A DNA stretch of 64,000 nt, taken from Naganishia liquefaciens (Eukaryota > Basidiomycota > Tremellomycetes > Filobasidiales > Filobasidiaceae). Below are positions 1-64,000 of the stretch, piece by piece (the stretch's first letter is position 1; each line of letters starts with the position of its first letter). A program made the translations under genes and the position numbers. The notes beneath the pieces were generated by a model. That model saw only the letters and a program-made list of their open reading frames with translations. It was not told the DNA's origin and made no database searches. The stretch is taken from assembly GCA_013423385.1 (NCBI GenBank), contig BLZA01000049.1, positions 682,001-746,000 of the forward strand, written 5' to 3'.

Positions 1-2164
1 GGTATCCAACACGCTGATCGCCGTCCTACAACGGTAATGACATGCATCGTTGTACGCCGCCGCACACCGCTGCACGATCCGGAGGAGCCAGAGATCGGCG
101 GCGCGTTGCTGTTGTAGCTGGAACGCCACGGACCGCGACGGCGGGGGGTCGTCCTCGCTCGATGTTGGGAGCGGTTCGTCAGATGCGCGATCCCGTTCTT
201 GGCGGGAACGGCTGCGCGGGGCTTTATGAAACAGTTCCGGGGTCTGCGAGAGGGCAAGGCGGGGTGGGAGGGGCGAGGAGGGTTAGCTGGCCGAGCAGGG
301 CGGGCAAAGGCGACGGGAGCATCATACCAGCGCCGACTCTTTGCCACCGTGCGAACCCATGATACGGGAACTCCTGCGTACGGGCTTGTCCGCCTCCAGA
401 TTCTCAAACTAGGCACGATCATCAGTGTCCCCGTCGCGCAAGCAAACAACCAACGCCCCCGACAATGAACCCACCCTCTGCGCAAGGCCATTGCCGCTGG
501 CATTCCTGCCCGTCGCATTCCGCGCCAACGTGGCCCCCCTCGACTTGCCTCCGACGGCGTTTCGTGCTCGTTTCAACGCCGGCGGCTGACCGACGCCCGA
601 CGACGCCTCGTTTGGCTGTCGCGCACCGGGGAACAGTCGACTGGCGATCGAGGGTAGCTCGAGCGGGCGGGTGGGGGCGGTCGATCCGGGAGTGGTGAAT
701 GGTGCCGTGGAAGGGAAGAGGCTTGTCGCCGGGGCGGCGGTGTTTGACGGGGAAAAGGTCAAGTCTGGGAATGACATGTCGTCGATCGAGGGTGATAGTC
801 TAAATAAGCGAGGGCCCGTGGGCGCGAGTCAGGTACTGTGAAAGAGCGTCCGGACGGGAGGCACAAACTCGCCTTCCGTATCCACGGGCATTGAGGTCCA
901 CGACCGGAGCCTGCCTCCGTCCGGGTGCGGGCTTTTTCCCTCCCTGCGTCTTGGGCGGCGGCGGCGGCGGTGGTGGTGGTGGTGGGAGCGGTTGATTCCC
1001 CAAGACCGTCCCACTCGTCGTTACAGGCGTCGCAAACGCGCCCACCTGCGGCGCCGACGGAGGGTGTTTCGAGAGCAACGAAGCCTTGGTAGCGGGGCTC
1101 GTTGATGGAAGCGGGCTCATTCGACGCGGAGAGGCCGTCGTGGTTTCGGATGAAGCGGTGGTCGCGTACGACGAAGGCGGGCGGTGGGCGGGCAGGGTCT
1201 CGGGTAGGGTCGGAAGGAGGTCTGTCGGGAAGGGGAGCATGGGCAGGTCGGCGTTTTCGTCGCTGAATGGAGCAAATGTCTGTGCGTGGCCGCCTTGGTG
1301 GGGTGTCTTGTGAGCGGCATCGCGTGTATGATGTGAATGGGAGAGCTCACCGAAATCGCATATTCCGCGCCATGCTTCCCAGAGCCATGGATCGTCCTTG
1401 AGGGCGAGTTCGTAAAAATGTATGGCATCCGGCAGAGTGTGTGTTTCGGGGGGATCCACGTGCAGGCGTTCCATGCGCTGGTAATTTGACTGCGCCGAGA
1501 GCTGGGCGAGACGGAGGGCAGACGAGGTGGGGCATGCGGTGGGCTTGGCGAGGGTGATGCAGAGGTCTGGCCAAGGGTTTCAGCGATGGAGACAAGGCAG
1601 AGGGAGGCAGACGTGCTCACGGGGATTGCGGCTGCTGCGGGCGACGATGCGATGCACGTCGTGCAGGATCCTACGGCCTTCTTCGAATCGATCGAGGGAC
1701 TGACACGCTTCGGCCATGATCATGGCGCATTCCAGGCACACATCGGTCCCCTCGAGTTGCGTCCGTGCGTCATCAAAGGGAAGCGTCAGGGTTGACAACT
1801 CGACAAACTCGTCCGTCTCCGTCGTCGTGGCGCGTTCTTTTCCCTTGTGCGTCGTCGCAGGACGATGGTAAACTCTGTCCCGGACGAGATGTATCGCGGC
1901 GTAGTGTTCCCCCGCAGCGATGTGTATCCATGCTTTCAGGTGTACGGCCAAGTGCGGATCAACATGTACTTTGCGTGTGCGGACATTGCCGTCGTGGTCG
2001 TGCGCGTCGAGGTACCGTACGTCGAGGGCGACGCCGGTGAGCAGCTCGTGGGCAAAGAGGTCGTGCAGGAGGGACGCGTAGAATTGGGCTGTTTCGAGGG
2101 GCGAGTTGTGTATGAGGGATACGAGGCGGCGGAGGACGTGGTAGGGCGAGTCGGGCGAGGACAT
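1..2164 (-). CDS. CDC27: Anaphase-promoting complex subunit 3 (Cdc27), N-terminal part, cut by window edge
   Basis: TPR scaffold subunit of the APC/C ubiquitin ligase, acting in the nucleus to bind Cdc20/Cdh1 tails. The start ATG is at 2164. The N-terminal helices (about residues 1-180) are followed, after an intron, by a typical APC3 stretch with HFYELALKDDPWLWEAW and GICDFG near 1340-1440. A long Ser/Pro-rich disordered linker, including a run of about ten prolines near 960-990, then leads to the first C-terminal TPR helix at 1-110, where DLWLLRIVQRCAAAYNDA and YRCRTAI are legible. An intron at 244-327 (GTATGA...CAG) fits this reading. The C-terminal TPR array lies outside the window, so the gene is partial by position, not broken. 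It is divergent from UBP6 with 257 bases between the start codons. The family call is firm; the exon joins in the linker are inferred. Confidence 0.85.
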
Positions 2165-2421
2165 GGCCGTGGGGCGTATACATGGGGGAGAGCAAGGGAG
2201 GGAGGGGAGGGGGGAGGGGAGGATGATATGGAAGTGCGCCCTAAGTGAGTTTGTTTACTTTTTCGCGCGGGAATACACGTACTTTTGTCCCCGCAGACTG
2301 GCTTCGTCATCGCAGGCGAGGGCCTGGTAATACTTGTCGATTCCACCCCATCCTATCCCATGGGGATCACTCGCCTCGCCTCGCCTCGCCTCGCCTCGCC
2401 TTTCCATCACAACTCACCGCC
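2165..2421. promoter_or_regulatory. Shared promoter between CDC27 and UBP6
   Basis: Only 257 bases separate the two opposed start codons, so both promoters and 5' leaders must lie here. It contains a G/A-rich tract at about 2195-2225 and the TCGCC repeat just upstream of the UBP6 ATG. No TATA box is evident. That the promoter is bidirectional is inferred from geometry only. Confidence 0.5.
2371..2400. repeat. Six perfect copies of TCGCC
   Basis: A pentanucleotide microsatellite of exactly 30 bases sits 21 bases before the UBP6 start codon, so it is probably transcribed as part of the 5' leader, where it would form a C-rich, unstructured segment. Confidence 0.9.
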
Positions 2422-4598
2422 ATGCCCCAGGTAGACATCAAGCACGCAGGCAAGGCCTACAAGGTCGACCTCGACCCGTCCCGGCCCGTCAGGGACCTCA
2501 AGGACCAGATCTACCAACAAACAGGCGTCCCCGCCGATCGCATGAAGATCATGATTGCCGCAAAACTCGTCAAGGACACGGACGACCTCGCCAAGATCAC
2601 GCTCAAGCCGGGACAGCCCATCACTGTCATTGGCACGGCGGGCCCGCTGCCCAAGGGTCCGTCAAAGCCCATGGTCTTTCTCGAAGACTTGCCCGAAGCG
2701 CAACTCGCCGCGACGAGGCCTCCGCTGGGCTTGCAAAATCTCGGCAACACGTGCTACATGAATGCCTCGCTTCAAGCCATCCGGACCATCCCGGAACTCG
2801 ACCCGGCGCTTAAGGAGTATAAAGCGCAACCGGGGGCATCGGCGGCGGATCCCGATGCAGCATTCACGCAGAGCTTGAAGACCTTGTTTGGAACGATGCG
2901 CGAGAAGAAGACGGCAGAGGAGGCGGTGGTGCCGTTGGTGCCGTTGACGACCTTGCGCAGGGTCGCACCGCAGTTCCAGGAACAGGATTCCCATGGGGGC
3001 TATTCGCAGCAGGGTGAGTCGCGCGTGATGGTCTCTCTCTCTCCGTGTCTGTGGCGGGGCGTCTCGTGCTGATGACTCGCACGCGTGTAGACGCCGATGA
3101 AATGTGGACGCAGACTATTTCGAGCTTGCATCACTCCCTTCGGCCTTCCGGCTCTGCCAAGTCATTCGTTGATCAATACCTCAGCGCCGACTTGCAACAG
3201 ACGTGAGCCCATTCGTCCCATCCCTGTCGTTCGTGCCGGCTAACACTTCCCGCTAGCCTCACGTGCGACGAAGCCCCCGAGGAGGAACCGAGCGTCAAGG
3301 TGGATCGCGTCTTGAAGCTCGATTGTAACATCAGCATCGAAACCAATCAGCTCATGAGCGGGATCAAGGATGTGCGTCTCCCCCCCCCCGCCGACCTTTT
3401 TCCCTGGTTGTATCGTGCGCTAATTGCCCGCCTGCGCAGAGCTTTGATCAAAAAATTGAAAAGAACAGTCCATCCCTCGGTCGTACAGCGGTGTATACGC
3501 AGTAGGTGCCGGCTCTGGTGTATGCGCGTCGGAAAGGAGGCTGATGCACGGAATTAGAAAGTCGCGGCTGTCTCGGCTTCCGACGAATTTGACGATCCGT
3601 ATGTCCCTTGTTTGGCGTTTGAGCGTGGGCTGATGCGTTTGGGCAGACATGGTGCGGTTCTACTGGAGAGCGGATATTCAGTGCGTCATTTCATGGGGGT
3701 GCCCTCGTTCGCGGGACGCTGACGATGGTGTTTTCAATCGCGAATAGAAAGAAAGCCAAGATTATGCGACGCGTCGAATTCCCATTCGAGCTCGACGTAT
3801 TTGACCTCGTATGCAATTTCACGTCATTGCCCGGCGAAAACGTTGCCCGCTGACGGAATCACCCATCTGTTTCATACCAGTTGACAGACGACCTCAAGGC
3901 CAAAGTGACGCCCATCCGCGCCGCCGTATGGGACAACCTCAAGGCGCGGGAAGACCGCGTCAAGCTCCGTCGTCGAACCCACAAGAGTTCCCGACCCGTT
4001 GTGAAAGCCCCAGGCGGCGACGAAGCAGCAGCTTCCTCCGGTTCCGCGACGCCGATGGAGGTGGATGGGGTCGAGGATGAGGCCGAGGTGAGGAAGCGAG
4101 AGGGGGAGAAAGTGCGGGAGCTCGTAAGAGCCGCTGCGGGCGGGGAGCCGGAGCCGGGCACGAATTGGAGTGGGCTTTACGAGTTGAGCGGTGAGTTATC
4201 CAAGGGGTCCTGGGCGGAGGTGCGCGGGGAAAACTGACGGGGGAGGGGCAATTTGTGCAGCGATCGTCACACACAAGGGTCCTTCTGCTGATTCCGGTAT
4301 GTACACATGTGAGCGGGAGATGGCGGTTCCCGCGTCTCACGCTTGTTCGTGCTCCCACAGGCCACTACATTGCGTGGACGAGGCAGGAGGGAAGCGACAA
4401 TGTCGTCCCGGGCGAGGAAGACTGGTACAAATTCGACGGTCCGTCTCTTCTCTTTTCTTTTCGGCGCGTTCCCCGCCCGCTGATACGCGGTGAGCAGATG
4501 ATAAAGTGTCGACAGTGAAAAAGGACAAGATCCAGGCGCTCGCTGGCGGTGGAGAGGATAGCGTTGCGTACATCCTGTTGTACCGGGCTGTAGTGTAG
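2422..4598 (+). CDS. UBP6: Proteasome-associated ubiquitin hydrolase Ubp6/USP14
   Basis: Cysteine deubiquitinase that docks on the proteasome lid/base and trims ubiquitin chains from bound substrates. The start at 2422 (after CACCGCC) opens directly into a ubiquitin-like domain (residues 1-75). The catalytic Cys box follows as GLQNLGNTCYMN. QQDADEMWTQ spans the first intron (3014 onward) and matches the USP14 QQDA motif. Next come NSPSLGR, the SRLPTNLTIR and VRFYWRADIQ strands, and the His box GHYIAW with WYKFDD after it. The C-terminus YILLYRAVV ends at a TAG at 4596-4598. There are about ten exons with introns of 45-75 bases; all key residues are present. CHO2 follows on the same strand with very little space, so the two genes are tandem. 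Confidence in identity is very high; a few splice sites around 3500-3660 are less sure. Confidence 0.93.
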
Positions 4599-4743
4599 AT
4601 GGATGCATAGATAGATGGATGATATACGAGATGGAGTGCGACGGAGCGGGTCGGGTGGCTAAATGAATAATGCTAGACGCGCGACGCGATCGGGGCCCGC
4701 CAATGAAACGAGACCCGCCCTGGTAACGTCGGCCCACATAGAC

Positions 4744-7700
4744 ATGGACAGCCGCCTGTCGAGCACCATGTTATCTCGCGGTGAGCATCCCACAGCGATG
4801 CACGAGCTCAGACAGCGCAAGCCGGCGACCGTCGACCCGACGTCGCATGGACACGAAAACGGCGACGCTGTTGCGGAACCACCGCAGGAGCACGGCGACA
4901 AGAAGCAAGTCTACGGAAAGACACCGGATGGCACGGGTGCGGTCGTCCCTTTCCCCTGAGGGGACCTACACGCTGACGTTCCCCTCACCACCCGTCGTCG
5001 GCAGTCTTCCAAGTCCCCCCGACACACTCGTTTATTCATACGCTTTCGCACACCATCTTTACCTCGCATTTGACCATCCTCACGCTCCTCAGCTTTGCAT
5101 TCCAAATCTGGGCATTCATCTACTTGCCATCGTGGGCACGGACCGTTTTCTTTTGGACGTATTTCGCCTTTTGGCGTGCAGCATATGATGCCGGCTTGGG
5201 CTGGGTGTTGAGGAAACAGAGCGAACGACGGTGGATCGTGCGACAGTTGAGGAAGCGCGGGTGGCTTGAGCGTGCCGAGGGGGAGGACGGAGAGATCAAG
5301 AATGCGTGGGCGGCGTGGTGGAAGCGAGAGCTCGAAGCAAAGATGGGACACGAAGGGTATCGATGGGATGCCGTTCCTGAAGAGTTTAATGCGTGGTTGA
5401 TGTTTCGGCAGGTCGTCGATGTGATTTTGCTCAAGTGCGTTGCCCCGGGCCGTTACACGCGCGACTAGCCCAAACTGATCGTGGCACAACGGGGTAAACC
5501 CGTAGCGACTTTTTGTCCTACTCGCTCTTTGCGTGCACTCAACTCCGTTTTCCGGCCGACGAATCCGTCCTCAGCATTGTCGCTCGTTGGATCTTTGGCT
5601 GGGCGTTGATCGTTGCCAATGTCTTCATCAAGGTCGACGCCCACAAGGCGATTGGGAATTACAGTTGGTATTGGGGAGATACGTTTTGGCAGTTGATCTT
5701 GCAGGAAGAGTTGGTCTTTGATGGGGTGTACGAGGTCAGTTGTGTGCAGTGGGTTCGGGTTCGTGGGGCTAACAATCTCTCTCTGCAGGTCGCGCCTCAT
5801 CCCATGTACTCCAGTAGGTCGTATCGCAAAGCTGCCCACTGCAAATGCTGATGACCTGTAGTCGGCTACATCGGATACTATGGCCTCTCGATTGGTAAGC
5901 CATCCTCGTGCCCCTCCACGCTTCACCCTTCTGATGCAAAACACCTTTCTCCAGTGACCGGCTCCTGGCCCGTATTCTTCACAAGCCTTATCGCCCACGC
6001 TTTCCAATTCTTCTTCCTCGTCTGGTTTGAAAACCCTCGTACGTCTTCTACCCTCTATTACCAAAGTCAGACTGACACGGCAAACAGACATTGAACGAAC
6101 GTACGGCGGCGGCAAGAAACCCATCGCCGGTAAAACCTCGGCCCGGGCCTGGCCTGCCGCCCGTGGAGTCGACGTCCCTGCGGCTGGGCAACCGTCCGAC
6201 CTCGCGGCCAAGCTTGGCCTCGATGATGATCCTACCCCGAGCGGGACCGAGGGCGAGACGGATTCCGAATGGGAGGAACACGACGAGGCCGCGACTCCGG
6301 AGGCGATGCCCGAGACGTTTGTAAACGAGGACGAGGGCGTGAAGGCGGCGCTCAAGGAAGGCTTTGAGCAGCCTGTGACGTCGAGTGCGGCGGCGACGAC
6401 CGAGGAAACCTCGCGGGGCGCTTCGTCTCTCGGCGGCAGCGAGGGGAGTCGGTTGTCGATCAAGGCTTTGACGATCAAGTATTTGCAGAAACCAATGGTC
6501 ATCTTTTCCAACATTGACACATTCCGGTACGTTCTGCAGGTTTTTGCCAGAGGCGACATGCTCACTCTTGGTGCGCTCTACAGGTCCAACGATTTCCTCT
6601 TTGTCCTCTTGATCGCCTACGCGGTCCTGCCCAACCTCTTCGGCAAATACATCACTCTTCGACCGACTCTACGATTGACGCTGTACTACCTTCACGCCCT
6701 CTTTTGGCGCTTCTTCCATTCCTTTGGCCTCGGTTTGCTCCTCCGCGCGCAATCCAAGTCCCGATGGCTCGTGAGGCATTTCCTCAAGCACTATCACTAT
6801 GCATCCGGGTATTCGGGTGTTGCCGCTCAGACGGGCAGGAGGACGCCAGGCGAGCGAAGAGTGTCGTTGGCTGTCAGGTACGGAATGGATACGACCGAGG
6901 ATGATGTGCAGGCCGCTACCAAGGACGCATTTGATAACTGGAAGGTTATCTACAACACGAGCTTGGTCATGACCTATGGTACGTTGAATGATTCCCTCAT
7001 GCTCCTCCATTCTAACGCCCGATTCCTAGTGTCATTTGGCTGTCTGGCATGGAAGATCTACAGTATCCCGAGCGATTGGACTGTCGGCGGTCAATTGTTG
7101 AGACACACTCTCGGTTTCGTGAGTCGTCACTGCCTGTGACCCGTCCATCGCTAACCGGTCGCGCCAGCTCTTGATCGCTCTCCACATTTGGTCCGCTGCT
7201 TCGAGCTACGAAGTTCTCGGCGATTTCGGCAAGTCGTTGTCCATTCTTGCTGGGGTTGATGCTAACGTCGGTCCGGTCGTAGGCTGGTTCTACTCTGACT
7301 TTTTCCTCGAGCAATACGCCCAAAAGCTGGCTTACACTGGCATTTATCGGTGCGTCTTTTTGCGCTGTGGGATACCCCTCCCGCTGATCCGCCTATTAGC
7401 TTCCTCAACAACCCTGAACGAAGCATGGGTGCCGCCTCGCTGCTCGGCCTTGCGCTGATCAGTGGCAGTAAAATGGTCGCCACGCTCGCATTCATCTCGC
7501 ACCTGTGTCATTGGTGGTTCCTGTCTTTTGTTGAAGGGTGCGTCCCGCATACTTGGCCTCGTGATTCTCGGCTGATTCGCGGCTCTAGCCCGCACATGAA
7601 AAAACTCTACGGCGATTCCTTACGCAAGGATGGAGGCGTTTCCAGGACGTTGAAGAATGCTGCCGAAAAGCACGCCAAGAGCCTTGAATCCAAGGCCGGC

Positions 7701-8867
7701 AGGCATGCACCTGAAATCAAACGGGCATTGAGCGGTGTCAAGGAGACCATGAGCAAGATGGAGGACAAGGTGACCGAAGCCGTGGAAGAATTCCTTGATC
7801 ATGGTACGCTCGCATCCTGATATCCAGACGACAACATGTTGACTGACCTCCTCAACAGCCCGACCCCGGATCAACGAAGTTGTGGAGGACACCAAGAATT
7901 TGCTTCAGAGGAGTCGGGAGCGCATGATTATCACGTGAGTGCCACATACAGAATACAAGAACCATGCTGACGGCTCGCCCATAGTCGAACTACCAGCGGC
8001 GCGGATACCTTTGATCGGTCGCAATACGGCCTCACCCTGCCCTCGACCTCGAACGGACCCGTACAGCGATACCATGTCGGCCAGCCCATCCGGGTCTCGT
8101 GGAACGCACCTCCAACTCATTCGAAGAAAGACTGGATCGGTATCTATCGCCTGGGATCGTGCAAGGACGACCTCGTCACCAAGATCGCGTCTGTCGGAAA
8201 ATGGGTCCCCATCTATGACGAAGAGTGGGATGGATCTACCCCCTTGGATGATGTTGTTCCTGCTCAGCGACGTGAGGCCGATGCGGGTACCGTTATCTTT
8301 GAAAAAGATAAATTGCCCTGGAAGGCGGGTCAATACGAGATCCGGTACCATCACGATGGCAAGCACAACGTTATGGCGCGAGTCGCTCCGGTGGAGATTT
8401 ACGGTGAGTCGCTTTGCGCTCTGAACAAGACTAGGCTAGAACAAGTCCGTGGCGCAGTATCTCGAGTCCCGGAATCGGCCGACTTGCCGACGACTCGTCA
8501 AGAAGTCGCCAAGATTGTCTCTTTTGCGGTCGATCTCGATCCAAAGCTCGTGCCTCGGTCAGCGCGCAAGCTCGTTCAAGAGCTCGAGAGCAATCCCGTC
8601 GCAAACGTTGAGGAAATCGAGCTAGATGAAGATGTAGATCAATCGTTCGATCAAGATCTCGAAGATGATGCAGAGCCAGACGAATCGGACGACTTTGCCA
8701 TCATGAGCGAGGATCAAGCCAAACGCATCGCTGCAATGCTCGAAACCGCTTTCGACATTGAATTAGCGACGGCCGTCATCTTGGCAAATACCAATGTCAG
8801 CGTGATCGCCAGGAGAATCATTGGCGCGCGCAGTTTAGCCACCACATCAAACTCGGCCAGCGGTTGA
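4744..8867 (+). CDS. CHO2: Phosphatidylethanolamine N-methyltransferase Cho2
   Basis: ER membrane enzyme that adds the first methyl group to phosphatidylethanolamine, using S-adenosylmethionine, on the way to phosphatidylcholine. The family's features are in order: [17 protein letters not shown] after the first intron (4937-5004), several hydrophobic segments, [10 protein letters not shown], the first methyltransferase repeat with [12 protein letters not shown] and [16 protein letters not shown], then [13 protein letters not shown] second hydrophobic block (about 6590-7540) follows, and the C-terminal soluble domain contains [23 protein letters not shown] and [10 protein letters not shown]. 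Exon 5789-5813 is only 25 bases. The stop is TGA at 8865-8867. An in-frame ATG at 4663 would add 27 residues; I prefer 4744 because UBP6 stops at 4598 and a leader must fit. The length is close to that of yeast Cho2. Confidence 0.92.
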
Positions 8868-9526
8868 CGGCTCGTATCTCAATTTGAAACAACCGAGGCG
8901 TGCTATCCATCATGGCTAGCTTGCGAAAGATAGACGTCTTCAACAGGTACTGTCGGCGTGGTTGTTTCCGAGAACTCCAGTCGTCATTGAATGAGTTCGT
9001 AAAAAAATGTCAAATCTCGAAAGAGTCTGGTTTCCTCTATGTAGGCTAGAATCAAATTATGACAACCAATTTCGTGTCTTGTGTGATTTGCTTGAATAGG
9101 CACTCTGCTCGAGTCAAGTCGCCATGTGGTTTCGGCTCCGTCTGCGAAGCTTCGTTCACACATTCAATGCGGTAGGAGCGATAAATGCTCACTCCGCCTG
9201 ACAGATGGAGAAGAACCTTGTCATTGGCAGGATGGCGAAGTCGATTCAATACGTCTAGGCTCTTATGCACGTGTTCAGGGAAGGTCGGGCGACGGACGAC
9301 GCGAATACCATGATATCGCCATCCAGATGCAAGCGATCCACGGGTTTGAATTTCTCGAGACGTCCTATGTCAATTTGCACAGTGTTCGTATGCGTCTCAG
9401 TCGATTGGGAATTAGCCGAGTGATTTGAACTGCATCACGTAAACAATGATAGAGAAGCGCGACTCTGTCGTAATATCAGAACAAGCTTCGAAGGCGTCGT
9501 TGTACAGATCTGTGCTAGTGGCGCAA
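8868..9526. other. Intergenic stretch without a supported gene
   Basis: I read both strands of this 3' flank of CHO2. The longest open frame (9126-9428, plus) has no recognisable domain or start context, and its composition is like the surrounding non-coding DNA. No RNA gene was seen. Confidence 0.5.
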
Positions 9527-9760
9527 TTACGTCCTGTTGTTCCCGTTTATACAGGCCACGGGGGTTAGAAAGTGTGTTGATAGCTCATCAACAGCCCCCT
9601 CGTAGCCATGTATATATAGAGTAAGTAGACACACTATGGGATGATCATCGTGATGATCTGCAACATACGGAGACTTTTCGTGCATGCCGGCGCTTTGAAT
9701 AGTTGATGAGAGGACAGCGAAAGTGATTGCGAGCATGAATGTATGGGATATCACCAGCAT
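9527..9760 (-). CDS. Possible small secreted protein (unrecognised)
   Basis: A 77-residue open frame begins with ATG at 9758-9760. Its first 25 residues look like a signal peptide: a hydrophobic core (MLAITFAVLSST) ends at a plausible cleavage site near IQSAG. The mature part is short, has a His/Asp cluster (DHHDDH) and three cysteines, and matches no family I know. It stands alone in a gene-poor stretch next to a SINE-like repeat. The signal-like start is the only support; it could be a chance frame, and a GT-rich segment inside could instead be an intron. Confidence 0.25.
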   Translation of the reverse strand: MLVISHTFMLAITFAVLSSTIQSAGMHEKSPYVADHHDDHPIVCLLTLYIHGYEGAVDELSTHFLTPVACINGNNRT

Positions 9761-9796
9761 GGCGGTCGCAACCAGTTATGGATACAGCTTTTGCAC

Positions 9797-10438
9797 AGCC
9801 GCGCTTTCACCTTCACGTTGGCGCAGTCGTTCTGGGGAGCGGACGGAACACCGGCGCAGTCACTAAGTGCAAACTCAGGGCTTGCGTTCGATTCCTCTCT
9901 GCGCCTTTCGTATATGCTTTCGCGATCTGGCGAGCCCCGGCGCATACTGAAAGTTGTACGGCGCCTCCAGTGTCGCGAACCGGTGGCCGGAGAGATCCGG
10001 CCGCCCAATTCCGGCAATGGGAGGTTGCGCACGGTGGACGCAAGCACGCCTGGAGGCCTCTTCTTGCGTAATCGGCGCAGCGCTTCGAGGATTGCGGCGC
10101 GTTGAGCGTTTAACGCGATCCGGCGGCTTTGATCAAGCTGCAATCGGCTGGGGGAAGAGTACTTTGAGGGCTAACAATTCTCTCTCTGGCTTGGAACCTG
10201 GCTTTAACGGCAAGGTAGATCAACTTTCGAGTATAACGCGGGCAATTGGGGGCAATATGTGGGCAATATGTGGGCTCTAAAAATGCATGGAAACACTTGG
10301 CAATGTGGGTTTAGGATTGAAGCTGTTGAAGCGACAATCTGCCAGTGAGAACTCTTTTTGTCGATCTGATTCGTGCAAGTCTGGGATCCTCCTTTGTGCG
10401 AGACGTAAAAGGAGAAGTATGCCAGCCGGGTTGACTTG
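9797..10438 (+). repeat. tRNA-derived SINE-like element, family A, copy 1
   Basis: This is about 640 bases with a tRNA-like head. The A-box resembles TGGCGCAGT at about 9819-9827, and the B-box is GTTCGATTCC at about 9889-9898. The flanking GGCGCAG and CTGCGCC segments could form an acceptor stem. The body is non-coding and matches, at roughly 60-75 percent by eye, the inverted copy at 14491-15147. The best matching segment is the distal part (10255-10365), with a T5 run near 10350. Open frames over it differ between the copies and are not genes. The target-site duplication is not obvious. Confidence 0.65.
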
Positions 10439-11545
10439 ATCACTAGTGGGCTATCTAAGGCAATCGCTGATCCCGCGAATTCCTGCTATGAATCAAACGT
10501 TCTTTAATCGCTCAGGAGACCAATGGAGACCAATCGGGCGCTGAGATCGCAAGAATCCGTAGCTGATGTCAAACTGCAGTCGAACAACAAGACCAGCTCG
10601 GGAGATGCACCATGGCTGAAACGACTGATATAGCCTTTCTACCAGCTTATCAGCTTGCCGTATTGTCCTGTACCTATGTGCCATCCGCCATATCAAGTTG
10701 TGCTGCCAGCGCACATTTGTGATTCCGCCTGACATGGTGTTTGCAGAAGGTCCATACTTCGAGCATCTGGGAGCATCTCATTCTCGACTGAGCGCCTCGA
10801 ATTCTGGGAACAATGTAGATGCTGCAGGTTACTCAACATAAAAGTTCATGATTCACTCCTTCCACCGCAGAATTCAGCGATGTGCTGGTTGTCAACATAC
10901 TCCAAGCATGATGCCAATCTCGCTGCAGGAAAGCAGAGATTGGCACTTGCGTAGAAATCTGTGTTGGACTGTATGTGTAATAAGTGACCGTTTTGGTCCT
11001 TCCGCCCGTCCACGTACATCAGTAGATAGGGTGCACTGCATCGCGATGGATGTCAGCCTGACCATAGCGATTCTCACTGAAGGCTTACGCCCTGGATAGC
11101 GACACCGAGAATGATGTCATTGACCCCAGTTCGAGCTTGTATCACATTGTTCTTTCGAGTTTCCATCACCTCATTGCCGATGCTTTGTCTTGTTTGTTTG
11201 CTCGATGTTCTTCAGCCAGCCAGGATCGGTACCACGAACGCGAGCTCGCACATCAGAGAGGTCGTACTGCTGTGCTGCCGGATCAACTTTTGTGTGTTGG
11301 CGTATACCATTTCCTTTCCATTCGATACCCTCCTCAAATCCTCACGAAGCCTGGTCCTCTGTCCATCGCGTCCTCTTCCTTATGCCGAGCAAGAAATCCA
11401 GATACGAGACCGTCGATGGAAAACTTGAGCAAGTCTGATTTCGTGACGAGGTGGGCATCGATATTGTTGATGAGATGTGTAGGCGAGATAGGCCACTCCA
11501 TATCAGGATATCGGGTTCAAGATTGGGTATAGATGAAGAGTTGGT
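10439..11545. other. Intergenic stretch without a supported gene
   Basis: About 1.1 kb with no recognisable protein, tRNA or repeat. The open frames (for example 10493-10735 minus and 11111-11428 plus) are short, have no domain and do not join through convincing introns. Confidence 0.5.
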
Positions 11546-11702
11546 GCAGAATGCAAGATGAAGAGTGCAAGATCGAGAATGCAAGATGGAGGATGCAAGA
11601 ATGCAAGAATGCAAGAATGCAAGAATGCAAGAATGCAAGAATGCAAGAATGCAAGAATGCAAGAATGCAAGAATGCAAGAATGCAAGAATGCAAGAATGC
11701 AT
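11546..11702. repeat. Minisatellite with 8-base unit AATGCAAG
   Basis: From 11600 to 11700 the unit AATGCAAG is repeated about 12.6 times without error; the 50 bases before it hold decayed forms of the same word (GTGCAAGAT, ATGCAAGAT). Because 8 is not a multiple of 3, all three frames on each strand read through it, which makes artefactual open frames with LAFLHSCI or ARMQECKN repeats. Confidence 0.95.
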
Positions 11703-12130
11703 CAACGCAACATCCAACGAATACATCAAGAGCTCAAGTTCATAGCACAGGCCCAACAATGGGTTATCCCATGGGGCCCGCCCGCTTCTGATGTCAAGTC
11801 TACCATGATGGAAGGCTCACTAGAACCGAGCGCCGACAAAAGCTCTGATGGAAAGATGCGCCTGTTTCAGATCATACAGAAGACGCGAGCACATAGCCAG
11901 CCCTCAGCTCTCCATTACCTCTTGCTTGGAATGACAGCAGATATCCAGAGCGGTGCGTGACCAGGCTGATCTTGTCTTGGTTGTGTTCGCGAGCCAGATC
12001 GGGAAGAAAGTAGCCGCTGAGATGCGGACAGTACAGACAAGCTGTTGCAATATGCGTTCCAATAGATATTTGTCCTCTACAAACGCGACTCAATCCCATT
12101 GACGTAAAGTTGCTCTCCTCGTGATCCTAT
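11703..12130. other. 3' flank of the cyclophilin gene
   Basis: No gene is seen. It lies downstream of the minus-strand cyclophilin 40 stop and probably contains its 3' untranslated region. Confidence 0.5.
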
Positions 12131-13668
12131 CTAGCCAAACATCTTGCTAAAGGCTGCCCTCTGCTTGGCCAACTCTGCCTCCTTTTGCTTCGCCAGCTTG
12201 GCAATCTCATGCTTGATCAACGCATCGTTGGGCGACAGCTCCAAAGCCTTTTTGAAGTCCTCATCCGCCGCACTCGCTTCGCCCAAAGTCGCTCGAGCAA
12301 GTCCACGTCGATATAGAGCCTTGGTCTTATCGGCCGGCTTTAGCTCGAAGAGATCCTCCTCAGCCCCCCGGAGGATTCGGTTGCAGCACGAAATGACCTG
12401 CTTGGCATGAGCCTTGCCCCCGAGTTTGAGAGCGGCGAGGGCAGTGTTGCTCAGGAGGGAGTAGCGGCTGGAGGCAAAGTTAAGCGAGTGTCAGGAAGCG
12501 AGATGAAACCGACTTACTATGACTCGAAAGTGTTCTTCAGCTCGACTGGCTGATCCTCGGGGACGACAGGGTGTACATCCATATACCGCAAGCCTTTGCT
12601 GAACATCTCCAACGCGTTCTCCAGGTTGCCAGCCTTGAACTCTCTGGGTGATCGTCAGCTACAATACGAGGAGCTCACACTTCAGCTTACCGTGCTCCAA
12701 GCTCCTTCAACTTGTCTGCAACTGCGATGTACTGCGTCAAATCCGCTTCATCCAAGCCCTCCTGATCATCGGGGTAATCTTCGTACACATCTCCCTCGAC
12801 CTTGTTGTCGGGCTTGACCTCCTCTCCGTCAGCCAGCTGACCACATTCGGCAATGATCACAGGCTGCAGCGGCTTGTCAGATCCGTCCGTCGGAATGTTC
12901 TCGATGAAGCGGACGAGGCCTTTTCCGCCAATGACTTTTCCAAAGACGACGTGCTTGCCATCGAGGTGAGGTGTCGGAACGGTCGTGATGAAGAATTGAG
13001 AGCCATTAGTGCCGGGACCTGAGGAACGAGGCGTCAAGCGGGAGCATGCGAGACTTCACAACGGCGTACCAGCATTTGCCATCGACAAGAGGAAGGGCTT
13101 GTCGTGTTTCAGGGTAAAGTTCTCGTCTGTAGCGTGGTGATGAGCGAGGGGATACAAGGGGTGCGCTCGGCGGGTATACTGACCTTCAAACTTTTCACCG
13201 TAGATGCTTTCGCCTCCTGTACCGTTGCCGCTACAAGGGATTTCTTTCAGCGACCGCGTCGATATCGTCTCCTTGCGCACTCACGCTGTGAAATCTCCTC
13301 CCTAAATGATAATCAGCATTAAGATGGCCGTCTTGCTTGGAGCTACTTACTTGAAGCATGAACCTTGAGTCGCGGTCACACATCAGTCAGGACTATGAGG
13401 TATTCTCTTGTATGACTCACTTCTTGATACATCTGTGGAAGCCTGCAGGACCCGTCAGCACAAGGATTCACTGATCCAAGACCTTGAACCCACCGGATCC
13501 CTTGTACGACAGCGGAACACCACTCGAGGTTTTTCCCTTGTCTCCAAGACATAGATGCAGGAAATTATCAGCGGTCTTGGGCACGACGTCGGCGAAGAGC
13601 TCGAACGCCATGCGACCTTTTGGCTGACCGTCAACGTTGATATCGAAGAAGACTCGCGGGTTGGGCAT
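12131..13668 (-). CDS. CPR6: Cyclophilin 40 type peptidyl-prolyl isomerase with TPR domain
   Basis: Co-chaperone prolyl isomerase that binds the Hsp90 C-terminus. The start is [14 protein letters not shown] at 13668. The cyclophilin domain (about residues 1-170) shows [73 protein letters not shown] and [12 protein letters not shown], so the catalytic Arg (FHR) and the Phe, Gln and His sites are present. The C-terminal TPR part has [30 protein letters not shown] and [14 protein letters not shown], ending KMFG at 12131. The middle of the cyclophilin domain is spread over three microexons (22, 13 and 17 bases), which restore the conserved sequence exactly. An upstream in-frame ATG near 13776 is probably in the leader. 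Confidence 0.92.
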
Positions 13669-13945
13669 GATAGATGGCGGATCTGAAGTAATCGAAGTGA
13701 CGGTTTTACGAGTGACTTTTGAGGCCGCAATAGAGATCTGGGTCGACAGGGATTGCTCACATATGAGGCAGATCAAGGGAAGTAAAGGGACTGCACGTGT
13801 GGTGCACTCCCTTCATTCTTGGATGCATGACGACACCTCCACTCTCGGCGACTTCCAGAAACTTCCCGGTTGTCCCGGTTGTCCCGAAGTTCTGGCTGCA
13901 TCTGTATATATATATTTTTTAGCAAGAAATAGCCTTACAACAACG

Positions 13946-14027
13946 GTCGGCATGACTGAGTGGTTATAGTGATTGATTAGAAATCAATTGGGCTCTGCCC
14001 GCCCAGGTTCGAGTCCTGGTGTCGACT
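13946..14027 (+). tRNA. tRNA-Ser(AGA)
   Basis: 82 bases, class II. The acceptor GTCGGCA pairs with TGTCGAC over 7 bp (one G-U). The D arm includes GAGTGGTTA. The anticodon stem ATTGA/TCAAT encloses loop TTAGAAA, with anticodon AGA at 13979-13981. A long variable arm TGGGCTCTGCCCG and the T arm CCAGG-TTCGAGT-CCTGG follow. No intron. It is identical to the copy at 41644-41725. Confidence 0.95.
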
Positions 14028-14034
14028 CATCTTC

Positions 14035-14040
14035 TTTTTT
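14035..14040 (+). terminator. Pol III terminator T6
   Basis: A run of six T begins 8 bases after the end of tRNA-Ser, the usual Pol III stop. Confidence 0.8.
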
Positions 14041-14490
14041 CGCACCTTGCCCACCTTGAATGGCGAGAAGACAGTAGCCATTGTTGCCATTTCCGTCCGT
14101 GTCAATGTCTTACCAACGATTCGCGATTGACATTCTTTTCTCGGCGAGACTCCGCATCTGTTGGATTCTGATTTTGGAGCATTTATGATAGCAGAGACAA
14201 GACAGATCACCCATGTTTATATATCTTCGCCACTACCGTTTCTGTTTATGTTTTCTAAGGCTATGCTAACGTTAAAGGTGAAAGCATGAACATCCTGCTT
14301 TGTTGCATATCCGGCGCTGACCAAAGGGCGTACTCCTCATATTCGCAAATTCATCTGAGAACTCGCTTTCGCCATTCTCGCAATCAATTTTCAAATGCGT
14401 CGTCGACATACTGTCCATAAATGGCCATTATACATTTCAGGCCATCAGCAAAGTCATGCCAAAGACTGATCTGCTGTATGCGTATTCACC
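14041..14490. other. Spacer between tRNA-Ser and SINE-like repeat
   Basis: No gene or repeat is recognised here. Confidence 0.5.
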
Positions 14491-15147
14491 GAGTCGACCC
14501 GGTTCACATGGGGTTTCTTTTGATCTCGCATGGATGTCGCAATCGCACGAATGAGATTGACAAAAAGAGTTCTCACTGGCAGATTGTTGCTTCAACAGCT
14601 TTAATCCTAAACCCACAGTGCCAAGTGTTTCCATGCTTTTTTAAAGAGCCCACGTATTGCCCATATTGATCTACCCAATATAATTATTGGGCAACCTTCC
14701 GCTAACAAGACGCAGCTTGGGTACACTGATTGGGTCAACGGTGAGCTGCTTTAAGGTGGTTGATCTGCCCTAGCTGTTCTAGAACTTCTAGTGGCTGATC
14801 AACGCTTAGTAACACTGGAGCAGCTCCTGAGGGCTAGTCCAGCTCCTCATTCTCAGAGACCCGCCTCAGGACCCGTTACCGGCCGAGCACAGCCTGATCA
14901 AGCCGATGTTGCTCTACACGCGCTACGCAGATTACGTAAGGAAAGGCCTCCAGGCTTGCTTACGTCCTCTTTGCGTAACCCCCGTTGTCGAACGAGATGG
15001 GGGCGCCGAAGCTAGGCTCGCCAAAGCAAATATGCTATGGCGGAGACAGGAATCGAACGTAAGGCCCAAGTTTACACCTGTCGGTCACGACCGGTTCTGT
15101 CCGCACCCCGCTACGACTACGCTAACGGTAAAGGTGGAAGCACGGCT
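14491..15147 (-). repeat. tRNA-derived SINE-like element, family A, copy 2
   Basis: Inverted relative of 9797-10438, about 657 bases. On the minus strand the head reads TTAGCGTAGTCG (A-box like, near 15125) and ends with GTTCGATTCC (B-box) followed by TGTCTCCGCC near 15040-15058. The distal part matches copy 1 closely, including the words TGGAAACACTTGGCA, CAATCTGCCAGTGAGAAC and CTTTTTGTC. Length agrees with copy 1 to within about 15 bases. Confidence 0.65.
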
Positions 15148-16384
15148 AAATCCCAGCTGGTCTGATGATGGACTCTGAGCAATGGGTCTGATATTCAAAG
15201 TCAGGTATCCATTGGCGCAATAATTTTCGCTGGCTTTACACTCAACTATCCATTGCCTCGACATGGAAAGACGGCCTGTGTACGTTTCAGGTCATCAGCA
15301 TGCTGTACAATATTGAGCATATGAGGCCGCGGGAAACTAGTTCCCTCAACGAGGCATCATTTACCTTCACATTCGAAGGACAGCTGCATATCTCGCAGCA
15401 TATAGAGACGCGCTGACGTATCGCCAGGATTGAAAGCGGACCCTACGGAAGGCCTAAATTTGCGAACCGCGTGAGTTCCAATGCCAACACCAAGTGGGTC
15501 TTTTTTCCAACCATCTGGCGTCTCTTGCGGTGAACAGGCGCACAGTACCCTTTCCGACATGATCCTGCCTCTCTTTACTGCATTGTCAATGCATCACTCA
15601 ATTGCACATCTACAAGGGCTGATATGTTTCTAAGACGGTCTTATCGCATGGCTGCTGCTTCAGGACAAGCAAACGATGTTCAGGAACTGTAGTACCAGGC
15701 AAATGCGTGCACACAGAAGGGTTCCGGCAGCGTCACGTGATCCTCTGTATTCAACATCAGACCGCCGCTGTTTGCTGCAATTCACAACACTGCATCGTCT
15801 GGGATCCATATCGCGGAATGCTATGTGATCGACTGTCCCATACCTGTCGCTTCCGTTCGACTCTGGAGCGCCAGGCAGAACGCGACTAAGAGTCCAATGA
15901 TTTCCTGTCATTGGGGCGATGACAAAGGATGTACCCTCCTGCAGGACTAAATGCTCGGATTAAAGGCTGGAGTTGAAAGCTAAAAGAAGCTGGAGTATTG
16001 CATCACAATGTGTGTGGCAGCGTGAATGCTTTGATCGCTTCTTCAGCATAGTGGGAATCCCTCCTGGCGGCGGCTGTTTCTCAAGAGCAAAAACGTCCAG
16101 GCGGAGGGCTCCTGACCTAAAACCACGGTTGCGTAAGATGGCTCCTCCAACAACTCTGAGTGCAGCGCGACCATCGAGTATACGCCTGTGATACATGCCT
16201 CTTCAAGTTCAGCTTGCTGGGCTTCGTCGGGAACTTGAGTAATACCCATGAGGCAACATTACAATGATATGGTGACAGGAGGTGTAGCAACATGACATTG
16301 TCATGGTAGCGAAAGAGAGCGAGAGCACAGAGGTGGCACAACATGCATGTGCGGCTGCAATGACCCGTGCAAAACCCAGGAGGC
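15148..16384. other. Intergenic stretch without a supported gene
   Basis: About 1.2 kb with no recognisable gene. Short frames such as 15357-15560 (minus, 67 residues) have no signal or domain. Confidence 0.5.
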
Positions 16385-16389
16385 AAAAA
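16385..16389 (-). terminator. Pol III terminator T5 for tRNA-His
   Basis: AAAAA on the plus strand, that is T5 on the coding strand, lies four bases beyond the discriminator base of tRNA-His. Confidence 0.7.
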
Positions 16390-16392
16390 GTA

Positions 16393-16472
16393 TGACCCTA
16401 CTGTGAATCGAACACAGGCTTAGGCAGTCATGTCTCCACAATGCCTCGTCGTAACCACTTGACTATAGGATC
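16393..16472 (-). tRNA. tRNA-His(GTG) with a short intron
   Basis: Read on the minus strand: acceptor GATCCTA/TAGGGTC with discriminator A, D arm around GTCAAGTGGTTACGAC, anticodon stem AGGCA/TGCCT and loop start TTGTGG. The anticodon GTG is complementary to 16437-16439. About 8 extra bases (near 16428-16436) between position 37 and the 3' half of the stem are best read as an intron at the canonical site. The T arm is CTGTG-TTCGATT-CACAG. All stems pair well. Confidence 0.85.
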
Positions 16473-16935
16473 TGTTATGTAAGCTTTTCTTCTCTGAAAA
16501 ATATATCTCTGTGGAACTATTTTTCAAAAGAGCTAAACCTTCAGTCATGCCTATGGCTGCAAAGTCCGGTGTCTTCTGCAGCAGACATGTTCTCGTTCTC
16601 CAGGTAAAACACGGGACTGAGGGGACGGATCCAGACATGGTAAAGCAACACCAGCCTCCCCCGACCTCTGTGAACCCTGCTCGGGGTCCTGCGACCGTCC
16701 TCGAGCCGTCCGTCAACTCGCTCATTACCTGCTTGCCAGCCAAAAATGACCCACGCGTGATTGGCGGAACTGGAAGCTCCGGCATTGGTGCGCCCTGTGC
16801 AAATCTGGGAAAGCAGGAAACCGAATACGTCCGACTGCCGATCGAGGCCGAGGGATAGAGATGGGTGTGGTAGTCATCTTTAGTAGAACGTCGTCGATCT
16901 GACTCTTGTCTTCCCTGATCCATATCGCACGCAAG
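16473..16935. other. Upstream region of SDH3
   Basis: It lies between tRNA-His and the SDH3 start. A frame on the plus strand (16511-16858) and one on the minus strand (16420-17013) are open, but neither resembles a protein family, and the minus one runs through the tRNA and into SDH3. The interval probably holds the SDH3 promoter and leader. Confidence 0.5.
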
Positions 16936-17779
16936 ATGTTGGCCACCACTGCTTCCAGGAACCTCTTCCGAGTCGCCGGCGCGTGTGAGTACCGATCGCA
17001 GTATCGCTGACATCGATGAGATTGACTGACATGTGTCTCAGCTCCCGCATTCCGTTCGACCGCCGCACCCTTGTTCAGCCAGGTTCAGCGACGGTTCGTC
17101 TCCGTGACGCGGTTTCCGATTATACGCTCACGCACACTCACAGATTCCTGCAAACCGAGCACCTGACAACAAAGCAAAACCTGGCACTTCTGAATGAACA
17201 GCGTCTCAGGAGGCCCAACAGCCCTCATTTGACCATCTACCAGCCTCAGGTGTGTGTCCTTTCGACCGGAGAAGGGCTAAGCTAATACTCTCTGTTCAGC
17301 TGACATGGTACCTCTCGGGTTTGAACCGAATCACTGGTTCCGCTTTGAGCGGTGGTAAGTGATACCACCACAGCCTGCACTCAGTAGCTCACTCTCTCCC
17401 AGTGCTATACCTCAGCGCCATGGCCTACCTGCTCCACCCGGTGTTCCCCGCCATTGACTCGGCGCACGTCATCTCCTTCGTGCATGGTGAGTCGGCCTTT
17501 ACATATCTCATATGTCGATGCTCATTCTCCTTCAGATCTGCCCGTTTGGTTGAAGACCTCTGGTAAATTCATCATCTCCCTGCCATTCTTCTTCCACTCG
17601 TACAACGGTATTCGACATTTGGTTTGGGACATGGGCAAAGGCAAGCACAATGGCCTGCTTTAGTAGACTGCGGCTGACTCTCCCTCGTAGCCATGACCCT
17701 GAAGGGTGTCTACTCAACCGGTTACGCTGTCTTGGCAGCCACCGCCATTTCCAGTGTTGCCGCTGCTTTCTTCTTGTAA
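16936..17779 (+). CDS. SDH3: Succinate dehydrogenase cytochrome b560 subunit, mitochondrial
   Basis: Membrane anchor of respiratory complex II in the inner mitochondrial membrane; with Sdh4 it binds haem b and ubiquinone. The start [15 protein letters not shown] has an Arg/Ser-rich mitochondrial presequence. The mature part shows both SDHC signatures: [27 protein letters not shown] (quinone-site Ser and Arg), then [15 protein letters not shown] with the presumed haem-ligand His. Three hydrophobic segments are visible. At least seven exons are seen, including 16936-16984, 17042-17093, 17144-17249, 17300-17354 and one from 17403. The second donor is the less usual GTTCGT. The stop TAA is at 17777-17779. 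It is convergent with the helicase gene, with 74 bases between the stops. Length of about 190 residues fits the family. Confidence 0.93.
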
Positions 17780-17853
17780 TTGTGGGCAAGCGCCACTTTT
17801 GTGTATCAATAGCTTTGATTGGATTCTTCAATCCTGCCGTCTTCTAGAACCTG

Positions 17854-20800
17854 CTATTTGCTGGTGGAGATGCGTATTTTGGCTGCGTCATCTTCCTCCT
17901 CGATCGTCTTCATGATACACCTCAAACCCAGATCGAACCATTTGTCCTGTGCGGGTGTGAGAGGGATACCGGTCATGCGCTGCGATAAGCATGCATTAAA
18001 CTCGCTCCGCAGCCGCTGCATCGCAAGGATAGTTAGCGGGGGCATATTAAACTTGATCTTGCGATCTATAAGGGCGATTGATGCCCAAGTCTGCAGAGCG
18101 GACTTAGCCTAAACTCTGTTGCCAACTCAAGGTGCACTAACCTTGCACTCTACGATTTCTCCGCAAAGCAAGAACAAAGCCATGTCGTCGACAGGACTTG
18201 TCTCCCATGCATACAGCTGCAACAGGGATCAGGCGAGACTCATAACATCGGACGTGTAACATACCTTCCGCGACTGCATGATGGTGTAGTAGACGAGATG
18301 ATTTGTTTCAAAGTCAGATACCCGGGTTCGGAAGTTGACCGAGCTTGGGTGCTGGACGACTCTTTATGAGTATCCAACCACATGCAACTCGTTTTTAACA
18401 CTCACCACGCTGATGACCTGATTGTTGCTCAGCGTTTTCAGACCATTCCCTCCCTCAACGACAAGAATCTTTGGATATAGCCCAGCGACAAGGGCAGCGT
18501 TGACCATGTTTTCATCTTCAGCGTTCTCGTTCAACTCTTTAGAAATTGGCACGAAGACCGTGCGGAATCCTTTTCTGTATCGGGCTCTGCGAGCTGATAT
18601 CAGAACGGCCTTTCGTACGTGTTGCTCAGCATACCTTGCGATCGCCTCCTTTTCTCCCGGAGAGACCTTCACGAAACCGGTATCGACCAGATATGAGTAT
18701 AATTGCTGCCTTAATTCCTCGATCTGTTGCAGAGTCTGGAAAGCGCATGTCAGTCCTTGCTCAACAGCTGCATATCGTGACGAACCTGTTGCGACAGAAA
18801 GTTGCGGCGGCAGAAAACTCGAGCCGCGTTAGGATTATCGCTCATTCTGCGCCAAGCCGCAAAGACATTGGCGATGGTGAGGAAATCGCTATTGCCTGCG
18901 AAGAAATCTTGTTTAGCATTTTCGCGTTCAGGTGATACCAAGGTTCACCTTTCTTGAATGACTGCTTGATAGTATCGGCTTCTTGCTCTCTACCGAAGGG
19001 CGCCACAAAGGGAGACTTTGAGTTGAGAGTCGCTGCAATCGTCAAAGCAGGATCCAGGCATTTGAACAGAGCCGCGAGCAATAAGAATTTGCCTAGCCAA
19101 AGTCTATTTTAGCGCTAATGGCATATCATGAGTAGGTATACTCACCCAGGTGAACGTCAACGGGAAGGCGACTCAAAAGCAGACCCATGGGAGTGATATC
19201 TTCATTTGACGTCAATGCCTTGACCTCTACTAGCGAAGCCACGGCGCGAGCCACGTTGACCGGCGAAGGTGGGTCTAGGGCTTTTGATAAACCATCTGCA
19301 ATGCTGGAGCCGACTTTGACCTTGAGAATCTTAATTCGCAGAGCCAAATCTTGCAAGGACAGTCTGAGCATTTCCGGAAGTGGATGATCGGCGAGCTATG
19401 GAAAAGTCGACTGAGTCTTGAGATCATGCATTTTTTGCTATGATCTCACCTGTGTATCATGTCTCGCCTTTGTAAACAGGTGGAATGCCAATCCCTCCTG
19501 AACGCGTCCAGCTCGACCTCGCCGCTGTGCCGCATTCGATTTTGCAATGAAGGTCTCCTGCAAGCGGGATATAGATCGCTTTTCGTCATATCTGCAAAAC
19601 GTGGGTCAACATTCTACCAGGCTGGACGTCTGAAGTGCATTTGTGTACCTCATTTCTCGGTGTTTCCCTGTGTCTATCACGCAAGTGATGTCCGGAATCG
19701 TCACACCAGTCTCTGCAATGTTGGTGGACAGCACAATTTTACGCATGCCCTCGGGAGGAATGTCGAACACAGCCCCTTGATTCTCTGAGGAGATGGTGGA
19801 ATGCAAAGGGTAGATTTTGTAATATAGCGCATTGCCCAACTTGTTGTGATCCATGATCAAGTCGTGAAGTCTGCGGATCTCGTTGATACCGGGCAAGAAG
19901 ATTAGGATTGCTTGAGCGTATGAGGAATTCATCTCCAAGCACAGATACTCCAAGAGCCTCATGATGAGCTCGTATGGGATTTGCCTGGGATCGAGCAGGT
20001 TGACGGTCTGAACTGTTTCTTTGCTGTATGACGATGATGACAGCTTCATCGGGTCTGTGGGCTGATCCGTCTCTGCATCGTCTTCATCGTCGTTATTTGT
20101 CATCTCCTCGCTCCACTCGAGCTGCTTCCTGTTGCGGTTATCTGCCAAAAATGGCAATTAGCAGGAAGCTTGTCGCACGACCATCGCAAAACGTACCACG
20201 AATCGCATAAGGAGAATTGGCACCGATGAAATATCGGGTCATCTCAACAGCATCTTCCAGATAATTGACTTGCACGGGGTACGTCCGACCGGGAACTTTG
20301 ATGAATGGACAATCATCAAAGTAAGAGCAGATCTTCTCAGCGTTTACGGTTGCCGACATGAGAATGATTCTGGAACGGAACTCTTCAGTTGATATCACTG
20401 GATGGACATTGCAACTCACTTCAAGTCCTTTCGCTCCTGTATCAGCGATTTGAGTACAATCAGGAGGAAGTCGGCTGTCAGGATTAGAGGTAAGTCTTAA
20501 ATCTCAAGTGATAGCGGACGAACAGCTTACAATCGATCGAACGCTCGTGTACTTCGTCAACGATGAGGTGCTAGTCAAGACTTCTCAGCCGAACGAAGAT
20601 GAGGCGCTGAAGCGGACGTACAGTAACTTCATCGAAGGATCCGGCCTGTCCATCTGATCCAGCACTGCTTTCGAGCATCCTTAACGCAATACCATTGGTC
20701 ACGAAAGCAAGCCGCTGGAAGTACTTTCAGTATTCACATCAGGCGGCTGCAGGCAAACATACCGTATTCCGCCCAATCTTGCTTTCCAGCCTGATTGAAT

Positions 20801-22509
20801 ATCCCACGAGACCGCCCTGTTCCGAGCCGCTGACGCCCGTATCACCCAGTTCCTTGGACACTCGCTCGGCTAGAGAAATCGCACTGATCCTCCGAGGTTC
20901 GGTCACGTATATTTTACACGGCAAGCCACGAGAGAGGTGTTCCTCAAGGATGAAAGACGGGAGTTGAGTCGACTTTCCGCTACATATCGTGCAACGAGTG
21001 AGTTGTATTCCGTTCCTTGTCTACTTGTCCAGGTCACGTACCATCCGGTTTCCCCGACGAGAACCACAACCTGGTTGTCCTCGAGGGTCTTGACTATTTC
21101 CTCTCGGTAATCCGCAATTGGCAAAGTCTGTCTTTGTTCCTGCAGAAGCGAGTACGATGTTGTAAAAACAATCCAAGCTCAAAGGCTACATGCACGTACT
21201 CGCATCTTTTGGTACGCGGACGACTGATACCGCCTCTGCCAGTCTTCCTGTATACGCTGATCGAAAGCCATCTCCCTTGGTTGCCCTTGATCATGCCGTC
21301 GTCTTTTCGTTATGTCTTTGGGTAGAGCGACGGATTCCTAGTCGAAACACGCAAAAAGACCGCATGAACTCTTGAGCGATAGAAGTGCCAATTTACAAAT
21401 GTACTTACGATGCTCTTATCACTCTTCCCTTCCTTCGCAGAATCGACCGTAGACTGAGTCTTCAGGACCTCGTCCAAGCCCTTCCACAACTCCCGACTCT
21501 CCTCGTCCTCTTGCAATTTGCGAATCGCCTCCAGCTCGTCCCACAAATCCCGATAGGGTACCGGTAGGTTCCGCGCATTGACAGGTGGATACTCCATCCG
21601 CAGAGCCACAGACGTGGGAGACGTCAGACTCGATATTCCGAGGTTTGCAGACTTGGTGGTTGCCATGAGTGAGTGATTCGTTGATGTGGTGAACTCGTGG
21701 AGAGCAATGAGAGCGACATAATTCTCTGCCTCGGTTGTGGAAGGACAACCGACAGATTCCATTTGGATCATGTATGAGTAATCGTCCAACAACGGTGGCG
21801 CAGGAGGAGGAAGAGAAGGCAATGTGGATGTCTTCGCAGTCGTCTCAGCTTCCTCAGCAGAACCTTTCTCTTTTTGCAATGTCGATAGCGAGATACTGTC
21901 GACATCCGTTTGCAATTTGGAAAGCTGTCCCATGGTCGCGCTCGAGGATGCAGGAGTCGCGATTCCAGAAACTGAATGCGAGACATCCGAAGAGTTAATG
22001 CCATTTCCTCGAGGGACAGCGGACACGTGTCGATTCCCCTTGGCGATACTCTTTCCTTCCGGAGTGAATCCGATTTCCAGTCGACACCGCTTGAGCCGAC
22101 TGCCTCGGCCGATTTCCCTGTATTCGAAAGTCGTGACGACCATTCTTGGCTCTGGTTCACTCAATCTTCCCGAGACGATAGGCTTACTCGGTGCCGTCGC
22201 CTTGCGGGAAAGCACGAGGTCCGATAAGAGTTTCTTGGGCAGAGCGAAAGCTGATGGTAGGTGTTTTGGGAGCGGAAATTCCCGCAAATTGACGACCGTT
22301 GTTGTATTAGCTGGTGCATCATCTTCATCACCTGCCGCGGGAAGGTCCAGCATATTGCCAAAGAGATCACCTCCGTCTTCGCTGGCATTGTCGCTGTCTG
22401 AACCTTGATCCAAAGGAGACGGTGTTGAAATCATCGGCTGAGCGGTGACAGACACCCGGACCGCTTCGTCGCTGCTGCTGTCGGTGTCCTGATCGCCTCG
22501 ACGAAACAT
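17854..22509 (-). CDS. DEVH-box RNA helicase of the DHX29/YLR419W type
   Basis: ATP-dependent helicase of the DEAH/RHA group. Relatives in this branch (DHX29, DHX57, yeast YLR419W) act in cytoplasmic translation or RNA surveillance. The N-terminal 400 residues are acidic and Ser-rich, then include a dsRNA-binding-like segment ([10 protein letters not shown]) and [13 protein letters not shown]. The core motifs are all present: GETGCGKST (split by an intron near 21030), [24 protein letters not shown] in place of [28 protein letters not shown] and QRRGRAGR. The HA2/OB region follows ([30 protein letters not shown]), and the tail ends at 17854. It has about a dozen exons and an estimated 1,300-1,400 residues. 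The helicase call is certain; the DHX29 assignment is inferred from the N-terminal arrangement and DEVH. Confidence 0.88.
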
Positions 22510-22800
22510 CCTGAAGGATTCAGATGGACGTGCAAGGTATGTTGTTGCAAAGAGACGAGAGTCTTGCCGAAGCGGTCAAGTTTCCGAAATTCGCGAGAAT
22601 AATGGATGAGGTGGTGACGAATGTAAAGTACGCGCGATCGACGGGAAAACTCAGTCGCGTGGCCGTCCGTGTCTCAGATTCAGACTGAGCAGCGGCAAGT
22701 GAAGCAGCTGACTCGGATGGCGAAAGCTCGGTCAGGGAGTCGAGCCTCCCGCCAGATAAGCACTGTCGGAGGCATCGCATTATACAACCATGTGAATGAG

Positions 22801-25009
22801 CTACCAATCGTCGTCATCCGGAAGCCCCGTCGCTTTCCACCCCTCTGGGTCAGACTCCCAATCATCATCCTCACCCTCATCTTCAAATGGATGCAGCGGC
22901 ACAGCTCCCTGGTCGTCCTCTGCGAGGCCACCCATCCCCTCACCGGCCCCATATACCGGGGCGCGTTTTGCTGCGCGTAACTGTTCTCTCGCACGCGCAT
23001 CAAAGATAGCTTTGGCTCGCGCTTGCTGAAGTGCCATTGTCTTTCGGATGATTTTGGATTCGGGCGATTGGATTGTGAGCTGGGACAACGCCTGAAATGG
23101 GTCCGGTTGATTTGGCGCAGGAACGTCTGTAGATTCACCTTCGTACTCCGGTTCATCGTGTGTTTGCATTTCGGCAATGTCTTGCTCATCGAAAATGCCG
23201 ATCTTCCGTTGTGTCTGTTGCCGCGCAACTTTCTGCTGAAGTGTATAGCGGTATGATTCGATTCGAAGTGTCTTCTCGCCTTTCGGAGCGTCGGTTCCTG
23301 TGTCACGCATTTCGGCATCTTCTCCCTCCAGCACCTCACCGTCCTCGTCATCCGACAAGACTACCTCTTTCGCAAGCGCTTTCTGTGACGGTATCCGTTC
23401 CGGCTGTGCGTTCGGCTCGTTCACTCCGGCTTCCAATTCGTCCAGGTCGACAGTTTCTACTGGAATCGCCTCTTCGCCGTCATCCGTCGCATCCGGCACA
23501 TAAGTGTCGGCCGACAAGTCTTCTGGTGTCTGTGACTCTGTACTGTCCTCGCTGATATTCATTTGATTGGTAGAACCGACCTCTTCGGATTCGAAAACCG
23601 TCCCCCGAGGCGATTCTGTCGTTTGCGGCTTCGCCGCCAAAAACCTACTCATCGCTTTTGACGGTGTCCTGGCGACATTGGATGTGTCGATTTCGTCATC
23701 GGCCCTTTCTTGGGTACGTATATCTGTCCGTTGCGATTCGTTCCGCTCAGGCTTCCCTTGAACGTGCAATGGCAGCCCGTGTGGGCTTTTATCCAGAGGC
23801 GGCAGCATATCCATGAATAGTCGTTTACCACTTGACATTCCACCGACCAGCTGACCGGCAGGGTTTTTGACCGGTGTCGGCCCGAGTACTTCGTCGTCAT
23901 CGTCCGAAAGAGCCATATCGTTGGCTATGTCGGCTACCGTCTTACTCTCTTCCTGCACATGCCTCTTCCAGACATTGATCCGTTTGACGCTCTGCGAGTC
24001 TTGTCCCTCCTCTTCACCCTGCACCTGCATCGCTGCATCTTCTCCTCCATTACTTCGACGTAACCGTGAGGTTCGCGCTTGCGCCCATCTCGATCCCATC
24101 TTCAAGCTCTTCGCATTCCGCTCTCGCTCCTTCTCTGGCGTATTCTCTACTTCCTCTCCACGCAGTCGCTTTCTTGCGCGTGTCCGCGGCGTGACAGCGG
24201 GCAGTGCAGAGCTCTTTCCGGGGCTTGCGACTGTTGCGACTTGTTCTCGCGGAGACGATGCATGCAGCGAGTTGACTTCGAGAAGGCTCTTCAGGCGTTT
24301 CGGTGAAGGCGCAAACAAGAAAGCTTGTTGCGCTGGGGATTTCGAGCTCGTTCCGACGGTGGTGTTGGACTTCCGAGGAGTGCCTTGGTCTTTGATGCTG
24401 ATAACATCTTCCTCGAATGGGTTGCTATGCGCAGGGTCTGAAACTGGTGTTGGATAACCTTTGGCCTTTTTGAGACCTGCATGCATTGAACTCTGCCGAG
24501 TGGACTTCGCTGGGGAGAGAAACGGGTTGCTGGCCATGGGAGTTGGCTCTTTAGCGAGAAGTTCCTCGGTTGCATCGTTTGCTGGGTTTGAAGGGCGGTG
24601 CCAACGATCGGACGTCTTGTTCTTTTTCGGCGTTTGGAACGGAGAGCGCTGGTCTTCTTCCACGTTTGCGTTGATCGACACGGTCACAGCCCCTTGTGGA
24701 GGTTTGGCCTGTCGGTCCCGCGATCTTGAGTTATCCGGTCGGAGCCCTTTGGCCAAATCCTCGGCTTTTTCTCCGGCCCTGGTTACGGCTTCCTCCCCAG
24801 CTTCCGCTCTGACAAGTTTCTTGTAAAGGGTATACTTGTCCGCTGTTGAGACGACCATTAATAATCTCATTCTCGATACCTGGCAGAATCGTACCGATAT
24901 CCCGCCGAGCCTTGATATCATCCCGCGTCGGATTTCGGTCATGTTTTGCGCGAAAAGCCCGTTCCCAGGTCTTGATTTCCGCCTTGACACCCGCCAAAGA
25001 TTGTGGCAT
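22801..25009 (-). CDS. SLD2: DNA replication regulator Sld2
   Basis: CDK-regulated origin-firing factor that bridges to Dpb11 when phosphorylated. Two exons, 24895-25009 and 22801-24842, give 718 residues. The N-terminus carries the Sld2 signature: VKAEIKTWERAF, RNPTRDDIK, then ADKYTLYKKL across the intron. The rest is low complexity with very many S/T-P sites (PFQTPKK, FLSPAKST, YPTPV, GTPRKS, APSPKRLK, VTPRTR, ENTPEK, GPTPVK), as expected for a CDK target. Basic (TRARKRLRG) and acidic (LDELEAG, DDEDGEVLEGED) patches alternate, and the C-terminus is strongly acidic. No helicase domain is present, so this is the fungal Sld2 form, not a RecQ4 fusion. The stop lies 291 bases from the helicase start, in tandem. 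Confidence 0.88.
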
Positions 25010-26180
25010 AATGTGCCTTGTATGGACGGAGGCAGGGATGTCGTTATATGATGTAAAGAAGTATAGAGGAAGCAGAATAACGTGTGCGGGTTGTGGGTGA
25101 GAGGTGGATTTGAGAGGTGACTGCTGAAACGATCGAAACGCGTCGCGTCGAGCCAAACGCGTCACAGGGCGTTTTGAGCTCCTTTCCCGAGCCCTTCTCA
25201 CAGCTCTTCTCCCAAGTTGTTGGCCTCTTCAGCAGCATTCAAGTTGATCCAGACCGCCTGTAATATGCAATTGGCAACCGCAAGAGCTATCTCTTGCAGC
25301 CGAAAGCACAATGTGTTCATTATGCGACCTGCCGGACATCATGAGGCTCTCCTGTAACAGGTGATCAGCCTTGTGTGCGGCCTTCCGACGCTGCTTCAAT
25401 CCTGCTATTATGATGTCCCATGCAGTGAAAGATCGCGATGAATGATTCTTAGACAGCGTCAACTTGCACACTACTTAGATGTCACTGTGGTCGTAAGGTG
25501 TGCATTGCTGATATCGTGGGGGAGGGGGGTCGTCACACGGGTGAATCGTATAAACATTGCGGCCTGTCCTGGACATCGCTTCGTGAAGTCTCGACTGTAA
25601 AACTCTAGGATCGCATGTGGTTTCAAAAAGGCACCACCTGGGTGCGCGCTCGGCAAACCAGATACTTCCAGATCATCCTGAGCTTGGATGCCTTGTCAAC
25701 ATCCGTAGAAGGTTGGGCCCGATGTGAGGGTATTTCGCTTCGACCATTGCACACCTTTGTGCCGTTGCTCCTCTCGCAGCCATCGACGAACGCCATGCAG
25801 CTTTTAGACTGACCAGGTGGATATTGCTTACCAATCTGACCCATTCAATACAGCGTCCTCTCGAATGAGCAGACTGGTCGCCCTGCGGATTGTTGGAATG
25901 ACGAATGCTTGAGCGCTTTTCGCTGCGATTCAGCAGCTGAAAAGGAAGTGAGGCATTTTCGCTCCCTCGGATTGGATCCGCTGATATGATAAGATCGAGC
26001 AAAAGCGTGGCAAGGCGCACGAGCAGAGAGGTCTGACGGGCAAAGCTGAAGGGAAGAAAGAAAATCACCTGCCGAGCATTTTTGTTTCCGCGTCTGCGCG
26101 ATTTGTGCTGCCGCGGGGATTCTGCCGTTCGCCTCGGGGTGAGTCTCGAGATGATGATGATGAGGTGTAAGCACGAGTGC
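25010..26180. other. Region upstream of the metallothionein; possible unrecognised minus-strand exons
   Basis: Overlapping open frames on the minus strand between 25471 and 26100 can be joined by GT-AG introns (for example one near 25821-25845) into a short protein, but I could not find a consistent exon set or family. A start MLGR near 26080 followed by Arg/Ser-rich residues (ARSYH) is weakly like a mitochondrial presequence. I therefore call no gene. Regulatory elements of SLD2 and of the metallothionein must also lie here. Confidence 0.3.
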
Positions 26181-26188
26181 TATATAAG
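26181..26188 (+). promoter_or_regulatory. TATA box of the metallothionein gene
   Basis: TATATAAG stands 124 bases before the start codon in an otherwise GC-rich promoter. A strong TATA box is typical of sharply inducible stress genes. Function is inferred from position. Confidence 0.6.
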
Positions 26189-26304
26189 AGTTTGGTGCTT
26201 TTCGCTTTCTTGTGGCAACGACTGTCTCCCATCACGCATACACGCCTATACTTCTCCTGCGCGACTTTACCAACTTTTCACTGAACATAGAATCAACAGC
26301 AGCA

Positions 26305-27551
26305 ATGTCTACGTATGTCTCTTCAGCGGTAACGCCGTTAGGCCCGACTGACCCCTTGAGGACAGCTCGACCATCGTTCCCGCCGCCACTCAGTCTGGAT
26401 GCTCTTGCGGCGAAAGGTGCACCTCTTGTGGCCAGGGTGACTGCAAGTGCACCTCTTGCAAGTGTGAATCGTGTCCCAAGGGCAAGTCTTCCGGGTGCAA
26501 GTAAGTTCAAATCAGTTGTGCGCGTCCCGTCACGTCGCTGATCCTGGTTCGCGGCAGGTGTGGAGACTCGTGCAGGAAGTGCGGAGACGGCAAGGACTGC
26601 TCTTGCGCCAGCTGCTCTTGTGAGGGATGCCCGAACAAGGCTCAGACCAAGTCTTCCGGCTGCGAGTGAGTCGTCCTTTTCGCGTACCTGAGTTGGCACT
26701 GATCCTTTGTTTGTCAGTTGCGGTGAATCGTGCCAGAACTGCAGCGGAGGCTCATGCTCGTGCTCCAAGTGCACTTGTAAGAATTGTCCCAAGGCTCAGG
26801 CCAAGTCTTGCGAGTACGTACCTCACTCGAAACAGCAATGATCTAAAACTTATGTCCTTGTTTTCTCACAGCTGCGGAGACTCCTGCCAGAAGTGCGGCG
26901 ATGGCCAGAACTGCTCGTGCTCGAACTGTACATGCAAGAACTGTCCCAACAAGGTCCAGACCAAGACCTGCGAGTAGGTGTCTGTCTTCGTGCTCCTTGA
27001 CATTAAAGACTCACGTCAATTTTTGCCTCAGTTGCGGAGACTCCTGCCAGAAGTGCGGCGATGGCAAGAACTGCTCGTGCTCGAGCTGCAGCTGTGAAGG
27101 TTGCCCCAACAAGGCTCAAGACACTTCATCGGGTTGCAGGTACGTATCGTCTTATGCCTGCCTGCACGATATCCGCTGACCTTTGTATTTCAATAGGTGC
27201 GGCGACAACTGCACAAGCTGTGCGAACGGCCAATGCAGCTGCGGTGCCAAATGTACCTGCACCGGCTGTAAGAACCGAGATTCCGCTTCGGATTGCAAGT
27301 GAGTTCTCTGATTTCCCAATCGCTGGACAGACGCTGATGCTTCTTGGGTGCAGGTGTGGCTCGAGATGCCAGGCTAAATCCGATGGAACTTGCTCGTGCG
27401 AGGGTGAATGCACATGCAAGAATTGTCCGTCCAAGACCAAAGATCACGGTGGCTTGCGAGAGGTGAGTAGGGCGTGGAAACCTTTTTTGAACGAATGCTC
27501 ATCGTTGCCGTATAGTTTGCATCTGAGGGCAAGAAGTCTTGCTGCTCGTAA
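26305..27551 (+). CDS. Multi-module metallothionein, one cysteine module per exon
   Basis: Cys-rich protein that should bind Cu(I), Zn or Cd through thiolate clusters in the cytosol. My exon set is 26305-26312, 26366-26500, 26558-26665, 26718-26813, 26872-26973, 27032-27139, 27197-27298, 27354-27462 and 27516-27551, giving 267 residues with about 64 Cys. Exons 2 to 8 each hold one module of the type CGDSCQKCGDGKNCSCSSC followed by CxCxxCP and a KxQ spacer; most modules have nine Cys. The introns before modules are all in phase 2, just before the first Cys codon, and exons 3-7 are multiples of three. The tail ends in KKSCCS and TAA at 27551. A GTAAGC donor overlaps that stop; splicing to 27623 would give a slightly longer tail ending at 27659. 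Most fungal metallothioneins are far shorter; Cryptococcus CMT1/CMT2 are the nearest known analogues. Confidence 0.92.
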
Positions 27552-27914
27552 GCTTTCGCATCGTTGCACGCACTCCAGAGCGTCAAGCGTCACTGCAGCC
27601 ATAGTCTCGCCTTGTTTTCCAGTTGTATAAGAATCAGAAGTCTACATCGCTCCTTGTAGCGAAATTTCTCCAACACACATGTTCATGATCGATTCCTTCG
27701 TTAAAATTCGTTAGCTTGCCTGTCTGCGTCTGCATTGCCATGTCAGAATAGAGATCGGACAGCCTCAGGTAAAGCGACTTCCCCCTCGATTCCTCGCTCT
27801 CATCGCCTCCAAAAGCGACGGAATCTTTCGCTATCGTCGTGCGAACCGTGAGTATCGAGAACAGGATACTAATATAGAGTAGTCCATATACAACGCGTTT
27901 GTCGAGAAAGACAT

Positions 27915-28555
27915 CTAAACGGACTGCCCTTGATCTGCCTGCCTCCGGCGCCGCTGTCGCTCCCGGTTCGGGAACGGTGTCGTCGGCAATTTGGGAGACA
28001 ATCGGTTGTCTTCGTTGTCACCGAGTTCCGTGTCTGGCGTGATACGGAGTTCTAGCAAAGGTGTTTGAGTTGATGACCACCACAGCGAAGCTCAGAAGGA
28101 ACCTACTCCATACGTCCCCCTCTTCCTCCTTCGCCGGCGCATCGACCTTTCTTCCCTGCACCACATTTTGCCGCAAGATTGCTGCCACCTCCCTCCAATG
28201 CTTCAAGCGCTCTGCATACTCGGCCTCTGTCATCTTTTCGACTTCTATAGGAGCAACAGCTGATGCAGATCGTTGATTCAGCTGTGCGGCTTTCGTCTCG
28301 CAAGGCGTAAGGGGTCCTTTCGGCGGCGGTGTTGGAGGTGGCGGGGATATTGGCGAGGAGAGGGTTGGCGAGGCGAATGTTTGACGGATTATATTACGGA
28401 ACTGGGATTGGCTCGCTTTGTCGCCTGTTTGCGACAAGGTGTCAGACAGGCGAAATACGATTTTCATCGGGGAACACACCGGCAAAGGTCCGTGATGATG
28501 CACGCAGGAGCGTACGGTAGGTTGAGCGCGCATGCGGCACAATGTGAGCCGGCAT
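27915..28555 (-). CDS. MZM1: LYR-motif protein Mzm1, mitochondrial zinc maintenance / complex III assembly
   Basis: Small matrix chaperone that stabilises the Rieske iron-sulfur protein before its insertion into complex III. Three exons. The first encodes MPAHIVPHARSTYRTLLRAS with the LYR-type YRTLLR motif. An intron (GTGTGT...ACAG) joins FAG to DKASQSQFRNIIRQTF. The conserved core EYAERLKHWREVAAILRQN and VVQG follows, then a second intron (GTAGGT...CTAG) leads to WKLRITPDTELGDNE, which matches the family's RIxxxTELGDN end. The gene stops at 27915. An in-frame ATG at 28594 would add 13 residues; the shorter start puts the LYR motif at the usual distance. A Pro/Thr-rich insert in the middle (SPPPPTPPPKG) makes this protein longer than yeast Mzm1. 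It is divergent from ESP1. Confidence 0.85.
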
Positions 28556-28594
28556 GACAGTGGTAGGTGAAAGCGCAGTGCGAGTGGCGTTCAT

Positions 28595-28863
28595 GTCTGG
28601 TTGATGAGGAATGTACGCAGGGTTGCCGATGTCCCTCAACGTCTGCCCATGGCTATGAAGCGGCAACCATCCAAGCCCTCACTCGCTCGATCGCCCTCTG
28701 GCGAAATCTCGAAAACGGCGGCCGAGAAGCGCGCGCGCCGCGCGCCGGCGTGAATGGAGTGGAGTGCTCAGTGCTTGAAGCGTGTTGATTCATCTTCTAT
28801 CTATTCCTTTCTTGTTTAACATCGTACCGAAACCAGCATGATACCCTTCTTGGACTGAGCGAT
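28595..28863. promoter_or_regulatory. Shared promoter between MZM1 and ESP1
   Basis: About 270-310 bases separate the two opposed starts, so control elements must be shared or interleaved. It contains a GC-rich core with repeated GCGCG near 28728-28752 and no TATA box. Inference from geometry. Confidence 0.5.
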
Positions 28864-31800
28864 ATGTCACGCAATACGAGGGCGATGGCCACCGGCACGA
28901 GCGGCGATGCGGCTCCCAGAACTCGGAAAGCGGCAACGACACGGACAGCTGTGGTGCGGCCGACGAGAGCGACAGCCGTCAAGTCTAAGCCCGCTTCGAG
29001 AACTTCAGATGAAACGGAACAGAGTACGATACCGTCCGCAAGTCGCGTGAGAACAACACGTATGCGAGCAACAGCGAGGGTCGATTCGAGCATTGCTTCT
29101 GTAGAGGGTTCTGCGACAGGGGGAAACACTACGGCGACAAGGACAGCATTGAAAGCAGCGGCAAGGAGAACGGCAGGAACTGCCCAGGTATCATCGGGCT
29201 CTGCCACTGATTCGAAGCCAGTAGTGAGACCGGCTAGCAAAATCGAAACCATGAGCAAGACAAAGACGGCGCGTGCGACAGCACAGAAGTCAATAGTGAT
29301 CCAGGACGCCCCCGCCTTCATCAAGGACATTCAAGCTGTAATCTCTCCACCAACAGCCGGGGCTACTCCGAATGGCAATCCCAATGGCTCAGATGCTTCA
29401 AGTCCTGCGGTAGGAAGTCAGGTAGAGATTATGAAGCGGTATATCTCCAGGTCATTGGCAATTTCTGCCGCTATCGCACAGAGGGTCGGAATATATCAAC
29501 CGGAAAAGCTTCACGACATTGCTCCCTCGGCGTCTTCTCCACTCAGCGCAAATGACGCGTCACCGAGAGCGAAAGATCGTCACGAAATCACCCTTGCAAA
29601 GCATCTCATCAATGCCGGTCTGAAGATCCTCCTTGCTGTATACAATTCCGGGTACCGCTTCCCGTCTCCAGAGTCTGGCAAGCGTTCAACGAGCGGGAAA
29701 GCCACATGGAGCGACGATGATGTTCTGGCAATCGTGAATGCGTCGGTGTCGGCGTTTCGGACGTTGGATGAATCACAATCTGTCCTAGCCGATGAAGATT
29801 CGAGAAAGGCGTGCGTGGATTTGGAGAAAATCCGCATGGTTTTGGCCTCGCGCTGCTGGATGTTGGGGATGGCAAGTGAAAGCACGTGGTCAGCCTTTCC
29901 TCGTGCTGATCGTTTGCGTTGCTAGTATGCCAAATGTCTCGACATCCTCGTGCGCAGCCAGTCGCGCATCCTGAGTATCATCGCTGAAAACGAAGATTAT
30001 GACTTGAGCGGTACCGGAATGCTGTCAGATAAAGCGGAGATGACTACATCAAAACAGCCGCAAACCATCAAAGCGAGAAATCGAATACTGCCTATGGTTC
30101 GACGGACAGCGCAGCCGCAAGTGCGGAAGGAATTCTTGGAGCTTCTCAATTTGCCTATCCCATATCAAACCCGCTCGGAGACAGGCTCGAGGGAAGGGAA
30201 TGCATCTTTCATTGACGCAAATCTGCGGGTAGTATTGGTAGGAAGGCTGATTGCGGCATGGGTTTCAGTCTTGGGAATGTCATTGACGTCGAACAACGCG
30301 GATGTACGTGGATATGCTTTTCCTGTTTGAGAGTCTCTAGCTAAGCGGGACCTACTTAGACCCTCTTGCAGTACCTGCAAAATACCGCGTCTACTACAAA
30401 ACTTGGAATCCTTGGCCTGGCAATTGACTTCCCGAACATCGCCAGAACCCAACACATCTTCCAGATCTGCGTTGCGCTCAACAAACTCGAATTGGCGCTA
30501 CCTCAGCTGAAGCAGGTCGTTTCATTGCAAACTGTAAAGACATGCGTCTTGGCGCTCTGTGCTGGCGAGGACAAGGAAGATGGCAATCGTGCGCCAATCA
30601 CGTACGAAAAGGCTTGGCTCACACTTCGCAGCGCGTGCGGCAAGTGCATCACGGGTGCAGAAAGGGAAACGGACATCTTGCGAGGCGTTGATAGCATGAT
30701 TCGAGAGACCATCAACATTTTTTTGGCGAGTCACACAGAGCAGGATCGACAGAAGGCGATCGGAAGCTCGGAATGGTTCTCGTTGATCGAGTTTTGGGTG
30801 GATCTGGGGCGCTCGGTGAGTCGTGCAAGCCAAGAGTGATTTGGAACAAAGTCTTATGAATCCCCAGCTGAATGATGTCGCCATCATCGAGGAGGCGTCT
30901 GCTCACCTCGGCAGCCGGAATCAAAAGCAATCCACTGATGTGCCAGACGAATTTGAACTTGAAAAGCAAATGTCATCACTCAGCCTTGGGAGAGAAGAGG
31001 CTCAAGCCAAAATACGGCTCGCTCTTGCCGAATTCTCTCGCCTCATGGTTGTTCTCGAGTCCATGGAGGCGAAAGATGCCACTAAGGCTGTAATCGATCT
31101 CCCCGCCCGCTTGCAAGCAATCTCAGAGTCAGTCCCATTGTTGGAATCGCAATACCCAGAAACGCTCGTCAAGATTTCTCGATCGATACGGGCTCTTCAG
31201 CATCGTATGGAAATCTTGACAACCGAGTCCAAGCGATGGGATTCGGGACGTGCTTCATCAGAATGGATCGATGCCCTCAACGAATGGCTTCGAGTGTTGA
31301 TTCCTTTCATAACCGATATACTCGCTCGAGAGACCACTGTGAGTATTTAAAATGACAAAACTGTTGATTTAACTTATCACGACTTGCAATAGGCGGAGGT
31401 TCCGGTCAAGTATCAAGTGGACTTGGCCGCTATTGCCATTCAGGCTGCGCTTGATCTTTCGAAGCGGATATTGAGTCTCTCGGATTTCTCCTCACATGCA
31501 CTCGCCTTGGATATTTTGGAGCAGGCGCACAATGCGGTGTCGCATTGCCGCACCAATTCAGATGACAAGGCCGAATGGCTAGCTTTGCTTTCGGCTTCCT
31601 TTTACAATCGAGGTGTGACGCTCTATCTCGGGGAATTTCATCTACCAGCTCTTCCGTTTATAAAACGCAGTGTTGAAATCGCGCAACATCTTCTGCTGCA
31701 ACATGAGGCAGCGGAACAGAAGCTGTGTGCAGACACCGTCGCCGTCTTGGCCGAATTGGCCACACAGTACCCGAAACGACTGGAACTTCTAGCTGCATGT

Positions 31801-34800
31801 CATATCAAGAAGGGGGACAAAATGGCAAGTTTTTGAGACTAGGATCATTCCCAATAAATCATTGACAGTCTTAAACTTTCAGAATGGATTAGCTACATAT
31901 TTGACTTGTCTAGCGACCCCGCCACGAGCGACACTTGACCAGTTAACGCAGATGGCGGAGCGATTGCCGGCAACAGAGGCTGTGAGAGCGTTCCCAGGGA
32001 TCTCCACCCTGCTGAATCGGCTTGGCTCTTTCTTGCAAAAAGAAGCGCTGTATTTCGACAACAATTTTTCCGAGGTCGAACGCCTTCTCGGGCAGTGCGT
32101 GTCTCAAGACGTCTACAAAGGAATTATTTTGGAATACGTTTTGGACGCCCTAGGCGCAGTCGGTCATCGATCCGAGGTTGCAGCATTCATGTGCAGTATG
32201 TGTCAGAGCTTGATTTCCATCTACACGCCGGATGTTTTTCCAGTACGGCGTCTTCGGTAAGTTGTTAAGTATCGAATTTACCTGAACACTATTGACCATA
32301 TCCGTCCTTAGCGTGGCCGTGCGACTGATGGAACTCAGCATTGCCTCAGGCTGGGATGAGTGGGATGCTGCCGAAGCAGAGGCGACCTTGGAAGCGGTCG
32401 GCGAGCAATGCAAGGCTGTAAGACCTTGCGTCACCGCACGTAGTGTCGATCTGAGAAACTTCTCGAAAATCCTTTTCAGAGCATGGTTCAGGATCAATTC
32501 CTGCGGAGATTTCAGCAGCAGTATGTCGCCCAAGGCTACCTCTGCCTAGCGATGGCTTCGTATCGTATACCTTCTGCTGGCATGACGTTCTCCTCTCATG
32601 CAAAGAGAGCTGTTTCCCTTTTGCAAACATGCATACCTCGGTCGTCCAATAAAGCCGCCGCGGAGAACAAGACATCCAAACCGGCCCGCAGAAGTGAGTC
32701 GTTTATCGGACGTATTAATCCTAAGGTACTGAAGATCCTCTGCCAGTCGCGCGACAAAGCTCTAGCTCGGAACAGTCACTTCTTCCGTTGGACAACCCGC
32801 TCAGATTGGATCAGCAGCTTGGTGAGTATCTCTGAGGTAACCGGCAGTCCTGCCGATCGATGAGCCGACTGTTTCCCCGATTCAGAAAACCTGGCGAACA
32901 CCCTAGGAGTATACAGTCATGGATTACATCGCATAGAGATTCTGAGACTCCGACGTGGTCTCCAACGGCACGCCTCGGAGCCAAAGAGCGGTGAGCATTT
33001 CTGGCTTAGCGACTTTGAAATAAACTCAGCCGGCCCTTCCTTCTTCCAGCATACGTGCTGACCACGTCTCAGCTCGCTTTGGAGTATGCTCGCCTCGGCA
33101 AGTACAAGCGCGCTGAATCGCTCTTCAACGTCGCTCGAGCGGCGTGCGGTCAGGCAGATTACCGGAGCGACCTCTCAAACAATGATCTGGCTGCAATCTC
33201 GCTGCGGTATGCTTTGTATCTCGCATGGACTGGTGATGCCTCAAACTCGTAAGAAGACGATCTTCGAGGTATATAAGTATAGAAAGCTGCTGATCGTCGG
33301 ATGGACAGATTGGAAATTTATGAGGATACTCGTCGTCGGCATCAGGCACCCCTGGACAAGAACGGGCCTTCGACGACAGCAAAAATTCGAGCGAAAACCG
33401 ACGCTATGCACCTAGTCGCTTTGTCAAATGCTCTTCTCTCCGAGATATCAATACTCAAGGTAATTGCGTAATTGGACAGCTTCACGTGGATCGAGCTCAT
33501 AGCGATCTGACGATAGAACGACATTGCGGCAGCCGCACGTCACGGTGCAACCGCCTTCCGTCTTTGGAATCGTGCTGTCGACAATTTAGCTCGAATAGCC
33601 GTTAAATATCGCCCAGATACTCAGCCTTCAACCAAACCTCGAATCATACTAGATGATCCTTTTGGAGCGGCAGCTCCCGCGCAAGATCCACAAGATGTCA
33701 AAGCGTTAGATGAAGAGGCGGCAAAACGAACCATTGCAGCTACCACAACGGAGAGCCGCCTGTCCGGCACTCATTTAGCGTACACTTGGGTGAGTACCGA
33801 TGAGCCAGATGACTACGCTTCACTAACCTTCTAACGATTCTAGTCCTTGCTGGAATCGACGATACGGCTGGGTCAAACCCACTTGATCAAAGGCTCCGCC
33901 AAACAAGCAGAGGCTTATGCTATGCAAGCGCAGCAGCTCGCCTTGGCTCTGAACGCCGGTATATGGAAGGCCAAGTCTTCCTTGATGCTGGCAGCCATAT
34001 ACATAAAGACCGAATCATTGGGTCAGGCTAAAATGGCGCTGGCAGATGCCAAGGGTACTTTGGAAGAAGTGCGTCGTGTACAAGACCTTTGACAACAGAA
34101 CGTCTGACTGATCTTGCCCGAAACAGCTGAACTCACCCGAAAGCGCAGTATGCGCACTCTGGCTCAACCGCCTGCATATGAAAAGCTTGGAAGAAGATGA
34201 AGCGGAGCATGCTTTTCAGTCCCTGTTGACGATCATTGGAAATGTTGAACAGTCTTTGGCTGAAGTTGAGCAAGTTGCGTCCACGTGAGTCTTTCCGCGC
34301 AAATTGATCATACGTGAATACAATATGGCTGCATTTTCGATAGACCCATCAAACCCAGTACCGCTCGAACACCGAAAGTAAGCGATCCAGCCCTTTCCGA
34401 ATTGCGGGCTCAAGGCATCCGACAGCGAGGTGAAGATTCTGCGCCAAACGCGATTTTAATGGACTGTACTGACTTTATGCCTTGTCGTAGCTCGCCAATT
34501 GCGCTTGGCCGGAAACATTGCAGGCGGCGAGTCCTTGCTGCAGCAATGCCTGAATCTGGAATTCGCAGGAACTCCTTCGGTAAGGGCACTCACTCCAGGG
34601 TAAACGCAAGGCTGATAATTCCTGGTTACAGGTCGAGCACAAGCATATTATGGGATACCTTCTGCTATCTAAGGTTCTCGACTTGTTCAAGACGGATCTT
34701 TTCCTGAATTCTGTCACTGAATCGAGTAAGATGCAAAGGCGACAAAGGCGCGTTATAGCTACTGATGTCTTCAATTGCAGGCATATCCATGCCTATGGGA

Positions 34801-37044
34801 GCGTACATCCCGGAAGGACAGCTCACCGAGCAACAGGCGCCTTCTGCGGTCTTGGCCATTCTGGCGGATGCTGAGAAGGCATTCGAAACCTATCTCATGG
34901 ACAGGGAGCAGACCGGAAATGTCGAGGACGTTCGGGATGCAGCGATGTCGAGTGCGTTACTCAAGGTTTATCGGTCCTCACTAGGCCAAAAAGCATCTGC
35001 ACTGACGTCTGACACGGTCAATCTCCTCGGTACGTGCTTGATGCGGTCGCGAAATGTACCGGACAGCTGAATGACACCACCTTGAGCAGACAAAAGCTGC
35101 GCCCTGACGTTGCATCGTGAAATGCTGGAACTCATAGACTCACAGAAATTCGGCAAGAATGATGAGATGCTTTGGCCATCTATCAAGGAAGACCTTCGTC
35201 GTTGCACGTACGAGCCTGCAGTGAGCGAGGGAGACAGTCTAGACGACCTGTGTCTCGTCAAAGACGCCAGTGCAGGAAGAGTAGAATCAACCCAACGCTT
35301 CGAATGCTTCGCAAAAATGGACGCAGACAGTGGGGAGGCTCTCAGACGCAACCTTCCAGATGGTTGGTCCGTTGTCACAATCAATCTGACAGAAGATCAG
35401 AATACTCTGTTCATCTCTCGTCAACAAAGCGATCGAGAGCCGATCGTCTTCGCGATATCCCTCAACAGACAGAACAAGAAAGAGGAAGATGAAGAGGCTG
35501 AATTCACCTTCCTGGCCGCCATCACCGAATTACGAGCCATCATCGAGAGCAGTGATGACACCGCCAGAAACGCGAAAAACGTCGACACTCGAGAAGGACG
35601 CATCCACTGGTGGAACACCCGAAAGACTTTGGACAAGCGTTTGGAGACATTGTTGAGGGACGTGGAATATTCTTGGCTAGGCGCTTTCAAGGTTGGTGGT
35701 TGATAATCTTAGTACATCCGACCTTGCTGATTTTGTGATGATTTCATAAGACCATCTTCAACCCAGTGGACAGAACAGCTCCGGCTTCGCTATCTGCTTT
35801 CAAGTCTGCCTTGGAAAGAATCTTCAGAACCGCTTTGTCGCGACAGGACAAGACCAAAGTCAATCAAGTCCGATTGCAAGCGTCCATCATCGAATGCTTC
35901 TCGAGCCTCTCCTCCAAATCCGATGAGCAGGAGATCGAGGACCTCGTATATTATCTTCTCGACCTCTACCTGTATAATGGAGTTCCGGTTGCTCTGGCAG
36001 AACTGGATATCGAACAAGTAAGCCGATTTATTACGTTATGCTGATATCATGCATCGAAGAATGACCTGACGAATCATGGACAGCTTATCATCGATGTGCA
36101 ATCGGCACTTTCGACATTCGAGAACGATTGCAGAAATGAATCGGTATCTCCACGTCCAGAGGAGCATATATTCCTGATCCTGGACCGACATGTTCAGGAG
36201 CTACCTTGGGAATCCATACCCATACTTCGAGGCCGGCCCATCAGCCGCATCCCGTCAACAAGGTTCCTTCTCGATCGTCTCGTCCATTTCCCTCCTGCTC
36301 TTCCAAAGGATGCTTTGAACGAGGACGACACCGCGCGAAGACATTTGGTAAATGCAGGCGACGCGTGTTTCATTTTAAACGCAGCTGGGGACCTGAAACA
36401 GACTCAAGCGCGTTTCGGGGAGTGGTTGGGCGGTAGGACAGAGTCGCACGGATGGAAAGGCATTGTTAATCGCCACCCCTCGGAGCTCGAAGTCGCCGGT
36501 GTCTTGGAGAAGCACGATTTAGTCTTGTGGGTTCAAACGGGATTGCAAATGAACGGTGAGAATTGATCCAGATCTCTGCAGATACTTCGGTCACGGCGGT
36601 ATGGAGCAATACATCCGCAGTCAGAAGATTCGCAATCTCAAGCGATGTGCCACGACAATGTTGTGGGGCTGCTCGTCTGGAATACTCAAGCACATGGGCG
36701 AGCTGGACCGGACCGGAACGCCGTACAACTACATGTTAGCCGGCTGGTCAGTCAGGCGTAAACAGGATCATTGCACAAATCGCTGATCCCTCGCTTTCTA
36801 ACACAGTCCATCCCTGACGGCTATGCTTTGGGACGTTACCGACAAGGACGTCGACAAGATGGCTGAGGCTGTCATGCAAGATCTTCGGCTAATGCCTACA
36901 ACTGATGGGGGCGTCATGTCGGATTCACGCAAGTCCAGGTCGATAGCGCAAGCTGTCGGCAGCGCTCGCAATCAATGCAAGCTCAAGTATCTCACGGGAG
37001 CCGCTGCGGTGACATACGGAATCCCAGTCTACATCCGGGCGTAA
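28864..37044 (+). CDS. ESP1: Separase (Esp1/Cut1), caspase-fold cysteine protease
   Basis: Cleaves the cohesin subunit Scc1 at anaphase after release from securin. The N-terminus is a basic Arg/Thr/Ala-rich, disordered tail (about 150 residues). A very long helical TPR/ARM-like region, with many Leu-rich repeats, runs from about 29300 to 35700. The C-terminal peptidase C50 domain is clear: PWESIPILRGRPISRIPS, NAGDACFILNAAGDLKQTQ, the catalytic His in YFGHGGMEQY (split by an intron near 36515-36570), the catalytic Cys in LWGCSSG, and MLWDVTDKDVDKM. The end is YGIPVYIRA at 37044. It has about 20 short introns, one of GC-AG type at 29872-29925. Estimated length is roughly 2,300 residues, larger than the yeast protein. 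The protease call is certain; exon joins in the helical part are only partly checked. Confidence 0.92.
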
Positions 37045-37911
37045 TCAATATTTCTGTATGGTATCTAGCGTAAACTGATTGAGACGAGACGTATGTCAGT
37101 CATACGTAGCCCGTGAATTCTGGTCGGCCGCTCGTCGCAAAGCATCCCCGTCGTGTCTGGAGAGGGTACTCTCTGATGTGTGGGAAGCGTGCTACAAAGT
37201 GTTATAAGACGCTAGGAGGCAGTGGTGGCAGTTCCGGACACCTCTGTCTCGACTCCAAAGACAATCGCTCTCCGCGCCATCCTGGCGATCATAGTTGGTG
37301 CTTAGTACCTCCAAGGATGGCTGTGCAAATGCTTCGTCAAACAGGGTCTTCCGTAGCGAAGACGAATAGCCCAGCTAACAATGCGTCGTCCATTTACTAG
37401 CGCTCAAGACTAGCTCCTTAAACTACCAAGTCCAGCCTTTGTGCCACAGGCAGACCACAAACCTGCTATTGCAAGAAGCATGTAGCTTGGGATTTGCACC
37501 ACTCGTTGGAATGATCGAGCACTAACGTCATGCGGAAAGACCAGTAGAGACAACAGAGATCATGTTCCTACTTCGATCTTGTAGGAGCGTCTTTCCTGGA
37601 GGCGTGTTTGACCGGCACCATCGAGTAATTGCGGTGCTCAACGGTGTGCACGGCATAAAGTCCCTCGCTCTCTCTTGTAGTCGGTCTTTTTCTACAACCC
37701 CCTGCAAATCTCTCCGTCTGGGGACACATTATCAACAACGCCGTTCCCATACGTGAACAAACCATCTCGCCCGGTGCTAAGCCTGCCCCAGACAAAGAAA
37801 TTTGTTATTGTATCTGGTGGTTGCTGATGGACAGCTCGTTACTTGAGCCGCCAGTATGAATGTTAGAACCACAATGACAGCAACTACGATCTGACATTGC
37901 CGATCGAGCCG
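37045..37911. other. Convergent spacer between ESP1 and the GH99-like gene
   Basis: About 870 bases holding both 3' ends. Short frames (37562-37756 plus, 37568-37795 minus) have no recognisable features. Confidence 0.5.
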
Positions 37912-40704
37912 CTACTCCCTAGCACTTTTCTTGATCTTGTTGAACAGACTGTATCCTGCCGCGCCAACATTCTCCATCGACCTCGCAAGCTTCTCCTTGC
38001 GCTCCCGAGTCAGCGTCTGCTGAGTCTTCTCATTCACCTTGTCATACAGGCTGCTCGCCTGGGCGCGATTCTCCGGCGTGGCGATATATCTGTTCAACAT
38101 TGCTGTCGCTTGATTCGGCTTCGGATCTGTGTTGGCTTGGCTTGACGAAGGCGCTGAGAGAGACAATTGATTATGGGTACGGTTTTCCGAGATGAGCCCC
38201 GTCGCTTCGACTCACATTGGTCATGGAGAGACATCTCGGGTATTTGTCTTCTCGCAGGCGGTTCTCGCACCTGCAAGCGCAAACCGTTCGGCGGCAGAGG
38301 TGGTAGCCTCCTTTCTTCCTTTTGCTGATTCGATACGCCTCTCTGGGGGAGAGCTGGAGGCAAACGCGGCGGTATGACAGGAGGCACATGCATTGATACT
38401 TCTGGGGATGGTCTATTGGGTGGAAGCGGAGGAGGCTCGCGAGACGCTAGATCCACAGGGGCCGAAGCTGTAAGAGCTGAGGAAGAAGTCGGGCGTTAGA
38501 ATTCCTGAGGCATGCCTTGAGTCCTGGTGGCAAAGAGGTACACACCATGATTCCGCCAATTCTTGTCATACTGGTAAGCTTGTAGTTCTTCCAGAGGAAA
38601 TTTCGATGGCAGCATGGCTTGTTTTGCCAGCGCGGTGCTAGCCAACGCACAGATGCGTCTGTTGATGGAAGGTCAGATTGTTGAATTGACCGTATCATGG
38701 CCTTTAGAGCTTACAGGTACCAAGTGTCGGGAAGAGTCATGCCGTCAGCATCCAGGGCCAAGAAGGGGATCTCTTGAGGTGTTTTTTTCGAATCAGGCTC
38801 TGCTGGCATTAGCGCAGTCGCCTAGAACCAAGGTCACATCACTTCAGCGATGGACTGTATCTGCCTTGATCGACATCGTACCTCATCCATTTCGTCCATC
38901 ATCGCGCCATAGACGCTTGACACATTCAACGAGAGGGCATTGTATAGCTGGCGATACAGAAAGGTGCCACCTTGACGCGGAATCTCGTTGAGAGGCCCTC
39001 CGTGCAAATTCCTCCATGAGAAGCCTGGGAACTTAACATTGCAATCATCAAGCGCTTTTTTCGCTGCTAAAAGGGCTCGCGACTTACTACGACAGGGGTG
39101 TAGTCACGATGGATTCCGTGGGTTGCATCCTCCTTTTGCAAGAGCTCCATGTCTTCTCGCATTCTTTTACGAAATACGTCCGCACCTTCGCCATCGGAGA
39201 ATCTGCCTACATACCATGGCGACAGCTGGCGCCTAAAGTTATCAGAGATCTAATCTCTCTGCAGGATGCGTCTCAAAGCCTCACGTACGTTGTGCACCTT
39301 GCGCCAAACTTGTTCGAACATTGGATCGCAATCGCAATCGCCGTCCCTTGTACGCCAATGGGACGGACTTCCAGCAAAGATGTACGCGCCGTTCAAAAAA
39401 ACGCTTTGGATCCAATCCAAAAGTCGGACCAGCGAAGCTGGTGAGTGATTGTCATTCGACATGCCCATTCCTGTGAACAAGCTTAGCTTTCGCTCGCAAA
39501 ACGAGCCGTCTAGACTTACCCCAGATCGCCAAGACAGGCATTCCTCTTTCGTGCAGGTATGAAGCGCTGTCAGTTACCTTGAGGACGTTGATCTGCGAGT
39601 CTTCGGTAGGCAGCGATTCGGATCCTAGAAAAGTTAACGCACCAGGTGTAGTATATCATCCTTTATGGATTTCTCTACGTCTTCTCCTTTGATGCCAGAC
39701 ACATCGTACATAACGGCCCACTGAAGGTTTCATCAGGACGATGGCCAAACGGATCGCAAGTCCAGCTTACCACCCGTCCTTCGGCTTCCGCACTCGTCCT
39801 GACTAATTGCAGCACTTCGTCGCGCAAACGACGTATATCGTTGTCACCATCTTTGACCTCTGAAGAGCAGATGGCGTTAATTAAGCTAGGCCGAAGCCCC
39901 GAACCGCGTTCACGCACCACTCAGGAATCTCTGAAGGAAGACCCCGGCTACATGATGTTCTCGCATCCACCTGAAGTGCCTTCGGACGGTCTTTGGATTT
40001 CGGGAGGAAAATACTTGGGCCGGGCGCGAGACCAGACCGTCGGAGCATACGGATAAGCCGGGAATAGGGTATAGCTCGTCTTGGTCCATTTCTCGCGTCG
40101 ATGGCCACTAATGTCCGGTATCGCGAAAATCAGCTGATGGGCGCAGAATAAACATATGGAACGGGGACTTGCCAGGTCGAACGTGACATGTCCGCCATCT
40201 TTCAGAGGTTTGTCCATCCAATGGATCCAACTAGGTGTGACAGCGATATCAGCACACTGAGTCAAACACGACCAGAAGAGACCAACCCGTGATGACCTGC
40301 AACAACGTGATCGTCAATTATGTTCCGATAGGGCTCCGCACGGGAACTCACCGTCATGAACGGGCCTTCCGTCTCCGGGACACGTGAACCTTAAAGAAGA
40401 TAGATGAGCCTTTGACACTGGCTGTTTTCTCTTTTTACATACCACCCTTGATAGCCTACCATAAATTTGCCCTTCAAAGTACTGGGATCTTCCTGCTCGA
40501 CCCTGCTCAGAAGCAGCAAAATACGTCAGCGAGAGGGGTTTTGCTCTCCGGTCGGAGTACGCACAATTCATTTCTCTGAGAGTTCAGCATTCCGATTCTG
40601 GGCGCCATTTTGAGGGTCGGTCGAGGATTTAAACGCTCGACGATGTAGACTTGAACGAATACAGCTAGGAGTAGGATGAGCCAAAGGTTTGCTAGCATGC
40701 CCAT
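37912..40704 (-). CDS. GH99-like (xylosidase/arabinosidase type) protein with membrane anchor and proline-rich tail
   Basis: Resembles the GH71/99-like family annotated in bacteria and fungi as xylosidase/arabinosidase; the substrate is unknown. The start MGMLANLWLILLLAVFVQV is a single hydrophobic N-terminal segment, a likely signal anchor facing the ER lumen. The family blocks follow in order: KFMVGYQGW-FTCPGDGRPVHDG, WIHWM, MYDVSG, SYLHERGMPVLAIWG-LGFTG, GAYIFAGSPSHWR, ISPWYVGRF, PVVFPGFSWRNLHGGPLNE, GGTFLYRQLYNAL, GAMMDEMDE, FLALDADGMTLP and WYL. Beyond this the frame continues through GT-AG introns into a Pro-rich segment (EPPPLPPNRPSP, PPVIPPRLPPALP) and a charged helical end (LFNKIKKSARE). 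If the intron after KNWRNH is not spliced, the protein ends near 38500 and the tail may be a separate small gene. It has more than ten exons. Confidence 0.7.
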
Positions 40705-41643
40705 GTAGCGGCCCAAAAAGCGACTCAGCAGCCTTGAGAGTCTCGGACTTGGTGCTATTGCTATACGTCGATCGCCTAAGTGTGAGAATAGGTATTTCAG
40801 ATGATGGCGGAGTACTGGTATCTTCGTCGGTCGAGATCTCGAAGTGCCAAGTCACGAGGGTATTCGCGATTATGTTTGCTTTACTGGTATCCGTAATCCG
40901 AGTGGTAAGCCCATCCGCCTTGCCACTCAACTGATCATGACCCTAAGGCTCGAATGCTATGTTGTGTTCGGACCAAAGAGCGGCAATCAGGCGTCCTAGT
41001 GGGATATTGTCTCATCACCGCGGGGAACCCGACGGCACTTGCTTCCGCTCACCCCGCATTTCTCGCGGGATGGGCGATGGCGCGGGATGAGATCTTACGG
41101 CGTAGTCAACTTCTTGGTGCCTGGCTAGGACGGGACAACCGACAAGTGTTAAAATGCAACTCTGCGATGCCACTCCCTTGGGTCCGATTGATTGCGCCAT
41201 GAGGTTCTCAATGGTCAAGGACCGTCTTTCTCGTGACCGTACCGCAGGCATAACCAGAGAGGTGACCGAGAGGAAGACATTCGATATCGCTCGCAGATGG
41301 TCGGTGTCGCCGAACCGTTTGTCCCGATAGGTGTTGTATGGTGCTTTCAATAAGCCATAACATTGGAAAAGATTCCTGCGTATAATGCACTAGTTTGCCC
41401 ATGACGCGGACGATGCATGCCAATAAGCTTGCCAACCGGGGCTGCATTACCAAAAAAGCTATCTAGTAGGTTATAGTCGGCTTGTCATTGATCAGTAGTG
41501 TAACCCAAAGTTGCGAAAGAAGTGCTTGTGCTGGTTACTGTGACCCTGGACCTCGCATTCACTGGAAGTCTGCAAAAGGAGAATATGATGCGTGCAGGGT
41601 ATATACGATGATCCCCACAGCAAAAGTTTTTGGGCAAAAGATG
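40705..41643. other. Upstream region of the GH99-like gene
   Basis: About 940 bases with overlapping short frames on both strands and no recognisable gene. An open frame at 40568-40930 (minus) overlaps the GH99-like first exon in another frame and is not supported. Confidence 0.5.
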
Positions 41644-41725
41644 AGTCGACACCAGGACTCGAACCTGGGCGGGCAGAGCCCAATTGATTTCTAATCAATC
41701 ACTATAACCACTCAGTCATGCCGAC
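41644..41725 (-). tRNA. tRNA-Ser(AGA), second identical copy
   Basis: 82 bases, identical over the full length to 13946-14027 but on the opposite strand. All stems, the long variable arm and anticodon AGA are as there. A T4 run follows on the coding strand (41636-41639). The wider flanks do not match the first copy, apart from the first few trailer bases. Confidence 0.95.
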
Positions 41726-42198
41726 CACTTTTGCCATGACGCTTTGTTTTTATAACATGACATTCAGATGCAGAATCTTCAATCTCCCCCTAATCTGCTA
41801 TGTCGAACATGGATGCAAATGCTGGCTATACTCGATGGGATGGTTTGACCGATCTTCACACGTTTGAGCATGCTGACGCTAAGGCTTCTGGAAGAGCTTA
41901 AGCTTGTTCATTGAGGTATCTGAACGTCCACCTTGTTGAGATCGACTCCACATATCAGGACTGCTTTCGATACCTGTCACCTCGGTTCTATGTACTGGAA
42001 TCAGCGGTATAATTACCATCGAGTATAATTATGTTCCAAAGAATTCCTGATAAACCCCTAAACTTCACGTTTGTCAAATTCGTCATCGACTTTTTCATGG
42101 AAGTCCTGGAGTTGAAGTCGCATAGATTTGACGAGAGCGACATCTGCTGGATAGGGTTCATCATTATATCCTCCAACGGATCGGAAGCCATGTCGCGG

Positions 42199-42395
42199 AC
42201 AGCCAAGCTTGATCTGAAAGAATCAAGTGTTGCCGTTGACTTTGATGTCGCACACGTTGTTGTCCAATGCAATTGACTGACCTACTGTCGTCGTTCTTTA
42301 CTTAACGAAGAGCCAAGGGTAGCTGATATTGAAGATGTCTTGCGTTGAAAAGTCGCCTCGTCATTGAAGATAAATCGAAGGGTGAATATAAACCA
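42199..42395 (+). repeat. Diverged direct repeat, copy 1
   Basis: Aligns by eye at about 60 percent with 43253-43446. Shared words in order include ACAGC(C/T)A(A/G)GCTTGATCT, CGCACACGT, AGCCA(A/G)GGGTAGCT, GAAGATGTCTT and the AAGGGT end. The copies are 1.05 kb apart in the same orientation. The end of the small frame 42031-42276 lies in it, but the matching frame is not kept in copy 2. Confidence 0.55.
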
Positions 42396-42669
42396 GATGT
42401 CTAGCTAAAAAACAAGCAGAAACCGAGTGAATATATATAGATAAATGGCCAGCCGCTAGTCAGCATGGCATTTAAGCATGTAACAATGCATTCTTGATTC
42501 GCTGAACCTTGAATCTTTGTACCCTTGACTCTTTGAACCGATCAAGTTGAATCACTGCGCCGGTGGAGTGTTGAACCCACTGAACCGATAAATCGGCTAA
42601 CCGGGAAGGCGATATGTCTCTACAAGCCAGACTAAAGAAACACCTCGAAGATCATCCGCTTGTGCTTGT

Positions 42670-43095
42670 ATGCAGATAGCAAAATCTTTCTATTCAGCTT
42701 GGCCTATTATTTACCCATATTATCCGGGGGTATTAATACTGTCGGGTCAGCCCAAAACGTACCAAGTAGCTGGCCACGACTTTATGGATAGTACCGCCAT
42801 TGCGCTCAGTAGTGGGTGGGTTATCCTGACTGACTCAACATCTTTTCGGCTAGCTTTCATGCGTAACATTTGCTCTAATTTTATGAGTCTCTGGACAGGA
42901 AGTACGTTCTTCTGTCGCTGCTCTCTGAGAAACGAATATCGAGACGGTAAACGAGTGGATGTCAGTCTTGTAAGCCCAATAATCGATTCATGCGCGCTCG
43001 CGATGCTTCTGGAAGAAATGATCTTTGGTAAAGCTAAGCAGTCCCCGCGAAGTGTTATTCGAAGGAACGGCTCTCCCAGTGTCGAGATGAGCTAA
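42670..43095 (+). CDS. Hypothetical open frame of 141 residues (unrecognised)
   Basis: The longest plus-strand frame in the gene-poor tract, from ATG at 42670. It is rich in Ser and has a cluster of Cys (FFCRCS). There is no signal peptide, membrane segment or known domain. It sits between the two copies of the diverged repeat. Length alone makes it slightly unlikely by chance in this base composition; I would not rely on it. Confidence 0.2.
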   Translation: MQIAKSFYSAWPIIYPYYPGVLILSGQPKTYQVAGHDFMDSTAIALSSGWVILTDSTSFRLAFMRNICSNFMSLWTGSTFFCRCSLRNEYRDGKRVDVSLVSPIIDSCALAMLLEEMIFGKAKQSPRSVIRRNGSPSVEMS

Positions 43096-43252
43096 CGCAG
43101 AGAAAACAGAATTGACTTGATCCGCATGAATGAGCAATCATTGATTCAGCGATACAGCTTGAACGCCGGAACACAAAGAATGGCCTTCTTTACCGACACG
43201 AAGACGCCCAAATGGTTCGCTTCACAGAGACTTGTCTTCACAGGTGTTGAGG

Positions 43253-43446
43253 ACAGCTAGGCTTGATCTAGAGGAAACCGACTGTTACCTGGACTATAAA
43301 AGCGCACACGTCTGTATAGAATGCAGTCGACGAACTTACTATCGCTATTCTTAAAGGAAAAGCCAGGGGTAGCTAGTCCTGTGAAGATGTCTTATGGAGA
43401 AGGGCGGCCTCGGATTTGGATGCGAATCAAAGGGTAAAATCAAAGG
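43253..43446 (+). repeat. Diverged direct repeat, copy 2
   Basis: Partner of 42199-42395; see that entry for the shared words. This copy is somewhat richer in GC and its matching frame carries stops. Confidence 0.55.
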
Positions 43447-45536
43447 TAGGCCAAATCACAAGAAGGACATCTGTGGCTGACGATATATAGTCGTCAAGCA
43501 ACTTGACCTCTTGACAGTCTCTTTGCGGGGAAAACTTGTTTCACGCGAACGTAGTTGTTTCTCGTGAATCTGAAGTCCGTCTGGCGAGGAGCGAATGTTT
43601 GGCGTGAAACGAGTTGTTTGGCATGAGACACGAAGACATGGTTTGAAGTGAAGCGAACAAGGGTTCGAGATGGCAAAGGTCGTGGAGATTGATGACCAAA
43701 ATGATCAGCGGGTCATCTGGGATCATTACAGCAGGCTGGCGGCCCGCACATTGGCGAAGTAGTCAACAATCAATTGTTGCCCCAAGCCAATTTCAAAGAG
43801 CAGGAGTTACAAAACTATTTTACGACTATAATTATCAAGAAAAGACCACTTATCGCCATCGCCTAGTTGTGCTTCAGCTTTGGGACAGATGCCCGAAGAC
43901 CCAAAGATCAGACGTGATATCCAAAATGATTAACGGTAGTATCATTTACTGTAACGTTTGAGTCTTGCTTCAACACCTGCATTGAACTTGGAAGCATCGA
44001 TCTGCAGTCATAGCCAACTATATGCACTATCTAGTCAACAATAGCGCTTCAATTCCGCTCGATTCTATATGTGTTCCAATACCTGTAACCCAGACAATCT
44101 ATTGAGTTTCTGCTCCTCCGCATAAGCATCATCAGTCCACTCATATTAAAGGCTACTCCCACAGAGCTCTGTCGTTCTATGATAAGGTCAATTGTCGAAT
44201 GCCTTGCATCATACTGTCTGTGATCGCACTCACCTGTGCAGTCAAGAGTCAGAATCACTTGTCAAGCCAAGATCCTTGTTGAGTGTATTGACTTCACAGA
44301 TGAGTTGTTTTCAATGCCCTAAGATAGGTTTCTATATACTTTGCGATGAGAAGGTCACCTTCTAAGTTCAACGCAATTCCGCCAACGCTGTTAAACTACT
44401 TCGTATTCACGAAACGGAGACTTCTCGAGCAAAAGAGTGGCACGAGATCCGTTTACTCAAGTCAGTGGTATCCACTGAAATATTCCTAAGTGCAGTACTT
44501 TTCAGCCGTAAAAACCGTTGGCCGAGCCTTTCTATAGCAGTCACAACCTACACGCTTTTATATGACTTTTTCTTCTCATCAGCTCGGCCAGAAATCGTCA
44601 TCGACAATCTTACTGACAGCCATCCGATTGTTGTGAAGTTTTGTCTAGAATTCTTAGCCGGTTATTCTTGCTGGTAGCCAAATGATCAAAGATTATAGGA
44701 ATGCCAACTTGGTGCCAGATCGTTTTGCTCAGGCTTTATATCAGAATTTCATCAACCGGCCATCAGTATTGTACTTCGAAGGAATGAGATGCGGCTCAGT
44801 CAAAGAAGTCTTGCGTCTGTATTTTGACCTTGTATCTGGAGATAATCATCAATGTAGCATCAATGGATCTTCAGCCTAGATTGTCGCATGCGGTTAATCT
44901 TGATCTGAGCAATTCAGCGCTTTCCATTAATAGAGGATCCTCACACGGCGCTGTTGTATGCTGTCAATTTAGTTCTGCTGTCTCCCGTTGGGCGACGGAT
45001 CGAATTTGGCTACTAAGTCTCTCTTCTAAAGGGACGCTTCGGTTACGAGACACCTTCAGATGCCAGTTATCTCGGAGATTAGCTACTCTTGGCTCATCTT
45101 CTGGGGGTCGACAACAGTGATAGATCGATCGCATTCAATAGCAACGTATGTCTCAACGGTATCACTCGATCTAGTCAAGATCGAGATCAGCTGTCCGCGA
45201 CAATAATACGCAGGGAGACACGGAAAAGCTGAACTAAAAGAGCGTTGGTGATTGGAACCGAAATCTAGGATTTTATGAAGCACAAGGCATCCTTCAAGTT
45301 ATGAAGCGTGAAATCATACTAAACTGTGGCAGATCTCGTGCTTAAAAACAATGCGGCAAGTCATATTGCTCCTCAAATGCCTGAACTTGGTCGCTCAGCC
45401 TTAGTGGGGGACTTTTTGCACTCAAAATGCTGCCTCAAACGTAACCAGACTGCCAAAGCCTGTGACTCACAACCGGTCGCCCAGGATTTCCAGGCAAAGA
45501 AAAAAGACCCGTACTGAGACATATTTCAAGGTAGTC

Positions 45537-45809
45537 TTAAGTGAGTCTCCGGCCCTGCGTTAGCATGTTCATACTGCAATGACAAAAGTCGCAGCTATTT
45601 GTGCTGGCGAAGCGGCTATGTTTACATGATATATCAGCCGACCTGCACTCGGCTCTTGTATGAGCTAGAAAGAATTTTTGACTTCTCGACAGTACCATCC
45701 ATTGCAGCTCACGCTTATGCCAGCTGATATTGGTGACAATGAGAGTGTATGCTTCTGAGGTCGTAGCGGGCGCTCCCAGCTCGACGCAAACCAATAATGC
45801 TATGACCAT
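45537..45809 (-). CDS. Possible small secreted Cys-containing protein (unrecognised)
   Basis: From the ATG at 45807-45809 the frame gives 90 residues. It starts with a signal-peptide-like segment (MVIALLVCVELGAPATTSEA) and ends with five Cys in about 25 residues (AECRS, ISCKH, NSCDFCHCS). The frame is open further upstream to 46076 without a better start. It matches no family known to me, and there is no transcript evidence. It may be chance in lower-GC DNA. Confidence 0.25.
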   Translation of the reverse strand: MVIALLVCVELGAPATTSEAYTLIVTNISWHKRELQWMVLSRSQKFFLAHTRAECRSADISCKHSRFASTNSCDFCHCSMNMLTQGRRLT

Positions 45810-46592
45810 GAATGACGTTCGATAGTCTTTCAATTCTCTGAGGCCGGCCCCTTGCCTCGCGAGCTGCGTCATCATTATCCAGTTGTTTGTCTCAGCGCTG
45901 TCAGAAACTCCAGGTGAGCAGAATCTTCCGGTGGCGAACGCCTCCCCGAAGATATGATAGCATTGCACTGCTAGAACAGCACCTGACAAATTCATTACGA
46001 CTGATTGATAATAGAATATTCCTTTTGGGAAGGAGAATCTCGCTACGAAGTAAGCTGCTTCTAATTGTTTCAGCACGTACTAAGAGGACTTTTTCGAGAT
46101 TGACTAAAAATCTGGAGAATCTATTCGAGATCTGCCAAGACCGTGGAGCGCGATCTAGTGTCATTCAACATTCTTGCGGTCATGTTAGCAATGTGTAGCT
46201 TATCAGACCCGAATCTCATCATGTCTCGAGAATGGTATTCTGTTCCATAAGTGCGATACACTTTGGCATTGCTATCGAGCAACGTTAGGTATCGACGATA
46301 ATGCAGTCCAATGTTCGCTTCAATAATTTTGTCTATGCAGCGGAATTGCATTGATCTCATGTTTCCGCTTCTGCCTGGGAGAGTGGCTGATCAGCATTCA
46401 ATCATTACCCCGCTTCATATCTAATCACATTGCTACCAGAAGTAAACAAAGCGATCAAGCCGAGCCAAGATTGCTTAATTTTTTGTTGAACATTGTATGA
46501 CAAGACTGGCATAGCATTTGGAATGCGGGGTTTTTTACTCCTTTGAGAACAGTCTCTCAATCTTTTGTCCTAGAAAACATAATTCAGGGACT

Positions 46593-46647
46593 GGATGTGG
46601 ACGGATGCGGGACGGATGCGGGACGGATGCGGGACGGATGCGGGACG
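46593..46647. repeat. Minisatellite with 11-base unit GGATGCGGGAC
   Basis: Four perfect copies (46603-46646), preceded by a variant copy GGATGTGGAC and followed by a partial GCATAC. It is markedly GC-richer than its surroundings. Confidence 0.9.
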
Positions 46648-47100
46648 CATACTGAGCAGCAAACCTCCTTTGGTTCTCAATCATCTTCGGTAAATCAGTG
46701 TGCTATTCGGGTGGTCCGTCCTTCTTCCGCTTATCGTCAGACGAGCATTCTCTGCGATTCCTTGGTCTGCTTCCTTCACGACAGTATCAGCCTGTCCGCC
46801 TGAGCGTCATCTATGTGAGGCGGATCCGCCCTTCCCCTTGTCCACCCGTTATAAGCCGAAGTGGAGTCGAGGCTTGGACCATTGGCACACAGAACGATCG
46901 GCGACTCCAGAGACCAAACGGGTGACACGCTTGCAGGCGACAATTAGTACTTATGCGTTGCATACGCCAGTCCTCCTTCGCCATAGGGTTTCTGCCAAGT
47001 TTGGCTGTAGCTTCCAGGTGTCAAGATGAACTGTCGAGAAGAAACAGTCAACACGTGCTGTATGATCTTTATGCGCGACCGCTTGCCCGATAAGACTCAT

Positions 47101-49348
47101 CGCTGATGCAAGATTCCCCTTCAGGTTAACCAGCATGAAAAAGCATCCGCCCTCGCCTTAAGCATTGACCATTCCACAAGCTGATTCTAGTTTTCCTCAT
47201 CATCTTATCTTTCCCGCTGGTCTACGGTTCAACATGCGTGCTACTGCCGGTCACATTGGATTTTGCCTGCCTAGCGCATCTGAGCATTTCTTCGCAAAGT
47301 CCTGCCCGAGTGCACGTCCGTCTCGCGTTCTCAGAAGATATCCTTCCCCGCCGGCCCACCTTGTCCCGGAATTGCGTTCATTTTCACCCCAATGCATGGA
47401 TCTCCGGCGTGGCAAAAGCGCTAGTATTAATATCACTGCGAATCCAGCGAGGGTGACCTCATCCACAGATGCCTGATAGCGGGAACTTTGACCGTCGCAG
47501 CGAGTCCTCTGTGCATTGTGGGAGTCAGCAAGAGCATACGTTTAATTCGATCGATGAGACCCTGCGGGTTCTCAAACGGGAAGCGATGCCTACCATTCTT
47601 CGTAGGATGAAATAGATGACTCTAGGCCGCGAAGATGATTGTACCTGTGTTGGCAAGCGGAGAAGAGAACGGTAGAGACAGATGCTACCTTGTGAATTAG
47701 GTTCTTCTACCAGTTCGTCGAACGCGAAGCCTACCTCAAAAACTGTCAGCAGACCAGGTAGAAACTGAGAGGTGACAGGGACATCATATTCATGATGAAT
47801 CATTGATCAAAATCCTTGGGAGGCCCAGTGTAACTGGGAACCCCGTTTACATCCTGCAGCTGCCACCTTTTTATCACAGCGAAGTGTTAGCCAACTCATA
47901 CACCTCTTACGATTTGTCAAAATACAGTCAAGAGATATCGACGGAAGTCCCCCACCCATTAGGGGCAAGGAGATCGGTAAGATCAATATCAGATGTTCAT
48001 CTGTGAAGATCTTTTGCTTTCAGGGGTCGCTTACCTGATAAGCGGTCATTCGCTTGCAGCATTTCAGCAGGCCACGCGGGCGGAACTTGAGTCAACCCTC
48101 GGGAGAACGGCTGTACGCAAAGTCGCGCAGTCGGCATCGAAGACACTGATGACGACCTCGTTCATGATAAAGTGGTCGACAACGACAGTAGTGGTTCCCG
48201 CAGAGCCTTCTTCCGGATATGCCTATAACGGAATCATTCCAAGCCATATTATATGGAGGCGTCAACGGCGCCGATTCTATCGAGGTTTTCTTGGCTATCG
48301 TTCCGTTCCAATCATTCAAAACTGCGATACTCGTGAATGGTTATAGAACCTCTATTTAAGCAGAAAAAGCAGAAGCCACCATGTGATCCTTACGGAGGTT
48401 GCGTGCCTTCCTTCTTGATGGGCGAATTGCCCTTTCTCATGGCTGGGAAACTGCTGCGTTACACATCCTTGACAAGCGCCGAAGATTTTTCTCCCTCGCT
48501 GCCACGGGTTATCGGAAAGCCGTCAGGAGATGAGAAGACACTAGAATGGACAATTGATCAAGAAATGCGGTACGCAGGAACGACTTTGCATCATGGATTT
48601 TAGATTCGTGTTTTCCTGGCTGACCACGAGATATCGTATCAACATGAACGCTAAAGCAATTAGCTTGATATCGCCACCGCTGATTGGAGACGCGGTGAAT
48701 CGCTGGCCCGGGCTCTCTCCGGCTTTCCGAGGATCGCTTGTTGCTCCATCGAGATGACAATCATGTTCCCTCTGTGCCGTAGGAGCCAATTCCCTTCTTT
48801 GGCGGCATTTTCCGGATCTTGAAGGGTGGACCGTGCAGAATTGGTGTCGAAGCTGTTGTTCGAATCCCTAAGCTTTCTCAGAAGACAACGTGCGACCCTG
48901 TAGAATCTTTGAGTCGACATCGTGCCGAGCCAGATCGCTTGCTCACGTCGAGAGGCATCGAACTGTTGCGAGAGTCGGATTTTGGCCAGACTTTAGACTG
49001 GCGCCACAAGTTGTCTATCAGTGCACTCTCAGACTTTGGAAAGCACGACGCTGGGACTGCCGAGTAGAGCAATGTTGTCCTCAGTCAATGATGATTTATC
49101 TGTCAGCATATATGACCGGTTGCGCAAGAAAGGAGCCTTGGTCTCCCAAAATTCGTTCAAATAGGGAATGAGAAACGGCTTTTGAGATATTCAAGAAGTT
49201 GTATTGTCTCCCTATACGAGTTGCGTCGAATATCTTGACAGTGATCATATCACAAGGCGTATCTGAAGATACCTCTTCCAAAAATGACACAGGCCTCGGT
49301 CCGCTTCGGAGCCCGGAGGAGTATTTTCGCCAATGACCTGTCTGCACA
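47101..49348 (-). other. Unresolved minus-strand coding-like fragments
   Basis: Several minus-strand frames have protein-like composition: 49168-49347 (GDQGSFLAQPVIYADR), about 49020-49110 (NIALLGSPSVVLSK), 48660-48920 (EGNWLLRHRGNMIVISMEQQ), 47525-47803 (VGFAFDELVEEPNSQGSICL) and 47251-47466 (a hydrophobic LAGFAVILILALLP). I could not connect them into one gene or name a family. It is either an orphan gene with many introns or a decayed one, lying directly downstream of the next gene's stop. Confidence 0.3.
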
Positions 49349-52300
49349 TCATCCAGACCCGTCGGCTAATCCATAACTGTATCCGTTCGAGCGTCGCCCC
49401 GAGCCTCTTGGCGGTGCCAGTCGTGGCGACTCCCACGACTCGCGCACAAGAATGGATCCGGACGTCGGCATGGGCGGCGAGCTTGTACCGCTGAAGGCTG
49501 AAAGAGAGCTGGAAGATGGAGAACGTGTATGATTGGCTGCGCGGTCAGCGCGACGGACCAAGAAGGAAATAGGAGGAGGCGGAGCGAGCGGCGTGGCGAA
49601 GTCATCGTCACGTGGAACCGGTCCAATGTTGGTCTTTTCGGACGACTGGCCTTCCGATTTTTTGCGACTCTTGATTTTCGCCAAGAGACCTTTGATGCCC
49701 TTCTTTTTGTTGTTGCTCGGGTGACCGGCGTCAGGATAAACGGAGCGGACTTGCGTATCGTAGGGGTTTGTTGACATATCTGTAGGCTGCCTAGCAGCTT
49801 CGTTCGGTTCCCGGTGACTCATGAAAGAGGACGACGTCCTGGTGAAGAAACGGGGTCGAGCGGGAGACGCCATGCTGATCGAGCGCGGCTGCGAATCGGG
49901 TGGGCCATTGCGGCGGCGATCTTGATCCAGACCCAGACTGTTGGAAATGAGCGACAACTTCCAACTGCACCGCGGAAAACTTACTGCATATCCATCATGC
50001 TTCCACTATTGCCGCCGTGACTGCTGCCCCAATGACTACCCGCCTGGCTCCCACCAAACAGGCTCGTGACGCTTCCGCCCCATCGGCCGAGCACGGAGGA
50101 GCGACCATTGCCTTCTCGACCGGGACCAGGGCTGGATCGAACAGAGGACGCGCCGCCCTTCTTTCCCGCCCACACAGCGAACGAGAATGGTCGAAGCGCC
50201 GTGTCGGATGCAGGATCCCAGTCCATTGTTGATGTATCGTCGGTCGCAAAAGTGTACTGCTGATCTTGGCGGAATGTACTGGCCGTGGGGGATTGACGGC
50301 TTATTATCCGGCTTGCAGGTTGCCACGAGAGCTCGAGCATACCGGGAGAAGAAATACCGCGGCCTTTGCGGACGTCAAGCTCCACTGCCGGTACACGGGG
50401 CTTTCGGCGTGGATCAACGGAGAGTTGCTCGACATGGTCGGAGCGTTGGTATTCGTAGCCGTTGTTGGAGGGGACAGAGGAAGCCTCGTACATGGTGGAA
50501 CGGTTTTGATAGCCGTTGATGGCCATTCTTGGTTGATAATTTGAAGCAGGTCCAGCCATGGCCCGGCCATTGATGCCACTTGCGCGACAAGGGTCTGATC
50601 GCTCCAACTCGTACAGCCAGAGGTTGGACTCGAGTTGTGGCTCCTCCTCTGGCGGTATCCCAATCACAGCAGCTTGATCACGCAGGTATTTCTGTAGGGT
50701 TTTGAACCGATGCGCCGAGGGCGATACATTCTGCAGCCAGGGTCAGCAGGTGTCAAGCGGGAAAACGTGCGACTTACCTTTCGCGCAAGCTCCTTCAGTC
50801 CCGATTCATAGAGCCCACCTTCGAACCTGCCTCGAAACGCCAGCGGTAATCCCGCATCTTCTCTCTGGTTATCCTCCTCCCAGCTGAAGCCACGCCACCT
50901 GACAATCCTGCTCAACTCTTGATCCGCACGCACGACCCACTGCAGCCGTTCATCATCCCGCTCCCAATCCGACTCGGCAGAGGACGACGCCCGGTGCCTC
51001 GCCGACTTGCGCGGCCCTTCGTAAGCCAGGAAGCCACGCGCATCTTCCCATCGATGATCAAACGCGCGTTCCTCGACCAGCATCCTCGCGAATTCGCCGT
51101 CGGACGCGCGAGACCAGACGCCGCGCGAAGTGACGTCAACGTGCGAGAGATCGCGGTCGCGCATGAGGCATTCCAGGCAGATCTCCTCCTGTGGCGGGGG
51201 GATCTTGACGCGGAGGGGAACGATGGGGGCTTGACTGCCGTTGGCGGCGGCCATGTCAGCAAAGTTTCGGCTAGAAGGCGGTCGAGAGTCTTGGGACCAT
51301 TCAAGGGCCTTTGGACGTGCGTCCGAAGGGTAAGGTCCGCCGCCTGATGCTTCGCCGCGAACGGAAGCGATTAGCCCGGGAACAGTGGGAACTTGGGCGG
51401 GTGCATCGTAATTGGTGTGATCGGCAAGGACGCGTGCGTCATATGTCGTTTGCGGTCGAGAGGACGGTCCCGCGTCCGGATGCGATGCATATGGCGAATC
51501 CATGGGGATGGTGCCCATGGAGCGTGATTGTTGGTGGGCTCGGCGTGTCGGGTCGAACGAGGTGTATGACGGTGAAGCTAATGGCGCCGAGGGTATTCGT
51601 CCTACTTGGGGTCGACGTACGGACTGCGGGAAGGGCGGGTCAGTTTCGAGCCAGGGCTATCGTGGAGAACTGGCAGGCGCGGTGTGCATATCGCGGAGCC
51701 GAGGGGCAGAGGCGTCTTGTGGACCACGCTTACGATGTTGACGAGAACCCAGAAGACGGATCCCTGATCATTCGACAATGGCCAAAACCGACCCAGAGTG
51801 CCCGTCCGGATGGGGTGACCAGTTGCGTTTGGATCGCAGGCGCTTGCCAAACACTCGCACACCTGCAGCACTACCCACGCAGCGCCTTTTTGACATCGCA
51901 CTGACGCACATTGCATGCTGTGCGCCTGCTGCTCGCGTTCCCGCTGACGTAGAATTCATCCACCGGCAACGCTAGCTGGAGTGGGAACGATTCAACGTCG
52001 CACCGACGCGCCCAAGCGCTCAGAGCTCGATCCCGCCAATCGCCTCGCGACTCTCTGAGTTTCCCGTGTGGTCTATATGCACGCACTTCCTCCCAAATCG
52101 GCCGCCAGCACTCACCTGCTGCTCATAGCCCCTCGTGCTTCCCTGCCCCGTGTTCGCCGCCGCCCCGCCCCATGCAAACCCGGTCTCGTCCCTCCCGCCT
52201 TGTTGCGGCCGATACACAAAGTCGGCATAATCCGGATGATCCGTGATGGGCGATGGCGTGCCCCGGGATTGATAGTCCTTGAGCGGGACCGGAGGCGGGA

Positions 52301-52673
52301 TGTCGAGCGTGAGCGGGGTTGTCGGCTGACGGATGGGGGAGGTAGGCGGGAGAGAAGAGGATGGGGTGATGATGGTCTTGCGCCGGGCGATGGTTGGGTC
52401 TCGGAGAAAGGGGACGCCCGGTGAGAGTTTGGCGGCAGAGGAGGGAGAGGCGGTGGATGGCGTGTACGGTCTTGAGCCTGGAAAGGGGGCGATTATGAGC
52501 GGTGTATCGGATTGCCGTGATCAGAACTGACCATGCATGTCGCCGCCGTCCTTTGGCTCGCCTGTAAACGATCCGCCGAGCTGCAGGTCGGAAAAGGACC
52601 CGAGATGGAGGACGGGCAGCGCAAAAGGGGACGCCGCGAGGGGCGATGCTGTGCGTCGGATGGGCGATCCCAT
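49349..52673 (-). CDS. Uncharacterised Ser/Pro-rich protein with an ECLMRDRDL motif
   Basis: A large, mostly disordered protein with no catalytic domain I can see. The start is MGSPIRRTASPLAAS at 52673, followed by an intron (GTCAGT...CCAG) and a Pro/Thr-rich segment (PLTLDIPPPVPLKDYQS). One or more introns between about 52075 and 51615 lead to SFDPTRRAH. The only ordered-looking block, near 50700-51230, contains ICLECLMRDRD, VDVTSRGVWSRASD, WVVRADQELSRIVRWRG and GLYESGLKELARK. The C-terminal 350 residues are Ser/Gly-rich with a basic patch (NNKKKGIKGLLAKIKSRKK), ending at 49349. I recall similar ECLMRDRD blocks in uncharacterised basidiomycete proteins but cannot prove it. Function unknown; a signalling or scaffold role would be a guess. 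Confidence 0.7.
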
Positions 52674-53130
52674 GGTGGATCGCGCGTACGGGGGCGACGG
52701 GGACGGCGAGATGGAAGTGTGCTCGACTGTGAGTCTGCTATACCGTGGTGGGGTCGCCCACAAGCTGGCTGGCTTAATTCGTGCCCTTCGCGTCTATAAT
52801 TACCATCCGCGCTTCTTAGCTTTGTTAGCTTGCAGGGCTTATTATTAGCTTGGCTTGTTGGCTTGTTGGCTTGTTGGCTTGCTCCTTGCGGGCAGATGCC
52901 TCCGAAATGCAAACAGATAGACTGATTCAAAGCTCGGGTTTCGTGCACGCGTCTCGGGCTGGCCACTCGCTCCTGGGTATTCCCCTGTATACATATCAGG
53001 CTTCGATGAGCTCAGGAAATAGTTTCCTGAAAAGCCGCCTGCGACTTGCTAATGCGAGATTGCATGTCGCGTACCAAGTGAGCGACAAGCAGAAGACTCT
53101 GAATAAAGGAACAACAGTCGCTACATCGAC
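52674..53130. other. Upstream region of the ECLMRDRDL gene
   Basis: It probably holds the promoter and leader. It contains the TTGGCTTG repeat. The frame upstream of 52673 is open to 52763 (another ATG), so the start could be 30 residues longer. Confidence 0.4.
52850..52881. repeat. Four perfect copies of TTGGCTTG
   Basis: A 32-base minisatellite about 180 bases upstream of the gene start, preceded by decayed TTAGCTT words. The unit is again 8 bases, as at 11600-11700, but the sequence is unrelated. Confidence 0.9.
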
Positions 53131-53568
53131 GATTGTTCGACAACTGAAGCAAAAAGTTAGGTGACCGTTATTCTAGTCTTTCCCGTCTATGCTAACTTAC
53201 CTCGTCCTACCCATTTCTCTATTTCCCCAGCTATTGCTCTTAAAATAGACCCAACTTGCTTGAACATTGGGACAACTCTTCTGCTAAACCTGTGCCGCGG
53301 CAACGAGGAGGCGGCTGTTCCACACACTACAGCCGTGGGCCCCCCTCTGTCGAACGACATTCCGGCTGAATGACGGTTGAACGCCATTGCTAGCACTCGT
53401 CCGGCTAGGCGGTCATCGTAGCCCATGCCATTTATATTTTCAAGCAATATTCAAACAGCGACGATCAGGAATCGAACTAGCAGCCTTAGACTTCGGCTAC
53501 TTTCAAACGTCGTGTTCCTGTTGCAGGCTAGACCAACTGTGCTAAGCTGAAGGTTGAAACCGGGATCC
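53131..53568 (-). repeat. tRNA-derived SINE-like element, family B, copy 1
   Basis: About 438 bases. On the minus strand it starts with CTTAGCACAGTTGG (A-box like, near 53552), then AACACGACGTTTGAAAG and a B-box GTTCGATTCCTG near 53464-53475. The body matches 56772-57211 in opposite orientation, with shared words GCTAGCA, TGTAGTGTGTGGAAC, GTTGTCCCAATGTTCAAGCA and GTAAGTTAGCATAGACGG, and an end rich in CACCTRACTTTTGCTTCAG. The body is non-coding. Confidence 0.7.
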
Positions 53569-53762
53569 CGCTGATGGAAACATGCAGAGGTTCAAATCGG
53601 TTGCACGAGGCTCGCGAGTAACGGAAGGACTCAGGTGTGTATCGTGGTGGGTGCCTATCAAGCAAACGCCTATAAGGTGAACGACAAGGCGGCGAACTAG
53701 ATGCCTCCGAATCATGAGGATAGATATGTTGTGTCACTCCACTGGGCGGTGTGCTCGATCTG

Positions 53763-55877
53763 CTAATACCAGTATGTACTGCCAGAACTGCTCTCCTTGC
53801 ATATCTCAGCAGATGTAGCCGAGGTGTTCACCTTGGGACCGCTTGAAAGGCGGGGAATTTGACTTTGACCGAAGGTGTGCCTGGAGGGCCCACAACTGAG
53901 TCTTGTGCCCATCCGGCGCCAGAGATCTCATTCTCGATAGACTGCGCAAGATCGTTGCTCAGTCGATATGTCGAGGATGCGGACACATCACGCAGCATGG
54001 AGCTTTGGCGTGATATTGAAGAAGGCGAGGCCGGGAAAGGTTTTCTGGGCAGACCTGAGGAAGAGATTCTCTTGTTACCATGCGTTCCAGCCAGAGTCGA
54101 CAAGGAAGGCATGCTGGAAGAAACCGGAATACTGGTAGAAGGTGGTGCCATGCCGGAACAAGCCTTCCTATCGCCTTGAGACGCAGCTGGATCAGATGCG
54201 ACGTGGCAGCTCGGATACCGCTTGAAAGTGCGCTCTAGCCATCTTTGTACCAAGCAAAAATCAGACACTTGCATCCGAAAGATTCATGCCGCCTTACTCG
54301 TCTAGACTCTGGAATCCACCGCCCACCACGACAGAGACCCGCAAAGTCGTATCTCTTTGCCACATTCGGCAATACGCAGAGGCTGTTTTCCCATCGTACG
54401 TAAACGTACACATGCCACTCATGCCATCAGACCAGACTTTCATCTCCCTGTTAGGCTGAAAGCTGAATTTCGTCTAATAGCAAGCTTGTCAGAATTTGCG
54501 CACTCCTTGCGGAGGAGATACAGCTGACTCACGGGCGATCGCTCCAACACCTCATCTGCGACTCGCCTGACAGTATCATCCAGACTTTCCGAAAACTGAG
54601 ACCGACGTGCCTTTTGCTGCCCAGTCATTCGTAACCGTTGTTCACTGGTCGGCGTGCCCAGAGGCTGGCGCCGGCTTGCGGATACGGGTATACGAGTAGG
54701 CGTAGCGATCGGTGTCGAAGACTTTTCACTTGTTGTGGATTTATCCTCAACCGTGACAACCAGGTCATCGTCATCTGGCCGGGCGGACCTTGACGGGATC
54801 TTGGTCAGATCTGGTGGGTGCGTGGATTGAGGAAATAATTCGCTTACGGATATAGCGATGCATGTATTGCTTCTAACCGACAATGACATTCCTCACGGAG
54901 CGTGTTGATGGCCATTTCTGCGGCTACTCCAAGCGCGTAGAGCGTTACTTTGTCGGGCGGAACACAAGGTTGGTTGCGTCGCTGCGGCGATTGTACCGAA
55001 TCTGAGACAGAGAAAACTTGAGAAAGGCATGCGGATCGATTGTCTTGGATCATGAATACTGACCCATACACGCATCTTGCAGCGCACCATATCTTGATGA
55101 ACGATATTCCTCCAGCATAGCGAGATATTCCCAAAGACTTTGCTCAACTCTTTCAATGTGCATTGGATCCTGCGCGTTATCTGCGAGTGGAAGCGAGATG
55201 GCCTTCACATCCTGAATGAATCTTGGTATCAACACCCTGAGAGGTAAGACTGAGTCTACCTGGACTGACGCGCATACCTCAATGGCTGCTTCCAACCTGC
55301 GAATGTCCGCCAAAACTTCCACTGCGTCCAGGGCGTAGTGCTTTTCGTCGTCCGGCAATTCGAGTCTTGTCACATGTCCACCTGCACCATCCTCGAAGTA
55401 GAAATCGTCGGGCCGTGGGCTATACGTAGCTGCATGAGGAGCTGCGGATCTGGGCGAGTGGACAGGAGTTGATGCACTTGAAGAAACGCGTCCCGGCGTG
55501 AACAGGAGACGTCTTTCGATCTCGAGGACGACTGGACTGACGGGTATCGAATGATCGCCGTGCCGAAGAGGAGTGTGAGGCAGAATCATTGTGGGCGAGA
55601 GCTGCCAGAGGAGACGTGCGGCGATGTCAAGCAAGGATACGCTGATGGGGATCAAGTGAATCGTGGCATGAAATCCTGGATGGATAGCTGGATGGATTCG
55701 TTTATCCACAGGCAACGAATGTCTCGGAAACAACGCGTAGACTGTCACGAAGAACGCGTGCGGCGCGTCGTCTGACCGCCCGGTGACTTTCACTTGCGAT
55801 CCTCGACGGAGGTTCACGCCAGGAACGGGACGGGACATCTGACGACGATGCACCAACAGTAGGGATGTAGTTGACAT
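53763..55877 (-). CDS. Uncharacterised multi-exon protein
   Basis: I do not recognise the family. Exon 1 starts at 55877 (MSTTSLLLVHRRQM) and runs to about 55070. After a Ser/Pro-rich stretch it becomes helical and conserved-looking: HYALDAVEVLADIRRLEAAI, VLPLRVLIPRFIQDV and WEYLAMLEEYRSSRYG. A GTCAGT...CAAG intron joins a second helical exon (VTLYALGVAAEMAINTLREE). Further exons are acidic and Ser/Thr-rich (DDDDLVVTVEDK; SESLDDTVRRVADEVLERSP) and contain a segment starting near 54274 (VQRWLERTFKRYPS). The last exon gives VPSSGSTYWY and TAG at 53763. The gene is bracketed by the two inverted family B SINE-like copies. No membrane segment or enzyme motif is seen. Exon joins between 54280 and 54500 are uncertain. 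Confidence 0.6.
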
Positions 55878-56771
55878 GGAACATATACCATTATACGTGA
55901 TACAAGCTTCGATTGCTCCATCTAATCAGGCAATCCCCGCCTGTTTATGCTCCCTTCGAAGCTTGCAATCCTGGACCATCGGTACTGTCCACCTCTCAGG
56001 GTCAGAGGCATTCTCACCGTGCCAATAAGACTGCTTCCAATCTGCATAATCGCATCTCGTCCGGAAGCGACCTGCGTCCTTGGGTCGATGGGGGCGGCAG
56101 ACGCAATGCCACTGGCCTCCCCCATGACTTCCTCCATGACTCCTCCATGACTTTTCCATGATAGCCTTCAAGGCATTGCCTGTCAGTGACTGAAAGACGT
56201 CATGAATAGGTCGGCCAGCTTGCTAAAGGTTGTTTGTAGCCAAATCATCAGTGAATCACGTTCACTCTGCTACATCGAAGCCGCCTTCCCCGCCGGGACA
56301 TTTCCATATCCTGGCAGACTCGACTCCGTATGATCGCCTCGAAACTGAAGAAGAAACCCGACTGTACATTATTGATGCCATTCTGCAGTTGCGTCAAACT
56401 CGACGCAGTCCCCCCCCCCTTTCCCCCTTCCCCCCTGCCTCAAAAGTTGATGGCATCGCCTTTTACGACCGTGACGTGATTCATTCCCATAACAGTCTAC
56501 AAACAGTGCGGGGCAAGATTTCGCAGTTGAAATCTTGGCAAGGTGCATCGCTTACACGCACCTCTACTGCACCTCCCTGGGGCAATCCAGATATCGCAGA
56601 TATTCGAAATTGGCGGTACATCGTCTAGACCCAGCAAGCTACCTTGCAGTTTCGGAAGCAGATGTCAGCCGGCTGCTGATATGCATACAACCGTCTTCAG
56701 TCATTTCGTTATTCAACAGAGCTTTCGACAGCCACTGATGAAACTAGGTAGACATATTCGTGTTCTCCAGG
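55878..56771. other. Intergenic stretch without a supported gene
   Basis: About 900 bases. Near 56115-56160 the word TCCATGACT recurs three times. A C-rich tract (CCCCCCCC) lies at about 56410. The frame 56230-56628 (plus, 132 residues) has no family. Confidence 0.5.
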
Positions 56772-57211
56772 AGCCCGCTCTCAACCTTCCGCTTAGCACA
56801 GTTGGTCTAGCTGGCCACAGGAATACGACGTTGAAAGCAGCTGAAGTCGAAGGCTGCTAGCTCGATTCCTGTCCGTCGCTGTTTTAGTATTGCTTGAAAA
56901 TTGCAAAACAGTTCGGCTATGATGACCGCCACGTCCGGAAGAGTGCTAGCAATGACGTTCAACACGTCATTCAACTGAACTGTTAGGCGGCGGGAAAGGG
57001 CAACGGCTGTAGTGTGTGGAACGGCCGCCTTGCCGTTGACATGGCATAGGTTTAGCGGAAGAGTTGTCCCAATGTTCAAGCAAGTTGGGTCTATTCAAGA
57101 GAGCAATCGCTGGAGAAGTAGAGAAAGGGTGGGACAAGGTAAGTTAGCATAGACGGACAAGGGGTTGAACAACAGTCACCTGACTTTTGCTTCAGCTTTT
57201 GGACAATGTCT
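56772..57211 (+). repeat. tRNA-derived SINE-like element, family B, copy 2
   Basis: About 440 bases, inverted relative to 53131-53568. The head GCTTAGCACAGTTGG starts at 56791 and the B-box-like CTCGATTCCTG is at about 56862. It aligns along its whole length with copy 1, ending TTTTGCTTCAGCTTTTGGAC. No coding frame is shared. Confidence 0.7.
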
Positions 57212-57998
57212 AAACTAATATACTTTGATTCACCCATTCTGATCTTTGGCTCGTCGGTCTTTCATACCCAATTTCGGAAATTCGCTTCGGTAAGCTGTGG
57301 CCTAGTCAGAGGCATCACAGCGACATCGTCTCGAGGAAGTCGGCGCTCCAGCCTCCCGAACAGCGACCTGTCCGCCGCAACTCTCGGCTTAAATACTTGA
57401 TTACAAAGCCGGCGTTGTGTCTTGACTATGCGCATTGTCACAGCTATAGCTCATATGGCGGGTATCGGACTAGCCTTGTAGCTTCTGTTATCAATCAATC
57501 GTCAAGTCTGACGTCTTCTCGTCTCCACACTTCGCACGGTTTTTCCTCTGGAATTTGGCGAGTCAGATGTGAATACTGCGTCCATGGACGACTTTGCATA
57601 ACACGATCGTGGAAATAATGGATGCTCGGCTCATCAAGGGGCATCTTCCGTATTTGTACGCTCAGGCAGCTGGCTCATGCCGAGGCCGTTGACTAAAGAC
57701 GCCGTGGACCGGTTGGCCAGCTCGCCCAAGTTGTACTTGGAAGTCCAATATAAGCTTGCGTTCGAGTTTGGTTGCTCTGGTTTCGCCCAAGTGGAGGCAA
57801 TTGTCAGAGAAGCCAGCTGAGAAGCCGCACGCCACCCACCGCCAATCCGGGCGCCGAAACGCGTTTATCATCCGTCCGATCAAACATTTCCCAGCCAGTT
57901 TGCCTTCTTCCTTGTCTGACGAGCGTTGAAGAGGTTCGCACGGCGAAAGATCTCCTGGTATCGAACCCTCCTTCTGGAGCTTCGTCAGTCCCCCACCG
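57212..57998. other. Upstream region of RPC2
   Basis: No gene is supported here. The part near 57750-57998 probably holds the RPC2 leader; open frames on both strands overlap it by chance. Confidence 0.5.
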
Positions 57999-62176
<4,178 letters not shown>

Positions 62177-62536
62177 TCTATGCGGAGAACTTCGTCGGCC
62201 CCTATCCATATTATGGCGATTGCACCATGCACGATCTGGCCATCACCTCATATACCATTGCCATGATTCTCCTCGTGGGAAGTTACCGATTGCGGTGTAG
62301 TGCTTTGTGCTTGGCTTCGGGATCAGGAGGGTTCGTTACTTGAGGTCAGCAGCCGGGACTACTACATCTATATAGCATATCAAGCCCATATCAAATGCAA
62401 ATTGCAATCACAAAGGCTGGAAAGGAATAATTCTGGTCTACATAAACTTGGTTCCCAGATTTTGCCGACGTGTATATATTCCCAAGCTCATCACTCGCGG
62501 CCGACCGATCTACCACTCGCCGTCACAGCTGCCGTC
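62177..62536. other. Convergent spacer between RPC2 and the F-box gene
   Basis: 360 bases with no gene or repeat recognised; it contains both 3' ends. Confidence 0.5.
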
Positions 62537-64000
62537 CTAGACTGACGTCAGGTCAATTATTTCGCACGCGAAATCACGGTTGCCGGACCATGCTTCCTGG
62601 TGGGTCACTCGGTTGGCATTGACTCTATTGGCTTCGCCATAAAGCCACGCAACCCTTCTGGCTTGAAGTGCGACGAAGAGGTGTCTGTCAGGCGCAAACT
62701 CGATGACGATACAAACCGGGCGAGACTGATTTCCGGTCTCCCAGTAGGCGTGGTCAAACGTCAGGGCAATGGCCCGGCCTTCTTCCATCGAAAGGACCGA
62801 AGGAGAGGTATACACAAGGTAGAGTGATACATCTGCCTGGGGAACATGAAGAGCGAGTTGTTGAATCTGTAAGAGTTGAATGTCAGACCATCAGGGTGAC
62901 GGCGAGAGTAGAACGGAAACTTAACCAAACTCTGACTTTGCTCTCCCTTTCCTCGCCCAGCATCTCCTTCATGCCACACTACAGAGGGCTGGACCGTCAA
63001 GGAACCCTCCGTGGCCCCATCTTCCCTCATACTTTTCGCCAATGCTTGTCCACAAAACGCAGCCAACGCAAGCGACCAGACACCTGCCTGAACCGTTGTG
63101 ATCAGCGTGATGTTCCGCAAGTTTACAGCGTCACCGTCAAAAGGCTGCAGGACCGTCGAATCGACCATTTCAGGTGCCACCACTATCAATTCGCCAGAAA
63201 AGTTGCCCCAAGTGTACGTGCGCGAGCCTTTTGTGACTGTCAAAAGTTGGAGCGCTTTGAGCGCGTTGGTGAAGTCGAAAGAGGTGTCTGTAGTGAAAGC
63301 AGGCAAGCATTGGAGCATGGGTACGCCACGCGAATGTCTCTCTTGGGTCCGGTAGTCATAATAGACGACTGTTTTGATTGTCGATCCGTTCGTTTCCTTT
63401 ATTTTTTGGATTAAGGCATCCCTTTCCAGGTTCTGAGCCTCCCGACCAATGATGACCAGGTGTCTGTGTCCCCATCAGACATAGGTCAGTATTCCGTCTT
63501 CCATAACCGCGAAGGGGTGCTTACTGAACACTCTTTGCCCGACTAGATTGGCAGAACCTTTCGAACGAGGACATCCCCTCCCCTTGCTGAATGCGCCAGA
63601 CGAATATTCGATAAAGCTCGGATTCCCCAACGAGATAACTAGCACTTGCCGAGGTCTGATAGAAAGCAGCTAGTCCTCTCGAATGATCTTGCGCAACCAA
63701 GCTGGCGATATGCAGAATGAGCTCTAATGGTAAGTCCAACAAGCGCGAAGTTGGACGCAGAGGTGCAATCGTCTCTGCATTCGGAGCATCCTCGGCGGAT
63801 TTGATGGTTTCTTGATGCTCGACCAGCACTCGACAACGCTTCGCGACGGACTGGGACACTTCGGAGGAGCTGTGTGTCGTCAATGCCGGGTAGCTGGAGC
63901 TGTGTGTGGTCAATGTCGGGTAGCAGGAACTGTGAGTCGTCAATTGCGAGTCCGTTTCATCGGCGCATCCAATGGTTTCCCGAGATTCAATAAGCACGCG
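62537..64000 (-). CDS. F-box protein, N-terminus cut by window edge
   Basis: The F-box at about 63620-63750 reads RLLDLPLELILHIASLVAQD and then AFYQTSASASYLVGESELYR, the usual Skp1-binding helix set; the protein would recruit substrates to an SCF ubiquitin ligase. An intron (GTAAGC...ACAG, 63430-63520 region) leads to HLVIIGREAQNLERDALI. A long exon without further known domain follows (LKALQLLTVTKGSRTYTWGN, GELIVVAPEMVD, NLRNITLITTVQ). A second intron before IQQLALHVPQADVSLYLVYT leads to the stop at 62537. Upstream of the F-box the protein has internal repeats, including a 10-residue unit LTTHSSSYPA and two copies of R-V-L-[IV]-E-x-x-E/Q-T-I. The substrate-binding part is leucine-rich but not a clear LRR. 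The start lies outside the window. Confidence 0.75.
63868..63945 (-). repeat. In-frame 30-base repeat in the F-box gene
   Basis: About two and a half copies encode LTTHSS(C/S)YP(T/A). The unit is a multiple of three, so the frame is kept. Further copies may lie beyond the window edge. Confidence 0.75.

Follow-up and report, generated by a model that had tools for sequence, protein, structure and literature searches.

Long metallothioneins built from tandem Cys-rich units have been described in Tremellales. The Tremella mesenterica protein TmMT consists of 257 aa with 57 Cys and is encoded by 10 exons of 63-105 bp with introns of 48-204 (PMC4755600). Its Cys residues are arranged in six units of the form CXCX3CSCPPGXCXCAXCP (7 Cys) and two units of 6 Cys, with three N-terminal Cys in addition, and on these figures roughly one unit to each exon is arithmetically possible in TmMT too. 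TmMT has been proven to be a Cu-thionein, and CnMT1 and CnMT2 (CMT1 and CMT2) of Cryptococcus neoformans are reported as such; the latter two have three and five regions of 7 Cys in 122 and 183 aa, respectively, the abstract giving 186 in place of 183 (PMC4755600). More distant parallels are the Agaricus crocodilinus AcMT1, which grew by internal duplication including an intron (PMC12508003), and the snail multi-domain and Oikopleura metallothioneins, which carry tandem Cys domains (PMC7084494, PMC8283569); in Oikopleura OdiMT2, the number of repeats varies among populations (PMC8283569).

Here we describe a locus of Naganishia liquefaciens at 26305-27551 on the forward strand of the window, that is, the whole stretch of 64,000 nucleotides that was analysed. 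Splicing at GT-AG sites gave a predicted frame of nine exons and 804 nt including the stop codon, which encodes 267 aa. All eight introns had GT-AG borders and lengths of 52-58 nt, and all eight donors matched GTRNGT. Introns 1-7 were in phase 2 and intron 8 was in phase 0; exons 2-7 were all phase 2-2 with lengths divisible by three. Exon 1 (26305-26312, 8 nt) provides the ATG, one more codon, and the first two bases of the third codon, which intron 1 splits. Module 1, preceded by the N-terminus and followed by the first Cys of module 2, lies on exon 2 (26366-26500, 135 nt). Exons 3 (26558-26665, 108 nt), 4 (26718-26813, 96 nt), 5 (26872-26973, 102 nt), 6 (27032-27139, 108 nt), and 7 (27197-27298, 102 nt) encode the remainders of modules 2, 3, 4, 5, and 6, respectively, each together with the first Cys of the following module. 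The remainder of module 7 (8 Cys) lies on exon 8 (27354-27462, 109 nt, phase 2-0), and exon 9 (27516-27551, 36 nt) closes the frame with the C-terminal residues, a Cys-Cys pair among them, and the stop codon. The lengths of exons 3-7 and the phase 2 position of the introns between modules, both given in an earlier note on this DNA, were borne out in this frame, and exon 2, which the note did not list, proved to be a further phase 2-2 exon. Judged from the sequence, this is a real metallothionein gene, and nine exons are its best predicted model.

The acceptor of intron 1 was predicted from the sequence and was selected because it restores the Cys frame. An alternative model with the acceptor at 26393 lost the Cys frame, and the acceptor before 26366 was preferred. 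An in-frame variant combining the donor GTAACG (26329) with the acceptor at 26393 was rejected on a by-eye reading because of its poor donor. At the other end of the gene (27440-27470, forward strand), an out-of-frame TGC GAG was seen by eye to end exon 8 directly before the donor, where exons 3-5 end in TGC GA in frame. Exon 8 may once have ended in phase 2 and have reached its present phase-0 end through a shift of one base.

The predicted protein contained 64 Cys, 21 CxC, and 18 CxxC, together with one Phe, one His, and no Tyr or Trp. This combination of a high Cys content, CxC and CxxC motifs, and almost no aromatic residues or His places it in the broad class of metallothioneins; Pfam and PDB searches with the predicted protein gave no match. 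Re-cutting the protein at C-x-C-G yielded seven tandem modules followed by the C-terminal Cys pair. Six modules contained 9 Cys in the arrangement CxCx3Cx2Cx4-5CxCx2-3CxCx2C, and the last contained 8 Cys in the arrangement CxCx3Cx7CxCx3CxCx2C. When the exon borders were compared with the module cut, introns 2-7 each proved to interrupt the middle codon of an opening C-x-C, so that the exon before the intron supplies the first Cys of each of modules 2-7. Each exon is therefore a module in circular permutation, and C-x-C is restored whenever one of exons 2-7 is joined at its end to the start of one of exons 3-8. The earlier note had assigned one Cys module to each of seven exons, with the introns just before the first Cys codon and no module split. 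The count of seven modules stands, but the coincidence of module and exon does not, and the introns are located inside the opening motif. These borders explain better than the absence of split modules why the unit is exchangeable.

The gene resembles TmMT in its length, its tandem modular Cys units with spacers, its many small exons and short introns, and the Pro after the last Cys of the unit, which is found in six of the seven modules (module 6 has Lys). The repeating unit is different, because TmMT uses 7-Cys units whereas this gene uses six modules of 9 Cys, which contain an extra Cx2C, and one of 8 Cys. The unit CXCX3CSCPPGXCXCAXCP was absent, and no Pro-Pro occurred in the modules; the gene is therefore filed as a variant rather than as a member of the exact CnMT/TmMT type. 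CnMT1 and CnMT2 are likewise basidiomycete modular Cu-thioneins, but they have fewer units of 7 Cys each and are encoded by two genes, whereas one locus was found here. By analogy, the gene is a variant of the long Tremellales-type modular metallothioneins and would work like TmMT and CnMT. In AcMT1, by contrast, one fragment was inserted within an exon and the long homologues reach ≤59 aa (PMC12508003), and the snail Alinda 9md and 10md genes are intronless and encode animal domains (PMC7084494). With 267 aa and 64 Cys against 257 aa and 57 Cys, the predicted protein exceeds the published TmMT in both length and Cys count, with a different repeating unit, although we do not claim it as the longest, since a snail 10md gene of 960 bp (PMC7084494) and proteins of >300 aa in some mollusks and fungi (PMC12508003) are reported. 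No description of a module-per-exon fungal metallothionein was found in the titles and abstract openings of the literature matches listed.

Among 5.8 billion predicted proteins searched, 307 were candidates and four of these were matches (P0001-P0004); neither CnMT nor TmMT itself appeared among the matches listed. A second protein search recovered P0001-P0003, and the use of exons 2, 7, and 8 as queries gave four candidates, none of which was significant. P0001-P0003 have the look of gene calls made in prokaryote style on the genomic DNA of metagenomic relatives; each reads through exons and introns in one frame, with one exon in the Cys frame and its neighbours shifted. P0001 and P0002 cover exons 4, 5, and 6, with exon 6 in the Cys frame. 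P0003 covers part of exon 3, then exons 4 and 5 and the start of exon 6, with exon 4 in the Cys frame and exon 3 partly read in another frame (both by eye). Exon 5 is out of frame in all three. The placements of exon 5 in P0001-P0003 and of exon 6 in P0001 and P0002 were computed; by eye, we placed exons 3 and 4 as well as the beginning of exon 6 in P0003 and judged the agreement of splice sites with the relatives. On this reading, the gene calls of the relatives keep the same exon order across the same sites, in support of the splicing predicted around exons 3-6. In P0004, found on a contig of 737 bases, three similar modules are read without introns.

DNA and protein searches of the genome with the central exons found no second convincing metallothionein locus; the reach of one such search was limited, as it listed six exons of this gene and missed exon 8. 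In a search with the P0004 modules, the best place of this gene itself (E 0.0114) ranked below a place on C6 (E 0.0024, one stop inside). No Cys modules were seen by eye in the translation of the latter (L013), and it was judged to be a chance match. Elsewhere on the forward strand of the window, an ORF of 658 aa (59569-61545) had the RNA polymerase III subunit RPC2 as its best PDB match, and an ORF at 2245-3072 matched ubiquitin and UCH domains. The latter is presumably a ubiquitin hydrolase of the Ubp6/USP14 kind. The IMPDH encoded by the genome matched that of C. neoformans (PDB 4AF0) at 318 of 405 aligned positions, counted without the final stretch of the alignment, which points to a place in Tremellomycetes outside C. 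neoformans.

We compared the exons with one another to investigate the history of the modules. The DNA identity among exons 3-6 was 71-77%, and exons 2, 7, and 8 were 42-56% identical to each other exon. Exons 5 and 6 agreed at 47/48 positions in the first 48 aligned nt and at 31/54 in the remainder (Fisher p 7e-7, with the cut between the 5′ and 3′ parts placed after inspection of the sequences). All 16 same-residue codons among the first 18 agreed, which has a chance of 9e-6 under the codon use of this gene if the stretch and the pair are treated as chosen beforehand, without correction. Comparison with the relatives was made on protein readings only, and shifted frames were used for exon 5 because they expose synonymous sites. 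In the 5′ half, exon 5 matched its own exon 6 at 18/19 and 17/18 residues (two shifted frames) and exon 5 of P0001, P0002, and P0003 at 14/19, 14/19, and 13/18 residues, respectively. In the 3′ half, the corresponding values were 4/16 against its own exon 6 (one frame) and 14/16, 13/16, and 14/16 against exon 5 of the relatives. The 5′ half of exon 6 matched exon 6 of the relatives at 17/18 and 16/18 residues in the Cys frame only, in which synonymous sites are hidden. The identity thus flips inside exon 5, which indicates that the duplication predates the split from P0001-P0003 and that this lineage probably underwent a later exchange of a short tract. Exons 5 and 6 probably go back to an old duplication and acquired a conversion-like tract afterwards; their likeness could come in part from selection on a short peptide.

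The earlier note had regarded modules 4 and 5 as nearly identical and as the products of a recent duplication. Over their first 48 aligned nt, exons 5 and 6 are indeed nearly identical, which speaks for such an origin, but the likeness fails in the remainder. In addition, exon 6 overall resembles exon 3 (81/108) as much as it does exon 5 (78/102), the introns preceding exons 5 and 6 are unlike (introns 4 and 5, z 1.31), and P0001 and P0002 have both exons in orthologous form. A recent whole-exon duplication is highly improbable on this evidence. Among the 15 pairs of introns 2-7, no clear similarity was found (best z 3.16, introns 2 and 7), and intron-exon duplication units are therefore not directly visible. 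Six symmetric exons in a row have a probability of about (1/3)^6 by our own arithmetic if the phases are independent, and duplication of a phase 2-2 exon gives the symmetry automatically. The proposal of the note that a long modular metallothionein grew by exon duplication is supported, and the symmetry is evidence of duplication and not of a splicing programme.

The note had further proposed that the gene makes metallothioneins of several sizes by exon skipping, and in a regulated version of this idea one or more of exons 2-7 would be omitted according to metal load. The claim of the note that exons 3-7 can be skipped without loss of frame agreed with our computation, in which the frame survives any single skip of exons 2-7, with 54 or 55 Cys left, but not the loss of exon 8; joins among exons 2-8 rebuild C-x-C. 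Such symmetry is, however, already expected from duplication alone, all eight donors fit the consensus, and the short introns fit intron definition, which is proposed as prevailing in fungi and in which failed recognition leads to retention (PMC3925392). Skipped exons accounted for 31/1,266 events in C. neoformans B-3501A and 31/1,340 in JEC21 (our sums from the table), with an average of 3% over the fungi studied (PMC3925392), and RT-PCR of TmMT gave a single band of the expected size with the same intensity in the presence of copper (authors' data not shown; PMC4755600). No evidence for several sizes was found, and regulated skipping is extremely improbable. Intron retention is the better splicing idea. 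A retained intron would stop translation after whole modules and produce graded, shorter metallothioneins: if any one of introns 2-7 is kept, translation meets a stop within it, which in introns 2, 3, 5, and 7 (four of the six) is the first full codon, and the product has 10, 19, 28, 37, 47, or 55 Cys, respectively (computed). In C. neoformans, retention outnumbers every other type of alternative event, and 98% of ORF events did not increase when upf1 was deleted (PMC5006051). Nevertheless, an early stop follows from phase 2 and common donors, and 18 of the 65 crude candidate introns in the 64-kb window would stop at the first full codon if in phase 2, so that four in six is at most weakly unusual. 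Intron-retaining mRNAs are held from export in the model of the same source, which states that alternative splicing contributes little to the proteome (PMC5006051). A retention ladder is very improbable on balance. Quite improbable, too, is a broader arrangement in which module number varies between strains by exchange between exons while retention or skipping yields graded lengths within the cell, matched to metal load; if true, the exon borders in C-x-C would make each middle exon a plug-in unit.

In regard to the metal, an alternative to a Cu-thionein would be a metallothionein mainly for Cd or Zn, or one that serves as a general thiol store. In favour of this alternative, the 9-Cys module, which has an extra Cx2C, is unlike the copper unit that has been reported, but the proteins of nearest build, TmMT and CnMT, are Cu-thioneins (PMC4755600), and the genome encodes a copper-fist factor; we consider the alternative unlikely. 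The copper-fist domain, a candidate regulator, gave one strong match in the genome (81.5 bits; C9:127711-127824, minus strand, L009 1501-1614), and two further weak places were below the cut-off. The copper-fist factor Cuf1 of C. neoformans binds and activates the CMT1 promoter at high copper (PMC13343922), whereas a 2019 review reports no significantly enriched Cuf1 motif at high copper (PMC6337107); a low-copper CuRE consensus is given in PMC7961099. TmMT was not induced by copper and seems constitutive (PMC4755600). Upstream of the present gene, TTTTCGCT occurred at 25917, 25956, and 26199 on the forward strand (25917-26206), that is, three times in 800 nt against six times in the 64-kb window, a count made post hoc, and it may be a regulatory element. 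A TATA-like element was seen by eye at 26181-26188 (forward strand), about 120 nt before the ATG. Ace1-type HTHNNGCTGD sites were absent from the 800 nt upstream of the gene. TTTGCTC was found once (reverse strand, 26003) and TGCRCNC twice. Because the TTTTCGCT count was post hoc, no Ace1-type site was present, and no enriched high-copper Cuf1 motif is reported, metal control of this gene is something that we infer. The copper preference of its product is likewise an inference.

Taken together, the reading that we prefer, with a probability of roughly 0.78, is that the locus encodes a long metallothionein sequestering Cu(I), which grew by tandem exon duplication with an exchange between exons 5 and 6 and whose mRNA is normally fully spliced. 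Cu(I) would be held in Cys-thiolate clusters of the seven modules and the C-terminal Cys pair, and by analogy with TmMT, in which 57 Cys give Cu40-42 as the major species, the fully loaded protein would contain about 45-47 Cu(I). The modules would descend from one ancestral phase 2-2 exon through several rounds of tandem duplication. Since a first Cys closes exons 2-7 and a second Cys opens exons 3-8, each unequal exchange would add or remove a whole module with C-x-C kept. After the exons had diverged, a conversion-like exchange of about 50 nt would have brought exons 5 and 6 into agreement in their 5′ halves, and the resulting mRNA would normally be spliced in full. Since the borders lie inside C-x-C, both the frame and the motif survive exchange between exons, which offers a concrete route for the growth of a metallothionein by whole modules. 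Such exchange may also make the modules more alike, as the mosaic of exons 5 and 6 suggests.
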